64,000 nt of DNA from Haloplanus vescus (GTDB lineage Archaea > Halobacteriota > Halobacteria > Halobacteriales > Haloferacaceae). The first letter of the stretch is position 1. Each line of letters starts with the position of its first letter. The notes beneath the pieces are model-generated. The model was not told where the DNA came from. It did not search any database and saw nothing but the letters and a program-made list of their open reading frames with translations. A program made the position numbers and the translations under genes. Below, piece by piece: positions 1-64,000 of this stretch. The DNA lies in the NCBI RefSeq assembly GCF_900107665.1, contig NZ_FNQT01000001.1, positions 541,742 to 605,741 of the forward strand, given 5' to 3'.

Positions 1-629
1 ACGGCGCGAAGCCCCTCCACTTCCTCCTCGTCGTTGTGCGCGTAGCCGCGCTCACGAACCCGTTCGAGTTCGTCGAAGAGGGCGTCGCGGTCGGTGATGG
101 TGTGAGCGGTCTGTTCGGGCAGGCCGTGTTGGTCGAGAATCCCGTCGACGCGTTCGCGCGGCAGAAACGCCAGAATCGCCTTCCCGGTCGCCGTGCAGTG
201 GAGGTAGTCGGGGCGCTGGAGCTTGCCAGTTTGGTACCCGGTTCCGACGGCGTCGCTCCCGCGGACCTTGTACAGGTTGATGCCGACGCCGTGTTCCTCC
301 GTGAAGAGGTTGGCATATTCGCCGGTGTCCTCCGCGAGTTCCTCGACTTCTTCACGGCCGTACTTGTACAGCAGATTCCGATTGCGGACGTACTCGCCAG
401 AGAGGAGAAACTGCAGACTGAGGTCGTACTGGTCGTCGGATTTGACGACGAGGTCCTCCTGCCGAAGGGTCGCCAAGTAGTGATACGCTGTGCTCTTCGA
501 CATGTCGAGGTGGTCGGCGAGTTCCGTGACGCCGGCACCCTCGAGCGTCTCGAGTGCCTCGAGAATCTGTGCCGTCCGCTCCACCGTCTTCAGTGTCCGT
601 GGTTGCTCTTCCTCGCGTTCGCTTGCCAT
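1..629 (-). CDS. IclR family transcriptional regulator (C-terminus cut by window edge)
   Basis: Reading the minus strand from the ATG at 627-629 gives about 209 residues with no stop before the edge. The N-terminus (residues ~10-70) is a winged helix-turn-helix of IclR type (VERTAQILEALETLEG, then TELADHLDMSKSTAYHYLATL), followed by the IclR ligand-binding domain (LFTEEHGVGINLYKVRGSDAV; DYLHCTATGKAILAFL). Full family members are about 250 residues, so roughly 40 C-terminal residues lie outside. IclR proteins are usually local repressors or activators of catabolic genes; the effector cannot be read here. An inverted repeat 37 bases upstream could be its own operator. The family call is secure, the target is unknown. 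Confidence 0.93.
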   Translation of the reverse strand, partial: MASEREEEQPRTLKTVERTAQILEALETLEGAGVTELADHLDMSKSTAYHYLATLRQEDLVVKSDDQYDLSLQFLLSGEYVRNRNLLYKYGREEVEELAEDTGEYANLFTEEHGVGINLYKVRGSDAVGTGYQTGKLQRPDYLHCTATGKAILAFLPRERVDGILDQHGLPEQTAHTITDRDALFDELERVRERGYAHNDEEEVEGLRA

Positions 630-665
630 GTCGTACCGTGCGAGTTCGTTCTACTTAATCGTTCG

Positions 666-692
666 CGTATCTCAAACACAGAATCTGATACG
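666..692. promoter_or_regulatory. Inverted repeat upstream of the IclR gene (possible operator)
   Basis: The arms CGTATC (666-671) and GATACG (687-692) are perfect inverted repeats 15 bases apart, in the AT-richer DNA 37-63 bases upstream of the IclR start at 629. IclR-family proteins bind palindromes near their own promoters. Assignment as operator is inference from position only. Confidence 0.35.
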
Positions 693-838
693 AGACAGAA
701 TAATAGTCCGACTCCAACTGTTTCGAGCGTAGACTCCCACGGATGGGCAATAGTTGCGTGACTGAGAGACGGACGTAGGAAAGCGGAATTTATCGAGAAG
801 CGTTCGATAGCGTTCGTCGTGAGTCACTGCAGGATAGA

Positions 839-862
839 GATAACAACCGTACTTCTGTTATC
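839..862. promoter_or_regulatory. Inverted repeat in the promoter region of the SMC-like gene
   Basis: GATAACA (839-845) and TGTTATC (856-862) form a perfect 7-base inverted repeat with a 10-base spacer, about 90-113 bases before the GTG at 952. A TATA-like CTTTTATC lies at about 918-926, some 26-33 bases before that GTG, which suggests a nearly leaderless transcript. The repeat may be an operator or could form a hairpin. Confidence 0.4.
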
Positions 863-951
863 AGAACTGCGGGCTGTGATGTGACAGTGTTTAATCAGAC
901 GGGTCGCCCCACGGTAACGCTTTTATCAGATACCCACCATGCTGGGATACA

Positions 952-2883
952 GTGAACACCGATACGCTGGAGCGACCGGCCGAACTCGAGGTACGGAACG
1001 TCGGTGGCATCGAGGAGACGACCGTCTCCTTCTCGCCCGGGATTACGGTCTTGACGGGGCGTAACGCGACGAATCGAACGTCGCTTCTCCGCTCCATCAT
1101 GGCGGTGCTTGGGAGCGACGACACCTCGCTGAAGGCCGACGCCGAACAGGGGCGTGTCGAACTCCACATGGGCGACGAGCGCTACGTTCGAACGCTGGAA
1201 CGTGCGAACGGGACAGTGACGACGGACGGTGTTCCGTATCTCGAAGAGACGGAACTCGCCGACCTCTTCGCGTTCCTCTTGGAGTCGAACGCGGCGCGGC
1301 GAGCGGTCGAACGCGAAGAGGACCTTCGCGAGCTCATCATGCGCCCGGTCGACACCGAGGCCATCGAGGCCGAAATCGAGCGTCTCGACCGCGAACGCGC
1401 TCGCATCGACGACGAACTCGAGGACCTCTCGGAGCTGAAACGAGAGCTGCCGTCGCTCGAAGAGCGGCGTCGAGAGTTGGAAGCGGAAATCGAAACCAAG
1501 CGGGCGGAGTTGGCCAGCAAAGAGGCTGATATCGACGCCCTCGACGCGGACGTGGACGAGACGCGCGCGGAGAAGCAGCGCCTCGACTCGCAGTTACAGA
1601 CGGTTCGCGAGAAGCGGTCGGAACTGGAGCAGGTGCGCTCGGACATCGACCTCCAGCAGGAGAGCATCGAATCGCTCACCGCCGAGCGACGGGAACTGGA
1701 GGCGGAACTGTCGGACCTCCCAGAGACGCCGATGGCCGAGCACGACGACCTCGACGAGCAAATCACCCAGCTCCGAAATCGAAAGGAGACGCTGGAAGCC
1801 GAAGTGAGCGACCTCCAAGACGTCATCCAGTTCAACGAGGAGCAGTTGGAGGGGCAGAGCGATTCGATTGCAGCACTCCGCGAGAACGACGGCGCCGTCA
1901 CGGACGCACTCGTCGAGGACATCGTCGTCTGTTGGACCTGTGGCTCCGAAGTCGACGAGGAGCGCATCACGGAGACGGTCGCGCAGTTGCGAACTGTTCG
2001 GCGCGAGAAACTCGAGACGGTCCGAAGTCTGGAGTCGGAGTTGTCCGACCTCCGTGACGAGAAACGCGAGCACCGACAGCAACGACAGCGCAAGCAGACG
2101 GTCGAACGGAAACTCGCCGACGTGGAGACGGAAATCGACGACCGCGAGGAGCGACTCGAGGACCTCCGGTCGAAGCGCGAACGACTCGGCGAGGAGATCG
2201 AAACGCTCGAATCGGAGATAGACGACCTGGAATCGGACGATTTCAGCGAGGTGCTCGACCTCCACAAAGAGGCGAACCAGTTGGAGTTCGAACTCGGGCA
2301 GTTGGAGTCGACGCTCGACGACGTGGTGGAACGCATCGGAACCGTCGAAGAACAGCTCGCCGAGGAGTCGGACCTCAAGTCCCGACGCGAGGAAATCGAG
2401 GCGGAACTGACCGACCTGCGGACCCGCGTGGACCAAATCGAAGCGAGTGCCGTCGAGCGGTTCAACGAGCACATGGACACGGTGCTCGACGTGCTGGATT
2501 ACGACAATCTCGAGCGCATCTGGATAGAAGCCGTCGAGCGCGAGGTGCGCGACGGTCGGCAGACGGTCGAACGGACCGAATTCGAACTTCACATCGTCCG
2601 CAGCACGGACACGGGCGCGACCTACGAGGACACAATCGACCACCTCAGCGAGAGCGAACGCGAGGTGACGGGGTTGGTGTTCGCTCTCGCAGGGTATCTC
2701 GTCCACGACGTCCACGAGACGGTCCCGTTCGTCCTCCTCGACTCGCTGGAGGCCATCGACTCGGAGCGCATCGCCGCGCTCGTCGAGTACATGGCCGACT
2801 ACGCGACGTTCCTGGTCGTCGCACTGTTGCCGGAGGACGCACAAGCGCTGGACGACCGACACCCGCGAATCACGAGCATCTGA
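952..2883 (+). CDS. sph: Archaea-specific SMC-related coiled-coil ATPase (Sph type)
   Basis: 643 residues with a Rad50/SMC-like layout. The N-terminal ATPase half carries a Walker A variant GRNATNRTS (residues ~36-44). A long Glu/Arg/Leu-rich coiled coil follows (~130-310), then a zinc-hook CxxC (Cys327 and Cys330 in VCWTCG), a second coiled coil (~345-520) and the C-terminal ATPase half (signature-like LSESEREVTGL, then PFVLLDSLEAID as Walker B). A GTG start at 952 is chosen because it fits the TATA spacing and the domain start. Its stop is 3 bases from that of the convergent rdfA gene. From memory, Haloferax sph3 and rdfA are also neighbours, so this is probably the Sph3-type paralogue acting in cell shape or division rather than a chromosome condensin. 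The family is certain, the exact paralogue is inferred. Confidence 0.9.
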   Translation: MNTDTLERPAELEVRNVGGIEETTVSFSPGITVLTGRNATNRTSLLRSIMAVLGSDDTSLKADAEQGRVELHMGDERYVRTLERANGTVTTDGVPYLEETELADLFAFLLESNAARRAVEREEDLRELIMRPVDTEAIEAEIERLDRERARIDDELEDLSELKRELPSLEERRRELEAEIETKRAELASKEADIDALDADVDETRAEKQRLDSQLQTVREKRSELEQVRSDIDLQQESIESLTAERRELEAELSDLPETPMAEHDDLDEQITQLRNRKETLEAEVSDLQDVIQFNEEQLEGQSDSIAALRENDGAVTDALVEDIVVCWTCGSEVDEERITETVAQLRTVRREKLETVRSLESELSDLRDEKREHRQQRQRKQTVERKLADVETEIDDREERLEDLRSKRERLGEEIETLESEIDDLESDDFSEVLDLHKEANQLEFELGQLESTLDDVVERIGTVEEQLAEESDLKSRREEIEAELTDLRTRVDQIEASAVERFNEHMDTVLDVLDYDNLERIWIEAVEREVRDGRQTVERTEFELHIVRSTDTGATYEDTIDHLSESEREVTGLVFALAGYLVHDVHETVPFVLLDSLEAIDSERIAALVEYMADYATFLVVALLPEDAQALDDRHPRITSI

Positions 2884-2886
2884 AGG

Positions 2887-3510
2887 TCAGGATTCGGTAT
2901 CGCAGTCACAGCCGCCACGCTCCAGCAGGTCGACGACGCCGTACTGACCACCACACTCCTCGCAGAGGACGTCGACGTCGACGAACAGTCGAAAGTCACC
3001 GAGGGTGATGCGGTCGGTGTCGCGGAGACGCTCCAGGCGGTCCTCGGTGACGGAGCGAAGTCGGGCGCGGAGCCGACCCACCGTATCGAGGACGGTGTCG
3101 ACCTGCCGGCCGTCCGAGCGTTCGTACGTCGCGTCGCGATAGTCGGTGAGATACGAGCGAATCGCCTGATAGGTCACGAAATCGGTTTCTAACTGGTCGA
3201 CATCAACTCCCTCTCGCTCCAAGCGTGACCGCGCCTCCGTTCGCATCCCGCTACTCACGTTGTCGTCGGTGAGGAGTCGATAGAGGTTGTCCACTTCGCC
3301 GCCGACGGTCGACGCCCCAGCCTCCGCCATCGCGCTCTCGAGGAGGGTGCGATTGAAGCGGTCGGCGAGGTCGCGGAGACTCCGGCGCTCTTGGCCCTCT
3401 GCGGTCCAGAGACGTTCGAGTTCGTCCCCGAACGAGTCGCCGAGGTCGTACGCCGCGATGAGGCGAGCGACCTTGTTTCGCACCCGACCCGTATCGTCGT
3501 CTTCGTCCAT
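2887..3510 (-). CDS. rdfA: Rod-determining factor RdfA-like protein
   Basis: 207 residues, ATG at 3508-3510. The N-terminal part (KVARLIAAYDLGDSFGDELERLWTAEG, then SLRDLADRFNRTLLESAM) is the typical RdfA region, written here only in part. The middle is helical, and the C-terminus ends in a possible zinc knuckle (CEECGGQYGV ... CDC). RdfA is known from Haloferax as a factor needed for rod-shaped cells and has no enzymatic motif. Here it converges on the SMC-like Sph gene with 3 bases between stops. A divergent relative with the same layout lies at 62892-63632. The function is inferred from family knowledge recalled from memory. Confidence 0.8.
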   Translation of the reverse strand: MDEDDDTGRVRNKVARLIAAYDLGDSFGDELERLWTAEGQERRSLRDLADRFNRTLLESAMAEAGASTVGGEVDNLYRLLTDDNVSSGMRTEARSRLEREGVDVDQLETDFVTYQAIRSYLTDYRDATYERSDGRQVDTVLDTVGRLRARLRSVTEDRLERLRDTDRITLGDFRLFVDVDVLCEECGGQYGVVDLLERGGCDCDTES

Positions 3511-3986
3511 GCGAGTCGCTACCGCGTCGTGAGCACATAAAATCCGTGCGTCGAGATGGCTCGCTCATTAAGAAACTCTATTTGAGTTTTCTTTGAATAC
3601 TGGATGGATGTCGAACGTAGTCGAGATTAATGTTGGCCTCGAATACCACATTAATACGCCACCTATCGTCGTTTTTCGAGGATATCCGATTGACAGTACG
3701 GCTGTTTCCATATCTACCCAATCGAATCAGAAAATATCACAGTATTTTGTTTAATTCCTCCATTTGACCCATATTTGATTTTCTAATTCAGAAATTAGTG
3801 GAGGATATGGGTGAAAATTGATGTGAAAGAAGAAGATAGGAGGCCCTATATGAATAAACATTTTTTGAGTTTTCTTTATACTGCGTTAGTCTGCTCCGCA
3901 GAATCACACCCGCATTGCCGTGTCGCAACTGGGGAGGCTGTCCGCGGAGACACAACCGTCAAGTCGCTCGTGGCGCAACGTTCGGT
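3511..3986. other. AT-rich non-coding islet with a direct repeat
   Basis: No convincing gene lies in this 476-base stretch; about 3560-3890 is much more AT-rich than its surroundings. A near-identical segment occurs twice: TTTGAGTTTTCTTT followed by GAATACTG at 3581-3602 and by ATACTG at 3864-3883. A region with 8-base inverted arms ACCCATAT / ATATGGGT lies near 3767-3812. The composition suggests acquired DNA or a decayed mobile element, but I see no transposase and no clear terminal repeats. The promoter of the next gene should be at its right end. Confidence 0.5.
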
Positions 3987-4262
3987 ATGGCAGACAAGAA
4001 GTACACGTTCCTCGAACTTCACCTCGACGAGATTCAGATTGGCCCTGCGACGCTCGGTGACGACACGAGCGAGGCGGAACCGACCGAAGAGAGCGACGAC
4101 GAGACGGACGAATCGAGTGGGTGTGGTTGCCCCGGTAAGAAGGCGGGCAAACTCCTCGCAGTCGTCCTCGTCATCGCCCTCGTCGCGCTTGCAGCGAAGA
4201 AACTCCTCGGCGGCGAGACGGAGGACTTGGACGAACTCGAAGAGCTGGCAGACCTCGAGTAG
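3987..4262 (+). CDS. Small single-span membrane protein, unknown function
   Basis: 91 residues from the ATG at 3987. I prefer this start to one 72 bases upstream because MADKKYTFLELHLDE begins a compact acidic domain. The order is an N-terminal amphipathic stretch (ELHLDEIQIGPATLG), an acidic linker, a Cys-Gly motif (CGCPGKK, ~residues 46-52), one transmembrane helix (KLLAVVLVIALVALAAKKLLGG), and a short acidic tail. The paired cysteines next to the membrane could bind metal or form a disulfide. No known family is recognised. It ends 44 bases before mevalonate kinase on the same strand, so it may share that transcript. Confidence 0.75.
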   Translation: MADKKYTFLELHLDEIQIGPATLGDDTSEAEPTEESDDETDESSGCGCPGKKAGKLLAVVLVIALVALAAKKLLGGETEDLDELEELADLE

Positions 4263-4306
4263 GCGTATCCGGACCGCTTAAGCGACGGCCGGAGCATAGG
4301 GCGGGT

Positions 4307-5329
4307 ATGACGGTATCGAGCGCACCGGGCAAGGTGTATCTCTTCGGCGAACACGCCGTCGTCTACGGCGAACCCGCCATTCCTTGTGCCATCGAACGCC
4401 GCGCGACCATCAGCGTCGAGGCTCGCGACGACGACCACGTTCGCGTCCAGGCGTCGGACCTCAGTCTCGACGGCTTCACCGTCGAGTACACGGGCACGAC
4501 CGACGACAGACCGGACGTGGACGTGCCGGCCTCCCTCGTCGACGCCGCGATGGGCTACATCGACGCGGCGGTCGAACAGGCCCGCGACGCCGCCGACGCG
4601 CCCGACGCCGGCTTCGACATCACCGTCGAGAGCGAGATTCCGCTCGGCGCGGGCCTCGGGTCCTCGGCGGCGGTGACGGTGGCCGGCATCGACGCCGCGA
4701 CGCGCGAACTCGGTGCTCCGCTCTCGGTGGAGGACCTCGCGGACCGCGCGTATCGCGCCGAGGCGGCGGTCCAGAAGGGCGAGGCGTCGCGTGCCGACAC
4801 GTTCTGCTCGGCCGTCGGCGGCGCGGTCCGCGTCGAGGGCGACGACTGCCGAAGCATCGACGCCCCCGACCTCCCCATCGTCGTCGGCTTCGACGGCGGC
4901 GCGGGCGACACCGGCGAACTCGTCGCGAGCGTACGAGCGCTGAAAGACCGCTACGACTTCGCCGCGGACACCATCACCACCATCGGCAACATCGTCCGCC
5001 GGGGCGAGCGCTTCCTCGACCCCGACCCGAGCGACCCGGCGGCCGACCAGTCCGTCGAGGAGCGCATCGAGGAAATCGGCCGTCTGATGGACTTCAATCA
5101 CGGCTTGCTGGAGTCGCTCGGCGTCTCCTCGCGCTCCCTCGACAGCATGGTGTGGGCGGCGCGAGAGGCGGGCGCCCACGGCGCGAAGCTCACGGGCGCG
5201 GGCGGTGGCGGCTGTATCGTCGCACTCGACCCGACGCCGGAGACGCTGACCGGCCTTCGATTCACGCCGGGCTGTGAGGAGGCCTTCCGCGCCGAGCTCG
5301 CCGACGACGGCGTGCGGAGGGTCGCATGA
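4307..5329 (+). CDS. mvk: Mevalonate kinase
   Basis: 340 residues of the GHMP kinase superfamily. The N-terminus has the substrate motif APGKVYLFGEHAVVYGEPA (residues ~6-24), the ATP loop is PLGAGLGSSAAVTVAG (~110-125), and the C-terminal GHMP motif is KLTGAGGGGCIVAL. It phosphorylates mevalonate to phosphomevalonate in the cytoplasm, the entry to archaeal isoprenoid (membrane lipid, carotenoid, quinone) synthesis. The length is normal for the family. The stop overlaps the isopentenyl phosphate kinase start by 4 bases (ATGA), so the two enzymes are translationally coupled. A TATA-like CGCTTAAG lies about 30 bases upstream. Confidence 0.97.
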   Translation: MTVSSAPGKVYLFGEHAVVYGEPAIPCAIERRATISVEARDDDHVRVQASDLSLDGFTVEYTGTTDDRPDVDVPASLVDAAMGYIDAAVEQARDAADAPDAGFDITVESEIPLGAGLGSSAAVTVAGIDAATRELGAPLSVEDLADRAYRAEAAVQKGEASRADTFCSAVGGAVRVEGDDCRSIDAPDLPIVVGFDGGAGDTGELVASVRALKDRYDFAADTITTIGNIVRRGERFLDPDPSDPAADQSVEERIEEIGRLMDFNHGLLESLGVSSRSLDSMVWAAREAGAHGAKLTGAGGGGCIVALDPTPETLTGLRFTPGCEEAFRAELADDGVRRVA

Positions 5330-6057
5330 CGACCGTCCTCAAACTCGGTGGGAGCCTCATCACCGACAAGGAGCGCGCGGAGACGCTGGACGGCGAGGCG
5401 TTGGCGGCGGCCGCAGACGCCATCGCCGACTGCGACGACGAGGTGGCCCTCGTCCACGGCGCTGGGAGTTTCGGCCACCACTACGCCGACGCCCACGGCG
5501 TGAGCGTGACCGAGGGAACGACCGACGCCAGTGCCGCCCTCGAAATCCACGGGTCGATGACGACGCTCAATCGGTTCGTCCTCTCGCGACTTCACGACCG
5601 CAACGTGTCGGCCCTGCCGGTCCACCCGCTCTCGGCGGGCGCCCGCGATGCCGACGCCGCACTCGATTTCCCCATCCCTTCCGTGCGGACGATGCTCGGT
5701 GAGGGGTTCGTCCCCGTCAGCCACGGCGACGTACTCGCTCACGAGGGCGAGGGCGCGACCATCGTCTCCGGCGACGAGGTGGTGGTTCGCTTCGCCGAGG
5801 GGCTGGACGCCGACCGGGTGGGCCTCTGTTCGACGGTCGACGGCGTCTACGACGCGGACGGCGCGGTCATCGACCACATCGAGGACTTCGACTCCGTGGC
5901 GTCGGCCCTCGGCGAGAGCGACGCCACCGACGTGACCGGCGGGATGGCCGGGAAGGTGCGCACCCTCCTCGAACTCGACGCCCCGGCCTACGTCTTCGGC
6001 GCCGACGACCTCTCGACGTTCCTCTCGGGCGGCGAACCGGGGACGCGAATCGACTGA
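5326..6057 (+). CDS. ipk: Isopentenyl phosphate kinase
   Basis: 243 residues of the amino acid kinase fold: N-terminal LKLGGSLITDK (phosphate loop), the GAGSFGHHYA segment containing the catalytic His found in archaeal IPKs, and C-terminal VTGGMAGKVRTLLEL with the nucleotide-binding lysine. IPK phosphorylates isopentenyl phosphate to IPP in the modified archaeal mevalonate pathways. In haloarchaea it works with phosphomevalonate decarboxylase rather than the classical phosphomevalonate kinase. It overlaps mvk by 4 bases, confirming a two-gene operon. Confidence 0.97.
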   Translation: MTTVLKLGGSLITDKERAETLDGEALAAAADAIADCDDEVALVHGAGSFGHHYADAHGVSVTEGTTDASAALEIHGSMTTLNRFVLSRLHDRNVSALPVHPLSAGARDADAALDFPIPSVRTMLGEGFVPVSHGDVLAHEGEGATIVSGDEVVVRFAEGLDADRVGLCSTVDGVYDADGAVIDHIEDFDSVASALGESDATDVTGGMAGKVRTLLELDAPAYVFGADDLSTFLSGGEPGTRID

Positions 6058-6090
6058 CTCGCGCGACCGGAGGGGGCCGCCGCCCCGGAA

Positions 6091-6831
6091 CTAACAGTTC
6101 ACTCGCAGGCCATCGCGGGCGAAGCGCACGTCGCCGTCGTATCGCGACTTGAGCGCGGACAGCATCTCGTCGTGTCGCCCCTCCGTGTGTGGGTAGAGGT
6201 GTGTGAGATAGACCCGGCCGTAGTCGTGGCCCGCGAGAACGTCGCCGAGTACCGACGGCGTGGGGTGGTTGGATACGTCCACGTCGTCGGGAAAGGAGCA
6301 GTCGTGGACGAACACGGCCGACCCGTCGGCGAAGGCCGCCAGCGATTCGAAGGCCTCGGTGTCGCTGCTGATGGTGAGGTCACCGTCGTCGCCGGCAAAG
6401 CGATAGGCGAGGCCGTCGACCGAGTGCCGCGTCTCGTGGGCGCGTACGTCGAACCCCGCGACCGAGAAGTCGTACGCACCCACCTCGCGAACTTGCAGGT
6501 CGACGCGGCCGTCGAGGTAGTCGAAGGTGTCGAGCAAATCGTCGACGAGGGCTTTGGTCCCACGGGGACCGACGACTTCGAGGTAGTCCGACCCCTCCAG
6601 CCACCGCGCCTTCAAGAGGGGCAGGAGGTCGGCGACGTGGTCGAGGTGATGGTGGGTGAGAAGTACCGTCGAGACGCCCTCGTACCCTGGGTCGGTGGCG
6701 GCGAGACGGTGGAGAACGCCCGCGCCGCAGTCGACCAGCAGACGCCGGCCGTCGCGTTCGAGCAACAGTCCGGTCTGGGCCCGGTCGGGGAGTGGCATCG
6801 CGCTCCCGGTGCCGAGAAACGTGAGTCGCAT
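6091..6831 (-). CDS. Metallo-beta-lactamase-fold hydrolase, RNase Z/ElaC-like
   Basis: 246 residues from the ATG at 6829-6831, chosen because MRLTFLGTGSAMP starts the fold (the frame runs further upstream without family similarity). Zinc ligands are visible in LTHHHLDHVADLL (HxHxDH-type), in HDCSFPDD (Asp in SDTEAFES and His nearby) and in the late LTHLYPH. The N-terminal GTGSAMPLPDR with DCGAGVLHRL resembles the RNase Z / phosphonate PhnP branch. The protein is shorter than true tRNase Z (~300 residues), so the substrate is open. It faces the ipk gene, with the two stops 34 bases apart. Confidence 0.8.
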   Translation of the reverse strand: MRLTFLGTGSAMPLPDRAQTGLLLERDGRRLLVDCGAGVLHRLAATDPGYEGVSTVLLTHHHLDHVADLLPLLKARWLEGSDYLEVVGPRGTKALVDDLLDTFDYLDGRVDLQVREVGAYDFSVAGFDVRAHETRHSVDGLAYRFAGDDGDLTISSDTEAFESLAAFADGSAVFVHDCSFPDDVDVSNHPTPSVLGDVLAGHDYGRVYLTHLYPHTEGRHDEMLSALKSRYDGDVRFARDGLRVNC

Positions 6832-6883
6832 GGACGCAGGTGTGGCGGCCGGGCAGAAAGCGTTCGGGGTCCTTCGGCCGTCG

Positions 6884-7090
6884 TTAGATTCCGAACTCCG
6901 CGTCGACCACGTCACCCCGCGCGAAGTTCGAATCCACGTCGGTAATCTCGACCTGCACCGTCTCGCCGAGGGTCGCGTCGTCGACGAGCACCGCAAAATC
7001 GTCGACGTAGCCGACGCCGTCGCCTTCCGAGCCGAGCTCCTCGATAGCGACGACGTAGGTGTCTCCGGGTGTAACTGGCGAATCAACCAT
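6884..7090 (-). CDS. TRAM-domain small RNA-binding protein
   Basis: 68 residues from the ATG at 7088-7090; further in-frame start codons lie 7-15 bases upstream and would add at most five residues. It is a stand-alone TRAM beta-barrel (GDTYVVAIEELGSEGDGVGYVDDFAVLV, then TVQVEITDVDSNFARGDVV in parts). Archaeal TRAM-only proteins bind structured RNA and have been described as cold-shock-like RNA chaperones, with many paralogues in haloarchaea. It lies 53 bases after the hydrolase start region and has its own promoter. Confidence 0.88.
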   Translation of the reverse strand: MVDSPVTPGDTYVVAIEELGSEGDGVGYVDDFAVLVDDATLGETVQVEITDVDSNFARGDVVDAEFGI

Positions 7091-7153
7091 GTGTGTCATC
7101 ATCACACGCAGACAGAAATAAGTCGGGGGGACGACACGTCCAGTCGCTCGTCG

Positions 7154-8467
7154 TCACTCGTCCGTCGAATCGCCGTCGTCGACTGCCGCTTCGTCCGCCG
7201 ATTCGTCCGCCTTCGTCGTCGTTTCGAACGACGCCGGTGGAGAGACGAATCCCCACACCGCGCCGGCGGAGTGGACGGCGACGACGAACGGATAGCAGAG
7301 GAACACGGGAAGCGTTCGGAGCGAGAGTCCGCCGTAGTAGCGCCACCCACGCCACACCCAGACCAGCGAGAAGCCGAACATCACCCACGCGACGACCTGA
7401 AACAGGCCGCTCCCCGGCGTCTGCGTCGGAATCGCGCCGCTGAACAGGACGAGAAACGCCGTGGCGGGACTGAACGCCCACGCGACGTTTCGGAGCGTCA
7501 TCAGCGACTGGTATCCGACGGGGAGGTACGCCTCGTCGCGGAGCGTCCCCGTCAGCCAGCGACGCCGCTGTTCGAACATCGCCCGGAGCGAGGGCGGCGC
7601 CTGATTCCGAAACTTCGTGTCCATCGTCTCGAAATCCGCGCCGTCTTGGGCGGCCTGCCACGTGAACACCGTGTCCTCGATGAGCGTCTCGAAGTCCCAC
7701 GTCACCGACTCCTCGACCGACTGCCTGACCGCGATACCCCCGCCCCACGCGTAGAGTGGGATATCGAGCGCCGGGAAGCCGGTCTGTTCGGTCTGATACC
7801 CCATGCGGAGCACCTCCGACCAGTAGGTGAGATACGACCCCGTGAAGACGGGGCGCTCCCGAAACTGCACGATGTCGGCGTCGGGCAGGCCCTCGAACTC
7901 CGTGACGAGTGTGTCTTCGTCCAGAAAGAGGACGAAGGGCTTGTCACAGGGGAGTTCGCGCCGCGCCCACTCCAGCGCCCGCCCCTTGTCCGCGGCGTCA
8001 CACGAGAACTCGTCGGGGACGACGTCGACCGTCGCGCCATCGATATCGAGGGGTGCCTCGGCGACGACGTGACGGTCTGCGAGTGCCTCGGGGAGGGCGT
8101 CGACCGTCTCCTGGACGACGTCCTCGGCGGCGACGGTCAGAATCCGAACCTGTACGTCCTCGGGCCCGTACGCCAGCGGCGGCGGGTCGTGACGCCAGCC
8201 GAGATAGGCCTCGTACGCCCAGACGCCCGTGGCGAGAGCGTACATCGCGACGAACAGCCAGAGACCGACGTAGACGAAGGGGAGGAGTGAGGCGTAGTGC
8301 GGAATCCTCGCCGGGTCGCCGAGCGTCGCGAGCGCACCCCCGACGAAGACGAGGATGAAGTAGAGCGCGATGAGACGGTCGGCCGCCAGCGGCATCACGC
8401 GTCGCTCGTCAGATGCCGTACCCCGGTCGTGACTGACAGAACTGTCCGTCTCGTCGTCCTCGCTCAT
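7154..8467 (-). CDS. Membrane-bound family 2 glycosyltransferase
   Basis: 437 residues, ATG at 8465-8467. Two N-terminal membrane helices (~residues 28-82) precede a cytoplasmic GT2 catalytic domain with acidic metal motif FLDEDT (~180) and the processive-type motif QRRRW (~295). Two or three helices follow (~320-400) and then an acidic tail. The layout is that of enzymes that build and push polysaccharide through the membrane, although a simple lipid-linked transfer is possible. It begins 18 bases after the lamin-tail protein gene on the same strand, so the two form an operon aimed at the cell surface. Confidence 0.83.
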   Translation of the reverse strand: MSEDDETDSSVSHDRGTASDERRVMPLAADRLIALYFILVFVGGALATLGDPARIPHYASLLPFVYVGLWLFVAMYALATGVWAYEAYLGWRHDPPPLAYGPEDVQVRILTVAAEDVVQETVDALPEALADRHVVAEAPLDIDGATVDVVPDEFSCDAADKGRALEWARRELPCDKPFVLFLDEDTLVTEFEGLPDADIVQFRERPVFTGSYLTYWSEVLRMGYQTEQTGFPALDIPLYAWGGGIAVRQSVEESVTWDFETLIEDTVFTWQAAQDGADFETMDTKFRNQAPPSLRAMFEQRRRWLTGTLRDEAYLPVGYQSLMTLRNVAWAFSPATAFLVLFSGAIPTQTPGSGLFQVVAWVMFGFSLVWVWRGWRYYGGLSLRTLPVFLCYPFVVAVHSAGAVWGFVSPPASFETTTKADESADEAAVDDGDSTDE

Positions 8468-8485
8468 CGTGGGCTACTCCGCGAC

Positions 8486-9886
8486 TCACCGGCGCGGATA
8501 CGAGTACTCCAGCACGGTCGCTCCGTCACCGTCGAGCACCGTAATCGTGTCGCCGTCGTTGTCCCACACGGGATACTCCACGTCCCAGTAGAGGTCTGTG
8601 TCCGTCCACTCGCCGTCGCCGGTGTGCAGGCGGAACCGCTCGCCTGCGGCCAGCGTGAAGCCGTCGGGCATGTGGAACACCCAGCCCTCCTCGTCCTCGA
8701 TGTCGTAGCCGGTCAGGTCGAGTGGTTCGTCGCCGTCGTTTTTGAACTCGACGTACTCGTCGACGAGGTTCTCGCGGTCGCCGCCCTCGGGGTCGATGTT
8801 GAGGTCGGTCACGACGAGTTCGGCCGATTCCGTGTCGACGTTATCGAACCCGCCGGGCCGCACCACGTCGCGCCCCCGGACGAACGTCTTCTCGCCGGTC
8901 TTGGTCACCAGATAGCCGTACGCCGAATCGAGCGAGAAGTTCGCAGCGCGGGCCTTGTACTGGAGATAGAGGTCGCCGTCCTGCCGGAAATACGTCTGTG
9001 GCTGGGCGGCGTTCTGCCCGGCGAGATACTCCTTGGAGCCGAAGTTGACCGCGTAGTTGCCGGGGTCGAGCGCCGACGGCTGGACCCACTCGCTCGAATC
9101 CGCATCTTCGGGCGGCGCCCGGACCGCGACGGTGAGTGTTTCCTCGGCGTAGGGGTCGAACTCGTTCGACGACGAGTCGGGGGTGATGTCGACGTTCGCG
9201 CGCTTCACCGTTCGCCCGCGTGCGGGCTTGAGTTTCGCCGGCTTGGCCGGCGAGAGGTCGTACGTATCGAGGTCCCCGAGTTCGCCCGACCGGAACCGCC
9301 ACGAGTCGACGCCGCGGAGTTCGGCCGGCGTGACGCTGACCGTGAAATCGGAGCGGTCGAGGACGCCCCAGTACGCACCGCCGTCGGTGGCGTTGGCGCC
9401 CCACTCCCAGCGCACGTTCGCGTTGCCGCTGTTCCACGATTCGAAGTCGTCGTCCACGTCCACTGGGTCGTCGCGGACGGCCCACTCGCCCTGGTCGCGA
9501 CTCAACCCCGAGAAGGAGAACGTCGCCGACCCGCCGTGGTCCACGTTCGGACTGCCGTGCAGGAAGACGAGCGACCGGTCGACCGGGCCGTCGTAGACGA
9601 ACATCCGAGACGCGGCGTCGGCCTCGATGACCGACGAGTCCGGGTGGCCGGTGCCGTCCTGATAGTCGTAGAACTCTTCGATGGTCGTGTCGCCGCCGTC
9701 GATGGGTTCGACCTCCCACCGGAGATACCCCTGCTGGAGGAGATAGGTCTGCTCGGAGGGAGACGACTGCGAGGAGAGATACGCGCCAGCACCGCCGACG
9801 GCCAGTACGCCTGCCGCACCGCCGAGAACGAACCGCCGCCGCGAAATCGGCGAGCCAGACTGCCCACCGGACGTGTCTTGGGTCAC
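8486..9886 (-). CDS. Tat-exported protein with C-terminal lamin-tail domain
   Basis: 466 residues from a GTG at 9884-9886. The signal is of Tat type (SRRRFVLGGAAGVLAVGGAGAYL, partly quoted) without a lipobox Cys. The central ~300 residues are beta-rich and not assignable by eye. The last ~110 residues are a lamin-tail domain (VVTDLNIDPEG ... DEYVEFKNDGDEPLDLTGY ... YPVWDNDGDTITVLDGDG), a fold common in secreted haloarchaeal proteins and thought to bind nucleic acid or other proteins at the surface. It is co-transcribed with the glycosyltransferase that follows. The function is unknown. Confidence 0.8.
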   Translation of the reverse strand: MTQDTSGGQSGSPISRRRFVLGGAAGVLAVGGAGAYLSSQSSPSEQTYLLQQGYLRWEVEPIDGGDTTIEEFYDYQDGTGHPDSSVIEADAASRMFVYDGPVDRSLVFLHGSPNVDHGGSATFSFSGLSRDQGEWAVRDDPVDVDDDFESWNSGNANVRWEWGANATDGGAYWGVLDRSDFTVSVTPAELRGVDSWRFRSGELGDLDTYDLSPAKPAKLKPARGRTVKRANVDITPDSSSNEFDPYAEETLTVAVRAPPEDADSSEWVQPSALDPGNYAVNFGSKEYLAGQNAAQPQTYFRQDGDLYLQYKARAANFSLDSAYGYLVTKTGEKTFVRGRDVVRPGGFDNVDTESAELVVTDLNIDPEGGDRENLVDEYVEFKNDGDEPLDLTGYDIEDEEGWVFHMPDGFTLAAGERFRLHTGDGEWTDTDLYWDVEYPVWDNDGDTITVLDGDGATVLEYSYPRR

Positions 9887-9949
9887 TGTGGCGGTCGTAC
9901 TAGCTTCCGAGGTAAAAGGGGGCGGCCAAATCGAACAGTTCGCGTGCGT

Positions 9950-10693
9950 TCAGGGGGCGAGGCGGTTCTTGCGGCCCTTCATGTGCTCCTCGTAATGCTC
10001 GAAGGTGGCGGGACACCACTCGGCGGCCAGGTCGAGGATGTCCTCGGTCATCTCGCGAATCTCCCACTGGCTGTCGGCGGCGGCGCGCATGTCCGCGACG
10101 TGCATCAGCATCCGGGCGTTCAGCGACATCACGATGTTGACCTCGGTGCCGATGGGGAGAACGAAGCGGGCGTCCTCGGGCGGCATCCCCAGGTCGAGGA
10201 GTTCCTGATACGACTCCACCGAGTTCCGAACCGTCTCGCGGAAGATTCGCTCTCGTTCCGCGACCGTCTCCTCGTCGACCGAGCCGCTGGATTGGTTGCG
10301 GCCGATCCAGTCGGGGTCGGTCGCCGACGGCGGCGTCACCACCATCGCGCCCTCCTCGACGGCCTCGGGGTCGACGTCGTCGAACGAGACGTAGCGCATG
10401 CTCTGGATGTCGAAACTGACGTGGCGATGCCGGGTTATCTGGGCCATACACGACCGGCTGACGCCCTTGATGGCGAACGTCGCCTGCGGGTGTTCGAACG
10501 GGCCGAAGTGGCCGTGGTCCAGCAAGTGGCCGATGAGCGTCCGCCGTTTTTCGTCTATCGTCTCCCCCTCGATTTCGTCCATCGCCTCCTCGAAGGAGAT
10601 GTCGCCGACGAACTCCGTGAGGTAGTCGTTTCGCGCCGCCGTACAGATTACGCGCTCCGGGTCCGGCGTCGCTTCGAGCAGTGTGACCTCCAT
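9950..10693 (-). CDS. thyX: FAD-dependent thymidylate synthase
   Basis: 247 residues. The ThyX signature RHRx7S is present as RHRHVSFDIQS (followed by MRY). An FAD/dUMP-binding segment HFGPFEHPQATF precedes it, and PEDARFVLPIGTEV and NARMLMHVADMR form the active-site helix region. It methylates dUMP to dTMP using methylene-tetrahydrofolate and reduced flavin. It is divergent from the metallo-beta-lactamase gene at 10748 across 54 bases that should hold both promoters. Folate-pathway genes (DHPS-like, MptE) occur later in this window. Confidence 0.97.
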   Translation of the reverse strand: MEVTLLEATPDPERVICTAARNDYLTEFVGDISFEEAMDEIEGETIDEKRRTLIGHLLDHGHFGPFEHPQATFAIKGVSRSCMAQITRHRHVSFDIQSMRYVSFDDVDPEAVEEGAMVVTPPSATDPDWIGRNQSSGSVDEETVAERERIFRETVRNSVESYQELLDLGMPPEDARFVLPIGTEVNIVMSLNARMLMHVADMRAAADSQWEIREMTEDILDLAAEWCPATFEHYEEHMKGRKNRLAP

Positions 10694-10747
10694 AGCTTCG
10701 AGGGGTACCCCGGACCACCTAAACGTATTGGACCGCTACCCGTCGCC

Positions 10748-11320
10748 ATGGCAGTCGAGAACCTCGCGGCGGACGTGCAGGCTTTCACCAGCAACGTCTT
10801 TCTCGTCTCCGGTGACCGGACCGCCCTCGTCGACACCGGCGCCAACTTCGACGTCGTCACCGAAATCGAGTCACGAGTCGACGGCCTCGACACCGTCGTC
10901 CTCACCCACACTCACGGCGACCACATCGGGAACGTCGACGACGTGCGCGCGGCGTTCGACGTGGAGACGGTCGGCTACGACCCCAGCCAACCGGCCGTCG
11001 ACACCGAACTCGGGGAGACGGTCCGACTCGGCGACCACGACTACACCGTCCTCCACACGCCGGGACACAAGGACGACCACGTCTGCCTGTACGCGCCGAC
11101 GGCGTCGGTGTGTTTCGCGGGCGACCTCGTGTTCGCGAACGGGGCGTTCGGGCGGACGGACCTAGAGGAGGGCGACCGCGAGACGCTGATTCGGAGCATC
11201 GACCGCCTCCACGACGCCGTCGACCCGGACCTCGGCGCTCTCCACGCCGGGCACGGGCCGAGCGTGACCGAGAGCGCGTACGCGACCATCGAACGCGCGG
11301 GGCAAGCGGCGCGGCGCTAG
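10748..11320 (+). CDS. Metallo-beta-lactamase-fold hydrolase (glyoxalase II-like)
   Basis: 190 residues from the ATG at 10748. The zinc motif THTHGDHIG (HxHxDH) sits near residue 58, followed by HTPGHKDDH, the Asp ligand in FAGDLVF and the final His in LHAGHGPS. The order matches small glyoxalase II / persulfide-type MBL hydrolases. The substrate cannot be told. Its stop overlaps the stop of the opposite-strand gene by 4 bases. Confidence 0.85.
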   Translation: MAVENLAADVQAFTSNVFLVSGDRTALVDTGANFDVVTEIESRVDGLDTVVLTHTHGDHIGNVDDVRAAFDVETVGYDPSQPAVDTELGETVRLGDHDYTVLHTPGHKDDHVCLYAPTASVCFAGDLVFANGAFGRTDLEEGDRETLIRSIDRLHDAVDPDLGALHAGHGPSVTESAYATIERAGQAARR

Positions 11321-11583
11321 GTCTTCAGCCCGTAGTAGCCCGGGTCGTCGTCGGTCGGCGGTTCGGCGATGATTAGGTTGCCGGCGTTGACCATCACCCA
11401 CGGCACCGCCCAGTCGACGAGGACGGCTTCGGTCCCCTCGTCGAGTTCGGCGTCGGGTTCGAGGCCTTGGAGCAACCGGCCGATTTCGGCGATGGTGTAC
11501 ATCTGGTCGGCGTCGAGCAACTCTTCGGGCGTGTAGAACTCACAGGGGTAGAGTTCGTCGAACGCGTCTTTGGCTCGCGGCAT
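11317..11583 (-). CDS. Small conserved haloarchaeal protein (DUF5827-like)
   Basis: 88 residues, ATG at 11581-11583. It is soluble, acidic and rich in Trp/Tyr (FYTPEELLDADQMYTIAEIGRLL; AVPWVMVNAGNLIIAEPP in part). Such a short, single-domain protein with conserved hydrophobic motifs looks like a haloarchaeal domain of unknown function; I think DUF5827, from memory only. It converges with a 4-base overlap on the upstream hydrolase gene. Confidence 0.65.
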   Translation of the reverse strand: MPRAKDAFDELYPCEFYTPEELLDADQMYTIAEIGRLLQGLEPDAELDEGTEAVLVDWAVPWVMVNAGNLIIAEPPTDDDPGYYGLKT

Positions 11584-11683
11584 ACCCGTCGTTGGCGGGC
11601 CGGCCCGTAAACGCTACCGACTGCTAGCGTCGCCACTCACCGAACGGCGTCGAAAGAAATGTCAGGTCGGCCGAGTCGTCGCG

Positions 11684-12283
11684 TTACTCGAAGAGTTCGG
11701 CGGCCTGCTCGTAGCGAGCGCTCGGCTCCTCCCAGTCGACGACCTCGAAGAAGTTGTCGACGAAGTCGCCGCGGGCCGGACCGTAGTCGTGGTAGTACGA
11801 GTGCTCCCAGACGTCGAGCGCGAGGATGGGGTGACTGCCCCAGAGCGCGCCCTGGTCGTGCTTGTCGACCACGACGTTGCGGAGCTGGTTCGAGAAGCTG
11901 TCGTAGACCAGCAGCGCCCAGCCACCGGCAGCGCCGGCAGCGGCCTCGAATTCGCCCTTCCAGGCCTCGTAGGAGCCGAAGTCCTCCTCGATCCGGTCGG
12001 CCAGATCGCCGGTCGGCTCGTCGCCACCCTCCGGCGACATGGAGTTCCAGAACAGGTCGTGGAGGATGTGTCCGGAACCGTTGTGGGTGACGTTCCGGAT
12101 GGCCCCCGGCGAGGAGCCGAAGTCGCCGTCCTCGCGGTTCGCTTCGAGCGTCTCCTCGGCACTATTCCAGCCGTTCACGTAGCCCTGATGGTGGGTGTCG
12201 TGATGCCAGGTGAGTACCTGTTCGGAGATGTGCGGCTCGAGAGCGTCATAGTCGTACGGCAGTGGATCGAGTTCGTAGCTCAT
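11684..12283 (-). CDS. sod: Superoxide dismutase (Mn/Fe type)
   Basis: 199 residues. The first metal ligand is His27 in LTWHHDTHHQGYV; NVTHNGSGHILHDLFW supplies the second His; DVWEHSYYHDY carries the Asp and His of the family signature DxWEHxYY. The enzyme disproportionates superoxide in the cytoplasm; haloarchaeal enzymes of this type normally use Mn. A Shine-Dalgarno-like GGAGG (complement of 12291-12295) precedes the ATG by 7 bases, and a TATA-like GCTTAA lies about 40 bases upstream, so this transcript has a short leader. Confidence 0.97.
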   Translation of the reverse strand: MSYELDPLPYDYDALEPHISEQVLTWHHDTHHQGYVNGWNSAEETLEANREDGDFGSSPGAIRNVTHNGSGHILHDLFWNSMSPEGGDEPTGDLADRIEEDFGSYEAWKGEFEAAAGAAGGWALLVYDSFSNQLRNVVVDKHDQGALWGSHPILALDVWEHSYYHDYGPARGDFVDNFFEVVDWEEPSARYEQAAELFE

Positions 12284-12330
12284 GATGTAACCTCCATTAG
12301 TCTGATGTATCGGGACGCTGTTAAGCTTTG
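12284..12330 (-). promoter_or_regulatory. sod promoter and ribosome-binding site
   Basis: On the minus strand, GGAGG (complement of 12291-12295) sits 7 bases before the sod ATG, and an AAGCTTAACA box (about 12321-12330) lies ~40 bases upstream. A clear Shine-Dalgarno is unusual among the mostly leaderless first genes of this window. Confidence 0.5.
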
Positions 12331-12458
12331 AGGAACCGTACGCTAACCTCTCTCATGGGCTGTCGTGCGGGCAAAATAGCGGTTCGTCGGGGCGCCGACA
12401 TCCCGAGGGGTCGTTCGAACCCATCGACCGTCGCCTCAATCGATTCAGAGCGACGGCG

Positions 12459-12641
12459 TCAGCCCTGCATGGGGCCGTCCGAAACCACGGGCTCCAGCTG
12501 GTACATGTAGAGTGCCACTGCCAGCAACATCACCGGGAGGACGGCGAGGAACCAGTCTGGGTTGGCGTACGTGATGTACACGCCCGCGAGCCCCGCGAGT
12601 CCACCTACACTGCCATACAGTGCCGCGTTAGGGATTCCCAT
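12459..12641 (-). CDS. Small two-helix membrane protein
   Basis: 60 residues from the ATG at 12639-12641. Almost the whole protein is two transmembrane helices (ALYGSVGGLAGLAGVYITYA and PDWFLAVLPVMLLAVALYMY) separated by an NPDW turn, with a short tail. The longer open frame upstream is not membrane-like and starts in the neighbour's promoter, so the short start is preferred. The function is unknown. The 175 bases between it and sod hold no feature I recognise besides the sod promoter. Confidence 0.7.
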   Translation of the reverse strand: MGIPNAALYGSVGGLAGLAGVYITYANPDWFLAVLPVMLLAVALYMYQLEPVVSDGPMQG

Positions 12642-12776
12642 ACACGCAATATTCGACACAGAAATAAAAAGTGTTCCGGTGATTCCCACCACCGGATAAC
12701 AGGTACGGTCCCCGCAGTTTCGGCGAGGACGGTTCACGGCCCCGAGGACTATACTGCAGGACGGCGAAGGGCCGCC

Positions 12777-14000
12777 ATGGCGACGATCAAGGACAGCGTC
12801 CACGACCACATCGAGGTGACGGGCGTCGCCGAGGCGTTGCTCGACACGCCGGCGATGCAGCGACTCCGCCGAATCAGACAGCTCGGCACCGTCTCGCTGG
12901 TGTATCCGTCGGCCAACCACACCCGCTTCGAGCACAGTCTGGGCGTCTACCACCTCGCCTCACAGGCGCTCGACCACCTCGGCGTGGCCGGCCGCGCCGC
13001 CGAACGCGTCCGCGCCGCCGCCCTCCTCCACGACGTCGGCCATCCCCCTTTCAGCCACAACGTCGAACGCCTCCTCTATCGCCACACGGGCAAGTTCCAC
13101 GACGACGTGGACGACCTCCTCGCCCGCGGCCGGGTCGGTGCCGTCCTCCGGGACCACGACCTCGACCCGAGCGCCGTCGCCGACCTCGTCGCCGGCGAGG
13201 GGCGCTACGGCCAGCTCGTCTCCGGCGAACTCGACGTCGACCGGATGGATTATCTCGTCCGCGACGCCCACCACACCGGCGTCCCGTACGGCACCATCGA
13301 CCACGGGCGACTGGTCCGCGAACTCACCTTCGTCGACGGCGAACTCGTCCTCGCCGAGGGGAACGTCCAGACCGCCGAGAGCCTCCTCCTAGCGCGGGCA
13401 CTCATGAACCCGACCGTCTACACCCACCACGTCGCCCGCATCGGCAAGGCGATGCTCCGGCGGGCGACCGAACGCCTCCTGACGACCACGGACTACGACG
13501 CCGAGACGGTTCGGCGGTGGGACGATTCGGACCTCCTCGTGACGCTCCGGCGCACCGACGCCACGGCCGACTTCGCCGACCGCCTCTCGACCCGCGACCT
13601 CTACAAGCGCGCGGTGTGGGCGGAGCTGGCCGACGTGCCCGACGCACTCCTGACGGCCGACCACGAGCGAATCCGCGACTTCGAACGCGACATCGCGGAC
13701 GAGGCTGACCTCGACCCCGACGCCGTCGTCCTCGACGTGCCGCCCGAACCGGAGATTCGGGAGTCGTCGTCGCGGGTCGTCGTCAACGGCGAGATACGGC
13801 GCCTCGACCGTCAGTCACCGCTTGTGAGTGCGCTCCGGACCGCCGGGCGCAACCAGTGGCGACTCGGCGTCTACGCCCCCGCGGCCGCCGTCGACCGCGT
13901 CGGCCGCATCGCTATCCGAACGCTCGGTCTCGACGTCGACGGCGCCCCCGTCTCGGAGGTTCGCGGCGGCCTCGACGCGACCCTCGACGAGTTCGGATAG
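12777..14000 (+). CDS. HD-domain phosphohydrolase (SAMHD1/YpgQ-like)
   Basis: 407 residues. The N-terminal motif IKDSVHDHIEV with QRLRRIRQLG and NHTRFEHSLGVYHLA, then the metal motif LLHDVGHPPFSH (~residues 82-93) and DVDRMDYLVRDAHHTG, are the hallmarks of the dNTPase-like HD family (COG1078). Family members hydrolyse dNTPs or other nucleotides in the cytoplasm; the actual substrate here is not known. The C-terminal ~150 residues are a helical/beta domain typical of the family. The amidohydrolase follows 30 bases downstream on the same strand. Confidence 0.9.
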   Translation: MATIKDSVHDHIEVTGVAEALLDTPAMQRLRRIRQLGTVSLVYPSANHTRFEHSLGVYHLASQALDHLGVAGRAAERVRAAALLHDVGHPPFSHNVERLLYRHTGKFHDDVDDLLARGRVGAVLRDHDLDPSAVADLVAGEGRYGQLVSGELDVDRMDYLVRDAHHTGVPYGTIDHGRLVRELTFVDGELVLAEGNVQTAESLLLARALMNPTVYTHHVARIGKAMLRRATERLLTTTDYDAETVRRWDDSDLLVTLRRTDATADFADRLSTRDLYKRAVWAELADVPDALLTADHERIRDFERDIADEADLDPDAVVLDVPPEPEIRESSSRVVVNGEIRRLDRQSPLVSALRTAGRNQWRLGVYAPAAAVDRVGRIAIRTLGLDVDGAPVSEVRGGLDATLDEFG

Positions 14001-14030
14001 GTTCAAGGCCCGCGCGACCCCGGTGACGGT

Positions 14031-15044
14031 ATGGAACTCGAAGGCCTCGTCCTCCGCGGCCGGGCGTTCGACCCCGTCGAGGGTCGCGTCGTCGTCGACG
14101 ACGGCGAAATCGTCGCCATCGAGGAGACGGAGACCGACTCGGACGCCATCATCTGCCCCGCGTTCGTCAACGCACACACCCACATCGGCGACTCCATCGC
14201 CAAGGAGGCCGGTGCGGGCCTCTCGCTCGACGACCTCGTCGCACCGCCGGACGGCCTCAAGCACCGACTGCTCCGCGCCGCCTCGACCAAAGAGAAAGTC
14301 GAGGCGATGCGGCGCTCGCTCCGCTTCATGCAGCGCTCGGGGACGGCCCGAACGGTCGAATTCCGCGAGGGCGGCGTCGACGGCGTCCGCGCCATCCGTG
14401 ACGCACTCGACGGCCTCGACATCGAGGCAACGGTCCTCGGCCGCGAGACGGTCGCCGCGATGGAGGCTGGCGACGGCTTCGGCGCCAGCGGTGCCCGCGA
14501 CGACGACTTCGAGGAGCGTCGCACCGCCACCCGCGCCGCGGACAAGCCGTTCGGCATCCACGCGGGCGAACGCGACCCACACGACCTCTCGCCGGCGCTC
14601 GACCTCGACCCCACCTTCCTCGTCCACGTCGTCCACCCCGAACCCCACCATCTGGACCGAATCGAACGCGAGAGCGTCCCAGTAGTCGTCTGCCCGCGGT
14701 CGAACCTCGTCACCGGCGTCGGCACGCCGCCCATCGCCGACCTCTGTGACCGGACGAGCGTCGCGCTCGGCACCGACAACGTCATGCTCAACAGCCCGTC
14801 GATGTTCCGCGAGATGGAGTTCGCGTCGAAGGTTGGCGGCGTGCCCGCCGAGGAGGTGTTGCGGATGGCGACGATAAACGGCGCCGACCTCGTCGACGCG
14901 AACTGCGGACTCGTCGAACCCGGGCGCGACGCGAAACTGCTCGTCCTCGACGGCGACACCGACAACCTCGCGGGTGCTCGCGACCCCGTCCGGGCTGTCG
15001 TCCGGCGCGCGGGCGTCGACGACGTACAGCGCGTCGTGTTGTAG
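14031..15044 (+). CDS. Amidohydrolase-superfamily metal-dependent deaminase/hydrolase
   Basis: 337 residues. The N-terminal beta-sandwich strand is followed by the metal motif NAHTHIGDS (~residue 46), then HAGERD, HVVHPEPHH (metal His), and ALGTDNVMLNSPSMF (catalytic Asp). The C-terminus returns to the sandwich (GLVEPGRDAKLLVLDGD). This pattern fits the cytosine/chlorohydrolase (COG0402-like) branch, so a nucleobase or similar deaminase is likely, but the substrate is not readable. It probably shares a transcript with the HD hydrolase upstream. Confidence 0.85.
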   Translation: MELEGLVLRGRAFDPVEGRVVVDDGEIVAIEETETDSDAIICPAFVNAHTHIGDSIAKEAGAGLSLDDLVAPPDGLKHRLLRAASTKEKVEAMRRSLRFMQRSGTARTVEFREGGVDGVRAIRDALDGLDIEATVLGRETVAAMEAGDGFGASGARDDDFEERRTATRAADKPFGIHAGERDPHDLSPALDLDPTFLVHVVHPEPHHLDRIERESVPVVVCPRSNLVTGVGTPPIADLCDRTSVALGTDNVMLNSPSMFREMEFASKVGGVPAEEVLRMATINGADLVDANCGLVEPGRDAKLLVLDGDTDNLAGARDPVRAVVRRAGVDDVQRVVL

Positions 15045-15097
15045 GCGGAGTCTCGACCGTGTCAAGAGTTATGTAGCGTAGCCTGATACCAATACCC

Positions 15098-15535
15098 ATG
15101 GCAGCGTACGAGCACATTCTCGTCCCGACCGACGGCTCGGACGGCGTCGAGCGAGCCATCGCCCACGCCATCGAGGTGGCCGCGATCAACGACGCTGTCG
15201 TACACGCGCTCTACGTCCTGAGCACGGACGCCTACGCGGGTCTGGGGATGGAGTCGTCGTGGGAAAGCGTCGACCGTCTCCTCCGGGAGGACGCCGAGAA
15301 AGCCGTGGCGCGCGTCGAAGAGCTCGCCGACGCCGCCGACGTGCCCGTCGAGACGGTCATCACGGAGGGGAAGCCGAGTCGCGAAATCGTCAATTACGCC
15401 GAAGACGTGGGGTGTGACCTCGTCGTGATGGGGACCCACGGCCGGGGCGGCATCGACCGCCTCTTGCTGGGGAGCGTCGCCGAGTCCGTCATCCGAGCGT
15501 CGTCGATTCCGGTGACGACCGTCCCGGTCGACTAG
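15098..15535 (+). CDS. Universal stress protein UspA
   Basis: 145 residues, single Usp domain. It starts with YEHILVPTDGSDGVERAI and ends with the nucleotide-binding loop MGTHGRGGIDRLLLGSVAESVI, matching Gx2Gx9G(S/T), then PVTTVPVD. Such ATP-binding Usp proteins are abundant in haloarchaea. It has its own promoter and converges on birA with a 4-base overlap of stops. Confidence 0.95.
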   Translation: MAAYEHILVPTDGSDGVERAIAHAIEVAAINDAVVHALYVLSTDAYAGLGMESSWESVDRLLREDAEKAVARVEELADAADVPVETVITEGKPSREIVNYAEDVGCDLVVMGTHGRGGIDRLLLGSVAESVIRASSIPVTTVPVD

Positions 15536-16454
15536 GCAGGGCGGAGGTGTTCGCAGTCCCCCGCGTGGACGACGCGTTCGCCGTCGTCGGTCTGGACGAC
15601 GAGCGCACCCGGGAAGCGCACGTCCACGGCCTCGCCCTCCACCACCCCGCCCGGCGTGTCGACGCGCACCGCTCGCCCGAGCGTCACGGCGTGGTCGCGC
15701 CACGCCGGGAGCACGTCCTCGGGGTCGAGCGCGTGAAATTCTTCGACCATGCGCTGACAGAAGCGCCGGCGGTCGGCGGTCCCGCCCGCCTCGCGAACGC
15801 TCGTGGCCGTCTCGGGGAGGTCCGCGGCGGCAACGTCGACGTTCGCACCGATGCCGACGATAAGCCACGAAATCCGGTCGGCTTCGCCCTCCATCTCGGT
15901 CAGAATCCCCGCAAGTTTTCGCTCGTCGCCCGCCAGTAACACGTCGTTTGGCCACTTGATGACGGCGTCGACGCCCGCCTCGCGGCAGGCGCGCGTGACG
16001 GCAACGGCGGCGGCGAGGGTGAAAATCGGCGCGTGCGCTGGCGGGCGGTCCGGGCGACAGAGCAGGCTGGCGTAGACGCCGCCGGGCGGCGAGGCCCACG
16101 CCCGGTCGAGACGGCCGCGCCCACCCGTCTGCTCGCCCGCGACGACGAGAACATCGCTCGCACCCTCGACCGCCAGTTCGCGGGCGCGGTCGTTCGTGCT
16201 CGGGAGGCGGTCGTGGTACTCCACGGAGTACGGTGCGTCGAGACCGACGGCGATGGCGTCGCCGCCGTACGCTGGCACCGAGTGGAGGGCGTAGCCGTCG
16301 GTGTCGCTCTCGATACCGAAGCCCGCCTCCCGGAGCGCCTCGACATGCTTCCAGACGGCCGCGCGCGAAACGTCGAGTTCCTCGGCAAGTGCCGGCCCCG
16401 ACACCGGGCCGTCGGCGTCGGCGATGACGCGCAGGAGGCGTCGTCGGGTGGTCG

Positions 16455-16458
<4 letters not shown>
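15532..16458 (-). CDS. birA: Biotin--[acetyl-CoA-carboxylase] ligase with N-terminal HTH
   Basis: 308 residues. Residues ~1-60 are a winged HTH ([27 protein letters not shown] in part), as in repressor-type BirA. The catalytic domain follows with the biotinyl-AMP loop [16 protein letters not shown] (GRGRxxRxW), KWPNDVLL and KLAGILTE. The C-terminal small domain runs from ~260. It attaches biotin to the BCCP lysine. The start overlaps the stop of the biotin carboxylase gene by 4 bases, so enzyme and substrate are translationally coupled. The HTH suggests biotin-dependent regulation, probably of this operon. Confidence 0.96.
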
Positions 16459-18242
<1,784 letters not shown>

Positions 18243-18463
18243 GCGGGTCTGTACGACCAATCCCCCCGTTAGTGTATCGGTCATTAGAGCGACGTTGACG
18301 CGTGCGGCGTTCCAGCCGTCTGGGCTGTCGAGTCGCAGTCGACATCGCCGATGCTGATTGACGGCGACAACCACGAGCGTCGCGCGCCGTTCGTTCGGTC
18401 ACTTCCCACCCTCCGAGCATCGAATCCAAACGGCCTTATGCGAGTGACCCACACGGGAGAGTA

Positions 18464-19501
18464 ATGTCTGTACGAGTCGGTATCCTCGGTGCCACCGGTG
18501 CGGTCGGACAGCGATTCATCCAGCTTCTCGACGACCACCCGACGTTCGAACTCGCGGCGCTCACCGCCAGCGACGAGAGCGCGGGCAAGCCCTACCGCGA
18601 GGCGGCGAAGTGGCGCGTCGACACGCCCATCCCCGTCGACGTGGCGGAGACGACGGTCCGACGCACCGAGCCCGACGCGGTGCCGGACGACATCGACCTG
18701 CTCTTCTCCTCGCTCCCGTCGAGCGTCGCCGTCGACGTCGAGGAGGACTTCGCGCGCGACGGCTACGTCATCTCTTCGAACTCCTCGAACGACCGTCTCG
18801 CAGAGGACGTTCCGCTCACGATTCCCGAAATCAACCCGGACCACCTCGACCTCATCGAGGTTCAGCGAGACGAACGCGGCTGGGACGGGGCGCTCGTCAA
18901 GAACCCGAACTGCTCGACGATCACCATGATTCCGCCGCTGGCGGCGCTGGACGAGGCGTTCGGCCTCGACCGCATCAACGTCTCGACGCTGCAGGCTGTC
19001 TCCGGTGCTGGCTACTCCGGCGTCACCTCCATGGAAATCCTCGACAACGCCATCCCGCACATCGGCGGCGAGGAAGACAAGATGGAGACGGAGTCCCGGA
19101 AACTGCTCGGTGACTTCGACGGCGCCGAAATCGAGTGGCACGACGCCGACGTCGCGGCCTCGTGTAACCGCATCCCCACGCTCGACGGCCACCTCGAGAA
19201 CGCCTTCGTCGACCTCGACGACGACCCCGAAGTGAGCGACGTGGCCGACGCGATGCGGGAGTTCCCCGGTGTCGACCTCCCGAGCGCGCCGAACCAGCTC
19301 ATTCACGTCTTCGAGGACCCCGAGCGACCCCAGCCCCGGATGGACCGCATGCGCGGTCAGGGGATGCAGATCTGTGTCGGCGGCGTGCAGTCGACCGAGA
19401 ACGGCGTGAAGTTCAACTGCCTCGCACACAACACCGTCCGCGGCGCCGCGGGCGCCAGCCTCCTCAACGGCGAACTCCTCCACGAGAACGGCTACCTGTA
19501 G
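18464..19501 (+). CDS. asd: Aspartate-semialdehyde dehydrogenase
   Basis: 345 residues. The N-terminus is the NADP-binding GILGATGAVGQRFIQLL. The nucleophilic cysteine is Cys150 in VKNPNCSTITMIP; VSGAGYSGV and the late RMDRMRGQGMQICVGG complete the archaeal/fungal-type ASADH pattern. It reduces aspartyl phosphate to the semialdehyde for threonine, methionine and lysine synthesis. The promoter has AT-rich CGGCCTTATGCG about 30 bases upstream. Confidence 0.97.
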   Translation: MSVRVGILGATGAVGQRFIQLLDDHPTFELAALTASDESAGKPYREAAKWRVDTPIPVDVAETTVRRTEPDAVPDDIDLLFSSLPSSVAVDVEEDFARDGYVISSNSSNDRLAEDVPLTIPEINPDHLDLIEVQRDERGWDGALVKNPNCSTITMIPPLAALDEAFGLDRINVSTLQAVSGAGYSGVTSMEILDNAIPHIGGEEDKMETESRKLLGDFDGAEIEWHDADVAASCNRIPTLDGHLENAFVDLDDDPEVSDVADAMREFPGVDLPSAPNQLIHVFEDPERPQPRMDRMRGQGMQICVGGVQSTENGVKFNCLAHNTVRGAAGASLLNGELLHENGYL

Positions 19502-19518
19502 ACGCCGCCGCTCGTTTT

Positions 19519-19905
19519 CTATCCGTCCGTCACGCGCATCGTCGTGCCCGCCCCGTCCGCCAGTCTCGACAGCGGCGACGGGTCGTCGACTCGGGCAACG
19601 ACGTTCACCGGCGACGCGGCCCGCGGTTCCGTCCCGCTACTCGCCGGCGTCGGCCCCCAGAAGAGACAGAGCGCGTTGCCCTGCGGCCAGTAGGCGAGCG
19701 TGCCGGGTTCGACCTCCGCACGAGCCGTCGGCTCCGCGTCGACGTCGACCGGCGTTCGAAAGTAGAGTTCGTCTCCCCAGCGCGTGGCCGTCCCCGAGAG
19801 CGGGAGGGCGTCCGCAATCGCCTCTCGCGTCGTCGGGCTCTCGTCCAGCCACGTTGTGTCCATCTCCATGTCGTCGACAGTGACGACGAGGTCCGCCTGT
19901 GACAT
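19519..19905 (-). CDS. Cyclophilin-like fold protein
   Basis: 128 residues. The key motifs are TATRWGDELYFRTP, then EPGTLAYWPQGNALCLFWGPTP and PVNVVARVDDP. These match the small archaeal/bacterial cyclophilin-like family (PF04126, TM1367 type), known mostly from structures. Prolyl isomerase activity has not been generally shown for this family, so the biochemical role stays open. It converges on asd with 17 bases between stops. Confidence 0.8.
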   Translation of the reverse strand: MSQADLVVTVDDMEMDTTWLDESPTTREAIADALPLSGTATRWGDELYFRTPVDVDAEPTARAEVEPGTLAYWPQGNALCLFWGPTPASSGTEPRAASPVNVVARVDDPSPLSRLADGAGTTMRVTDG

Positions 19906-19957
19906 GGCGGAGGAGTCTGTGCGAGTCGCTATATATCCCGGGGACGCCCGGACGACG

Positions 19958-22900
19958 TTAGTCCAGCGCGTCCGCGAGCTTCTCGACCGGGTGCGGCGGG
20001 TTGTCGTCGTACTCGTCGCCGAGCTGCGAACGACAGGAAGCGCCGGGCGCCGTCACCACGTCACCGGAGCTCTCCTCGACTTCCTCGAAGAGGAGGCTGC
20101 CGATGGCCTGCGAGATGTCGTAGTGTTCCTCGTGGTAGCCGAAGGAACCAGCCATCCCACAGCAGGTGGTGTTAAGCGAATCCACCTCGTAGCCCGCGCC
20201 CTGCAGGGCACCGACGGCGTGGTGGTCCTTGTTGGTCGCCTTCTGGTTGCAGTGACCGTGGTACGACAGCGACTGTCGGGGCGTGCCGAAGTCGACGACG
20301 TCGGTCATCCCAGTCACGTCGGCGTACTCCATGATGCCGTAGGCGGCGTCGGAGACGGCCTCCACGGCGGGGCCAGAGAGCAGGTCACGGTACTCGTCCT
20401 GGAACATGACGGCGTCGGACGGTTCGATGAACAGCACCGACCAACCGTCGTCGACGGCGTCGCGGAGCGCCGAGACGTTGTGTTCGGCGCGCTCGCGGCT
20501 CAAGTCGAGCATCCCCGACGAGAAGGCGGCGCGACCGGACGGCGCCACGTCGTCGGGGATGCGGACGAAGATGTCCGCCGCCTCGAGGACGCGAATCGCT
20601 GCCTTCCCCGCTTCGGGGTAGATGTAGTTCGTGTAGGTGTCCGGGAACAGCAGGACTTGGTCGTTGGCCTCGCTCGGCGCGACCTGACACCGACCGCGGC
20701 TCTCGAACCACGATTCGAGACTCTCGCTCGAGAAGGTGGGAAGCTCTCGCTCGCGCGAGATGCCGAGTGCCTCCTCCATGACGGCGCGGGCGCCCGGAAT
20801 CTTGGGCGCGATGTTCGAAACGGGGGCGAACATCGAGCCGACTTTCGACAGCGTGTCGATATTGGCGAAGACGCGTTCGCGGAGGCTGACACCCTCTTCT
20901 TGGTGGTACTGGTGTTTAACCTCCGTCTTCAGTTTCGCCATGTCGACGCCGGTCGGGCAGTCGCTCTTACAGCCTTTACAGCCGACACAGAGGTCCATGA
21001 CCTCTTCCTGGAATCGGTCGGAGTAGATTTCGTCTTCGTCGAGTTCGCCGCTGATGGCGGCGCGGAGCATGTTCGCGCGACCACGCGTCGTCTGAATCTC
21101 CTCTTCGCTGGCGCGGTAGGTCGGACACATGACCTCCGAGTCGGTCTGTCGGCAGGTCCCACAGCCGTTACACAGTTCGACGAGGTCGGAGAAGCCGCCT
21201 TCGTCCTCGAAATCGAGCGCCGTCTGGGGCTCGACGGACTGATAGTCGGACCCGTAGCGGAGGTTCTCCCGCATGTCGGCGCCGACGCCGCGCTCGGAGT
21301 CGGGGCCGATGTCGTCGGCGCTCTCGCGGTAGACGACGTTACCCGGATGCAGATGCCAGTCGGGGTCGAACGCCGTCTTCAGTTCCTTAAACGCCGTCCA
21401 GATTTCCTCCCCGTACATCTTGGGGTTGAACTCCGTCCGGGCCATCCCGTCGCCGTGCTCGCCCGAGAACGACCCGAAGTGTTCGAGGACGAGGTCGGTC
21501 ACGTCCTCCGTAATCGAGTGCATCTTCTCGATGCCCTCGTCCTCTTTGAGGTTGAGGATGGGTCGAATGTGGAGCGTTCCGCTCCCGGCGTGGGCGAAGT
21601 AGGCGGCGGAGGTGCCGTGGTCCTCGAGCACTTCCTCGAACTCGAAGACGTATTCGGCCAGTTCCTCCGGCGGCACCGTCGCGTCCTCGATGAACGGGTA
21701 CGGCTTGGGGTCGCCTTTCATCCCCATGAGCAGGGGAATCGCGGCCTTGCGGAGCTTCCAGATGTCGGCTTGGTCTTCCTCGGTGTAGGCCTCGATAGCG
21801 TGGAAGGCGTCACCGTTCTCGACGAAGTAGTCGTTGGTCTCCGCGATGGCGTCTTCGAAGTCGTCGACGAGTTCGGAGTCGAACTCCAGCATGAGCGCCG
21901 CCTTCGTTCCCTCCGGAATCATCTCGACGTACTGGGCGTACTCGGTCGAGTCGGCGGCGAGTTGGAACACCTCGTCGTCCATCAACTCGACGGCGCCCAC
22001 GTCGAACTGCAGTGCCTCCGGGACGGCCTGCATCGTCTCGACGAGGTCGTCGAAGCAGTACAGCACCAGCGCCGTCTCCTCGGGGAGAGTGACGAGCGAC
22101 ACCTCGGCCTTGACGATGACGCCGAGCGTCCCCTCGGCGCCGACGAAGAGCTTCGAGAGGTTGATGACCTCCTCGCCAGCGTCGTTCTCGTAGATGACCT
22201 TCTGGAGGTTGTAGCCAGACACCGACCGCTTGAGGTCGGGGTACTTGTCGTCGATTTCCTCCTCGTTTTCCTCAACGAGGCGGCGCGTCGTCTCGTAAAT
22301 CTGGGCCTCGAGGCCGTCGCCCTCGACTTTCTCCTCCCACTCGCTGCTGTCGAGCACGATTTCTTTCGTGTGAATCAGCGACCCGTCAGACAGCACCACG
22401 TCGAGTTCCTCGGTGTAGGCGTCAGTGATGCCGTAGCGGACGGAGTGTGCACCCGTCGAGTTGTTGCCGATGCCGCCCACGACTGTCGCCCGGTTGGAGG
22501 ACGCGGGGTCGGGGGCGAACTTCAGCCCGTGGTTCGCGAGGCGATTGTCGAGATGGTCCTGAACCACGCCGGGCTGCACGACTGCCCGCTGGTCGTCGGG
22601 ATCCACGTCGACGATGTCGTCCATATAGCGCGTGAAGTCGATGACAACACAGCCCGGTCCGACCGTCTGCCCACCGAGTGACGACCCCGTTCCGCGCGGC
22701 AGAATCGGGACGCCGTGTTCGGCGGCGACTTCGACCGTGTGTTGCACGTCGCTCACGCTCTGCGGCAGCACGACGCCTGCCGGCTTTGCCTGATAGATGC
22801 TCCCATCAGTCGCGTACAGCACCTGCGCGTACTCGTCGAAGGAGACGTCCCCCTGAACCCCGGCCCGAAGGTCCTCGGCGAGTGCTTGGTACTCGTCAGC

Positions 22901-22969
22901 GTCGGGATGGTCGTGCCCCAGCGAATCGGCTGAGGTGTCTAAACCCGATGAATGTTCATCAATGGCCAT
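19958..22969 (-). CDS. FAD-linked oxidase / Fe-S / CCG-domain fusion (lactate or glycolate dehydrogenase-like)
   Basis: 1003 residues from the ATG at 22967-22969 (an in-frame start 60 bases upstream lies in the promoter). The order is: FAD-binding PCMH domain (VLPRG... as ILPRGTGSSLGGQTV; GGIGNNSTGAHSVRYG; ~50-270); FAD-oxidase C-terminal domain (to ~560, AHAGSGTLHIRPI); two 4Fe-4S clusters (CNGCGTCRQTDSEVMCP and CVGCKGCKSDCP, ~620-730); and CCG domains typical of heterodisulfide-reductase-type subunits (NTTCCGMAGSFGYHEEHY). It probably oxidises a 2-hydroxyacid such as D-lactate or glycolate and passes electrons to the quinone pool. The fusion replaces separate GlcD/GlcF subunits. Confidence 0.9.
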   Translation of the reverse strand: MAIDEHSSGLDTSADSLGHDHPDADEYQALAEDLRAGVQGDVSFDEYAQVLYATDGSIYQAKPAGVVLPQSVSDVQHTVEVAAEHGVPILPRGTGSSLGGQTVGPGCVVIDFTRYMDDIVDVDPDDQRAVVQPGVVQDHLDNRLANHGLKFAPDPASSNRATVVGGIGNNSTGAHSVRYGITDAYTEELDVVLSDGSLIHTKEIVLDSSEWEEKVEGDGLEAQIYETTRRLVEENEEEIDDKYPDLKRSVSGYNLQKVIYENDAGEEVINLSKLFVGAEGTLGVIVKAEVSLVTLPEETALVLYCFDDLVETMQAVPEALQFDVGAVELMDDEVFQLAADSTEYAQYVEMIPEGTKAALMLEFDSELVDDFEDAIAETNDYFVENGDAFHAIEAYTEEDQADIWKLRKAAIPLLMGMKGDPKPYPFIEDATVPPEELAEYVFEFEEVLEDHGTSAAYFAHAGSGTLHIRPILNLKEDEGIEKMHSITEDVTDLVLEHFGSFSGEHGDGMARTEFNPKMYGEEIWTAFKELKTAFDPDWHLHPGNVVYRESADDIGPDSERGVGADMRENLRYGSDYQSVEPQTALDFEDEGGFSDLVELCNGCGTCRQTDSEVMCPTYRASEEEIQTTRGRANMLRAAISGELDEDEIYSDRFQEEVMDLCVGCKGCKSDCPTGVDMAKLKTEVKHQYHQEEGVSLRERVFANIDTLSKVGSMFAPVSNIAPKIPGARAVMEEALGISRERELPTFSSESLESWFESRGRCQVAPSEANDQVLLFPDTYTNYIYPEAGKAAIRVLEAADIFVRIPDDVAPSGRAAFSSGMLDLSRERAEHNVSALRDAVDDGWSVLFIEPSDAVMFQDEYRDLLSGPAVEAVSDAAYGIMEYADVTGMTDVVDFGTPRQSLSYHGHCNQKATNKDHHAVGALQGAGYEVDSLNTTCCGMAGSFGYHEEHYDISQAIGSLLFEEVEESSGDVVTAPGASCRSQLGDEYDDNPPHPVEKLADALD

Positions 22970-23150
22970 GCGTCGCACACCGCACTCAGCGGTTATAACT
23001 CCTGCGTTACCGAATGTGACCCCCTCCACGCCGTCCGGCGATTATAATGATTTATGAGGCGTAATAGTTGCCGCGTTCGATACTGGCTAGCACGTGACTC
23101 GGACAAAATCGAACGAGGGCCTGGGGGTGCGCGAGGCACTCTCGGCGGTG

Positions 23151-24074
23151 TTACAGATACTCCTTGCTGATGCCCGCGCCGATAGTGTAGTTCGGGTCGA
23201 CCATGTTACCGAGGCGAACGTGGCCGACCTGTGTCAGGAGCATGTACGCCTCCATCTCGTCGAAGCCGTAGTCGTCGGCGAGCCACGCGATGAGGTCCGC
23301 GTACGCGGCGCGGGCGGCGTCCTCCATCGGTCGGACGCTCCCGATGCTCATGATGAACTCGTCGGATTCGAGCCGCGGCCACGTGAGCTCCCAGTCCTCG
23401 ACCACGTCGACCGTGATGGTCGTGTTCGTCGGGTGCTCGATGGCGACCCCGCAGAGTTCGCCGTCACCCTGCGCAGCGTGGCAGTCGCCGAGATAGACGT
23501 ACCCACCCTCGACTTCGACGGGCAGATAGACGGTGTTGCCGGGGCGGACGTCCGGGAGGTCCATGTTGCCGCCGTGTTTGAACGGTGTGAGGGCGTCGAC
23601 GGAGTTTATCTCCGGTGACGTGCTGATCGTTCCGATGAACGGCTCGTAGGGGATGGTGATGTCGTCGTTCCAGACCGTCCCCTCGGTCGTCACGTCGAGT
23701 TTCTTGACGATTTCCGGGAGCGGGTCGTGGAGCATCGCCGTTCGATCCGTCGCCGAAAGACCCCCGAAGTTCGGGACCGTACACGTCGTCCCTCGGGGCT
23801 GCGGGCCGCGCGGCTCGATGCTCTCGATGGTGATTGCGAGAGCGTCACCCGGCTCCGCACCCTCGACGTAGATGGGGCCGTTCTGCGGATTCAGGTAATC
23901 ACCGAGCACCTCGCTCGGCAGGTCGTCCTCCGTCTCGATGGCCCCTCCGAACGCGTCGTGGGTCTCCACCTCGACGGTGTCGCCCGGTTCGATTTCGAGC
24001 ACTGGCTCGGCGTACGGACCGACCGTGTAGTGGTACTCGCCTTGAACGTCTTCGGTGAGTTGGTGTTTCGTCAC
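23151..24074 (-). CDS. Acetamidase/formamidase family protein
   Basis: 307 residues. The signature motifs include VETHDAFGG (metal-binding His/Asp), LTPFKHGGNMD with the zinc His/Asn/Asp, YLGDCHAAQGDGELCG with the catalytic Glu region, and an EAYMLLTQVGHVRLGNMV helix near the C-terminus. The family hydrolyses formamide, acetamide or related amides. It lies downstream of its own AT-rich promoter (24075-24160) and is followed by the large FAD/FeS oxidase, with a promoter-bearing gap between. Confidence 0.92.
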   Translation of the reverse strand: MTKHQLTEDVQGEYHYTVGPYAEPVLEIEPGDTVEVETHDAFGGAIETEDDLPSEVLGDYLNPQNGPIYVEGAEPGDALAITIESIEPRGPQPRGTTCTVPNFGGLSATDRTAMLHDPLPEIVKKLDVTTEGTVWNDDITIPYEPFIGTISTSPEINSVDALTPFKHGGNMDLPDVRPGNTVYLPVEVEGGYVYLGDCHAAQGDGELCGVAIEHPTNTTITVDVVEDWELTWPRLESDEFIMSIGSVRPMEDAARAAYADLIAWLADDYGFDEMEAYMLLTQVGHVRLGNMVDPNYTIGAGISKEYL

Positions 24075-24327
24075 GGTTTTCGTTTGATTATAGACGCAAT
24101 AGTTGTAATATATTTTGTTATTCTGGGATATAGTTACATGATATTTCCTAATAGTGAGAAATAGTCACCGAATACAAAACAGGACCGAATAACTGGAGAG
24201 AATCGCATCGTTTGGACGCAGTACGGACAAGCGGTGTCGGACGGCAGATGCTCGCCATCGGTCGTGACCTCGCGGTCTGAGGCGTTCAGCCATCTTTTTG
24301 TCGCCCGCGCGGCGAGTGCGAGACGCA
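24075..24327. other. Divergent intergenic region, AT-rich on the amidase side
   Basis: The left half (24075-24170) is AT-rich and holds candidate TATA elements for the minus-strand amidase, plus short inverted arms ATTTC/GAAAT near 24141-24162. The right half is GC-rich and carries the ATCTTTTTG box about 30 bases before the VOC gene. No gene or RNA is recognised. Confidence 0.4.
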
Positions 24328-24696
24328 ATGAACCTGATTCACGTCTGCCTGAACGTTGCCGACGCGGACGAGTCCATCGAGTTCTACGAGCAGTTCGGCT
24401 TCGAGGAATCGTGGTCGTTCGAGACGCCGGACGGCGAGACGGAGAACCGCTACGTTGCCGACCCCGACGGGGTCGAACTCCAGCTCTCGGAGACCGAGGG
24501 CGAAACCGAGTTCGAGCAGGGAACGGCGTGGGACCACCTCGCCATCGGCGTCGACGACGTGGACGCCGTCTTCGAGGACGTCGACCACTACGGCGTCGTC
24601 GAAGAGCCGGGCGACCAGCCCGCCGCCGGCGCGCGCACTGCGTTCATCGAGGACCCCGACGGCCACGTCGTGGAACTCGTCGAACCGCTCGAATAG
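24328..24696 (+). CDS. VOC-family protein (lactoylglutathione lyase-like)
   Basis: 122 residues from the ATG at 24328 (MNLIHVCLNVADADESIEFYEQFGF), the usual start of a vicinal-oxygen-chelate domain. Two beta-alpha-beta-beta-beta modules are visible; metal ligands would be His5 and the Glu in DPDGVELQLSE, the second-half His in WDHLAIGVDDV and the Glu in DPDGHVVELVEP. Glyoxalase I-like or dioxygenase-like chemistry is possible. The sequence alone does not decide the substrate. Confidence 0.88.
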   Translation: MNLIHVCLNVADADESIEFYEQFGFEESWSFETPDGETENRYVADPDGVELQLSETEGETEFEQGTAWDHLAIGVDDVDAVFEDVDHYGVVEEPGDQPAAGARTAFIEDPDGHVVELVEPLE

Positions 24697-24758
24697 GTCG
24701 TGCGCGAGCCGCACCCACGCGGCGAAGTATCTTTTTGCTGGCAGTCCCTCCTATCGCC

Positions 24759-25460
24759 ATGGACGACACAGCCGGCGCCACGCACGTGACACGACGCGGA
24801 CTCCTTGCTGGCGGCGTCGGCGTCGTCGGCGCCGGGTGTGTCGGGGGGCGCGGGAGTGATGGTGGGAGCGACGGAACCGGGGACGACCCGTCGACTCTCG
24901 ATACCCACCCCGTTGGCGAGGCGCTCGCGGCCCAGCCACGACTCGGCCCCGACCCAGCCACCGCGACGGCGACAATCGTCGCCTTCGAGGACCCCTCGTG
25001 TCCCCGGTGTGCGGCGTTCGAGGAAACGACCGTTCCGAAGATTCGACGCGAGCTCGTCGACCCCGGCGAGGCGGCGTTCGTCGTGCGGACGGCGCCGCTG
25101 GTCTACCCGTGGGGCGAGCCGGCGATTCACGCCCTCGAAGCCACCTACGCCCGCGACGCCGACGCCTTCTGGTCGCTCCTCGGCCACTACTTCGAGCGAC
25201 AGGACGCCTTCGACACCGAGAACGTACTGGACCGGACCGAGACGTTCCTCGACGAACAGACCGGCGTCGACGCCGCCGCCGTCGTCGCAGATGCAGAGTC
25301 CGGAGCGATGGATGAGGCGGTCCAGACGGACGTGTCGGCGGCAGAGGCGGCCGACGTGAGCGGCACGCCGACCGTCTTCCTCTTCCGGGACGGCGAGTAT
25401 CGGACGCGAGCAACGGGGTCGGTGAGCTTCGACTTCGTGACGCAGGCATTGGAGCTGTGA
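24759..25460 (+). CDS. Tat lipoprotein with thioredoxin/DsbA-like domain
   Basis: 233 residues from the ATG at 24759. The signal THVTRRGLLAGGVGVVGAGC combines twin arginines with a lipobox (Cys27), so it is a Tat-exported lipoprotein. After a Gly/Ser linker comes a DsbA-type thioredoxin fold with active-site Cys81-Pro-Arg-Cys84 (EDPSCPRCAAFEETT), an inserted helical domain and the cis-Pro loop SGTPTVFLF. It should oxidise, reduce or isomerise disulfides outside the membrane. The stop overlaps the next gene's GTG start by 4 bases, tying it to a membrane protein with its own CxxC. Confidence 0.88.
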   Translation: MDDTAGATHVTRRGLLAGGVGVVGAGCVGGRGSDGGSDGTGDDPSTLDTHPVGEALAAQPRLGPDPATATATIVAFEDPSCPRCAAFEETTVPKIRRELVDPGEAAFVVRTAPLVYPWGEPAIHALEATYARDADAFWSLLGHYFERQDAFDTENVLDRTETFLDEQTGVDAAAVVADAESGAMDEAVQTDVSAAEAADVSGTPTVFLFRDGEYRTRATGSVSFDFVTQALEL

Positions 25461-26023
25461 TTTCGCTCCCCACCCGCGGCGCCGACTGGCGTCTCATGGC
25501 CCGGACCGCGCGCCTCGTCCTCGGCGTCCCCGGCTACGCCGTTCTCGGGGGGGTGGCCGCCGTCGTCGCGCTCACGGGGTTCGTCCTGTCGCAGAACCTG
25601 CCGGTCGTCGGCGACGCGCTGGCCGGCCGCGTGCCGGCGTCGATTCTCCTCGAACTGTATCCGTTCGTCGGCACCTCCTACGGCCCGATAACTGGACTGC
25701 TCGTCGTCTCAGTGGCTCTTCTCGTCGGCGTCGATATCGCCTTGGTCTCGTACCACGTGCGCGAACACCGACTGTCGGCCGAGAGCGGCGGCGGGAGCCT
25801 CCTCGGCGTCGTCCTCGGCACGCTCGGCGCGGGGTGTGCGGCCTGTGGGTCGGCGATTCTCGCGGGCGTCCTCTCGCTCTTTGGGGTCGCGGGGCTGGTG
25901 ACGCTCCTGCCACTCGACGGACTGGAGTTCGCACTCTTGGCGCTGGTGGCGCTCGTCCTGTCGATTCACTGGCTGGCCGACGGCATGCGCGGCGGCGAGA
26001 TTCGCGGCTGTCCGGTGGAGTGA
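25457..26023 (+). CDS. Polytopic membrane protein with intramembrane CAAC, coupled to the Dsb-like lipoprotein
   Basis: 188 residues from a GTG at 25457; an ATG at 25496 is an alternative start. Four or five hydrophobic segments are visible (~25-45, 78-98, 115-140, 142-162, 160-175). Cys127 and Cys130 (GTLGAGCAACGSAILAG) are at the start of a helix, and another Cys lies in the tail motif GEIRGCPVE. The gene overlaps the Dsb-like lipoprotein by 4 bases. A redox partner that reoxidises or reduces the lipoprotein, analogous to DsbB, VKOR or CcdA but not homologous by eye, is my inference. The family appears haloarchaeal. Confidence 0.75.
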   Translation: MISLPTRGADWRLMARTARLVLGVPGYAVLGGVAAVVALTGFVLSQNLPVVGDALAGRVPASILLELYPFVGTSYGPITGLLVVSVALLVGVDIALVSYHVREHRLSAESGGGSLLGVVLGTLGAGCAACGSAILAGVLSLFGVAGLVTLLPLDGLEFALLALVALVLSIHWLADGMRGGEIRGCPVE

Positions 26024-26026
26024 GAC

Positions 26027-26100
26027 GGATTATTGTAACTGTTTGCCGGTGGGTCGCCGAGACGGGCCGGCGAACTACCGGTGATGACTTACAATAAACC
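26027..26100. repeat. Long structured inverted-repeat element between convergent genes
   Basis: The outer arms TTATTGTAA (26030-26038) and TTACAATAA (26089-26097) pair perfectly, flanked by GG/CC. Inside, CCGGT pairs with ACCGG and TCGCCG with CGGCGA around a short loop, so the whole 74 bases can fold into one long interrupted hairpin. It lies in the gap between the membrane protein (+) and the lyase gene (-), where a bidirectional terminator would be expected. It could alternatively be a small mobile palindromic element. Confidence 0.6.
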
Positions 26101-26137
26101 GTATGAAAAAACGAGAAGACGTTCGAGAGTGGGGTCG

Positions 26138-27055
26138 TTAGTCGAGGATGCCGGCGGCGCGGGCCTTGGCGACGATTTCCTGAGCCATCTTGTTGGTGGC
26201 TTCGTCGACCATCTGGCCGTCGACGGAGACGGCGCCCTTGCCCTCTTCCATCGCTTCCGCGTAGGCGTCGACGATGCGCTCGGCGCGCTCGGCGACGTCC
26301 GGGTCGGGGGCGAAGACTTCGTTGCCGAGTTCGATCTGGCTCGGGTGGATGGCCCACTTGCCGTCGCAGCCAATCATGTTGGCGCGCTCCGCGGACGTGC
26401 GGAAGCCTTCGGGGTCGTCGATGTCGGCGTACGGACCGTCCAGACACGGCAGACCGGCACTCTTCGCGGCGGAGTTACACTCCGAGAGCGCGTGATGCCA
26501 GTAGTGACCGGGGTAGTCGGGGAACTGCCCGATGTCGAGGCCGGGCGTCCCCATCGCGGCAGAGTAGTCGCCGGGGCCGAAGATGATCGAAGAGAGACGG
26601 TCGGAAGCGTGCGCGATTTCGTAGACGTTGTGGATGCCATCGCCGTCCTCGATCTGGGGTTCGAGACCGATGGCGCCGACTTCGAGACCGTTGTTCTCCT
26701 CGACCTGTTCGAGGAGGTTCTCGACCGTGTGAATGTCGCTCGGACCGGCGACCTTCGGCACGATGATGTCGTCAATCTGCTCACCGACGGTGCCGACGAC
26801 CTCGATGATGTCGTCGTACCACCACTTCGTGTCGATGCCGTTCATCCGGAACGACAGAATCTTGTCGGACCAGTCGTGTTCCTCAACGGCTTCGATGAGG
26901 GGTTCACGGGCTTCGACTTTCGCGTTCGGGGCGACGGAGTCTTCGAGGTCGAGGAAGACCTCGTCCGCGTCGCTCCGAGACGCGCTCTCCATAAAGTCGG
27001 GGTCGCTAGCCGGGGTCGCAAGCTGGGTTCGCCGGAGTTCGACGTCTTCAGACAT
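26138..27055 (-). CDS. HpcH/HpaI-family CoA-ester lyase (beta-methylmalyl/malyl-CoA lyase-like)
   Basis: 305 residues, TIM-barrel CitE superfamily. Visible motifs are DEVFLDLEDSVAPNAK (metal Glu/Asp), LSFRMNGIDT (substrate Arg), GAIGLEPQIEDGDGI (metal Glu), IIFGPGDYSAAMG (metal Asp) and KWAIHPSQIEL. Haloarchaea use a CitE homologue as (S)-malyl-CoA/beta-methylmalyl-CoA lyase in the methylaspartate cycle to make glyoxylate and propionyl-CoA. This sequence suits that role, though a different HpcH-type substrate cannot be excluded. Transcription starts from the divergent region shared with gatE. Confidence 0.85.
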   Translation of the reverse strand: MSEDVELRRTQLATPASDPDFMESASRSDADEVFLDLEDSVAPNAKVEAREPLIEAVEEHDWSDKILSFRMNGIDTKWWYDDIIEVVGTVGEQIDDIIVPKVAGPSDIHTVENLLEQVEENNGLEVGAIGLEPQIEDGDGIHNVYEIAHASDRLSSIIFGPGDYSAAMGTPGLDIGQFPDYPGHYWHHALSECNSAAKSAGLPCLDGPYADIDDPEGFRTSAERANMIGCDGKWAIHPSQIELGNEVFAPDPDVAERAERIVDAYAEAMEEGKGAVSVDGQMVDEATNKMAQEIVAKARAAGILD

Positions 27056-27237
27056 GTGCTTTCACCATTACATAAAAGCCGCACACGGCCAGATAAAGAT
27101 TCCTTAGTATCTGCATTTTCGGGGACTGACGAGCCCGTTTTCGTCCGTTGTCGACAATGGTCGAATGCGAAACGATACCACCCCACCACGGACCGCAGAC
27201 TGAACGCTTTTAGGCTCCCCGAGTAGAGATACGCGCA

Positions 27238-29106
27238 ATGAGCGAGTACGACTACGAGGCACTCGGTCTCGTCGCGGGGCTGGAGATTCACCAGCAACTC
27301 GACACCGCGACGAAACTGTTCTGTGCGTGCCCGACCGAGCGTCGGGAACCCGAGGCGTCGACGCGGCGGTTCTCGCGGTATCTCCACCCGACGAAGAGCG
27401 AACTCGGCGAACTCGACGAGGCGGCGGTCGAGGAGAGTCGCGTCGACCGCGAGTTCGAGTATCTGGCCTTCGACACCACCTGTCTGGTCGAAGAGGACGA
27501 CGAACCGCCCCACCGCATCGACGACGAAGCCCTCGACGTGGCCATGCAGATAGCCACCCTCCTCGACACGACGCCGGTCGACCAGGCCCACGTCATGCGG
27601 AAAATCGTCGTCGACGGCTCCAACACCTCCGGCTTCCAGCGCACCACCCTCGTCGGACAGGACGGCGAAATCGAGACGAGCGAGGGGCCGGTCGGCATCG
27701 AGGACCTCCTGTTGGAGGAAGAGAGCGCCGGCCGCGTCGAGGAGACGGACGGCGGCGTCCGCTTCAGCCTCGACCGACTCGGCATCCCGCTGGTCGAAAT
27801 CGGGACCAAGCCCGACATCAGCAGTCCGGAACAGGCCCGCGAGGCCGCCGAGCGCATCGGCATGCTCCTGCGCTCGACGGGGTCGGTCAAGCGCGGCCTC
27901 GGCACCATCCGCCAGGACGTGAACGTCTCCATCGCCGAGGGTGCGCGCGTCGAAATCAAGGGCGTGCAGGCGCTCGACCAAATCGACGAAATCGTCCGCT
28001 ACGAGGTGGGCCGACAGGTCGAACTCCTCGACATCGCCGAGGAACTCGCGGCGCGCGACGCCTCGGTCGGCGACCCGCAGGACGTGACCGACACCTTCGC
28101 CGACACCGACAGCGGCGTGATTCGCGGCGCACTCGATTCCGGCGGCTCCGTCACCGCCGTCCCGCTCTACGGCTTCGACGGCCTCGTCGGCCGCGAGATT
28201 CAGCCCGACCGCCGACTGGGGACGGAGTTCTCCGACCACGCCAAGCGCCACGGCGCGGGCGGCATCTTCCACACCGACGAGCTGCCAGCCTACGGCGTCA
28301 CCGAAGCGGAAGTCGACGCGCTCCGCGATGCCGTGGGCGCCGGCCCCGAGGACGCCGTCGCCATCGTCGCCGACGACACCGAGACGGCGGAGCTGGCCAT
28401 CGACGCCGTCGCGGAGCGAGCGGAGACGGCCATCGAGGGCGTCCCCGAGGAGACGCGCGACGCCACCCAGGAGGGGACGACCCGCTACCTGCGCCCCCTG
28501 CCCGGCGCGGCGCGGATGTACCCCGAGACGGACGTGCCGCCCGTCGAACTCGACCCGAGCGACGTAGAGGAGCCAGAACTCCTGACCGAGAAGGTGGAGC
28601 GCTACCAGTCCGAGTACGACCTTGACGCCGGCCTCGCCGAACAGGTCGCGTACGGGCGCCGGATGCCCCTCTTCGAGGACGTCGTCGCCGCGGGCGTCGA
28701 CGCCACTTTCGCCGCGGGCGTGCTGGAGGGGACGCTGACCGAACTCCGGCGTGATGACGTGCCCGTCGAGCGACTCACCGACGACCACCTGCGCGCGGTC
28801 CTCTTGCTCGTCGAGGACGGCGACCTGGCGAAAGAGGGCGTCGACCAGGTGCTCGAAACGCTGGCCGCCGACCCCGACCTCACCGCCGAGGAGGCCGTCG
28901 AGGAGGCTGGCCTCTCCGGCGTCGACGAGAGCGAGGTGCGCGAGGCCGTCGCGGAAGTAGTCGAACGCAACGCCGACCAAGTCGAGGAGGAAGGCATGGG
29001 CGCGTTCTCCGCGCTCATGGGCGAATGTATGGGCGCGCTCCGCGGGAAGGCGGACGGCGAAGTCGTCAGCGACGCTCTCCGCGAGGAAATCGGCAAGCGG
29101 ACGTAG
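27238..29106 (+). CDS. gatE: Glu-tRNA(Gln) amidotransferase subunit E
   Basis: 622 residues, typical for archaeal GatE. The GatB-like core begins with LGLVAGLEIHQQLDT and includes FSRYLHPTKSELGE, RKIVVDGSNTSGFQRT, and IPLVEIGTKPDI with SVKRGLGTIRQDVNVSI. An archaeal insertion follows before the C-terminal tail domain. With GatD (not in this window) it converts Glu-tRNA(Gln) to Gln-tRNA(Gln). A TATA-like GCTTTTAGG lies about 30 bases before the ATG. Confidence 0.97.
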   Translation: MSEYDYEALGLVAGLEIHQQLDTATKLFCACPTERREPEASTRRFSRYLHPTKSELGELDEAAVEESRVDREFEYLAFDTTCLVEEDDEPPHRIDDEALDVAMQIATLLDTTPVDQAHVMRKIVVDGSNTSGFQRTTLVGQDGEIETSEGPVGIEDLLLEEESAGRVEETDGGVRFSLDRLGIPLVEIGTKPDISSPEQAREAAERIGMLLRSTGSVKRGLGTIRQDVNVSIAEGARVEIKGVQALDQIDEIVRYEVGRQVELLDIAEELAARDASVGDPQDVTDTFADTDSGVIRGALDSGGSVTAVPLYGFDGLVGREIQPDRRLGTEFSDHAKRHGAGGIFHTDELPAYGVTEAEVDALRDAVGAGPEDAVAIVADDTETAELAIDAVAERAETAIEGVPEETRDATQEGTTRYLRPLPGAARMYPETDVPPVELDPSDVEEPELLTEKVERYQSEYDLDAGLAEQVAYGRRMPLFEDVVAAGVDATFAAGVLEGTLTELRRDDVPVERLTDDHLRAVLLLVEDGDLAKEGVDQVLETLAADPDLTAEEAVEEAGLSGVDESEVREAVAEVVERNADQVEEEGMGAFSALMGECMGALRGKADGEVVSDALREEIGKRT

Positions 29107-29107
29107 G

Positions 29108-30556
29108 CTAGTTCAGCGTCTGCGACCGTGACGCGCGTTCGACGCCCGTTATCTCGAATCTGGTCCCGCTCGACTCGCTCTCAACGACCGCGACCGACCA
29201 GCCGTGGGCGTCGGCGACGCGCTGGACGATAGAGAGCCCGACGCCCGTCCCCGCCGATGCGGTCGTGTAGCCGTCCTCGAAGACCATCTCGCGCTCCTCT
29301 TCGGGGATGCCGACGCCGTCATCGGCGACGTAGAAGCCCTCGTCGGTGTCGCCGACCGTGACGGTCACGTCGTCGCCCCCGTGGTCGAGGGCGTTCCCGA
29401 GCAGGTTCTCCAGCAGGTGTCCGAGTTGGCCCGCGTCCGCCCGAACCACGAGATTCGTCTCGACATCGAGTCGCCCCTCCGTGGTCGCGACGTTCCGCCA
29501 GCACTCCTCGACGGTCGATTCGAGGTCGACGGCTTCGATTTCGCTCATCCGCTCGCCGTCGTGAGCGAGCGTCAACAGGTCGCCGACCAAGTCGTCGATG
29601 CGGTCCAGCGCGTGGGCCACCTCGTCGAGGTGGTCGTCGTCACGGCCGTCGCGAGCCACCGACAGGTGCCCGCGAGCGACGTTCAGCGGGCTTCGGAGGT
29701 CGTGGGACACGAGGCTCGCCACCTCGTTGAGGCGCTTGTTGCGGCGCTGTAACTCGTGTTCGTGCGTGCGCCGCTCCGTGATGTCGCGGGCCGAGGCGAT
29801 GAGCGAGACGACCGTCCCCGTCTGGTCGGTCACGGGGCGGATGGTGCCGCTCACGCTCCGATAGTTGCCAGCGGTGTGGCTGTGGTCGGCCTCGTACACC
29901 ACGTATTCGCCGTCTGCGGCCCGGTCCACCCATCGACTGACGTCGTCGCGGATGTCGTCGGTCCACCATGGCGTCTCGTGGAACGGCCGGCCGACGAGGT
30001 CCTCGTGGGCCGCGTCAACGAACAGCATCGCCGTCCGGTTCGCCTTTCGCAACCGGCCGTCGGGAGAGAGGAGGCCGACCAGCATCTTGGGGTCCTCGAA
30101 GACAGCCTCGAACTGGCGCTCGCTCCGCCGCAGGTCGGCCTGCCGGGTCGCGCTCTCGCCCTCCGCTCGACGCTGACTCACCGACGCCCGAATCCGGTTC
30201 GACAGCACGGCGCGGTCGTCGCGGTCGGGTATCCGTCGAACGTACGCCGTGACGCCCGCAGAGACGGCGTCGCTCGCGACGGCCTCGCTGCCCGACCCGG
30301 TGAAGAGCACGAACGGGCAGTCCGCGGACTGCTCGCGAACGAGTCTGAGTAGTTCGAGACCGGTTCCGTCCGCGAGGTCTTGGTCAGCGACGACGCAGTC
30401 GGCCTCATCCAGTCGCCTCGCCGCCTCTCGAACGCTCGACGCAGCCGTCAGGTCGAACCGGTTGTCGGCCGCGGCGAGCACGCTGGTGATTCGCTTCTCG
30501 GACGGCAGGTCGTCCACGCAGAGGACGCGAATCCGCTCGGTCGACCGAGTTCGCAT
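29108..30556 (-). CDS. Hybrid sensor histidine kinase (receiver-PAS-HisKA-HATPase)
   Basis: 482 residues from the ATG at 30554-30556. The N-terminal receiver-like domain (RIRVLCVDDLPSEKR; ADCVVADQDLADGTG; LFTGSGSE) is followed by a PAS domain (~130-270, ending in the PAC motif ARDITERRTHE), the HisKA helix with the phospho-His in VSHDLRSPLNVARG, and an ATPase domain with N box LGNALDHGG, G1 DDGVGIP and G2 GTGVGLSIV. No membrane segments or extracellular sensor are present, so it is cytoplasmic. The input and output partners are unknown. It converges on gatE with a single base between stops. Confidence 0.93.
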   Translation of the reverse strand: MRTRSTERIRVLCVDDLPSEKRITSVLAAADNRFDLTAASSVREAARRLDEADCVVADQDLADGTGLELLRLVREQSADCPFVLFTGSGSEAVASDAVSAGVTAYVRRIPDRDDRAVLSNRIRASVSQRRAEGESATRQADLRRSERQFEAVFEDPKMLVGLLSPDGRLRKANRTAMLFVDAAHEDLVGRPFHETPWWTDDIRDDVSRWVDRAADGEYVVYEADHSHTAGNYRSVSGTIRPVTDQTGTVVSLIASARDITERRTHEHELQRRNKRLNEVASLVSHDLRSPLNVARGHLSVARDGRDDDHLDEVAHALDRIDDLVGDLLTLAHDGERMSEIEAVDLESTVEECWRNVATTEGRLDVETNLVVRADAGQLGHLLENLLGNALDHGGDDVTVTVGDTDEGFYVADDGVGIPEEEREMVFEDGYTTASAGTGVGLSIVQRVADAHGWSVAVVESESSGTRFEITGVERASRSQTLN

Positions 30557-30662
30557 TACCCTTGCTAACCCAGCGACCACTTAACTGGTTGGGCCCGCGT
30601 TATCAGGCCTGACATTCCCAGCGAGGAAAACCGACTTGCCCCCGCGGTGTGACAACCGACCG

Positions 30663-31100
30663 ATGACCGTCTTCTTCGAGGACGTCGACCGCTGGGACGG
30701 CGAATCGCACGGCACCTACGAGGTGACTGAAGGGGAAATCGTCGAATTCGCCGAGCGCTACGACCCGCAGTGGTTCCACACCGACCCCGAGCGAGCGGCC
30801 GAGTCCCCGTACGGCGACCTGATAGCGAGCGGGTGGCATACGGCCGCGATGTCGATGCGCCTGTTCGTCGAGGGCTTCCTCGACGAGACGGCAACGATGG
30901 GCGCGAAGGGCCTCGACCGCCTGCGCTGGCCGGCACCGGTCCACCCCGGCGACGAACTCACGATTCATTCGACGATTCGCGGCGTCGACGAGGAGAGCGG
31001 GACCGAGGACTACGGCGTCGTGCGCTGGGGCGTCGAGACGACAGCGGGCGAGAAGACGGTGCTCGCGCTCGAAGCGCTGGTGCTCGTCGCGCGGGCGTGA
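30663..31100 (+). CDS. MaoC-like hot-dog dehydratase
   Basis: 145 residues from the ATG at 30663. The hot-dog fold motif is FAERYDPQWFHTDPERA (catalytic Asp/His), then YGDLIASGWHTAAMSMRLF, typical of (R)-specific enoyl-CoA hydratase / MaoC family proteins. It should act on a CoA thioester in fatty-acid, acyl-CoA or polyester metabolism; the substrate is not readable. It has its own short promoter, divergent from the histidine kinase. Confidence 0.9.
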   Translation: MTVFFEDVDRWDGESHGTYEVTEGEIVEFAERYDPQWFHTDPERAAESPYGDLIASGWHTAAMSMRLFVEGFLDETATMGAKGLDRLRWPAPVHPGDELTIHSTIRGVDEESGTEDYGVVRWGVETTAGEKTVLALEALVLVARA

Positions 31101-31104
31101 GAGG

Positions 31105-31878
31105 TTACTTGTCCCAGCGGTCGGGTTCGTCGTACTCGTCGAGGAGTTCCGACCGGTGGTCGAGTTGGGCCGTCGCGCGCCGGAGGACGCCCAGCAGCGT
31201 GTGAATCTCGCGGTCGGTCGGGTGGGCGCGCCCCACGAGGCGGCGGACGAGTCGCCGCGTCTTGTCTCGCTTGACTGGTTTGTAGCCGCTGGCGTCCAAG
31301 AAGTCGCCGACGTAGTCGTGGAAGCGTTCGATGTCGGCTTCCTCGGCTCGCTCCCGTTCCACGTCCGGGAGCTGTGTCTCCTCGACGGTCAGGTCCCGGA
31401 GTTCGTAGAGCAGGATGGTCGCTGCCTGCCCCAGATTCAGGACGGGGTAGTCGTCGCTGGCGGGGATGGAACACACCTCGTCCAGCTGGGCGAGTTCCTC
31501 GTTGTCGAGGCCGCGGCCCTCGCGCCCGAAGACGAGCGCCGTCGGCGCGTCGACGGTCCGTAGGCTGTCGGCGAGTTCCCGCGGCGTCTTGAACGGGAAG
31601 CGGACGTGGCGACGGCTGTCCTCGCCCGTGATAGCCGTACAGCCCACGGTGTGGTAGTTTGCGACTACCTCCTCGAAGGTCACTTCGTCGGCGTTCGGGA
31701 GGACGTCCTCGCGGGCGTGGCCGGCGAAGCCGTGCGCCTCGCCGTCGGGGTCGAGCTCCGGCGGGTTCACGAGCTTCAGGTCCGTCATCCCGAAGTTCTT
31801 CATCGCGCGGGCGATGGTGCCGATGTTGCCCGGCGTCTTGGCGTCGACCACGACGACGACCGGCGGGTCCCGGCTCAT
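31105..31878 (-). CDS. trmJ: tRNA 2'-O-methyltransferase of the SPOUT (TrmJ) family
   Basis: 257 residues. The SPOUT knot is visible: VVVVVDAKTPGNIGTIARAMKNFG, LVFGREGRGLDNEEL, and the C-terminal loop IPASDDYPVLNLGQAATILLYEL, which binds S-adenosylmethionine. A helical extension (residues ~175-257) matches TrmJ proteins that methylate C32 of tRNA. The start overlaps the stop of the upstream cysteine-containing protein by 4 bases, so the two are an operon. It converges with the MaoC gene (4 bases between stops). Confidence 0.92.
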   Translation of the reverse strand: MSRDPPVVVVVDAKTPGNIGTIARAMKNFGMTDLKLVNPPELDPDGEAHGFAGHAREDVLPNADEVTFEEVVANYHTVGCTAITGEDSRRHVRFPFKTPRELADSLRTVDAPTALVFGREGRGLDNEELAQLDEVCSIPASDDYPVLNLGQAATILLYELRDLTVEETQLPDVERERAEEADIERFHDYVGDFLDASGYKPVKRDKTRRLVRRLVGRAHPTDREIHTLLGVLRRATAQLDHRSELLDEYDEPDRWDK

Positions 31879-32447
31879 CGTGACGGGTAGTCGGTGCCGA
31901 GGTCGACGTCGTCGAGGTCGAGGTCCTCGTCGTCGCCCGTCTCCTCGTCTCGGTCGTCGCGCAGGTCGATGGTCCGTCCCTCGAAGGACTCGTTCACGCG
32001 CTGGTGGACCTCCTCGGGGCCCGGCGGCGCGGGGAGCGTGTCGGGGTCGGTCTCGACGTGGTCGAGGCCGCCGTACGCGTCCGGCGCCCGGCCACCGTTC
32101 GCGAACCAGTCGTGGAACTGCTCGCGGAAGTCGGGGTCGCCGCGGTGGGCCTTCCCGCCCGCTTCTCGATACCAGTAGAGGAAGTCGGCCTCGTGGTCGT
32201 CACAGAGGAGGAGTTCGTCGCCGGGTTCGCCGTAGACGATGGCCGCCGGCGCACAGCGTTCGATGTGCTCGTCGCCGTGCTCCAGATAACAGGCGTCGCA
32301 CGGCTCCTCGACGAGGTAGGTGAGCCGAACCAGTCGCTCGCGTGGCTCCTCGGGTATCTCGTCGAGTGGCTTGAACTCGCCGTCCTCGGTGAACACCTCG
32401 GACTCCTCGAAGCGCCAGCCCCGGAGGCCGATGCTGACCTTTGCCAT
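31875..32447 (-). CDS. Conserved haloarchaeal cysteine-containing protein of unknown function
   Basis: 190 residues. N-terminal MAKVSIGLRGWRFEESEVF is followed by a Cys/His cluster (EPCDACYLEHGDEHIERCAP, then LLCDDHEADFLYWYRE) that could bind zinc, and a long acidic, disordered tail. No catalytic motif is recognised. It overlaps trmJ by 4 bases, so a role in RNA modification or tRNA handling is possible. This is inference from context. Confidence 0.8.
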   Translation of the reverse strand: MAKVSIGLRGWRFEESEVFTEDGEFKPLDEIPEEPRERLVRLTYLVEEPCDACYLEHGDEHIERCAPAAIVYGEPGDELLLCDDHEADFLYWYREAGGKAHRGDPDFREQFHDWFANGGRAPDAYGGLDHVETDPDTLPAPPGPEEVHQRVNESFEGRTIDLRDDRDEETGDDEDLDLDDVDLGTDYPSR

Positions 32448-32563
32448 TGGGCCGAGGTAGCGTCGCGACCGGTAAAAAGAGCGCGTTGTCGGCGGGACTG
32501 ATAGTCGTGGCCTCGCCGTCGACCACCGGTCCGCATATGGTGGTCGGGGCCCGAAAGCCGCCC

Positions 32564-33703
32564 ATGCGAAACGTGGACGCCGCGGGGCTCGGCATCGGCG
32601 ACGACTATCCGCCGCGACTCATGGGGGTGTTGAACGTGAGCGAGGAATCGCCCTACGAGCCGAGCGTGTTCGACGACGCGGGCGAGGCCGCCGCCTACGT
32701 CGACGAGGAGCTCATCGGCGAGGGCGCCGACATCGTCGACGTGGGCCTCGAATCTGCGAACAAGCGCTTCGAGGTGCTGTCCGCGGAACAGGAACTCGAC
32801 CGCCTCGAGACGGCGGTGGCGGCGATGGAGTCCGTCTCCGGCGACGCCGTCTTCTCTATCGAGACGCGCTATCACGAAGTCGCCGAAGCGGCCCTCGACG
32901 CCGGCTTCGACATGGTCAACGACATCTGTGGCTTCGCCGACCCGGAGATGCCCCGCGTCTGCGCCGAACGCGACGCCGCCGTCGTGAAGATGGCCAGTCC
33001 CCCCGACCTGACGCGGCCGGGCGCCATCGAAGCGGTGGACGACATCTACGCCGCCCTCGAACGCGAGGGCCTGACCGAGAAGACCATCGTCGACCCCGCG
33101 TTCGGCGGGTGGAGCGAGGAGAAAACACTAGAGGACGACCGAGAGACGTTCCACCGGCTCCGTGAGTTTCGCGCCCTCGACCGACCGATTCTCGTCTCCA
33201 TCAACCGGAAGAACTTCCTGCGCGACCTAGCCGGGCGCTCGACAGAGGAGGCCCTGCCCGTCAGCCTCGCGGCCACCGCGATGGCCGTCGAACGCGGCGC
33301 ACACATCGTCCGCACCCACGACGTGGCCGAGACGCGCGACGCCGCCCTCGTCGGCGACGCGTTCGCGCGCGAGCGAGTGCGACACGGTGGCGAGGTGGCC
33401 GTCGAAGAGCTCGACGTGACATCCGTCGGCGACTTGCGCCGCCACCTCGACCGGGTCGACGGCGGCAGCGAACTCGCGCGGCGGGGCGTGGTGCGCGTCT
33501 TCGAATTCGCCGACCTCTCGCCGACGGCGCGTGAGACACTCGCCGAGGCCGTCAGCGGGACGAACGCCGCCCTCGCCGGGTCGGGCACCAGTCGATTGCT
33601 CGTGGGGACGCCCGCCGACCTGTCGGAGGTCGTCGACGCCGCGTCGGGGGAATCGAGTGCGCTCGACGCCGCACTCGCGGCGGTCGAGGAGATTGTCGAG
33701 TAA
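32564..33703 (+). CDS. Dihydropteroate synthase-like protein with C-terminal extension
   Basis: 379 residues from the ATG at 32564. The N-terminal ~280 residues are a pterin-binding TIM barrel: MGVLNVSEESPYEPSVF (DHPS motif 1, normally NVTPDSFSDGG), GADIVDVGLESANKRFEVL, SIETRYHEVAEAALDAG (DT/DxxxxxAxAL-type), NDICGF and the late HIVRTHDVAETRDAAL. About 100 C-terminal residues are extra. The degenerate first motif and the 'ETR' in place of DT suggest an altered substrate. The pterin MptE gene follows 108 bases downstream, so a folate/pterin pathway role is the best guess. Confidence 0.85.
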   Translation: MRNVDAAGLGIGDDYPPRLMGVLNVSEESPYEPSVFDDAGEAAAYVDEELIGEGADIVDVGLESANKRFEVLSAEQELDRLETAVAAMESVSGDAVFSIETRYHEVAEAALDAGFDMVNDICGFADPEMPRVCAERDAAVVKMASPPDLTRPGAIEAVDDIYAALEREGLTEKTIVDPAFGGWSEEKTLEDDRETFHRLREFRALDRPILVSINRKNFLRDLAGRSTEEALPVSLAATAMAVERGAHIVRTHDVAETRDAALVGDAFARERVRHGGEVAVEELDVTSVGDLRRHLDRVDGGSELARRGVVRVFEFADLSPTARETLAEAVSGTNAALAGSGTSRLLVGTPADLSEVVDAASGESSALDAALAAVEEIVE

Positions 33704-33811
33704 GAGAAAACTTATGCCAGACGCTTCGAAACAAATAGCGTGGACGCCGGGGCGACACTCGGGTAGGGGTACTTGGTGTCGTGCCGGCTATTGTGTCCTT
33801 ATTGGTCCTCG

Positions 33812-34495
33812 ATGAACTACCAGACGTGGAGCCACGCGTACGAGCAGATTCTGGCCGATTTCGGGTACGACCCCGCCGCCGACGAACGGGCGCGTGACCG
33901 ACTGGCCACCCTCACCGACCCCTTCGACGAGTCGCGACTCGCCGCGATGCGGGGCGCGACGGTGGCCGTCGCCGGCGCGGGACCGTCGCTCACGAGCGAC
34001 CGTGACCGCCGTCTCGCGGCCGAGGCGGACGTGGTGGTCGCCGCCTCCGTCGCCGCGAAGCGCCTCCGCGAGGCCGGGGTTGCCGTCGATCTGATGGTCA
34101 CCGACCTGGACAAATCGCCGGCGACGGCCCGGACGCTGACCCGCGAGGGCGTCCCCGTCGCGGTCCACGCCCACGGCGACAACGTTCCCGCCGTCGAGGA
34201 GTGGGTGCCGCGGTTCGACGACGAACACGTCCTGCCGACGACGCAGGCCGAACCCCGCGGCCCGGTCGTGAACTACGGTGGGTTCACCGACGGCGACCGC
34301 GGGGCCTTTCTGGCCGACGCGTTCGGCGCCGACACCCTCGTCTTTCCGGGGTGGGACTTCGACGACGAGGGTGTGAGCGAGACGAAGCGGCGGAAACTGG
34401 TCTGGGCCGAGCGCCTGCTCTACTGGTTGGAGCGTCGCCGCGACGACCACTTCGCCGTCCTCGACGGCCGGCGCGACGACATCGCCTCGATGTAG
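33812..34495 (+). CDS. mptE: 6-hydroxymethylpterin diphosphokinase (MptE family)
   Basis: 227 residues from the ATG at 33812. After a helical N-terminus come GATVAVAGAGPSLTSDRDR, VVVAASVAAKRL, VDLMVTDLDKSP and VHAHGDNVP, the motifs of the archaeal MptE (PF01973) fold, which is unrelated to bacterial FolK. It transfers pyrophosphate from ATP to hydroxymethyl-dihydropterin, the step before dihydropteroate synthase. It follows the DHPS-like gene, giving a compact pterin module. The C-terminus is acidic and normal in length. Confidence 0.93.
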   Translation: MNYQTWSHAYEQILADFGYDPAADERARDRLATLTDPFDESRLAAMRGATVAVAGAGPSLTSDRDRRLAAEADVVVAASVAAKRLREAGVAVDLMVTDLDKSPATARTLTREGVPVAVHAHGDNVPAVEEWVPRFDDEHVLPTTQAEPRGPVVNYGGFTDGDRGAFLADAFGADTLVFPGWDFDDEGVSETKRRKLVWAERLLYWLERRRDDHFAVLDGRRDDIASM

Positions 34496-34542
34496 CGGGC
34501 GCCGGTCGAAACCCACTAAGCCACGCCCTGCGAAGCGCCGCC

Positions 34543-35475
34543 ATGACTCCGCTGGAGCGGTACGAATCGCTCGTCGACGACTTCGAGGCGTTCAGGCAGG
34601 CCTGCGAACGGCCCCTCCCCTCGGTCGTCCGCGTCAACACCATCAAGGCGACGGTCGACCGCGCGACCGACGCCCTCGACGCCGAAGGCATCGCCCACGA
34701 ACCGACCGACTGGCACCCCGGCGTCTTCCGACTCCCGAACGACTCGCCGGGTCGAAACTGGCCCCACGCCCACGGCTGGATTCACGGCCAAGAGGAGGTG
34801 TCGAACCTCCCGGCGCGGGTTCTCGACCCCCAACCCGGCGAGCGCGTGTGGGACACCTGCGCCGCGCCGGGGAGCAAGACCACCCAACTCGCGGCGCTGA
34901 TGGACGACAGGGGCCTCCTCGTCGGCAACGACAACAACCTCGGGCGCCTGTCGGCGCTCCGACACAACGCCGAGCGCCTCGGCGTGACGAACCTCGTCGT
35001 CACGAACCAGGACGCCCGCAACTTCTCGCTGAAACCGCTGGGCGAGAACGCGGCCGACGACCGAGGCGTCGACGCCTTCGACCGCGTCCTCGTCGACGCG
35101 CCCTGTTCCTGCGAGGGGACGATTCGGAAGAACCCGGACGCCTTCGACACGTGGAGTCTGGACCACGTCCACAGCGTCGCGGGCGTCCAGAAGGGCATCC
35201 TCCGGCGAGCGATTCAGGCCACTCGCCCCGGGGGCACGGTCGTCTACTCCACCTGCACGTTCGCCCCCGAGGAGAACGAGGCGGTCCTGGACCACGTCCT
35301 CGACGAGGAGGACTGCCGCCTCGTCGACTTCGAGACGCCTCTCGACGGCGTCCCCGGCGTCACCGAGTGGCAGGACGAGGCGTACGACCCGAGCGTCGAG
35401 AAGGCGCTTCGCATCTACCCACATCACAACGACACGGGCGGGTTCTTCTGTGCGAAACTGGAGGTGGGCGCATGA
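34543..35475 (+). CDS. RNA m5C methyltransferase, NOL1/NOP2/Sun family
   Basis: 310 residues from the ATG at 34543. SAM motif I is DTCAAPGSKTTQLA, motif IV LVDAPCSCEGTIRKNP (with the Pro-Cys pair), and motif VI carries the second Cys in VVYSTCTFAPEENE, the two catalytic cysteines of the Sun family. The target (tRNA or rRNA C5-cytosine) cannot be told. The stop overlaps the next gene by 4 bases. Confidence 0.96.
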   Translation: MTPLERYESLVDDFEAFRQACERPLPSVVRVNTIKATVDRATDALDAEGIAHEPTDWHPGVFRLPNDSPGRNWPHAHGWIHGQEEVSNLPARVLDPQPGERVWDTCAAPGSKTTQLAALMDDRGLLVGNDNNLGRLSALRHNAERLGVTNLVVTNQDARNFSLKPLGENAADDRGVDAFDRVLVDAPCSCEGTIRKNPDAFDTWSLDHVHSVAGVQKGILRRAIQATRPGGTVVYSTCTFAPEENEAVLDHVLDEEDCRLVDFETPLDGVPGVTEWQDEAYDPSVEKALRIYPHHNDTGGFFCAKLEVGA

Positions 35476-35981
35476 GCGAGAACGACGGCCAGCAGTTCGA
35501 CCGCCTGCCCGCCACTGCCGAGGACCGCAACGTCGCGGGCCGGGCGACGCGCGCCGAAGTCGTCGACTGGTGGACCGACCGCTTCGGCGTCCCCGCCGAG
35601 ACGTTCGAGGGGTACACCTTCTGGGAGAAAGGCGCCGGGAAGGTGTGGGCCTTCGCCGCCGACCTGCCGACCCCGACCGACGTGGAGGGACTTGGCATGA
35701 CGTTCCTGCGGACGCGACAGGAGCACTGGAAGCCGACGACGAACGCCGTCCAGCGATTTGGCTCGCTGGCGACGAGAAACGTCATCGAACTCGACGACGA
35801 CGACGCCGTGGACTTCCTCGCTGGCGAAGATGTCGACCCCGAGTGGGAGGGCGACTGGGGGTATCTCGTCGTCGCGCACGAGCTGGCGGGCGGCCTCGAA
35901 CCCATCGGCGTCGGTCTGTACGTCCACGACGAGTTGCGGTCGGTGATTCCGAAGGGGCGGCGGGCGTCGCTGTCGGAGTAG
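35472..35981 (+). CDS. PUA-like RNA-binding partner of the m5C methyltransferase (DUF7122-like)
   Basis: 169 residues, ATG at 35472 inside the ATGA overlap with the methyltransferase. It contains WWTDRFGVPAETFEGYTFWEKGAGKVWAFAA, then LGMTFLRTRQEHWKPTTNAVQRFG and a C-terminal GLYVHDELRSVIPKGRRASL. In bacterial RsmF and related enzymes such an RNA-binding module is fused to the C-terminus of the Sun methyltransferase. Here it is encoded separately, so the two proteins probably form a complex. DUF7122 is a recollection. Confidence 0.82.
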   Translation: MSENDGQQFDRLPATAEDRNVAGRATRAEVVDWWTDRFGVPAETFEGYTFWEKGAGKVWAFAADLPTPTDVEGLGMTFLRTRQEHWKPTTNAVQRFGSLATRNVIELDDDDAVDFLAGEDVDPEWEGDWGYLVVAHELAGGLEPIGVGLYVHDELRSVIPKGRRASLSE

Positions 35982-36039
35982 TGGGAAGCGGGGAAACCAC
36001 TAACACCCTACATGTAGATTCGCCGAAGGGAGACGACCG

Positions 36040-36849
36040 ATGGCATACTTCGAAACCAACGACGGTGTTCCGATTTACTACGAGGACCGCGGCGAAGGTG
36101 ACCCGATTCTCCTCATCCACGGGTGGACGATGAACTCGACGTACTGGTGGCAACGCAACGTCGACCCCCTCGTCGAGGCGGGCCACCGGGTCGTGACGAT
36201 GGACCTCCGCGGCCACGGCAAGTCGGGGAAGACCGACGCGGGACACACGCTTGCGCAGTACGCCCGCGACGTGCGCGAACTGCTCGACCACCTCGATCTG
36301 ACGGGCGTGACGCCGGTCGGGTGGTCGATGGGGACCGCCGTCATCCTCAACTACGTCGACCAGTTCGGCACCGACGGCCTCGCGAAGGTGGTCTTCGTCG
36401 ACCAGAGCCCGAACTTCCACACGGACGACGAGTGGGAACACGGGCTGCTGGGCACGTTCTCGGGCGAGGCGGCGACCGAACTCGCGACCAATCTGGAGTA
36501 CGACCGACCGTCCGCGGGCAAGCCGTTCGTACAGGCCATGTTCGCCGACACCATCGACGACGACCTCGTCGACGAGATGTACGCGGAGACGACGAAGACG
36601 CCGACGAGCGTCACCATCGACATCTTCCTCGACATGTCGTACGGTGACCTCCGCCCGGTGGTGAGCGAGGTGGACGTGCCCGCCCTGCTGATATACGGCG
36701 AGCAGAGCGACATCTTCCCGACGGACGTGGGGGCGTGGCTCGAAGCCGAGATGCCCGATGCGACGCACCTCCGCTTCGAAGAGAGCGGCCACTGCCCGTT
36801 CTGGGAGGAGGCCGAGCGGTTCAACGAGGAACTCGCGCAGTTCGTCTAG
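36040..36849 (+). CDS. Alpha/beta hydrolase
   Basis: 269 residues. Oxyanion loop LLIHGWTMN, MDLRGHGKSG, the nucleophile elbow GWSMGTAV (Ser), acid Asp in LLIYGEQSDIFP and His in EESGHCPFWEE form a full catalytic triad. This is a cytoplasmic esterase or lactonase-like enzyme; the substrate is not inferable. It ends 4 bases inside the convergent bax1 gene. An AT-rich TACATGTAG stretch about 30 bases upstream may be its promoter. Confidence 0.93.
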   Translation: MAYFETNDGVPIYYEDRGEGDPILLIHGWTMNSTYWWQRNVDPLVEAGHRVVTMDLRGHGKSGKTDAGHTLAQYARDVRELLDHLDLTGVTPVGWSMGTAVILNYVDQFGTDGLAKVVFVDQSPNFHTDDEWEHGLLGTFSGEAATELATNLEYDRPSAGKPFVQAMFADTIDDDLVDEMYAETTKTPTSVTIDIFLDMSYGDLRPVVSEVDVPALLIYGEQSDIFPTDVGAWLEAEMPDATHLRFEESGHCPFWEEAERFNEELAQFV

Positions 36850-38348
36850 TCGGCCCGGCGGAGCGTCCCACCGCTCAGCCCCTCCCACTCGACGCGGAGG
36901 CCGAGCGTCGAGCAGACGGCGCTGGTGTCGTCGACTCCGTATTCGTCGAGAATCGCCTCGGCCTCGGCGAGCGTCTGTCCGGGTTCGAGTCGGTCGCGCA
37001 GGTCGTCGAGGACGGCGGGCCGGACGAGCGTTCGCCCCACGCGGTCGTGGTCGGGGACGGCAACGTCGTCGAGAGCGTCGACGCTCACGCCGTGGTCGGC
37101 CGCGAGTTGCTCTAGCGTCACCACGTCGGCGTCGGGCCGGAGTTCGTCGGGAAGCGTCGCACGCGTCTCGGCGACCAGCTCCTCTTCGTAGTGGCGGAGG
37201 GCGTCGACCACGTCCTTGACGCGCACCGACCCGGAGTACGGGATGGCGCGGTGGTCGCGGGCTTCGATGTCCTCGCCAACCCCCAGACTCTCGTCGACGG
37301 CGACGAGCATCTCGACGTCCTCGACGGTGGCGAGCTGGTCGAGTTTCTTCGAGACGTACTCGGGCGTCCAGAAGCCCATGATCTCGAAAAACACCGTGAA
37401 GTCGGCGTAGCGGTACTCGAAGGCGAAGTCTGGAATCATCACTCGCGTCCCCGCCGCGAGGGGTTCGGGTTCGCGCACGAGGTCCCAGTCCAAATCGAGC
37501 GCGGTGAAGCGAGCGGCGAAGTCCGCCTCGACGCCGCTGTCGTAGGTCGGTTCGGTCACGGGGTCGACGCCGGGGACGGACACGTCGTCGTCGGTGAGGA
37601 CGAGTTCTCGCTCGGTGCCCCGGTCGTCGACGGTGGCTTCGAGGCGCCAGTCGTCGGTCTTCGCGACCGAGCGAAGCAGTCGGGCGAAGGCGGTGCCGTA
37701 GCGGCGGGTCCGCCGGAAGAGGTGGTCCGGTCCCGTGACGACCACCTCGCGGCCCGCGTCAGTGCGGCGAATCTCGTACATCAGGCCGAGGCGTTTGACC
37801 GCCGAGAGCAACGTCCGCGGGTCCGAACTCCGGACGCGCACCTCGACGGCGTCGAACAGCGCCGTCTGCGCCAGCGAGAGGTTGTACTGCTCGACGAGGC
37901 CGTCGGGGTCCCAGCGCGGGTCGAAGTCACTCAGAATCTGTCGGGGGTCGCGGTCGGCGTAGAGGGCATCGTCGAGGGCGCCGGCGTCGACGCCGAGGCG
38001 GTCGGCGGCGCGGGCGAGCGCCCGGTCGCGGTCGTCCTCGGTCACGACGCCGATATCCTCGGCGGCCTCGAAGGTGAGTCGGCGGGCGCGTTCCGGCGGG
38101 ACCGCCGCCCGCGTCTCGAAGGTGGCGTCACGCTCACAGAGGGCGGCGAACCCCCGGACGAGTTTGAAGTGGTCGGCGTCGGGTTCCAGGTCGGCGAGGG
38201 CGTCCTCCAGCGTCGCGCGCGGCCGGTCGACGTGGTCCGCGAAGGTGCCGAGGACGCGCGCGGCCAGCGGGCGGTGGGCGCGGTCCGCGAACTGCGGGTG
38301 GTAGCCGCCGCCCGCCCGCGACACCCGGAGGAGGTCCTTCGTGAGCAC
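36846..38348 (-). CDS. bax1: Bax1-like nuclease, partner of archaeal XPB (DUF790)
   Basis: 500 residues from a GTG at 38346-38348 (MLTKDLLRVSRAGGGYHPQF, the usual DUF790 start; the frame upstream is not similar). The C-terminal half has a restriction-endonuclease-like core: MIPDFAFEYRYADFTVFFEIMGFWTPEYVSKKLDQL with PDF, the xEx and K residues expected of PD-(D/E)XK enzymes. In archaea Bax1 binds the XPB helicase and cuts at DNA bubbles. The XPB gene lies just upstream on the same strand, separated here by an opposing lipoprotein gene. Confidence 0.9.
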   Translation of the reverse strand: MLTKDLLRVSRAGGGYHPQFADRAHRPLAARVLGTFADHVDRPRATLEDALADLEPDADHFKLVRGFAALCERDATFETRAAVPPERARRLTFEAAEDIGVVTEDDRDRALARAADRLGVDAGALDDALYADRDPRQILSDFDPRWDPDGLVEQYNLSLAQTALFDAVEVRVRSSDPRTLLSAVKRLGLMYEIRRTDAGREVVVTGPDHLFRRTRRYGTAFARLLRSVAKTDDWRLEATVDDRGTERELVLTDDDVSVPGVDPVTEPTYDSGVEADFAARFTALDLDWDLVREPEPLAAGTRVMIPDFAFEYRYADFTVFFEIMGFWTPEYVSKKLDQLATVEDVEMLVAVDESLGVGEDIEARDHRAIPYSGSVRVKDVVDALRHYEEELVAETRATLPDELRPDADVVTLEQLAADHGVSVDALDDVAVPDHDRVGRTLVRPAVLDDLRDRLEPGQTLAEAEAILDEYGVDDTSAVCSTLGLRVEWEGLSGGTLRRAD

Positions 38349-38430
38349 GGCGACCCTTCGGCCCGGCGCGCCTAAAGACCCGCCGCTCCCGCACCGACAA
38401 CGGTTTGACCGTCGCGAGGGAGGGTCGGGT

Positions 38431-38811
38431 ATGCACAGGCGCCGCCTGCTCGCACTCGCCCTGCCGCTACTGGGCGGGTGTTCCTCGCTCCCGAAGGCGT
38501 CGGGGCCGCGGACGCCGCCGACGCCCGGCGACCGGCCCGCGCCGGCCGACCGCACGCTCGGGGTCCGAAATCTGGACGTGGAAGAGGCAGACGACGGCCA
38601 TCTCCGAGTGGTCGCGACGGTCGCCAACCGCTCGTCGAGCGAGCGAACGCGCACGCTCCGAATCCGGGTCCAGGCGGGCGAGGTCCGAAGCGAGCAACAG
38701 CGGTCGGTGACCGTCGCCGCCGGCGCGTCTCGGGACATCGTCTTCGACTTTTCCGACATCCCTTACGAGGACTTCGCGGGCGACGGGTCGGTGAACACGG
38801 CCTGGCTCTAA
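38431..38811 (+). CDS. Small lipoprotein of unknown function
   Basis: 126 residues from the ATG at 38431. The signal MHRRRLLALALPLLGGC ends in a lipobox Cys; a Pro-rich linker follows, then a beta-rich domain (LRVVATVANRSSSERTRTLRIRV, GASRDIVFDF) that looks like a FxLYD/CARDB-type immunoglobulin-like fold. It is anchored outside the membrane. It lies on the opposite strand between bax1 and xpb, ends 4 bases before the xpb stop, and shares an 82-base divergent promoter gap with bax1. Confidence 0.8.
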   Translation: MHRRRLLALALPLLGGCSSLPKASGPRTPPTPGDRPAPADRTLGVRNLDVEEADDGHLRVVATVANRSSSERTRTLRIRVQAGEVRSEQQRSVTVAAGASRDIVFDFSDIPYEDFAGDGSVNTAWL

Positions 38812-38815
38812 CGCG

Positions 38816-40150
38816 TCAGCGCCGTCGTTCCGCGACTCGCTCTTCGGCCGTCTCGGCGCTGACGACTTCGTAGAGAATCGCCTCGCGTCCGTCGGATTTG
38901 GGGCGGAGGATGCGCCCCAGTCGCTGGGTGAACTCGCGCTCGCTCCCGCTTCCGGAGAGGAGGACGGCCACGCTCGCGTCGGGCACGTCCACCCCCTCGT
39001 CGAGGACGTTCGCGGTGACGACTCGCGTGTAGTCGCCTCGCCGGAAGCGGTCGAGGATCGACCGGCGCTCGCTGGCGCCCGTCTCGCCGGTGATGGCCGG
39101 GAGCAGGAACCGCTCCGAGAGTCGGTAGACGAGGTCCGTGTGGGCGGTGAAGACGATGACGCGTTCGTCGCGGTGGCGGTCGAGGAGTCGGGCCAGCGCC
39201 TCGACTTTTGCGTCGGCGTTCATCATGATTTCGCGCGCGTCCTGTTTGGCCAAGAGGGCCTCCCGCGCCCGCGGGTCGCTCCCCGACCGCTTGACGAGTT
39301 CCTGATAGTCGCTACCCGAGGTGAGCGAGAGACCGCTGGTCTTGAGGTAGTCGACGAACGTGCCCTGTGCCTCCTCGTAGGCCGCCCGCTCCTCGGGCGT
39401 GAGGTCGACTTCGATGCGTCGGAGGTCGTAGTCCGCGAGGTGTTCGCCGGCTAAATCGTCGACGGCGAGGTCGTAGACCACGGGGCCGACCAAGTCAGCG
39501 ACGACTTCGTGGGCGCCGTCGGGGCGCTCGAAGGTGGCGGTCAGGCCGAGGCGGGCAGGGGCAGCGAGCAGTCGCGCCACGTCGCGATACCCCTCGCCAC
39601 CGAGGTGGTGGACCTCGTCGAAGACGACGAAGCCAAACTGGTCGCCGAGTTCGTCGGCGCGGAGATAGGCGGAGTCGTAGGTCGACACCGTGATAGGTTC
39701 GACCGTCTGCTCGCCGCCGCCGAGTTGGCCGACGGGAGCGTCAAACTCCGTTTCGAGTTCGCGGCGCCACTGGGTCAGGAGGTCGACGGTGGGGACGACG
39801 ACGAGCGTCGGCGTGCCGAGCGCGGCCATTGCGGCGACGGCGACGACCGTCTTGCCGCTCCCCGTGGGCAGTTCGAGGACGCCCCGGCAGTCGTTCGCGG
39901 TCCACGCGTCGAGGGCCTCGCGCTGGTAGGACCGGAGGTCGTAGTCCGTCGAGAGGTCGAGCGCCGGCAGGTCAAGGACGCGGTCCTCGTAGTCGACGCC
40001 GGCGTCGTCGAGGGCCTGCCGGAGGGCGGCGTAGCGGTGGGCGGGGAGGCGGTGGGTGCCGCTCCGCTCGTCGAGGGCGACGGGGAGCGAGTCGGGCACG
40101 TCGCCGTCGAGCGCGATAGTGCCGTCCTCGAACCGGCAGACGAGAGTCAC
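38816..40150 (-). CDS. XPB-family DNA helicase
   Basis: 444 residues, superfamily 2. After an N-terminal damage-recognition-like region come LRSYQREALDAW, Walker A LPTGSGKTV, motif II DEVHH, motif III LTATFERPDGAHE, and C-terminal motifs VFTAHTDL, ANVLDEGVDVPDASV and QRLGRILRPK. The position of the eukaryotic XPB RED motif reads ERPDG here, so the acidic second residue is replaced by Pro-Asp. XPB with Bax1 is thought to open and cut damaged DNA. It is 467 bases upstream of bax1. Confidence 0.92.
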   Translation of the reverse strand: MTLVCRFEDGTIALDGDVPDSLPVALDERSGTHRLPAHRYAALRQALDDAGVDYEDRVLDLPALDLSTDYDLRSYQREALDAWTANDCRGVLELPTGSGKTVVAVAAMAALGTPTLVVVPTVDLLTQWRRELETEFDAPVGQLGGGEQTVEPITVSTYDSAYLRADELGDQFGFVVFDEVHHLGGEGYRDVARLLAAPARLGLTATFERPDGAHEVVADLVGPVVYDLAVDDLAGEHLADYDLRRIEVDLTPEERAAYEEAQGTFVDYLKTSGLSLTSGSDYQELVKRSGSDPRAREALLAKQDAREIMMNADAKVEALARLLDRHRDERVIVFTAHTDLVYRLSERFLLPAITGETGASERRSILDRFRRGDYTRVVTANVLDEGVDVPDASVAVLLSGSGSEREFTQRLGRILRPKSDGREAILYEVVSAETAEERVAERRR

Positions 40151-40201
40151 GGTCGAGGTTCGAGAGGTGGAAATAAATGCCCTCCGCCCCCGGGCTAGCG
40201 T

Positions 40202-40360
40202 ATGAGCGACGACGACCTCGAAGCGGCGGTAACGGAGTTCCTCGACGCCACCGAACGCGTCTACGACGAGTACGACGATGGCTACATCGACGCCGACGCG
40301 GCGCTGTCACAGCTCGGCGACCACGTCTCCACGCTCCGGGACGCCCACGAAGGCGAGTAA
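40202..40360 (+). CDS. 52-residue acidic protein
   Basis: ATG at 40202, TAA at 40358-40360; the sequence is MSDDDLEAAVTEFLDATERV and continues YDEYDDGYIDADAALSQLG to HEGE. It is entirely helical and acidic with haloarchaeal codon usage (third positions almost all G/C), which argues that it is real. It sits 51 bases from the xpb start in the divergent gap and 74 bases before the aminotransferase. No function is recognised; it could be a small regulatory or protein-binding factor. Confidence 0.6.
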   Translation: MSDDDLEAAVTEFLDATERVYDEYDDGYIDADAALSQLGDHVSTLRDAHEGE

Positions 40361-40433
40361 CACTGTCGGCTGGACGTCGATACAGGAGACAGTATAAGCA
40401 ACACCTATGCCGGGGCGGTCCCGGTTGGTGGAT

Positions 40434-41558
40434 ATGAGCGAGTTCTCCGCACGCGTCGAGTCGATTTCGATCAGCGGCATCCGCGAGGTGTTCGAAGCCG
40501 CGGGCGAGGACGCCATCAACCTCGGCCTCGGCCAACCCGACTTCCCGGCGCCCGACCACGCCCGCCAAGCAGCGGTCGACGCCATCCAAGCCGGCGAGGC
40601 CGACGCCTACACGAGCAACAGAGGCATCCAGCCCCTCCGCGAGGCCATCGCCGACAAACACGCCCGCGACCAGAACGTGGCCGTCGACCCCGACGACGTC
40701 ATCGCCACCGCGGGCGGGAGCGAGGCGCTCCACCTCGCCCTCGAAGCCCACGTCGACGCCGGCGAGGAGGTCATCTTCCCCGACCCCGGCTTCGTCTCCT
40801 ACGACGCGCTGACGAAAGTCGCGGGCGGGACGCCCAAGCCCGTCCCCCTGCGCGACGACCTGACGCTCGACCCCGCCGCGGTGGAGGAGGCCATCACGGA
40901 CGACACCGCCGTCTTCGTCGTCAACAGCCCCGGCAACCCGACCGGTGCCGTCTCGCCCGAGGAGGACATCCGCGAGTTCGCCCGCATCGCCGACGAACAC
41001 GACGTGGTCTGTGTCTCCGACGAGGTGTACGAACCCTTCGTCTTCGAGGGCGAGCACCACTCGCCGATGACCTACGCCGACACCGACAGCGTCGTCACCG
41101 TCAACGGCTGTTCGAAGACCTACTCCATGACCGGGTGGCGACTCGGGTGGGTCACCGCGTCGTCGCGGCGCGTCGAGCGAATGCTCCGCGTCCACCAGTA
41201 CGTGCAGGCCTGTGCGTCCGCGCCGGCCCAGTACGCCGCCGAGGCGGCCCTGACCGGCCCACAGGACGTGGTCGACGAGATGCGAGCGACGTTCGAGGAG
41301 CGCCGGAATCTCCTCCTCGACCGCTTCGAGGAGATGGGCGTCGAGGTGCCGACGCCGAAGGGGGCGTTCTACGCCATGCCGAAGGTGCCCGACGGGTTCG
41401 TCGACGCCTGCATCGACCGCGGCGTCGTCGTCGTCCCCGGCGACGCCTTCGGCGACCACGGCGCGGGCCACGCCCGCATCTCCTACGCCAACGATACGGA
41501 GACGCTCCGGGAGGCACTCGACGTGATGGAATCGGTCGTCACGGACCTGCGCGAGTGA
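40434..41558 (+). CDS. PLP-dependent class I/II aminotransferase (aspartate-type)
   Basis: 374 residues from the ATG at 40434. It contains INLGLGQPDFPAP, VNSPGNPTGAV, the Asp/Tyr pair SDEVYEPFVF, and the PLP lysine in NGCSKTYSMTGWRLGW, then the carboxylate-binding Arg in HARISYAND. The fold is that of aspartate aminotransferases of subgroup I gamma; the amino-group donor is probably aspartate or an aromatic/branched amino acid, which the sequence does not settle. A TATA-like TATAAGCA lies ~40 bases upstream. Confidence 0.94.
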   Translation: MSEFSARVESISISGIREVFEAAGEDAINLGLGQPDFPAPDHARQAAVDAIQAGEADAYTSNRGIQPLREAIADKHARDQNVAVDPDDVIATAGGSEALHLALEAHVDAGEEVIFPDPGFVSYDALTKVAGGTPKPVPLRDDLTLDPAAVEEAITDDTAVFVVNSPGNPTGAVSPEEDIREFARIADEHDVVCVSDEVYEPFVFEGEHHSPMTYADTDSVVTVNGCSKTYSMTGWRLGWVTASSRRVERMLRVHQYVQACASAPAQYAAEAALTGPQDVVDEMRATFEERRNLLLDRFEEMGVEVPTPKGAFYAMPKVPDGFVDACIDRGVVVVPGDAFGDHGAGHARISYANDTETLREALDVMESVVTDLRE

Positions 41559-41629
41559 GGCGGATAAACGCGAATAAACGGGGGTGAGTGGGGTAAACGC
41601 TACGTTAAACTATCCACGCGTCGTGAGTT

Positions 41630-41657
41630 GGAGTACCCGCTGACGAACGGGTCCTCC
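41630..41657. terminator. Hairpin between convergent genes (probable bidirectional terminator)
   Basis: GGAGTACCCG (41630-41639) and CGGGTCCTCC (41648-41657) pair with a single mismatch around an 8-base loop, in the gap between the aminotransferase stop (41558) and the YchF stop (41667). Short T-runs flank it (CTTTC). Archaeal terminators usually rely on T-stretches, so the hairpin may instead stabilise 3' ends. Confidence 0.5.
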
Positions 41658-41666
41658 ATCCGTCTT

Positions 41667-42848
41667 TCAGTTCGCGGTGCTAACGATTTTGATGACGTCG
41701 CCCTCTTCGAGTTCGTGGTCCTCGCCGATTCGGCGGTCCGACCGCGCGTCGACGGCGTGCAGGTAGCCCTCGCCGATATCGGAGTGGATGGCGTAGGCGA
41801 GGTCACGCGGCGTCGACCCCGCAGGGAGGAGCATGGCGTCGGGGAGGACGGTCCCGCTCCCGTCGGTCCAGCGCGTCTCGTTCTGGACGGGGTAGACGGT
41901 GATGTGGTCGAGGAGGTCGTAGACGGCGTGGTCGATGGCGGCCTGCACGCCGGTGCCGCCGTACTCGGCCATCACCTCGCGGATGCGGTCCAAACCCTCG
42001 CGTTGGGCGTCGGTCACGTCGCCGACGATGTCGAAGTCGGCGTCGCCGGGGTCGTAGTCGACGACGCCGGCGTCGGCGGCGGTGCGCAGGGCGAGTTCGC
42101 CGTCCGCCGTCGTCGGGACGATAGGCTTGTTCGTCTCGCGGAGGCGGTCGAGGTTCTCTGGCGGGGCGATGTCGGCCTTGTTGGCGGCGATGAGAAGCGG
42201 TTTGGTGCGGGCGCGAATCTCCTCGGCCAGCGCCTCGCGGTGTTCGTCGGTCCACTGAATCGGGTCCTCGGGATACTCCAAGTCGCGGAGGCTGGGGGCC
42301 ACGTCGGCCACCGTCGCCCCGAACCCGGTGAGCATCGAGGTGAGCGCCTCGTCGATGTCGAACTCGGGCGAGCGAGACTTCCGCTCGACACCCTCCCAGT
42401 TGCTGGCGATGATGCCCGCGAGCCACTGGTCCATCTCGCGTTCCACGAAGTCGACTTCGTCGACGGGGTCGTAGGCCCCGACTTCGACCGGTTCGCCCTC
42501 GGCGTTGGTCTCGCCGGCGGCGTCGACGACGTTCACGATGGCGTCGGCGTTCGTGAGTTCGTCGAGGAACTGGTTGCCGAGGCCCTTCCCCTCGTGGGCG
42601 CCGGGGACGAGGCCCGCAACGTCGAGGAGTTCGACGGGGACGTAGCGCTTGCCGTCGTGACACCGTTCGTGGCCACAGCGCTCGTCGAGTGCGAGACAGG
42701 GACAGTCGGTGCGCGCGTGTGTCACGCCGCGGTTGGCGTCGATGGTCGTGAAGGGGTAGTTCCCCACGTCGACCTCGGCGCGCGTTGCGGCCTGATAGAA
42801 CGTCGACTTGCCCGCGTTCGGCTTGCCCGCGAGCGCGAGAGAGAGCAT
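41667..42848 (-). CDS. ychF: YchF/OBG-family GTPase (TGS domain)
   Basis: 393 residues. G1 motif AGKPNAGKST, switch motif YPFTTIDANRG, G3 LLDVAGLVPGAHEGKGLG, and NKAD. An insertion with Cys residues (CPCLALDERCGHERC, residues ~52-66) follows the first strand in archaeal members. The C-terminal TGS domain carries PDAMLLPAGSTPRDLAYAIH. The family binds ATP/GTP and associates with ribosomes. It converges with the aminotransferase across a 108-base gap holding a hairpin, and starts 49 bases after the bactofilin-like gene's stop on the same strand. Confidence 0.94.
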   Translation of the reverse strand: MLSLALAGKPNAGKSTFYQAATRAEVDVGNYPFTTIDANRGVTHARTDCPCLALDERCGHERCHDGKRYVPVELLDVAGLVPGAHEGKGLGNQFLDELTNADAIVNVVDAAGETNAEGEPVEVGAYDPVDEVDFVEREMDQWLAGIIASNWEGVERKSRSPEFDIDEALTSMLTGFGATVADVAPSLRDLEYPEDPIQWTDEHREALAEEIRARTKPLLIAANKADIAPPENLDRLRETNKPIVPTTADGELALRTAADAGVVDYDPGDADFDIVGDVTDAQREGLDRIREVMAEYGGTGVQAAIDHAVYDLLDHITVYPVQNETRWTDGSGTVLPDAMLLPAGSTPRDLAYAIHSDIGEGYLHAVDARSDRRIGEDHELEEGDVIKIVSTAN

Positions 42849-42897
42849 AGTGGCTGTGGGTGAGTCGGCGGGAATTTACTTTCGGTCCCAGCGACGC

Positions 42898-43749
42898 TCA
42901 CTCGATGTCGCGGTCGGCGTCCGGGCGGACGATACGCATCTCGCCGCGCGAGCGAATGGAGCCGTCGACGACGGCGTCCTCGTGGAGTTCGAGGTCGGCA
43001 CACGACACGTCGCCGAGGATACGAACGTCTTCGGCGAGTTCGACAGTGCCGCCGCGGGTTGTCACGTCGCCGTGGATGCGCGTGCCCTCGCTGACGGTCA
43101 CGTCGCCGCGGGCGCGGAGACTCCCGAAGACGTTGTTGTCGGCGCCCATCTCGATGGTGCGGGCGCGGAGATTGCCGTGGAGACGGCAGTCGTCGCCGAC
43201 AGTCGCGGGCGTCGACACCTGCCACGAGTCGTCGGAGACGGTGCCGCCGCGCGGGATCACCAGCGGGTCGTTCGGGGCGTCGCCGCCGAGGGCCTCCGCG
43301 ATTTCCTCGGCGGCGTCCGTCTCGCCGACGCGCAGGAGTTGGGAGAGGACGATGAAGTAGAAGACGAGGGTCGGAACCGGATTTCGGATGACGATCCAGC
43401 CGTTGGCCTCGAAGCCCTCGTCGATTTCCACGTCGTCGCCGATGTCGAGGTCGCCGGAGACCATGAGGCGGCCGCCGACGTGGACGCGTTCGCCGAGGTA
43501 GGCGTCGTCGCCGACGAGGACGTTCCCGGCCACGTCACACCACATGTCGAGTCGGCAGTCGCTCTCGGCCTCGATGTCGCCGCCGAAGCGGACGCGTTCG
43601 CCGGCGATGACGTTGCGGCCGCGAACGCCGAACTCGACCGTGCCCTGGCCGCCGACGATGACGTCGCCGTCGGTGACGAGGTCGTGCTCCTCGACGGTCG
43701 TCCCGTCGGGTATCTTCAACTCGTCGAGCGGGTCCCTCCCGAGTGCCAC
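42898..43749 (-). CDS. Bactofilin-like polymer-forming protein
   Basis: 283 residues of short beta-helix repeats rich in Gly/Asp (TTVEEHDLVTDGDVIVGGQG, VRGRNVIAGERVRFGGDIEAESDC, LHGNLRARTIEMGADNNV). There are two such halves split by a hydrophobic segment PVPTLVFYFIVLSQLL (~residues 125-140) that could be a membrane anchor or a buried strand. The repeat architecture fits bactofilins / polymer-forming cytoskeletal proteins. Archaeal relatives (halofilins) shape Haloferax cells; assignment to one of these is inference. It lies 49 bases upstream of ychF. Confidence 0.8.
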   Translation of the reverse strand: MALGRDPLDELKIPDGTTVEEHDLVTDGDVIVGGQGTVEFGVRGRNVIAGERVRFGGDIEAESDCRLDMWCDVAGNVLVGDDAYLGERVHVGGRLMVSGDLDIGDDVEIDEGFEANGWIVIRNPVPTLVFYFIVLSQLLRVGETDAAEEIAEALGGDAPNDPLVIPRGGTVSDDSWQVSTPATVGDDCRLHGNLRARTIEMGADNNVFGSLRARGDVTVSEGTRIHGDVTTRGGTVELAEDVRILGDVSCADLELHEDAVVDGSIRSRGEMRIVRPDADRDIE

Positions 43750-43881
43750 GCGCCTGTGTTCTCGCTACGGATATTAAAACGACCGTCAGACGCAGGGCTG
43801 ACGGGACGGGCGGCGACACGTGGCCGACGAAGGCGCCCGTAGGACGGCAGGGTTTTTTCCGGGCGCCGAGTAGGCTGGGCT

Positions 43882-44079
43882 ATGACTACGCTCTCGTTCG
43901 ACGAGCAGGGTGTCGACGTCGTCTACGAAGGGACCGAATTCCGCCTCGAGAAGGCGCTCATCGAGGACGCGGTGGAGAAGCAGTACCCCGACGTGACCGA
44001 CCACGAGGTGCTACAGATGGTCGAGAAGGAACCGACGCTCAGCGGCGAACCGCGTCGCATCGGCGACATCATCCACTAG
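43882..44079 (+). CDS. Small conserved haloarchaeal protein (DUF5800-like)
   Basis: 65 residues: MTTLSFDEQGVDVVYEGTEF then ALIEDAVEKQYPDVTDHEVL and PTLSGEPRRIGDIIH. It is compact, acidic and probably a small alpha/beta domain. I recall a haloarchaeal family with this wording (DUF5800). The stop overlaps the stop region of the convergent glycosyltransferase by 4 bases. Confidence 0.75.
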   Translation: MTTLSFDEQGVDVVYEGTEFRLEKALIEDAVEKQYPDVTDHEVLQMVEKEPTLSGEPRRIGDIIH

Positions 44080-44804
44080 GTGCGTTCGACGGTATCGGTC
44101 GTCGTCACGGCGTCCAGCGAGGTGTCGAAGCGTTCTTCGATACCGATTCGGCAGATGGACTTCGCGATGGCCGCGCCACCGCGGAACGGGTCGAGTTTCG
44201 TCTCGCCCGCGCGTTCGTCGTACTCGATTTGCAGTTCAGCGACGCGGTAGTTGCGCGCGGCGGGGCGCATCAGGAGTTCCGCGGAGAGGCCCGTGTTCTC
44301 GGTCCACTCGATTCGGTGGAGGAGTTCGCGCCGGTAGGCGCGCATCCCGGTCGTCACGTCGTGGAACCGCTGGCCGAGGAAGAGACTGGCCAGGGCGGCG
44401 AAGGCGCGGTTGCCGAGGCGGTTGAGTAGCGGCATCGTCTCCGGACCGGGCGAGATGCGGTCACCGCTCACCACGTCGTACCCCTGGTTGATTCGGTCGA
44501 GGAAGTCCGGAAGGCGCTCCATCGGATAGGTGTCGTCGCAGTCGGTAGTGACGACGATTGGACGGTCGGGCGTCAACACCGCCTCGCGGACGGCGACGCC
44601 GTACCCCTGTGGCTCCTGTTCGATGACCGTGGCGCCCATGCCGCGCGCGATATCGGGCGTTCGGTCGTCGGACCCGTCGACACAGACAACCTCGGCCCGC
44701 CCGTCGGTCACTCGGTCGATGTCCGCGAGTACGCCTCCAATCGCTTCCTCCTCGTTGTACGTCCCCATGACGACGGCCACGTCGTCGAAGGTGAAATCGC
44801 TCAT
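44076..44804 (-). CDS. Soluble family 2 glycosyltransferase (dolichyl-phosphate sugar synthase-like)
   Basis: 242 residues. The GT-A fold is clear: VVMGTYNEEEAIGGVL, CVDGSDDRTPDIA, VTTDCDDTYPMERL (metal DDT), YDVVSGDRISPGPETMPLLNR, and FHDVTTGMRAYRRE. This matches polyprenyl-phosphate-sugar synthases used in protein N-glycosylation or lipid modification, but there is no membrane domain. A DtxR-type inverted repeat overlaps its promoter, so expression may depend on iron or manganese. It lies downstream of the RNase H-like gene with a 42-base gap. Confidence 0.9.
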   Translation of the reverse strand: MSDFTFDDVAVVMGTYNEEEAIGGVLADIDRVTDGRAEVVCVDGSDDRTPDIARGMGATVIEQEPQGYGVAVREAVLTPDRPIVVTTDCDDTYPMERLPDFLDRINQGYDVVSGDRISPGPETMPLLNRLGNRAFAALASLFLGQRFHDVTTGMRAYRRELLHRIEWTENTGLSAELLMRPAARNYRVAELQIEYDERAGETKLDPFRGGAAIAKSICRIGIEERFDTSLDAVTTTDTVERT

Positions 44805-44835
44805 ACCCGTATCTGCTGGTCCCGCTACTTGAGCA

Positions 44836-44851
44836 TTTAGGTTTGCCTAAA
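44836..44851. promoter_or_regulatory. DtxR/SirR-type operator overlapping the glycosyltransferase promoter
   Basis: TTTAGGTTTGCCTAAA at 44836-44851 is an inverted repeat (TTTAGG / CCTAAA, 4-base spacer) that matches the core of the DtxR consensus TTAGGTTAGCCTAA. It lies 32-47 bases before the glycosyltransferase ATG, where the BRE/TATA region is expected, and it overlaps the stop codon of the upstream RNase H-like gene (44847-44849). Binding would block TBP/TFB. Confidence 0.6.
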
Positions 44852-45596
44852 AGGTCGTGTTGGCGGGAGAGCAGGTCGTATGGAGGCGATTCGTGACCAC
44901 ATCGGCGAGGCGTTCGAGGTTCACCGTGTCCTCGCGGTTGTACGATACCAGTTCGTCGAGGGCGGCATCGTCGCCGCGTTCGTACTGTCGCCAGAGGCGA
45001 ACGGCGTCCTCGCCGGATAGGTCTGGTCGGTCACGGTCGATGCCCACCTCCTTCTCGATGGGTTTGAGGCCGCCGGTCAAGTCGAGGCGACGGCAGGGGT
45101 ACATGAGGTCGAGGTGAGGCACGTCGATGGCAAGGTCGAACGAGTCCTCGAGGAAGGGCACGTCGAACCGCGCGCCGTTGAACGTGACGATGAGCGGGGC
45201 GTCCGCGAACTGCTCGCGGAGGGCGCCCGCCGTGAGGTTGTCGCCGCGGACGAGCGTCGTGGTGTCGCCGCCGCGGTGGAAACTCACCGTCGTCACGTCG
45301 TTGCGCGCCGCGTCGAGACCCGTCGTCTCGATGTCGAAAAAGAGCGCGTCGTCGCGGAAGTTCTCGTAGAGGCGCCAGCGCTCGCCGGAGGGGAACGATT
45401 CGTCGAAGAAGTGAGCGTCGCCCCGCCGGAGGTGGTCGGTGGCGATATCGACGAACTCGTGGATGCGGTCGGCCGTCGTCGGCCCGACGACGGAGCCGTC
45501 GAAGTCGTCCCAGTGCGTGACGCCTGCCTCCCAGAGGCGGCGCTCGGTCGCCTCGCCGACGCCGCGGACCGGGATGAAGCTGTTCTCGATTCGCAC
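44847..45596 (-). CDS. RNase H-fold exonuclease-like protein (YprB/DEDD type)
   Basis: 249 residues. An N-terminal HhH-like segment (IPVRGVGEATERRLWEAGVTHWDDF) precedes the DEDD exonuclease core: FFDIETTGLD (Asp/Glu), FNGARFDVPFLE (Asp), then HLDLMYPCRRL and LVSYNREDTVNLERL (second Asp). This is the ribonuclease H-like domain found in YprB and in DNA polymerase B-like exonucleases. It acts on single-stranded or structured DNA/RNA; the target is unknown. Confidence 0.86.
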   Translation of the reverse strand: MRIENSFIPVRGVGEATERRLWEAGVTHWDDFDGSVVGPTTADRIHEFVDIATDHLRRGDAHFFDESFPSGERWRLYENFRDDALFFDIETTGLDAARNDVTTVSFHRGGDTTTLVRGDNLTAGALREQFADAPLIVTFNGARFDVPFLEDSFDLAIDVPHLDLMYPCRRLDLTGGLKPIEKEVGIDRDRPDLSGEDAVRLWRQYERGDDAALDELVSYNREDTVNLERLADVVTNRLHTTCSPANTTF

Positions 45597-45639
45597 ACGC
45601 GTACTGGCCGGCGAGGGAGCAAAAACCTCGCGCTTGCGG

Positions 45640-46416
45640 TCAGTACGAGAAGGGATCGGACGTGACGAAGTCGGGCGACCAGCCGTCGGGCTTCAGTTGG
45701 ACGTACGCCCGAGAGCCGATGGCGACGGTGAACACGTTCGCGACGGCACCGAGGACGACGCCGACCAGTCCGGTCAGGAGGGGCGGCGCCCCGACGAATC
45801 CGAGCACGAGACTCGGCACGGCACTCGCGATACCGATGGCGAGGATGACCAGCAACAGGAGGAAGATTGCGAGACGCTCACCCTTGGTCAGGTCCCACCC
45901 GGTGCGCAGGGCCTCGATAGCGTTCTCTTCGGCGGCGATGACTTCGAACTGGACGAAGTACAGCCCGACGGCGAGGTAGATACCGGGGATGACGAGGAGA
46001 AGCGTCCCGAGGCCGATGAACACGTTGACGACGACGCTCGCGATGATGGCGTTCAGGACGACCCACGGCAGGTGCCGACTGACGCCGGTGGGGAACGTGC
46101 GCCGAGCGTCGCTGACGAATGTCCGGATGGCGACGACGCCGACGACCTGTGCGACGACGAGTTGGACGAGAAAGAGGACGGCAGCGACGGGAAGCCCGAC
46201 GTCAAGGGCGAGCACACCGGAGCCACCGACGCCCGGCGTCGTCGGTGTGAGTGCGGCGTCCGGTTGCTGGGCGTCCATCGCTGCGACTCTGAGCGTTTCG
46301 GCGGCGACGGAGGACACGATACCGATGGCGAGGTACGCCACGAACAGGAGCCCGGCCACCCGCGTCGGAATGCGGGAGAATCCGTTCTCGAGTGCGGCTG
46401 CAACGTCGAGTGACAT
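45640..46416 (-). CDS. Multi-span membrane protein, DUF7847-like
   Basis: 258 residues with about six hydrophobic segments (e.g. LLFVAYLAIGIVSSVAAETL, VAAVLFLVQLVVAQVVGVVAI, WVVLNAIIASVVVNVFIGLG, LAIFLLLLVILAIGIASAV in part). The cytoplasmic segment AAEENAIEALRTGWDLTKGERLAIF resembles glycerophosphoryl-phosphodiesterase membrane-domain proteins. The function is unknown. It is downstream of the next membrane gene (46473) on the same strand with a 56-base gap. Confidence 0.75.
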   Translation of the reverse strand: MSLDVAAALENGFSRIPTRVAGLLFVAYLAIGIVSSVAAETLRVAAMDAQQPDAALTPTTPGVGGSGVLALDVGLPVAAVLFLVQLVVAQVVGVVAIRTFVSDARRTFPTGVSRHLPWVVLNAIIASVVVNVFIGLGTLLLVIPGIYLAVGLYFVQFEVIAAEENAIEALRTGWDLTKGERLAIFLLLLVILAIGIASAVPSLVLGFVGAPPLLTGLVGVVLGAVANVFTVAIGSRAYVQLKPDGWSPDFVTSDPFSY

Positions 46417-46472
46417 GAGGGCAGTCTGTCACTCTCGCTCGGCGGACAAATAGGTGCGGATGGGCCGACCGG

Positions 46473-48056
46473 TCAGTCGCTCGTCGCGGTGTCGTTGGCC
46501 TGCGCCGATCCCGGTACCACTCGGACCGTCTCGTTGTCGTACACCTTCATCGTCTCGACGACCGTCCCGTTCGGGGCGACGCGTTCGACGACGATGCGCG
46601 GCGAGCGCTCCGTGTCGTCGTCAGTCGATTCGGGCTGGTCTGCGACGCGTTCCCCGTTGAGGAACGCCGTCACCTCGGGGGTCGTATCCACCTCGTTGAC
46701 GTCGCTCGACTGAGCGTTCACGAAGGCGATGTAGGCGATGCCGCTACTGTCCTCGGGGACGACCCGCACCTCCCAGTAGAGTTGCCCGTCGACGACGACC
46801 GGAATCGGTTCGGAGGGGATAAAGCGGTTCCAGTCGGTCGTGCGCGCCGCCTGCCGGACGTAGTCGGTGGCCTTGCGCGCGCCGAACAGCGAGGAGTCGG
46901 GCGAGTAGGTTTCGTACTCACCGGTCCGGGCGTCGATAGTCCACACCTCTTTCAGTCCCTGTGCCTGCCCGTAGGGTTCGACGGCGACGACGTACTCCGG
47001 CCCGCTCTCGGTGAAGACGAGGAACGGCTGGTCGTTGTCTTCGCCGGGGACCGGTGCGACTTCGATTTCGTCTTCGTGGCTCGTGAACGTGTTGACGATG
47101 CCGTTCCGATACTTGGTCGCCGCGACGGATTCTCGCGCCAGATCGAAGGGGTAGAGTTTCTGCTCGCGGAGCGCGGGGTGGTCGCGGGCCGCCGACGGTG
47201 AGAGGTCTTGGACGCGCCCGTCGCCGTGTATCAACACGACGCCGCCCCACTCGGGGGTGGTGTGGGGAAGCGGGAGCCAGTGGAACTCCGGTTTCGTGTA
47301 GGGGACGGCGATATACTGCTCGCCCTCGTCGACGACCATGAACGGGTCTTCGTACTCGACGAGGTAGTTCGCGCGCTTGAGCGTCGCGAACCGGTAGTTG
47401 TTGTAGAAGGCCGGGCCGACGCCCCGTTCGACGTCGCCGACGACGGTGTCAACCTCGGCGTTCTGCTGGCTCATGTCGACGAGGACCGTCCCGTGTTGAC
47501 GCTTGGTGTAGTGGTTGAAGGTGCCGTCGGGAGCGAGCGCGTACGACCAGTAGGGTGTGCCGTTCCGGACGGTGATGTCGCCGCCATCGATGCGGTACTG
47601 TGGGAAGTTGAGGGTGTTCGATGCGTAGCGCTCGGCGACGGATTTCGTCACCACGCGCGGACGGGCGGGGTCAGTCTCGGACAGGCTGTCGGCGGTGTCG
47701 GCCCGCGCCATCGTATCCTGCCCGAGCTGTGCCCCCGTCAGCAGGCCACCAACGCTCGACCCGACGAGGAGGACGACGACGAAGACGGCAAAGCCCACCT
47801 GTCCATCGGCGACGGTACCGAGGCGTCGGCGGAGCAGTACCGCCACCCCGAGTCCGAGCGCCGCCGCAATCGGGAGGACGGGCGTCGTGTAGACGCCGTA
47901 GACGACGGTGTGAAACCACGGGCGGAAGAACCACACGAGGCCGAACGCGACGAGACCCAGCAGGACGGCGGCGCTCCGAACCGCCTGCGGGTGTCGAGCG
48001 TGCAGGTCGGTGAGACGGTCCCGTATCAGCAGGAGTAGCTCGTCAACGGAGGGCAT
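46473..48056 (-). CDS. Membrane protein with large extracytoplasmic domain, unknown function
   Basis: 527 residues from the ATG at 48054-48056 (MPSVDELLLLIRDRLTDL). Three N-terminal helices (~residues 25-115: SAAVLLGLVAFGLVWFF, PVLPIAAALGLGVAVLL, GFAVFVVVLLVGSSVGGLL) are followed by a ~400-residue beta-rich domain with many Tyr/Trp and Asp, e.g. NFPQYRIDGGDITVRNGTPYW and a C-terminal MKVYDNETVRVVPG. The large external domain looks sensory or cell-surface. No family is recognised. Confidence 0.72.
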   Translation of the reverse strand: MPSVDELLLLIRDRLTDLHARHPQAVRSAAVLLGLVAFGLVWFFRPWFHTVVYGVYTTPVLPIAAALGLGVAVLLRRRLGTVADGQVGFAVFVVVLLVGSSVGGLLTGAQLGQDTMARADTADSLSETDPARPRVVTKSVAERYASNTLNFPQYRIDGGDITVRNGTPYWSYALAPDGTFNHYTKRQHGTVLVDMSQQNAEVDTVVGDVERGVGPAFYNNYRFATLKRANYLVEYEDPFMVVDEGEQYIAVPYTKPEFHWLPLPHTTPEWGGVVLIHGDGRVQDLSPSAARDHPALREQKLYPFDLARESVAATKYRNGIVNTFTSHEDEIEVAPVPGEDNDQPFLVFTESGPEYVVAVEPYGQAQGLKEVWTIDARTGEYETYSPDSSLFGARKATDYVRQAARTTDWNRFIPSEPIPVVVDGQLYWEVRVVPEDSSGIAYIAFVNAQSSDVNEVDTTPEVTAFLNGERVADQPESTDDDTERSPRIVVERVAPNGTVVETMKVYDNETVRVVPGSAQANDTATSD

Positions 48057-48289
48057 GTGCCACCGAGTCGTGACCGGACGGGTATGAGAATGTCGGTGGG
48101 GGAGCGGGTCAGTCGGGCAGAGGGCAGGCGTGCCCCGTGTGTCGAGACCACGCCCGAGACGCCCCAGCCGACGCCGAAAATGGCACAGTCGAGTACCCCA
48201 TACTTTGTATAGCGACATACAGTTTATTCGTCTGAGTGCGAACGTCGAGCGTCGACTGGTTTATCTCGCGCCCGACCCAACGACCGCCA
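48057..48289. other. Divergent intergenic region
   Basis: It separates the membrane protein (-) from the SRAP gene (+). The right half is AT-rich, with ATACTTTGTATAG and CAGTTTATTC near 48200-48225 as candidate promoter elements. No gene or RNA is seen. Confidence 0.4.
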
Positions 48290-48988
48290 ATGTGTGGTCG
48301 GTACACGCTGTTCACACCGGCATCGAAACTCGCCGAGCGATTCGAGACGGCGACTCCTGACCTCGACCCTCGGTACAACTGTACGCCCGGCCAGGACCTC
48401 CCGGTACTCACGGGCGAGACATCCGACGAGTTCACTCGGATGGAGTGGGGACTCGTCCCCGAGTGGGCCGACGACGGGTCGAACGCACCGATCAACGCGC
48501 GGGCGGAGACGGTCACCGACAAGCCGACGTTCGCCGACGCCATCGAACACCGGCGGTGTCTCGTCCCCGCAGACGGGTTCTACGAGTGGGTCGACCGCGA
48601 CGCGGGCAAACAGCCCTATCGCGTGGCGTTCGAGGACGACCGCCCGTTCGCCATGGCGGGTATCTGGTCACGGTGGCAGCCACCGACTCGACAGACCGGC
48701 CTGGGGGAGTTCGGCAACGGCGGCGCCTCAAGAGACCCCGACCCGATAGACACCTTCGCAATCGTGACGACGGAGCCGAACGAGCTGGTCGCCGACCTCC
48801 ACCACCGAATGGCGGTCATCCTCGACCCCGCCGAGGAGTCGACGTGGCTCCACGGCGATATCGACGAGGCACTCGCGTGCTGTGACCCCTACCCCGCGAG
48901 CGACCTGTCGGCCCATCCAGTCTCGACGCGCGTGAACGACCCGAGTCACGACGACCCGTCGCTGATTCGAGCGACGAGCGAGGCGTGA
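48290..48988 (+). CDS. SOS-response-associated peptidase (SRAP/YedK-HMCES)
   Basis: 232 residues from the ATG at 48290, chosen because the catalytic Cys must be residue 2 (MCGRYTLF). The SRAP hallmarks follow: EWGLVPEWADD, INARAETV (Asn/Arg), HRRCLVPADGFYEW, and HHRMAVIL near the end with the His. The family crosslinks to abasic sites in single-stranded DNA. It has its own promoter and precedes the recombinase locus. Confidence 0.95.
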   Translation: MCGRYTLFTPASKLAERFETATPDLDPRYNCTPGQDLPVLTGETSDEFTRMEWGLVPEWADDGSNAPINARAETVTDKPTFADAIEHRRCLVPADGFYEWVDRDAGKQPYRVAFEDDRPFAMAGIWSRWQPPTRQTGLGEFGNGGASRDPDPIDTFAIVTTEPNELVADLHHRMAVILDPAEESTWLHGDIDEALACCDPYPASDLSAHPVSTRVNDPSHDDPSLIRATSEA

Positions 48989-49000
48989 GTGGTGAGATAT

Positions 49001-49136
49001 TGTATTTGTGCCCGTAGTACTACTTTGGGGGCAAAATTGGGCCCATTTCCACAAATACACCGATATTTGACCGTCATTCACAGCACTACAACCACAAATA
49101 AGAGTCTTTATTCGGCCAACTAGGACTACTTTGAAG
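49001..49136. promoter_or_regulatory. Repeat-rich promoter of the DUF5805-recombinase operon
   Basis: Between the SRAP stop and the DUF5805 ATG there are: TGTATTTGTG (49001-49010) and its exact reverse complement CACAAATACA (49050-49059); a further CCACAAATA (49092-49100); and a direct repeat TAGTACTACTTTG (49015-49027) / TAGGACTACTTTG (49121-49133), the second followed by AAGTA. The composition is AT-rich relative to the genes. It looks like multiple operator sites or a recombination/regulatory locus. Confidence 0.6.
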
Positions 49137-49159
49137 TAACCGGCAATCGAGGACCACGT

Positions 49160-49528
49160 ATGGGAGACACAGTCCCGGTGAAGACGTACGTCCCGCCCTA
49201 CCAGAAGGAACGCTGGCAGGAGCACGCCGACCGACTCGGGATGAGTCAAAGCGAGTTCGTGCGAACGATGGTACAGGCCGGACGACGCGATTTCGAGATT
49301 CCCGAGCAGCCGTCCACAGAGGAACCCGCTGAAGGCGGGTCTTCGGGGCTCGAACCCCGGGTGAAAGACGCCCTGAACGTGGAAGAACACCGTTCGTGGG
49401 ACGCCCTGCTCGACGAGGTGACCGACGGCGTGGAAGACCGACTCGAGGAGACGCTGAACGAACTGCAGGAGGCGAACGTCGTCCAGTACAGCGGACGCCA
49501 CGGCGGCTACACCCTGACAGACGAATGA
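49160..49528 (+). CDS. Ribbon-helix-helix protein, DUF5805 family
   Basis: 122 residues. The N-terminus (residues ~5-43) has the RHH plan: strand VPVKTYV, helix YQKERWQEHADRLG, turn, helix MSQSEFVRTMVQAGRR. A linker and a C-terminal helical segment (LDEVTDGVEDRLEETLNELQ, then VVQYSGRHGGYTLTD) end the protein. RHH proteins bind operator DNA as dimers. The stop overlaps the recombinase ATG by 4 bases, so a DNA-binding partner or regulator of the recombinase is likely. Confidence 0.85.
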   Translation: MGDTVPVKTYVPPYQKERWQEHADRLGMSQSEFVRTMVQAGRRDFEIPEQPSTEEPAEGGSSGLEPRVKDALNVEEHRSWDALLDEVTDGVEDRLEETLNELQEANVVQYSGRHGGYTLTDE

Positions 49529-50538
49529 GCGACACCGTCGACGACCCCGTGGGCTACTTCCTGCAAGACATGACCTACCACGGGAAGACCGACCGCACCC
49601 GCGCCGCCTACGAGCGCGTCCTCCGGAAGTTCGAGTCGTTCCTCGCGGCCGAGCGCGGAGCGACCCCCGCCACCGCAGAGCACCGCGACTGCATGGCGTG
49701 GATTCACCGCCTCCGAGGCACCGTCGCCGAGAGCACCGTCGCCACCTACGCCGCCTACCTCCACCGATTCTACGCCTACATGACCCAAGTCGGAACCTTC
49801 GACTCCAACCCCATGACGCTCGTCGTCGAGGAGATGGACGAGCGAATCAACACCGACCCGGCGCGACGCGAAATCTCGATTCCCCAGATGCGAGAGTTCG
49901 TCACGTCGGTGGCGCATCCCCTCGACCGCGCACTCCTTCTGACGCTGCTCAAAACCGGAGTACGCGTGGGCGAACTCTGCAATCTCGACCTTCGAGACCT
50001 CTCGATTCCGGTGACGCGCGACACACTCGACGTGTCCGTCCGCCCGCAGCTCGACGGACGCGGGGACGCACTGTTCGTCGCCGCCGACCGCGCCGTCGGC
50101 GACGAAATCGACGGCGAAGAGCGGACGGCGGCGAACAAGCGCAAGCGAGCGACGGTCGTCCCCGTCGACGACGAACTCCGCCGCGCGCTGAGTCGCTGGC
50201 TGGCGATTCGTCCGGACCCCGCCCGTGCGAACCCCCTCTTCGTGAGCACGCGCGACGGGTGGGGCGAACGCGTCACGCCACACGCCGTCCACCACGTCGT
50301 CGAATCCCACGCGCGCGAACGCGGGTGGCACCGCGACGGCGGCGGCGCGGAAGAGAACGTCACACCCCACTACTTCCGGCACTTCTTCACGACCCACCTC
50401 CGGGACCGAACCGGGGACCGAGGCATTGTGAAGTACCTCCGCGGCGACGTGGCGAGCGACATCATCGACACCTACACCCACGACTGGGGTGACCGAGTGC
50501 GGATTACCTACGAAGAAAACATCTACAAATTGACGTGA
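49525..50538 (+). CDS. Tyrosine recombinase/XerC-D-like integrase
   Basis: 337 residues from the ATG in the ATGA overlap. The N-terminal SAM-like core-binding domain (KTDRTRAAYERVLRKFESFL) is followed by the catalytic domain: Arg147 in LLKTGVRVGELCNLDLRDL, a Lys in the beta-hairpin NKRKRATVVPV (~205-207), His282 and Arg285 in PHYFRHFFTTHL, and Tyr317 in IIDTYTHDW. The usual third His/Trp position falls in LRGDVAS and is not His. It is not flanked by phage genes, so a housekeeping or stable chromosomal recombinase is as likely as a mobile-element integrase. Confidence 0.9.
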   Translation: MSDTVDDPVGYFLQDMTYHGKTDRTRAAYERVLRKFESFLAAERGATPATAEHRDCMAWIHRLRGTVAESTVATYAAYLHRFYAYMTQVGTFDSNPMTLVVEEMDERINTDPARREISIPQMREFVTSVAHPLDRALLLTLLKTGVRVGELCNLDLRDLSIPVTRDTLDVSVRPQLDGRGDALFVAADRAVGDEIDGEERTAANKRKRATVVPVDDELRRALSRWLAIRPDPARANPLFVSTRDGWGERVTPHAVHHVVESHARERGWHRDGGGAEENVTPHYFRHFFTTHLRDRTGDRGIVKYLRGDVASDIIDTYTHDWGDRVRITYEENIYKLT

Positions 50539-50568
50539 GTGGCGTCGCGAGCGCGATAGATAAACTGT

Positions 50569-50585
50569 ATTTCGCTATACGAAAT
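50569..50585. repeat. Inverted repeat downstream of the recombinase gene
   Basis: ATTTCG (50569-50574) and CGAAAT (50580-50585) flank a 5-base CTATA, 30 bases after the recombinase stop, in AT-rich sequence. It could be a terminator-like hairpin or a recombinase binding site of the XerC/dif style. No direct test is possible here. Confidence 0.4.
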
Positions 50586-50640
50586 CTATATTCGAATCTC
50601 GACCCCAACGTTCGGAACTAACGTCGAGAAATCACACGCC

Positions 50641-51279
50641 TCAGGCGTTCAGAATCGCATCGAGCAGTTTCCGCTGGGCGGCAGCGAGGTGTTCTCGGAA
50701 CGTGGCACGCGACACGTCGAGTTCGCTCGCCACCTCGCCGGCGTTCGACCGCTTCGGGTGTTCGAAGTAGCCCATGTCGTAGGCCGCCCGGACGACTTCG
50801 CGCTGGCGGGCGGTGAGCCGACTCCGGTCGACGAACACGAGGTCGGTGCTGTCGCCGTCGACTTCGGTGAGTTTCCGGAGTTCGATGCCGCCGAAGCGCT
50901 CCCGGAGGTCCGAGACGATGGCCTGCACGGCGTCGAGGTCCGGGGCGTGGAAGGTGATGGCGAGCGAGCCGTCGGTGGCGTGAACGTCGGAGACGGGGTA
51001 GCCGAACGTCTCGACGCGCTCACAGACACACGGCTGTTCTCGGGACCGGCGGAAGCGATAGACGGTGTGTGAGTCGTAGGACGCGACTTCGGAGACGCCG
51101 CTCTCGGGAACCGTCGCGGAGGCGCCGACGGTGAACTCCTCGGCGATTCGCCCCTCCGAGTCCGGAATCGAAGCGCGCGAAACCGACCTGGCCGGCGTGT
51201 CGGACTCGCCCGAGACGCGCGCCACGGGGCACGTCCCAGGGTCACTCACGTTGAGGTCGATGCGCAGTCCAGACGCCAT
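50641..51279 (-). CDS. HTH_10 (bacterio-opsin-activator-like) regulator with NarO-type cysteines
   Basis: 212 residues from the ATG at 51277-51279. The sensor half has Cys17 (SDPGTCPVARV) and the pair Cys84/Cys86 (QPCVCERVETFG), the same CxnCxC order as NarO-type redox regulators (I do not see the fourth Cys). The C-terminal HTH_10 domain is LTARQREVVRAAYDMGYFEHP then SNAGEVASELDVSRATFREHLAAAQRKLLDA in parts. A CGAA-N4-TTCG box lies 39-50 bases upstream. It may be the oxygen or nitrate sensor of the nos region. Confidence 0.82.
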   Translation of the reverse strand: MASGLRIDLNVSDPGTCPVARVSGESDTPARSVSRASIPDSEGRIAEEFTVGASATVPESGVSEVASYDSHTVYRFRRSREQPCVCERVETFGYPVSDVHATDGSLAITFHAPDLDAVQAIVSDLRERFGGIELRKLTEVDGDSTDLVFVDRSRLTARQREVVRAAYDMGYFEHPKRSNAGEVASELDVSRATFREHLAAAQRKLLDAILNA

Positions 51280-51317
51280 AGTGAACGGTCGCCGTTCGTC
51301 GAGCAAGGCAGTAGCCC

Positions 51318-51329
51318 CGAATATCTTCG
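51318..51329. promoter_or_regulatory. CGAA-N4-TTCG site upstream of the NarO-like gene
   Basis: CGAATATCTTCG at 51318-51329 (CGAA, TATC, TTCG) sits in GC-rich arms CCCC ... cGGGG, 39-50 bases before the NarO-like start. A separate inverted pair GAACGG/CCGTTC lies closer, at 51283-51297. It matches the box found repeatedly in the downstream nos region. Confidence 0.6.
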
Positions 51330-51340
51330 CGGGGCGGGCG

Positions 51341-52249
51341 TCAGAAGAGGTCGGTCGAGAGGTAGCGCTCGCCGGTGTCGGGGAGGATGACGACGATCAG
51401 CTCCTCCGAAGAGACGCGGTCGGCAACCTGTGCTGCGGCGTCGACGGCGGCGCCGCCGGACATGCCGACCAGAATCCCCTCCTCCGTGGCGAGGTGGCGA
51501 GCCATATCGACGGCGTCGTCGCGAGTGACGGTCACCACGTCGTCGAGCAACTCCTGTCGGAGCACGTCGGGGACGAACCCGGCGCCGATGCCCTGAATGC
51601 CGTGCGACCCCGCGTCCTCCCCGGACAGCACGGCCGATTCGGCGGGTTCGACCGCGACGGACTGGAGGCCGTCTTTGCCCTGTTCCTCTTTGATGTACTC
51701 GGAGACGCCGGTGATGGTCCCGCCGGTGCCCACCCCGGCGACGACGATGTCCACCTCGCCGTCGGTGTCCTCCCATATCTCCGGGCCGGTCGTCTGGCGG
51801 TGAATCCACGGGTTCGCACCGTTGGCGAACTGCTGGGGGACGAAGGTGTTGTCCATCTCGTCCGCCAGCGACTGCGCGCGTTCGATGGCGCCGTCCATCC
51901 CCGCATCGGCGGGCGTCAAGACGATTTCGGCGCCGAAGGCGCCGAGGAGTTGGCGGCGTTCCTCGCTCATCGACTCGGGCATGGTGAGGATTACGTCGTT
52001 GCCCTTCGCAGCGGCGGTGAAGGCGAGGCCGATGCCGGTGTTGCCGCTCGTCGGTTCGATGATGGTGGTGTCGCTATCGAGGTGTCCCTCCTCGCGTGCG
52101 CGTTCGATTAGCGCGACCCCGACGCGGTCTTTCACCGACTGGTTCGGGTTGAACGATTCGAGCTTTCCGACAACGTTCTCGGCCACCGAACTGAGTCGGA
52201 CCAGCGGCGTCTGGCCGATGAGTTCGGTGCTATCGGCTGCGACGTGCAT
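51341..52249 (-). CDS. cysK: Cysteine synthase (O-acetylserine sulfhydrylase)
   Basis: 302 residues. The PLP lysine lies in [21 protein letters not shown] is the substrate loop; [11 protein letters not shown] binds the PLP phosphate; and a late GMSGGAAV and [15 protein letters not shown] end the chain as in CysK. It makes cysteine from O-acetylserine and sulfide. It lies downstream of a 75-base gap with a short hairpin and is not obviously part of the nos regulon by promoter site. Confidence 0.95.
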
Positions 52250-52285
52250 CGGTTTACAGTCGGTGCGAGGAACCTTCCGAATCGG

Positions 52286-52301
52286 CCCACGGAACCGTGG
52301 G
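52286..52301. repeat. Short perfect hairpin between DUF7521 and cysK
   Basis: CCCACGG (52286-52292) and CCGTGGG (52295-52301) are perfect arms with a 2-base centre (a 6-bp stem with a GAAC loop). It lies 37-52 bases upstream of cysK and 24 bases after the DUF7521 stop, so it may end the upstream operon or sit in the cysK leader. Confidence 0.45.
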
Positions 52302-52324
52302 TGTTCAAACCCTACGACTGTCGG

Positions 52325-52597
52325 TCAATCGACGTACAGCGAGACGAGGATGACGGCGAACCCGAGCGTCGTACAGAGGCTCTCAACGACGAGCGCCAGA
52401 TGGTGGTCGAGCGGTAGCAGTTGGTCGACGATGCCGGCGAGGAGCGCGCCGAGCGTGATGGTGCCGAACCCGAGCGCCAGCGCTCGGAGCGAGTCCGACC
52501 CGGTTCGCCGAGAGGCCTTGAACGCGTAGAACGTGATGGACCCTCCGAGAGCGAGGGTCAGCGTCTTGAGGGCGACGACGACTGTCGTCGCGTTCAT
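52325..52597 (-). CDS. Small membrane protein (DUF7521-like)
   Basis: 90 residues, three hydrophobic segments: LKTLTLALGGSITFYAF, SLRALALGFGTITLGALLAGIV and VVESLCTTLGFAVILVSLYV. It overlaps the winged-helix regulator gene by 4 bases (ATGA). Such HTH-plus-small-membrane-protein pairs are common in haloarchaea; a sensor pair is possible but unproven. The family label is from memory. Confidence 0.75.
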   Translation of the reverse strand: MNATTVVVALKTLTLALGGSITFYAFKASRRTGSDSLRALALGFGTITLGALLAGIVDQLLPLDHHLALVVESLCTTLGFAVILVSLYVD

Positions 52598-53010
52598 GTC
52601 TCGCTACGCACGTCCGACCAGAGTTCGACCAGCTGTTCGTCCGGCGACTGCGACCGGCGCTCGATATCGAGGTCAATGGTGCGGTCCTCGTCGAGTTCGA
52701 TGCGGACCGCATCGAAGTTGCGCGTGTATCTCGTGGTGTGTTGCCCGTTCGACCGGACTTCGATCTGTTCGTCGACCAGCGACGCGTCGCTGAGGAGGTC
52801 GAGCTTGCGGTACATCGTCGACTCCGGGATGTCACAGGCCTCGGAGAGTTCGGCCGCCGTCATCGGGCGTTCGAGATGCTCGATGATCGTGTGACACGCG
52901 GTGTCGTCGAGTGCGTCCAGTACGTCCTGGAGGTCGGGTGGGTCCGGGGCGAACGGGTCACCCATGGCTTCCTCGCGAGAGCGGTCGGAGTGAGAGACGT
53001 TGATAGTCAT
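52594..53010 (-). CDS. Winged-helix (ArsR-like) transcriptional regulator
   Basis: 138 residues from the ATG at 53008-53010; an ATG at about 52965 (MGDPFAPDPPDLQDV) is a possible later start. The DNA-binding core is DDTACHTIIEHLERPMTAAELSEACDIPESTMYRKLDLLSDASLV (in parts), an ArsR/MarR-style winged helix, followed by an acidic C-terminus. It probably senses a signal together with the coupled membrane protein. The target is unknown. Confidence 0.85.
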   Translation of the reverse strand: MTINVSHSDRSREEAMGDPFAPDPPDLQDVLDALDDTACHTIIEHLERPMTAAELSEACDIPESTMYRKLDLLSDASLVDEQIEVRSNGQHTTRYTRNFDAVRIELDEDRTIDLDIERRSQSPDEQLVELWSDVRSET

Positions 53011-53065
53011 GGTCTTGTAGCGTGTGCGTTCGGCGCGTCATAGTGGCGTGCGGGAGCGATGCATC

Positions 53066-53722
53066 TCATGGATGCGTCGATTCGATGGTCGCCTCGTCGG
53101 CGTTCTCGACGAACTGCTTGACGATTTTGCCTTCCGCGCGGTGCAGCGTCTCGCTACACGTCGATTTGGCGAAATCCAACTCGTCCGCGAGTTCCGTGAG
53201 CGAACAGCCTCGCGGCGTGTCGTAGTACTCGTGTTCGACGGCGGCGGTCACGAGTCGCAGCTGCCGGTCGGTCAGCAGTTGCTCGGGTTCGATGCGCTGG
53301 TGTACCTCGTTGACCGTGAACGGGATGTCGAACGCCTCGAGTTGCTCGCCGAGTTCGGACAGTCGATGCTGCGGGGCGGTGAGCTCCCACTCGGCTTCGC
53401 CGTCCTCGATGGTGAACGGCATCGTGAGCGGGACGCCCGACCCCTGTACCGGGAAGAGGAGCAGGGGCATCGTCGTCTCGAACTGGACGAGCACCGTGTC
53501 CTCGTACCGCTGTAACACCTCGAGTTCGGTCACCGAGTCGCTGGACTGGATGTCGGCGACGACGTCCTGTAGGTCCGGGGCAGTGATTTCGGTGAGTCCC
53601 ACGCCGGCGTCGTCGTCCGCGAGCGCCGCCAGGATGCGAATGCTCGCGTCCGGGTAGCGTCGGGAGACGTCACCGATCCATACTCCCTCCGGAATCGTGA
53701 CGGTGAGGTTGGCTTGGGGCAT
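53066..53722 (-). CDS. HTH_10 regulator (bacterio-opsin-activator-like)
   Basis: 218 residues from the ATG at 53720-53722. The N-terminal sensor half (MPQANLTVTIPEGVWIGDVS) is without an N-terminal Cys motif. The C-terminal HTH_10 is LTDRQLRLVTAAVEHEYYDTP then CSLTELADELDFAKSTCSETLHRAE in parts. Its promoter carries a perfect 16-base palindrome of the CGAA-N4-TTCG type, centred at the TATA position. It is divergent from the first DUF2249 gene. It may be the local regulator of the nos region, with autorepression; this is inference. Confidence 0.84.
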   Translation of the reverse strand: MPQANLTVTIPEGVWIGDVSRRYPDASIRILAALADDDAGVGLTEITAPDLQDVVADIQSSDSVTELEVLQRYEDTVLVQFETTMPLLLFPVQGSGVPLTMPFTIEDGEAEWELTAPQHRLSELGEQLEAFDIPFTVNEVHQRIEPEQLLTDRQLRLVTAAVEHEYYDTPRGCSLTELADELDFAKSTCSETLHRAEGKIVKQFVENADEATIESTHP

Positions 53723-53731
53723 CGGTGTTCA

Positions 53732-53747
53732 GTCGAATATATTCGAC
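53732..53747. promoter_or_regulatory. Perfect 16-bp palindrome GTCGAATATATTCGAC
   Basis: GTCGAATATATTCGAC is a perfect palindrome (CGAA-TATA-TTCG core), 10-25 bases upstream of the HTH_10 start at 53722. Its centre coincides with where the TATA box of a leaderless promoter would be, so a bound regulator would compete with TBP. Confidence 0.8.
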
Positions 53748-53768
53748 TCGTCCCCCAATCGCTGGCCC

Positions 53769-53780
53769 CGAACATGTTCA
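53769..53780. promoter_or_regulatory. CGAA-N4-TTC(A) site shared by divergent promoters
   Basis: CGAACATGTTCA at 53769-53780 contains the 10-base palindrome GAACATGTTC. It lies 47-58 bases from the HTH_10 start on one side and 74-85 from the DUF2249 start on the other. A TATA-like TTTATATT (about 53826-53833) precedes the DUF2249 gene. Confidence 0.6.
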
Positions 53781-53853
53781 CGTAGGGAGACAGAAGACCC
53801 ACCCGAACACCATCGGGAGAATCTGTTTATATTATCGCTCCGAGGTGTAGCGT

Positions 53854-54087
53854 ATGAGCGCCAGTACCGCTGACGACGTTCAGGAACTCGACGCTCGCGA
53901 AATCGAGGGGGAACCGTTCAGCGACATCCAAGACGCGCTCCGAACGCTGCCGGCGGGCGAGACGCTCGTCCTCGTCAACAGTTTCGAACCCGAACCGCTG
54001 TACGACGTGCTCGAACAGCGGGGATTCGAGTACGAGACGACGCAGGTGGCAGCGGACGAGTGGCGCGTGTCGATTACCCACGCGTGA
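53854..54087 (+). CDS. DUF2249 family protein
   Basis: 77 residues: VQELDAREIEGEPFSDIQDA then LPAGETLVLVNSFEPEPLYDVL, the pattern of the small DUF2249 fold (SirA/TusA-like alpha/beta). Such proteins accompany denitrification genes in haloarchaea and bacteria; their role is not established. Its stop overlaps a CGAA-type box at 54085, and a second copy of the family follows. Confidence 0.85.
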   Translation: MSASTADDVQELDAREIEGEPFSDIQDALRTLPAGETLVLVNSFEPEPLYDVLEQRGFEYETTQVAADEWRVSITHA

Positions 54088-54096
54088 ACATGTTCG
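54085..54096. promoter_or_regulatory. TGAA-N4-TTCG site before the second DUF2249 gene
   Basis: TGAACATGTTCG at 54085-54096 contains the palindrome GAACATGTTC and overlaps the stop codon of the first DUF2249 gene. It lies 41-52 bases before the second gene's ATG, giving it an independent, equally regulated start. Confidence 0.6.
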
Positions 54097-54136
54097 GAGA
54101 AACTGGCAGGGGACGATAACGACGAGGGAAACGTGC

Positions 54137-54370
54137 ATGCCAGGACCGACCATCGACGTCCGTGAACTGCCACCCTCGCAGCGCCATCCGAAGATTCACA
54201 ACGCGTTTGACGACCTGGAGAGCGGTGAGGAGCTGACGCTAATCAACGACCACGACCCGAAACCGCTGTTCTACGAGATGCAGGCCGAAGTCGACGCGTT
54301 CGACCCCGAAGGCTACAACGTCGAACGACAGCACGAAGACAAGTTCGTCGCAACGTTCCCCAAGAAGTAG
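54137..54370 (+). CDS. DUF2249 family protein, second copy
   Basis: 77 residues: TIDVRELPPSQRHPKIHNAFDDLESGEELTLINDHDPKPLFYEM in parts, with the family motifs LxLxNDHDPKPL. It differs strongly from the first copy, so the pair is old rather than a fresh duplication. It converges with hemG (20 bases between stops). Confidence 0.88.
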   Translation: MPGPTIDVRELPPSQRHPKIHNAFDDLESGEELTLINDHDPKPLFYEMQAEVDAFDPEGYNVERQHEDKFVATFPKK

Positions 54371-54390
54371 CTGCGAATCGCCCGCCGGCG

Positions 54391-55677
54391 TCACACTGCC
54401 ATGCGGTCGCCGGTCGCGACTGCTGCCACTCGCGTCGCCACTCCTTTCGCCTGCCGAACTCGCCCCGGGAGCCCCGCGCGTGACTCGTAGTTCGCACACA
54501 GATGGATTCCCGGAGGCGTCGCCACGTCGTCGAGGGCGTCCCACGACGTGTCGTAGGCGGGCATCACGTTCGGGCGCCGGCGCACGGTCAACGCGCGGGC
54601 GTCGACGCCCGTCATCTCGCGGAACTCGCTCTCCGCGAGACGGCGGAGGGTCGCGGTGGATTCGTCGAGCAAGTCCGGATACCGCGACCCACCCAGATAA
54701 CAGGTGTAGACGCCGTCGCGTCCGAACAGACTCGCGTTGTACGTGACTCCGAGCGTCCGGTAGTCCTCGTCGTACTGGACCTGATGGCCCGCCCCGTCGA
54801 GTGTCGCCTCCGCGGCGAGGTGAACGACGACCAGCGAGTTGTACGTCAGCTGGGCCAGCGCCTGCGCCGTCTCGGGCGCGACGCTGTCGAGGAGGCCGGC
54901 GGTGGTCGCGGCGGGCGTCGTCAGAATCACCGTCGACACCGGGACCGACCGAGACGGCGTCTCCAGTCGGAACCCCTCGGCCGCGTCGCGAACCGCTTCG
55001 ACCGGCGTGTCGAGGTGGACCCGGTCCCGGTGGGCCGCGTAGAGTGCCTCGGGGAGCGTCTGCATGCCGTCGTCGAACGTGACGGCCGGCGGCAGGTCCG
55101 CCCCGCGGAGCGCCGCCTTCGCGGCCGCGACGAGGAGGCTCCCGGACACGTCGTGGGCGTCGAGCGCGCGCCCGAAGGAGTGTTTCACCCGCATCTCGTC
55201 GGGGTGAGAGGCGTAGACGCCGGCGTAGAGCGGGCCAACGAGATACTGCGCGGCCTCGCGCCCGAGCGTGCGCGTCAGAAACGTCTCTATCGTCTCCTGG
55301 TCGCGTGGCGGCCCCGTCAACGGTTCCGCCAACAGGCGGAGTTTGCCCCGCCACGAGAGGAGGTCCGTCTCGACGGCCTCCCGGGGCGTGAACGGGACGC
55401 GGCGGCGCGCGCCGTCCCGATACACGTACAGGGGGCCGTCGTCGGCCTCGCGGAGTTCGTCGCGCAGGCCCAGCGAGTCGACCAGCGAGTCGAGCGGCGG
55501 CGAGAGCCGGGTTCGCTGCGGGCCGAAATCGAGGACGCGCCCCTCGACGCGACGACTGTCGATGACGCCGCCGGGTTCGGACGCGGCGTCGAAGACGACG
55601 CTCTCGACGCCCTCTGCCGAGAGGTAGTGCTGCAGCGCCAAGCCCGTGATGCCGCCGCCGACGATGCCGACTGTCAT
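54391..55677 (-). CDS. hemG: FAD-dependent protoporphyrinogen oxidase
   Basis: 428 residues from the ATG at 55675-55677. The dinucleotide-binding start is TVGIVGGGITGLALQHYLSAEG with EPGGVIDSRRV, then GPQRTRLSPP and a C-terminal PGIHLCANYESRAGLPGRV that returns to the FAD. The length suits the HemY-like monoamine-oxidase family (I use the haloarchaeal naming hemG). It oxidises protoporphyrinogen IX (or coproporphyrinogen) for haem. Its promoter carries a CGAA-type site, linking haem supply to the nos region. Confidence 0.88.
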   Translation of the reverse strand: MTVGIVGGGITGLALQHYLSAEGVESVVFDAASEPGGVIDSRRVEGRVLDFGPQRTRLSPPLDSLVDSLGLRDELREADDGPLYVYRDGARRRVPFTPREAVETDLLSWRGKLRLLAEPLTGPPRDQETIETFLTRTLGREAAQYLVGPLYAGVYASHPDEMRVKHSFGRALDAHDVSGSLLVAAAKAALRGADLPPAVTFDDGMQTLPEALYAAHRDRVHLDTPVEAVRDAAEGFRLETPSRSVPVSTVILTTPAATTAGLLDSVAPETAQALAQLTYNSLVVVHLAAEATLDGAGHQVQYDEDYRTLGVTYNASLFGRDGVYTCYLGGSRYPDLLDESTATLRRLAESEFREMTGVDARALTVRRRPNVMPAYDTSWDALDDVATPPGIHLCANYESRAGLPGRVRQAKGVATRVAAVATGDRMAV

Positions 55678-55714
55678 AGCTGACGATTCGTGAGGACGCA
55701 GGTGTAGTTCGCGC

Positions 55715-55726
55715 CGAAGATGTTCT
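55715..55726. promoter_or_regulatory. CGAA-N4-TTC(T) site upstream of hemG
   Basis: CGAAGATGTTCT at 55715-55726 is a one-mismatch form of the box (last base T instead of G), 38-49 bases before the hemG start. It is the weakest of the series. Confidence 0.45.
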
Positions 55727-55772
55727 CGTCGGGGCGCCGACACCACAGAGAAAGACACCCCACCGACAGGGA

Positions 55773-55788
55773 CCCGAACACGTTCGGG
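55773..55788. promoter_or_regulatory. CCCGAACACGTTCGGG, strong box of the halocyanin-nos operon
   Basis: CCCGAA (55773-55778) and TTCGGG (55783-55788) are perfect arms around CACG. It lies 74-89 bases before the halocyanin ATG and upstream of a TATA-like GATATAC at 55820-55826, the geometry expected for an archaeal activator site. Confidence 0.75.
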
Positions 55789-55819
55789 GGCGTTCCCAGC
55801 GTTCCGGATTTTGCGCGAC

Positions 55820-55826
55820 GATATAC
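55820..55826 (+). promoter_or_regulatory. TATA-like element of the halocyanin-nos operon
   Basis: GATATAC at 55820-55826 in AT-rich context would place the transcription start about 25 bases downstream, near 55848, leaving a leader of about 15 bases before the ATG at 55862. Confidence 0.5.
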
Positions 55827-55861
55827 GTAGGTCTCGGTATGACTGCCAAGTGGAGGCAAGC

Positions 55862-56368
55862 ATGAACGAGCACTATTCGCGTCGGCGCTTTCTAGCGCTT
55901 ACAGGCGCAGCGAGCGGGGTCGCACTTGCCGGCTGTTCGTCGGGGTCCGGCGGCGGCAGCGGAGGCGGTGGCGGTTCCGAGGCCACTGAGACCGGCGATT
56001 CCGGCGGCGGTTCCGGGAGCGGTGGCTCCGGGTCGTGGACCGAGACCAGCACGGTCGAAATGACGGACGAACTGGCGTTCGCGCCCAAGCAGATCCAGGT
56101 GTCCGCGGGGACGACCGTCACCTGGGAGAACGTCGGCGCCGTCGCACACTCGGTGACGGCCTACGAGGGCGAGATTCCCGACGGGGCGACGTACTTCGCG
56201 TCCGGTGGCGCCGAGAGCGAGCAGGCAGCCAACGACGCCTACCCCGACCAAGGGTCCATCGCACAGGGCGAAACGTACGAACACACGTTCGAGACGACCG
56301 GCACCTACGAGTACTACTGCATCCCGCACGAGATGAGCGGGATGGTCGGCTCCATCAAGGTGGTTTGA
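55862..56368 (+). CDS. Halocyanin-like blue copper lipoprotein
   Basis: 168 residues from the ATG at 55862. Tat signal SRRRFLALTGAASGVALAGC with lipobox Cys25; a Gly/Ser-rich linker; then a cupredoxin domain with type-1 Cu ligands His (VAHSVTAYEG) and Cys/His/Met in YYCIPHEMSGMVG. It is anchored outside and moves electrons. The gene ends one base before nosZ, so it is the likely electron donor to the nitrous oxide reductase, replacing the cytochromes used by bacteria. It is preceded by a strong CGAA box. Confidence 0.92.
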   Translation: MNEHYSRRRFLALTGAASGVALAGCSSGSGGGSGGGGGSEATETGDSGGGSGSGGSGSWTETSTVEMTDELAFAPKQIQVSAGTTVTWENVGAVAHSVTAYEGEIPDGATYFASGGAESEQAANDAYPDQGSIAQGETYEHTFETTGTYEYYCIPHEMSGMVGSIKVV

Positions 56369-56369
56369 T

Positions 56370-58367
56370 ATGACCAACACGCCATCCGACTCGGACGACG
56401 ACGTGCTCGACCCCGACGCACTGGTCGAGCGACACGAGAAAGAACTCCAAGACCTCCTCGCGGAGGTCGACGAGCCGACGCCGAGCGACGACTCCCCGTC
56501 CCTGAACCTCGCCGGTCTCGAACTCGACCGGCGTGACTTCATGAAAGCGGGCGCAGCGACCGGTGTGATGTCCGGGCTCGCGGGCTGTACCGGGAGCCTG
56601 ATGAACGGCGGTCAGAGCGGGTCCAACCAGCAGTCCTCGGGCGGGTCGACGCCGGAGCACTTGGTCGAACCCGGCGAACACGACGAGTACTACGGCTTCT
56701 GGTCCGGCGGTCAGTCCGGCGAAATCCGCGTCATGGGCATCCCGTCGATGCGCGTCCTGATGCGCATCCCCGTGTTCAACAAGGACGCTTCGCGGGGCTA
56801 CGGGTACGACGACGAAACCCGGCAGATGCTGGAGGACGCCGGCGACTACACGTGGGGCGACAACCACCACCCGGTGCTCTCCGAGACGGACGGCGACTAC
56901 GACGGCGAGTACCTCTGGGTGAACGACAAGGCGAACGGGCGACTCGCCCGCGTGAACCTCACGTACTTCGAGACGGACGCCATCACCGACGTGCCGAACA
57001 TGCAGGCCATCCACGGGTGTACCGTCCAGAGTCCCGACACGAAGTACATCTTCGGCAACGGCGAGTTCCGGACGCCGCTCCCGAATGACGGTCGTGACGT
57101 GCACTCGCCCGAGAACTACGAGTCGCTGTTCGCGGCCATCAACCCCGAGACGATGGAGACGGAGTGGCAGGTGAAAGTCGACGGCAACCTCGACATCGTC
57201 GACACCGACAAGGACGGCCGCTGGGCCATCTCCTCGGCGTACAACTCCGAGGAGGCCGTCGAAGTCTCGGGGATGACCCACGACGACCGCGACTACGTGA
57301 AGGCCTTCGACGTGCCGGCCATCGAGCAAGCCGTCGAGAACGGCAACTACGAGGAGGTCAACGGCGTCCCCATCGTCGACGGGACCCAAGAGAGCTCCCT
57401 CAATCAGGGCGACAACCCCATCGTGCGATACATCCCGACGCCGAAGAGCCCCCACTGTGTCGAAGTGGAGCCAAACGGCGATTACGCGATGGTCGCCGGC
57501 AAGCTGTCGCCGACGGTCACCATGCTGGATATCGACGCGCTCGACGAGTCCAGCGACCCCGAGGACGTCGTCGCCGGCCGTCCGAAGGTCGGTCTCGGCC
57601 CGCTTCACACGACTTTCGACGGCAACGGCCACGCGTACACCTCGCTGTTCATCGACTCGCAGGCGGTCAAGTGGGACATCGAGGCCGCCGTCGAGGCGGA
57701 GAACAACTCGACGGAGCCGATCCTCGAGAAGCAGGACGTCCACTACAACCCCGGCCACATTCAGGCCGTGGAGGCGATGACGACGGACCCAGACGGCGAG
57801 TGGCTCGTCTCGCTGAACAAGCTCTCCAAGGATCGGTTCCTGCCGGTCGGCCCCATTCACCCGGACAACGACCAGCTCATCCACATCGGGCAGGGCGAGA
57901 AGGAGATGGAGTTGGTCGCGGATCACCCGGCGTATCCGGAGCCACACGACTGCGTCTTCGCGCACAAGGACAAACTCGACCCGGCGACGACGTGGGACAA
58001 GTCCGACTACCGGACCGACAAGGAGTTCGTCACCCAGCAGAACTCCGGCGTCGAGCGCACGGGCGAGCAGTCCGTGGACGTGAAGATGTCGTCGATGCGC
58101 TCCGAGTACGGCCTCAGCGAGTTCACCGTCAAGGAGGGCGACGAAGTCACGCTCACGGTGACGAACATCGAGGGCGTCCGTGACATCATCCACGGACTGG
58201 CCATCCCCGAGTACGACATCCACCTCGCCATCGCGCCCCAGGACACCCAGAAAGTCACGTTCACCGCGGACAAGCCTGGCGTGTACTGGTTCTACTGCAC
58301 GTACTTCTGCAGCGCACTCCACCTCGAGATGCGCTCGCGGATGATCGTGGAGCCACGCGATGGCTGA
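56370..58367 (+). CDS. nosZ: Nitrous-oxide reductase
   Basis: 665 residues. A 53-residue acidic pre-region leads to a Tat signal (LDRRDFMKAGAATGVMSGLAGC) with lipobox Cys73. The beta-propeller supplies the CuZ histidines: WGDNHHPV, MQAIHGCTV, SPHCVEVEPNG, GPLHTTFDG, YNPGHIQA and PEPHDCVFAH. The cupredoxin CuA site is CTYFCSALHLEM (Cys643, Cys647, His651, Met654). It reduces N2O to N2 on the outer face. It follows halocyanin by one base and precedes the maturation genes. All key ligands are present. Confidence 0.98.
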   Translation: MTNTPSDSDDDVLDPDALVERHEKELQDLLAEVDEPTPSDDSPSLNLAGLELDRRDFMKAGAATGVMSGLAGCTGSLMNGGQSGSNQQSSGGSTPEHLVEPGEHDEYYGFWSGGQSGEIRVMGIPSMRVLMRIPVFNKDASRGYGYDDETRQMLEDAGDYTWGDNHHPVLSETDGDYDGEYLWVNDKANGRLARVNLTYFETDAITDVPNMQAIHGCTVQSPDTKYIFGNGEFRTPLPNDGRDVHSPENYESLFAAINPETMETEWQVKVDGNLDIVDTDKDGRWAISSAYNSEEAVEVSGMTHDDRDYVKAFDVPAIEQAVENGNYEEVNGVPIVDGTQESSLNQGDNPIVRYIPTPKSPHCVEVEPNGDYAMVAGKLSPTVTMLDIDALDESSDPEDVVAGRPKVGLGPLHTTFDGNGHAYTSLFIDSQAVKWDIEAAVEAENNSTEPILEKQDVHYNPGHIQAVEAMTTDPDGEWLVSLNKLSKDRFLPVGPIHPDNDQLIHIGQGEKEMELVADHPAYPEPHDCVFAHKDKLDPATTWDKSDYRTDKEFVTQQNSGVERTGEQSVDVKMSSMRSEYGLSEFTVKEGDEVTLTVTNIEGVRDIIHGLAIPEYDIHLAIAPQDTQKVTFTADKPGVYWFYCTYFCSALHLEMRSRMIVEPRDG

Positions 58368-58510
58368 GCGGTATGTCGTCGATTGCCGACCCAGCCACTG
58401 ACCCCGACTGACGTCGGCGTCGACGGCCCCAGCAGTCACGCGGGGTGTGCAAGCGGCCCGCGTGGCTGACACTGGGGTTCGTCGGACGGACCCCGGCGCG
58501 AGGTGACACC
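58368..58510. other. Gap between nosZ and the NosB-like gene
   Basis: No gene is recognised in these 143 GC-rich bases. Short inverted arms (GGGGTTCGTC / GACGGACCCC, imperfect) occur near 58474-58495 and could be a processing hairpin within the operon. Confidence 0.35.
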
Positions 58511-59239
58511 ATGAGCTACGAACTCCCACCCAAGTCAGCGTTCTTGGAGCTCCGTCGCGGGCTCCCACTGGTAGCGGCGGTGCTGTTCGTCGCGGCGCTA
58601 CTCTTCCCGATGTGGTCCATCGAGGTCCACGCGGTCCAGTACCCGAGCACGACGCTCAACTTACACCTGTACGCGTATCCGCGCATCTCGGGTGATTACG
58701 CCGAGATGGCGAATCTGAACAAGTACATCGGCTTCTACTACCCGGACCCGGTGTACTGGCAGCCCAACTACGAACCACACGAGTACGCCGTCAACGTGCC
58801 CGAGTGGTCGTTCGGCCCGTTGGCGTTCGTCGTGGTGTCGGCGTGTAGTGCTTTCGTCGCGCTGGCGCCCAGCACCCGAAAGCTCAAACGCGGACTCTTC
58901 GCCCAACTCGCCGGGACGGCGGCGGTGTTCGGCGTGATGCTCGCGGACATCCAGTACCGACTCTACCAGGCCGGCCACCACCTCGACCCCGGCGCGCCCG
59001 TGATGGGTGTGGAGGGGTTCACGCCGCCGCTCTGGGGGACGTACAAGGTAGCGAACATCACGAGCTACTCCCGGTTCGGCGTCGGGGCGTACATGGCCAT
59101 GCTCGCGGTGGGACTGTTGGTCGTGGCGTTCTACTACCGCGACAGCACCGCGACGGCCGGCGACGTGGCCCGCGGAATCGCGGCGCGTCTCGGACAGCGC
59201 GAACGGACGGCATCCGTCGACGAAGCGGGAGGGAGGTAG
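58511..59239 (+). CDS. NosB-like membrane protein of the nos operon
   Basis: 242 residues from the ATG at 58511. About four helices (e.g. GLPLVAAVLFVAALLFPMW, FGPLAFVVVSACSAFVALA, LFAQLAGTAAVFGVMLA, FGVGAYMAMLAVGLLVVAF). The external loop SIEVHAVQYPSTTLNLHLYAYPRISGD and NLNKYIGFYYPDP (parts) has a QYP-rich/LNxYIG pattern I know from membrane proteins next to nos genes in other phyla. By position (right after nosZ, before nosD) it corresponds to NosB of clade II clusters. Its function is unsettled. Confidence 0.7.
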   Translation: MSYELPPKSAFLELRRGLPLVAAVLFVAALLFPMWSIEVHAVQYPSTTLNLHLYAYPRISGDYAEMANLNKYIGFYYPDPVYWQPNYEPHEYAVNVPEWSFGPLAFVVVSACSAFVALAPSTRKLKRGLFAQLAGTAAVFGVMLADIQYRLYQAGHHLDPGAPVMGVEGFTPPLWGTYKVANITSYSRFGVGAYMAMLAVGLLVVAFYYRDSTATAGDVARGIAARLGQRERTASVDEAGGR

Positions 59240-59241
59240 CC

Positions 59242-60618
59242 ATGCCCGGACGGTTCGAGCGCGGATTCGCCGTCGCAACGGTCGTACTCCTCGTGACGAG
59301 CGTCGGCGCCGCCGTCGCGGCACCGAGTGCGCCAGTCGAGGAGACCGACCGAATCGCGTTCGACGCCTCGGTACCGGCAGAGTACGACTTCGCCGCGCCG
59401 CCGAGCGACGGGTACGCGACGGTCGGGGGCGACCGCTACGACACGCTCGCGTCGGCACTCGACGCCGCCGCGCCCGGTGACACCATCCGGGTCGTCGGCG
59501 AGGTGTCGGGGCCGGTGACCGTCGAGACGCGGGGCGTCAGCATCGTCGGCGCGTCGCCGAGCGAAGCGGTCGTCTCCGGCGACGGCGAGGGGACGGTGCT
59601 GACGGTGAACGCCTCCGACGTGACGGTGCGGCACGTCTGGGTGCGGAACGCGGGCTACAGCACCGCCGACAACGACGCCGCGGTGTGGCTCAACGGCGCG
59701 AACGCCACCGTCGACGGCGTCCGCGTCACCAACACGACGTTCGGCGTCTGGGTCAACGGCGCCACGTCCGCGACGATTCGTGACACGACCATCGTCGGCC
59801 GGGAGTCCATCAGTCGCCTCTCGAACCGCGGGAACGGCATCCAGCTCTGGGAGGCCCACGACGCCGTCCTCGAGAACAACTCCATCACGGACGTCCGCGA
59901 CGGCATCTACTTCTCGTGGAGTTCCGACGTGGTGGCCCGGAACAACACGATGTGGGACCTCCGCTACGGCGTCCACTACATGTACTCCGACGACTGTCGA
60001 CTCGCCAACAACACGGCGTTCGACAACGACGTAGGATACGCGCTGATGCTCTCGGACCGCCTCGAAGTCGTCAACAACACGGCGGTGAACAACACCGGCA
60101 GTAGCGGCCACGGGATTCTGGTCAAGAGCGTCGACCACACCCGCATCGCCGGAAACGACCTCGTCGGGAACGAGAATGGACTGTTCGTCTACAACTCCCT
60201 CGACAACACGATTGCGCACAACCTCGTGCTCGAAAACGACGTTGGTGTCCACCTCACCGGGGGGAGCGTCCGCGAACGCGGCTACGGCAACTCGTTCATC
60301 CGCAACGACGAAGCGATGAAGGCCGTCATCGGCGAACAGGTCGCCTGGAACGACAGCGAGCGTGGCAACTACTGGTCGGACGCCAACGCGGTCGACGTGG
60401 ACCACGACGGCGTCAGCGACGTTCGGTTCCAGGCCGACGGCGCACTCGACCGCCTCACGCGACAGCAGCCGGCAGCGTCCGTCTTCGCGTCGAGTCCCGC
60501 CTTCGACGCCGTGCGTCTGGGGATACAGTCCGTCCCCCTCATCGAGACGCCGGGCGTCGTCGACCACCACCCGCTGGTCAGCCCCCCACACGAGAACTGG
60601 AGGCGTTACTATGAGTGA
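59242..60618 (+). CDS. nosD: NosD, periplasmic copper-loading beta-helix protein
   Basis: 458 residues. A Sec-type signal (FAVATVVLLVTSVGAAVAAP) is followed by a right-handed beta-helix with repeated VxxNTTxxxxxxG/NNxxxxN units (VRHVWVRNAG, VVARNNTMWDLRYGVHYMYSDDC, ANNTAFDNDVGYALMLSD in parts). NosD with NosFY supplies copper or sulfur to the CuZ site of NosZ. It lies 2 bases after the NosB-like gene and overlaps nosF by 8 bases. Confidence 0.95.
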   Translation: MPGRFERGFAVATVVLLVTSVGAAVAAPSAPVEETDRIAFDASVPAEYDFAAPPSDGYATVGGDRYDTLASALDAAAPGDTIRVVGEVSGPVTVETRGVSIVGASPSEAVVSGDGEGTVLTVNASDVTVRHVWVRNAGYSTADNDAAVWLNGANATVDGVRVTNTTFGVWVNGATSATIRDTTIVGRESISRLSNRGNGIQLWEAHDAVLENNSITDVRDGIYFSWSSDVVARNNTMWDLRYGVHYMYSDDCRLANNTAFDNDVGYALMLSDRLEVVNNTAVNNTGSSGHGILVKSVDHTRIAGNDLVGNENGLFVYNSLDNTIAHNLVLENDVGVHLTGGSVRERGYGNSFIRNDEAMKAVIGEQVAWNDSERGNYWSDANAVDVDHDGVSDVRFQADGALDRLTRQQPAASVFASSPAFDAVRLGIQSVPLIETPGVVDHHPLVSPPHENWRRYYE

Positions 60619-61567
60619 AATCGAACTTCAGGACGTCGAGAAACGATACGGCAGCGTCACCGCCTTGAACGGCGTCTCTCTGTCGGTCGACCGCGGCGAG
60701 ACCGTCGGCCTCATCGGCTGTAACGGCGCTGGCAAGACGACGCTGTTCAAGATGCTCGTCGGCCACGAGACGCCCGATGCCGGCACGGTGTCGGTCGGCG
60801 GACTCACGCCCGACGCCGGGGCCACGCTCCGAGAGCGGGTCGGCTACCTGCCCGAGAGCGCGGGGTTTCCCCCGTCGTTCACGGGGCGTGAAGTGCTAAC
60901 TTTCCACGCCGAAATCCGCGGCCTCCCGGCCGACGAGCGAGAGCACCGCGTCGAACGCGTGCTTCACACGGTGGGACTGGACGAGGCCGCGGACCGCCCC
61001 GTCGGCGGCTACTCGAACGGCATGAACCGACGGCTCGGCCTCGCAACGACGCTCGTCGGCGACCCCGACGTGCTGTTGCTCGACGAGCCGACCGCCGCCC
61101 TCGACCCGGTTGGCGTCAGCAACTTCCACGACATCATCGAGGCGCTCGCCGAGGAGACGGACATCACCATCCTCGTCACGTCACACGTGCTCTCGGAAAT
61201 CGAGCGCCTCTGTGACCGCGTGGTGATTCTGGACGACGGGAGTGTCCGCGTCGCGGGCGACGTGACCGACCTCCGGCGGACGACCGGCGACGCCGTCACC
61301 GTGACCGCGACTGTCGAGGACGACGCCGCGACCGTCGCCGAACGCGTGGCGTCGTGGGACGGCGTGACGACTGCGACCGCAGACCCGCCCCGACTCCGCC
61401 TCGACTGTGACCGCGACCGGGTGTTCGACGTCCTCGACCGACTCCGGGACGCGACGGCCGTCGTCGACGTGGAGATATCCGAACCGGGCCTCGACGCCGT
61501 GTTCCGCGACGCCGTCACCGCGAGTCGTGGCGTCGCCCTCTCGACGGGAGGTGAGCGCGATGACTGA
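60611..61567 (+). CDS. nosF: NosF, ABC transporter ATPase of the nos assembly system
   Basis: 318 residues from the ATG at 60611. Walker A GCNGAGKTT (residues 36-44), Q-loop region GYLPESAGFPP, signature GGYSNGMNRRLGLA in the place of LSGGQ, Walker B DVLLLDEPTAALDP, and the switch His in VTSHVLSE. The C-terminal ~90 residues form a second regulatory domain as in bacterial NosF. It powers NosY transport for CuZ assembly. It overlaps nosD (8 bases) and nosY (8 bases). Confidence 0.95.
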   Translation: MSEIELQDVEKRYGSVTALNGVSLSVDRGETVGLIGCNGAGKTTLFKMLVGHETPDAGTVSVGGLTPDAGATLRERVGYLPESAGFPPSFTGREVLTFHAEIRGLPADEREHRVERVLHTVGLDEAADRPVGGYSNGMNRRLGLATTLVGDPDVLLLDEPTAALDPVGVSNFHDIIEALAEETDITILVTSHVLSEIERLCDRVVILDDGSVRVAGDVTDLRRTTGDAVTVTATVEDDAATVAERVASWDGVTTATADPPRLRLDCDRDRVFDVLDRLRDATAVVDVEISEPGLDAVFRDAVTASRGVALSTGGERDD

Positions 61568-62474
61568 CGAGACGCCGACGACCGACGGCGGCGCGACTGC
61601 CACCCAAGCGGACTCGGTCGCGGAGATGCAGACGGCGACGGCGACCGAGACGGGCACGAAGTCCATCGTCGCGTCCGCGCGTGACGTGACTCGGGTCGCG
61701 GCCCGCGAGTACCGACTGGCGGTTCGGCGGCGGTGGTTGCTGGGCACGGCCGTCCTGTTCGCGCTGTTCTCCACGGCGCTCGTGTTCCTCGGTGGCTCGA
61801 ACGTCGGCCCCGCGCGCGCCTCGGCGGTGCTCGCGAGCTTCGCGCAACTCGGCGTCTACCTCGTTCCGCTGGCCGCGCTTGCGGCCGGCTTCGACACCAT
61901 CGTCGGCGCCGACGAGAGCGGGTCGCTGGAGATGCTCCTCACGCTCCCGCTGTCGAACACCGCCGTCATCGTCGGGACGTATCTCGGCCGCGCGGCGGCG
62001 CTGACCGGCGGGATTCTCATCGGACTGGCGCTCGGCGGCGCGGCGTTCGTCCGCCTCGCTGGCGCGGGCGTGCTGGGCGCGTACGCCGGCGTCGCCCTCA
62101 TCACCGTCGGCGCCGCCCTCGCCTTCCTCGGGGTCAGCGTCCTCGCCTCGACGCTCGCGCGGGAGAAGACCCACGCCCTCGGCGCCGCCCTCGCCGCGTG
62201 GGTGTGGTTCGTCCTCGTCCACGACCTGCTGGCGTTGGGCCTCGTCGCCGCCTTCGACCTGCCCCAGTCGGTCGTCGCGGCCGCCGTCCTCGCCAACCCC
62301 GGCGACATCTTCCGAGTGCTCGTGCTTCGGAGCGTGTCGGCGACGGCGGGTGGCTTCACGAGCGTCCTCACCACGACGGGACTCACGGCGCCCGTCCTCG
62401 TCGCCGCGCTCGTCGCCTGGATAGTCCTGCCCGTCGCGGGGGCCGTCGTCGCCTTCCGCCGGCGGTCCATCTAG
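61560..62474 (+). CDS. nosY: NosY, ABC permease of the nos assembly system
   Basis: 304 residues from the ATG at 61560. A Thr/Ala-rich N-terminal tail is followed by an ABC-2-type permease with about six helices: LLGTAVLFALFSTALVFLGG, YLVPLAALAAGFDTIVGADESGSLEMLL in part, LTGGILIGLALGGAAFVRL, ALITVGAALAFLGVSVLAS, LVHDLLALGLVAAFDL, and PVLVAALVAWIVLPVAGAVVAF. The motif ESGSLEMLLTLPLS is typical of NosY. No NosL copper chaperone gene follows in the window. Confidence 0.94.
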   Translation: MTDETPTTDGGATATQADSVAEMQTATATETGTKSIVASARDVTRVAAREYRLAVRRRWLLGTAVLFALFSTALVFLGGSNVGPARASAVLASFAQLGVYLVPLAALAAGFDTIVGADESGSLEMLLTLPLSNTAVIVGTYLGRAAALTGGILIGLALGGAAFVRLAGAGVLGAYAGVALITVGAALAFLGVSVLASTLAREKTHALGAALAAWVWFVLVHDLLALGLVAAFDLPQSVVAAAVLANPGDIFRVLVLRSVSATAGGFTSVLTTTGLTAPVLVAALVAWIVLPVAGAVVAFRRRSI

Positions 62475-62475
62475 G

Positions 62476-62487
62476 CGAACACGTTCG
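62476..62487. promoter_or_regulatory. CGAA-N4-TTCG site between nosY and the cupin gene
   Basis: CGAACACGTTCG at 62476-62487 matches the box in both arms and begins 2 bases after the nosY stop, 41-52 bases before the cupin start. It gives the cupin a separate promoter in the same putative regulon. A partial copy (CGAACACGTTCC) also occurs inside the cupin gene near 62630. Confidence 0.7.
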
Positions 62488-62527
62488 GCCGAACGCTCAC
62501 TCCCGGCGGCGACGAAGGGTCGACGGA

Positions 62528-62830
62528 ATGTCGGAACTTACGACGCTCGACGACCTGACGGCAACGCCGCACGCGGAGATATTCGAGGCGCACCGCCCGC
62601 GCGCCGTTCGACTCCAACTCGACGCCGACGAACACGTTCCGGACCACACCCACCCCGGGACGGACATCGTCCTCCATCTCGTCTCCGGCCATCTCGAACT
62701 GTCGCTGGACGGGGAGACGCTGGAGGTGACGGCCGGCGAACTCGTCCAGTTCAGCGGCGAGCGCGAAATCTCGCCGCGCGCGATAGAGCCGAGCACCGCC
62801 GTCGTCGTCTTCGCACCCACCGAAGAGTGA
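62528..62830 (+). CDS. Small cupin-domain protein
   Basis: 100 residues from the ATG at 62528. The metal motif is VPDHTHPGTDIVLHLVSGHLELSLDGE, in parts (HxHx3-4Dx... and the late His), followed by GELVQFSGEREISPRAIEPS. It is a single beta-barrel of the type often found beside denitrification and DUF2249 genes. Metal binding or sensing is likely; the role is unknown. Confidence 0.87.
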   Translation: MSELTTLDDLTATPHAEIFEAHRPRAVRLQLDADEHVPDHTHPGTDIVLHLVSGHLELSLDGETLEVTAGELVQFSGEREISPRAIEPSTAVVVFAPTEE

Positions 62831-62891
62831 CGACGAAGCGGGGGCGCCGACCACCCCCTCACAGTACCCTTATTATCGGGTAGACTGACGT

Positions 62892-63632
62892 GTGACTGGG
62901 ATGGTCTGCAAGGTCGATACGCTCTTGGAACGCTACGCGTTGCCCATCCACGACCCGGCGTACGACTCGGTCGACGAGTATCTGGTCGCACGCTGGACGG
63001 GGCGAGACGGTCACAATGCCGAGGGCTACAAGCCACTCACCGAGTGGTTCAACAAGCAGGTGCTCCGGCGACGCTACGACGCCCACGGGCGCGACGTGAC
63101 GAGCGTCCACCTCGACCGGGAGTACGAACTCGTCACGGGCGACGCGAGCGCGGAACGCGAGGAACTGGCCGCCGACCTGGCGGCGGATGGCCTCGACATC
63201 GACCGCCTCGCCGACGAACTGGTGTCGTGGAGCACGATGCGCCACCACCTCAAAGACTGTCTCGACGCCACGAAAGAGCCAGCCACGGCGTCGACCGACT
63301 GGCAGACCAACACCGTCGAAATGGCGACGACACAGGCCGCCGAGAAGACTCGGTCGGTGCTGTCGTCGCTGGCGTCCACGGGACGCCTGCCCGACGCCGA
63401 GGGGGCTGACGTGGACGTACAGGTAGAGCTTCGCTGTCCGGACTGTTCGGCGAGCGCGTCGTTCCAGACGGCGGTCGAACGCGGGTACGTCTGCGAGACA
63501 CACGCCGAAGAGACGAATCGGGAACGCGTCAGCGAACGGTCCGCCGCCGCCCTGTTCGGGGTATTCGAGGGGTCGCGGGCGCTACTCAACGGCCCGTATC
63601 TCGCCGACGTACTGGCAGTCGTTGGGCTCTGA
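62892..63632 (+). CDS. RdfA-like protein (second copy)
   Basis: 246 residues from a GTG at 62892; an ATG at 62901 is equally possible. It shares the RdfA layout: an N-terminal KVDTLLERYALPIHDPAYDS, then WTGRDGHNAEGYKPLTEWFNKQVLRRRY, a helical middle with LDIDRLADELVSWSTMRHHLKDCLDATKE (parts), and a C-terminal Cys cluster CPDCSASASF ... CETH. It is longer and diverged relative to the copy at 2887-3510. It probably acts in cell shape too, but that is inference. It ends 11 bases before the convergent halocyanin-like gene. Confidence 0.72.
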   Translation: MTGMVCKVDTLLERYALPIHDPAYDSVDEYLVARWTGRDGHNAEGYKPLTEWFNKQVLRRRYDAHGRDVTSVHLDREYELVTGDASAEREELAADLAADGLDIDRLADELVSWSTMRHHLKDCLDATKEPATASTDWQTNTVEMATTQAAEKTRSVLSSLASTGRLPDAEGADVDVQVELRCPDCSASASFQTAVERGYVCETHAEETNRERVSERSAAALFGVFEGSRALLNGPYLADVLAVVGL

Positions 63633-63643
63633 CGAGGAACGGT

Positions 63644-64000
63644 CTACCGGACCGTCAGATGCCCGACCATGCCGTTGTGCGCGTGCAGCACGCAGACGTA
63701 GGAGTAGTCGCCCGCCGTCTCGAAGGTGTGCGTGTAGCGCGACCCGGTCGGGTCGACTGCCTCGTTGTTGCCGGACGGATGACTGCCGAATGGCTCCGCG
63801 CCGTCCGGGAGCACGGCCTTCGAGCTGTGTTCGGGGTGACAACAGACGTTGTGCCCAGAGGATTTGAACACCCACTCGACCGTGTCGCCCTTCGAGAGTC
63901 GAACTCGTGTCGGAACGAAATTGAGGTAGTTCCCATCGGGACCGACTTCGATGGTTACGTCCGCCTCCGGGGAAGGGGTGGCCGTCGCCGTCGACGTGGA
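63644..64000 (-). CDS. Halocyanin-like copper protein, N-terminus cut by window edge
   Basis: The frame stays open to the right edge (at least 118 residues visible). The blue-copper domain shows VTIEVGPDGNYLNFVPTRVRL, the first Cu His in SSGHNVCCHPEH, then the Cys/His/Met set in YVCVLHAHNGMVGHLTV. A Thr/Ser/Pro-rich linker (STATATPSPEAD) at the edge suggests a lipidated or signal-anchored N-terminus outside the window. It is a second electron carrier near the nos operon, on the opposite strand. Confidence 0.88.
   Translation of the reverse strand, partial: STSTATATPSPEADVTIEVGPDGNYLNFVPTRVRLSKGDTVEWVFKSSGHNVCCHPEHSSKAVLPDGAEPFGSHPSGNNEAVDPTGSRYTHTFETAGDYSYVCVLHAHNGMVGHLTVR

Follow-up and report, generated by a model that had tools for sequence, protein, structure and literature searches.

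Upstream of a tyrosine recombinase gene in the haloarchaeon Haloplanus vescus lie a gene for a small DNA-binding protein and a promoter region rich in repeats. This arrangement raises the question of what the recombinase acts on and what purpose it serves. An initial annotation proposed a dedicated site-specific recombination system. The small DNA-binding partner and the presence of cis sites at the locus fit this proposal; inversion or excision between the inverted repeats TGTATTTGTG and CACAAATACA is not supported. Coordinates below refer to the window, the 64-kb stretch of the genome that was analyzed. The close relatives of the source genome include Haloplanus ruber and Haloplanus sp. LUM.53.

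The gene pair and its distribution

The first gene of the pair (49160..49528, + strand) encodes a ribbon-helix-helix (RHH) and winged-helix protein with a DUF5805 domain, and the second (49525..50538, + strand) encodes a single-copy Xer-like tyrosine recombinase with matches to PF00589 and PF02899. The two reading frames share an ATGA, confirming the 4-base overlap reported at annotation. An overlap of 4, 8 or 11 nt is present in 99 loci, and the RHH gene immediately precedes the recombinase gene, in the same direction, in 56/56 and 70/70 loci (126/126). The RHH start noted earlier is supported by the NikA-like N-terminal part of the protein (E=3e-5, just below the gathering score). Pfam DUF5805 proper (PF19121, E=7.5e-26) covers residues 53-117 and is separate from the N-terminal RHH part. 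The AlphaFold model, of moderate confidence (pLDDT 75), has an N-terminal helix-helix followed by a winged-helix-like C-terminus; the C-terminal half contains helices at residues 65-71, 80-88 and 91-104, and two strands. A structure search with the model gave weak matches only, the best being a VapB-type RHH protein. The RHH-winged-helix protein may serve as an accessory factor or autoregulator of the recombinase.

Residues R147, K205, H282, R285, D308 and Y317 of the recombinase are invariant in 37 diverse members with 44-100% identity. When these are set against the catalytic R-K-H-R-[H/W]-Y of archaeal XerA, R147, K205, H282, R285 and Y317 are present, and an Asp occupies the H/W position. 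This residue, D308, is followed by TYTH-N/D-W (within 49525-50538) and stands at what we take to be the position of the second catalytic His in XerD (His/Trp in Xer). The solved structures closest by sequence are the archaeal XerA proteins of P. abyssi and T. acidophilum (4a8e, 5hxy), which a fold comparison also places high in the ranking, along with other tyrosine recombinases. The recombinase scores 110 bits vs the 220 bits needed for NCBIfam XerA (NF040815), and a protein passing this cut-off was found in 0/40 haloarchaeal genomes searched.

A first sample yielded the recombinase in 47/47 genomes, and a wider sampling of the order in all those with completeness >=90% (122/122); almost every genome has a single high-identity copy. 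The RHH family was found in 19/19 genomes of the order and in 0/101 others in a draw from the phylum. A search of the viral collection found no relative, and only two plasmid records carry the recombinase, both megaplasmids of ~1 Mb each. The distribution lacks the profile of mobile-element integrases, namely patchy occurrence, element genes nearby and viral relatives. The recombinase is a single-copy core gene of haloarchaea and not a mobile-element integrase. Its contig position differs widely among complete chromosomes; the dif site of Sulfolobales also departs from the replication terminus (PMC7776575). A SRAP (HMCES-like) gene at 48290-48988 is the upstream neighbor in 12/12 genus members and is found near the operon in a few other genera as well.

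More distant relatives of the gene pair occur in various settings. In the same H. vescus genome, a distant RHH gene and recombinase gene (the recombinase 32% identical) lie beside a serine recombinase (L184:5635-7851; G000:C1 ~1159.6-1161.9 kb), and this set looks mobile-element borne. Paralogous pairs of ~50% identity occur in some genomes (including L189, L190, L194, L191 and L192). In L189, L190 and L194, two TTA-N6-TAA palindromes with a start-to-start distance of exactly 73 bp lie before the RHH gene or at its start; this double palindrome is again a two-part site. On a 21.6-kb contig (L193, G213:C4), a distant DUF5805-recombinase pair neighbors genes for a Prim-Pol protein and a ParA-like ATPase. 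Such surroundings are typical of plasmid maintenance and suggest that the same module serves this purpose there. At two loci (L187 in G245:C1 and L188 in G261:C7), a second RHH-recombinase copy, which appears to be frameshifted, points the opposite way across the site. A solitary DUF5805 protein is encoded on a Halobaculum halophilum plasmid (NZ_CP058532.1; L175:3947-4333), in a region that also encodes proteins of the ParA family and of the Orc1/Cdc6 type; neither a recombinase nor a core is nearby.

A composite site upstream of the operon

The repeats described at annotation are present in the promoter region. The 10-base inverted pair consists of TGTATTTGTG at 49001-49010 and its reverse complement CACAAATACA at 49050-49059, each 10-mer being unique to its position within the window. 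One further copy of CACAAATA begins at 49093, and the direct repeat TAGTACTACTTTG / TAGGACTACTTTG is found at 49015 and 49121. The repeats are kept in 12/12 genus genomes, all of which keep the gene pair; loss of the repeats in such relatives would have spoken against the initial proposal, so this outcome favors it. The 12 species align almost without gaps from the first repeat to the start codon, in the order TTGTATTTGTG (Box1), CACAAATA (Box2), CACAAATAA-N6-TTAT, GTGGGACTACTTTGAAGT and start codon. The composite pattern TATTTGTG-N34-42-CACARATA occurs in 9/12 genus genomes, each time only at this operon and once per genome, and its reversed control pattern has no match in the 12 genomes. The repeats are far above chance. 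The extra CACAAATA is the left arm of a palindrome, because the genus alignment places it in CACAAATAA-N6-TTAT.

This palindrome, overlooked in the initial annotation, has an 11-6-11 structure at 49091-49118. It consists of a left arm ACCACAAATAA (49091..49101, + strand), a spacer GAGTCT (49102..49107, + strand) as the putative crossover region, and a right arm TTATTCGGCCA (49108..49118, - strand). A core of this kind was placed in 102/123 non-identical loci. Nearly all placements followed a TAA-N6-TTA rule at the distance expected, and three cores farther upstream (L018, L024 and L168) were placed by hand. L018 and L024 first seemed coreless; the start codon there is ~270 bp downstream of the core. 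In most species this distance is ~50-60 bp, and the core coincides in part with a plausible TATA region. The 11-bp palindromes of individual species can be nearly perfect, and a perfect 11/11 palindrome, TTCCCACCTAA AGGCCC TTAGGTGGGAA, is present at locus L154. A plain pattern scan with RATAAN6TTATY was not specific, giving several unrelated matches per genome. One of these matches, a conserved intergenic palindrome between other genus genes, AATAATATTTGTTATC (L090 and L080, position 1501-1516), is unrelated to the recombinase system.

The two arms change together. The three innermost arm positions are fixed; farther out, positions 4-8 covary (z = 2.6-5.1), and the halves of the spacer, unlike the arms, show no covariation (z = -0.9, -1.1, -2.6). 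In an alignment of 73 sequences from 73 species, the arm covariation score was 0.245 vs 0.132 +- 0.013 in shuffled data (reached in 0/500 shuffles) and at most 0.118 when the partner was slid by 1-3 columns; the shuffle control ignores the relatedness of the species, and the slide control does not. Double changes in the arms numbered 123 vs 76. Symmetric half-site changes can also be seen by eye (GATTA/TAATC, GATCA/TGATC, TCTTA/TAAGA). A plain TATA box was rejected as an explanation of the TTAT, since the half-sites change symmetrically. Two 11-bp arms, a central hexanucleotide and ATAA-N6-TTAT inner ends are features of dif (PMC2731167, PMC8371274), and proteobacterial dif sites have the 11-6-11 and ATAA-N6-TTAT structure as well (PMC2731167). 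The palindrome at 49091-49118 is the likely crossover site.

Box1 (TTGTATTTGTG; 49000..49010, - strand) has a core invariant in 12/12 genus genomes and is an arm-like site in inverted orientation. Box2 (CCACAAATACA; 49049..49059, + strand), seen in the genus alignment, is an arm-like site in direct orientation. The relation of the boxes to the core was analyzed at 101 loci by comparing each genome's own core arm with the 134 bp upstream. The own arm matched better than differing arms from other genomes (7.73 vs 7.08 of 10; Wilcoxon p = 6e-8), and the same comparison in two control regions showed no difference. Own-arm matches peak at -42 from the core on the plus strand (direct) and near -88 on the minus strand (inverted), which are the positions of Box2 and Box1. 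A single protein with species-specific recognition therefore probably binds four arms, i.e., Box1, Box2 and the two core arms. The boxes look like accessory binding sites, because their orientation and near-constant spacing are fixed in every species and the same offsets are found in other genera. Box1 and Box2 were rejected as a recombination pair on account of this fixed geometry.

A second class of motif flanks the core. The left flank GCACTACA (49083..49090, + strand; genus consensus GGYACTACA) is a candidate RHH site, and the right, promoter-proximal flank is TAGGACTACTTTGAAGT (49121..49137, + strand; order consensus GTGGGRATAGATTGAAGT). The motif reads GGNNCTA to the left of the core and GTGGG to its right, and it is dyad-symmetric and covarying (0/500 shuffles; slid controls reach about half the score). 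The ACTAC direct repeats of the initial annotation (ACTACTTTG) are members of this class. The RHH protein, as the obvious candidate, probably binds the ACTA/GTGGG flanks.

A covariance model of the core with its flanks, R1, was run on 146 whole genomes of the order. At E<=0.01 it matches 98/122 near-complete genomes, a result whose independent value lies in the genomes not used for the model and in the absence of other matches, as part of the genomes searched had fed the model. By inspection, every match at this threshold is at the operon, roughly 430-770 bp before the recombinase gene, and none is elsewhere. Some of the ~20% of genomes without a match have variant cores, and a few show none. 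No copies of the site were found in searches of other replicons of the genus and of plasmids.

Four Halosimplex genomes and one MAG have an operon without an adjacent core. In these five, R1 weakly finds a detached site upstream of the operon on the same strand (E 0.0016-0.12). The detached core is intact, NNCACAAATAA GGGTCT/GGGCCT TTATCCGNNAN, and its distances from the RHH reading frame are 14.6, 2.6, 0.95, 2.2 and 2.9 kb. All five genomes retain Box1, at -84 to -87, and four of the five have Box2 at -43. The intervening DNA encodes an IS66 transposase and a Rep-like DUF1424 protein in one Halosimplex genome, a GAF-domain protein in another genome, and an ammonium transporter in yet another. 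The GTGGGAGTAGATTGA-like promoter-proximal motif remains with the RHH gene. The composite site is not merely the promoter of the operon, because Box1, Box2 and the core are conserved as a unit 0.95-14.6 kb away. A simple operator would not be expected to survive intact so far from its operon, and the conservation of the detached site is the strongest single argument for a function of its own.

Near the RHH gene, two Halosimplex genomes carry a second core-like site in inverted orientation, whose spacer differs (L213:3140-3167; reverse-complemented L212:15421-15448). One of its arms is identical over all 11 bp to an arm of the detached core.

Alternative explanations

The palindrome and boxes could be operators through which the RHH-winged-helix protein represses its own synthesis, with the recombinase acting at another genomic target. 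RHH proteins often autoregulate through operators with half-sites ~11 bp apart, and here the flanking motif and the core sit at the promoter, the core lying over the plausible TATA region in most species. The detached sites argue against operators, as Box1, Box2 and the core stay together with unrelated genes in between, and only the promoter-proximal motif stays with the RHH gene. In addition, the symmetry spans 11-bp arms around a non-symmetric 6-bp spacer, as in dif. We regard the operator explanation as unlikely, while giving it more weight than the other two alternatives.

The recombinase could also be a domesticated or decaying integrase with a present role other than resolution, such as plasmid or virus integration at the site. 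Related pairs do occur in mobile contexts, including the paralogue in the same genome and the 21.6-kb contig with ParA and Prim-Pol; genes for a Rep-like protein and an IS66 transposase separate site and operon in one Halosimplex genome, and the divergent second copies across the site in G245 and G261 appear broken. This reading is hard to reconcile with universal single-copy retention (122/122 near-complete genomes), with the invariance of R147, H282, R285 and Y317 over 44-100% identity, or with the viral collection, in which no relative was found, and it appears quite improbable. Least probable of all is the local invertible or excisable switch first suggested at annotation, with TGTATTTGTG and CACAAATACA as crossover sites. 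The inverted pair does adjoin the recombinase gene, but its arms, ~39 nt apart, do not vary in orientation or spacing between species, the same arm copies are seen again at constant offsets in other genera, and the pair shows no core geometry in the genus.

A probable Xer/dif-type resolution module

The explanation that we favor, and consider likely, is that the locus is a haloarchaeal single-recombinase Xer/dif-type resolution module that has irs-like accessory arms and an RHH-winged-helix partner and operates without FtsK. It accommodates the universal single-copy gene pair, the dif geometry, the covarying arms, the fixed accessory arms, the uniqueness of the site and its conservation when detached. 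The binding partners, the strand exchange and dimer resolution as its purpose are what we infer from these observations. Several points count against a role in resolution. No strain-level recombination events were seen. The absence of the site from secondary replicons of the genus counts against it, because those would also need resolution. D308 at the His/Trp position, the failure to reach the XerA cut-off and the ~20% of genomes without an R1 match weigh in the same direction. Haloarchaea are polyploid, and deletion of four Xer-like genes of Haloferax volcanii, which may or may not include the present orthologue, did not affect viability (PMC7776575).

The mechanism is most likely one analogous to Xer, cer/psi and TnpI/irs of Tn4430 (PMC5357621, PMC7157771). 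The recombinase, translationally coupled to the RHH-winged-helix protein, would act at a site of ~130 bp just upstream of its own operon, composed of the crossover core, two further recombinase arms (Box1 and Box2) that form no core, and the ACTA/GTGGG flanks. A nucleoprotein complex would form, with the recombinase bound to the four arms and the RHH protein to the flanks. Protomers on the two core arms would carry out strand exchange, and those on Box1 and Box2, together with the RHH protein, would wrap and pair two sites. On a fused (dimeric) chromosome, the complex would bring together two sites in direct repeat and allow exchange only in the resolving topology, thereby replacing FtsK control, which archaea lack. 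Core and promoter region overlap in most species, so the complex may also regulate expression of its own operon there, as TnpI does.

The proposed module shares with Xer/dif systems a core-gene recombinase (122/122), a 28-bp 11-6-11 site and one site per chromosome. The archaeal XerA/dif systems of Pyrococcus abyssi, Thermoplasma acidophilum and Sulfolobales likewise have a single tyrosine recombinase, an 11-6-11 site, one per chromosome, and no FtsK; XerA proteins are also the best solved-structure sequence matches of the haloarchaeal recombinase, and in Sulfolobales dif is near xerA (PMC2958812). Unlike them, the haloarchaeal system has an obligate RHH partner, accessory arms and an invariant Asp at the His/Trp position, and its recombinase falls under the XerA family cut-off (40/40 genomes searched). 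Single-Xer modules with a site adjoining the gene are already known (PMC5357621). In XerS/difSL and XerH/difH, one Xer recombinase is genetically linked to its site (PMC5357621, PMC2731167), but these systems need FtsK, lack an RHH partner and accessory arms, belong to another phylum and use other half-sites.

The layout of the site resembles that of TnpI/irs of Tn4430 and Tn5401, in which a core inverted pair and two subsites lie upstream of the recombinase gene (IR1, IR2, DR1 and DR2), with promoters inside the site (PMC7157771). Likewise upstream of the recombinase gene, the haloarchaeal site combines a core inverted pair with boxes at -42 and -88 that match its own arm, and this layout is kept in detached sites. 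The concerted change of the arms suggests that the recombinase may occupy all subsites and that the accessory subsites may impose resolution selectivity. In the related TnpS+TnpT/rst system, TnpS works with a helper protein, TnpT (PMC7157771). In contrast to these transposon cointegrate resolvases, the haloarchaeal recombinase is a universal chromosomal gene, its accessory arms are one inverted and one direct, and its helper is an RHH-winged-helix protein. At cer/psi with XerCD, PepA and ArgR/ArcA, a crossover core is likewise combined with accessory DNA (~180 bp) and accessory proteins that enforce resolution only (PMC5357621); those accessory proteins are unrelated, whereas the haloarchaeal partner is dedicated and encoded in the same operon.

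One review notes that archaea have no known counterpart of FtsK in the control of Xer resolution (PMC8371274). A 2020 review describes the haloarchaeal dif site and the responsible recombinase as not established and counts 12 XerC/D-like genes in H. volcanii (PMC7776575). No haloarchaeal dif site or chromosome-resolution system was described in the open-access literature searched. The present analysis singles out the universal recombinase among the haloarchaeal ones and provides an exact candidate site in most genomes. DUF5805, a family of no assigned function, emerges as a likely control factor. The proposals for recombinase, site and DUF5805 can each be tested in Haloferax volcanii. Whether this is the general chromosome resolution system of haloarchaea, in which a topological filter built into the site by extra arms and the RHH-winged-helix partner enforces directionality instead of FtsK, so that dif and transposon-type resolution logic are joined in one cellular module, is in our estimate evenly balanced. 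In summary, the recombinase and its small partner probably separate the fused chromosomes of haloarchaea.
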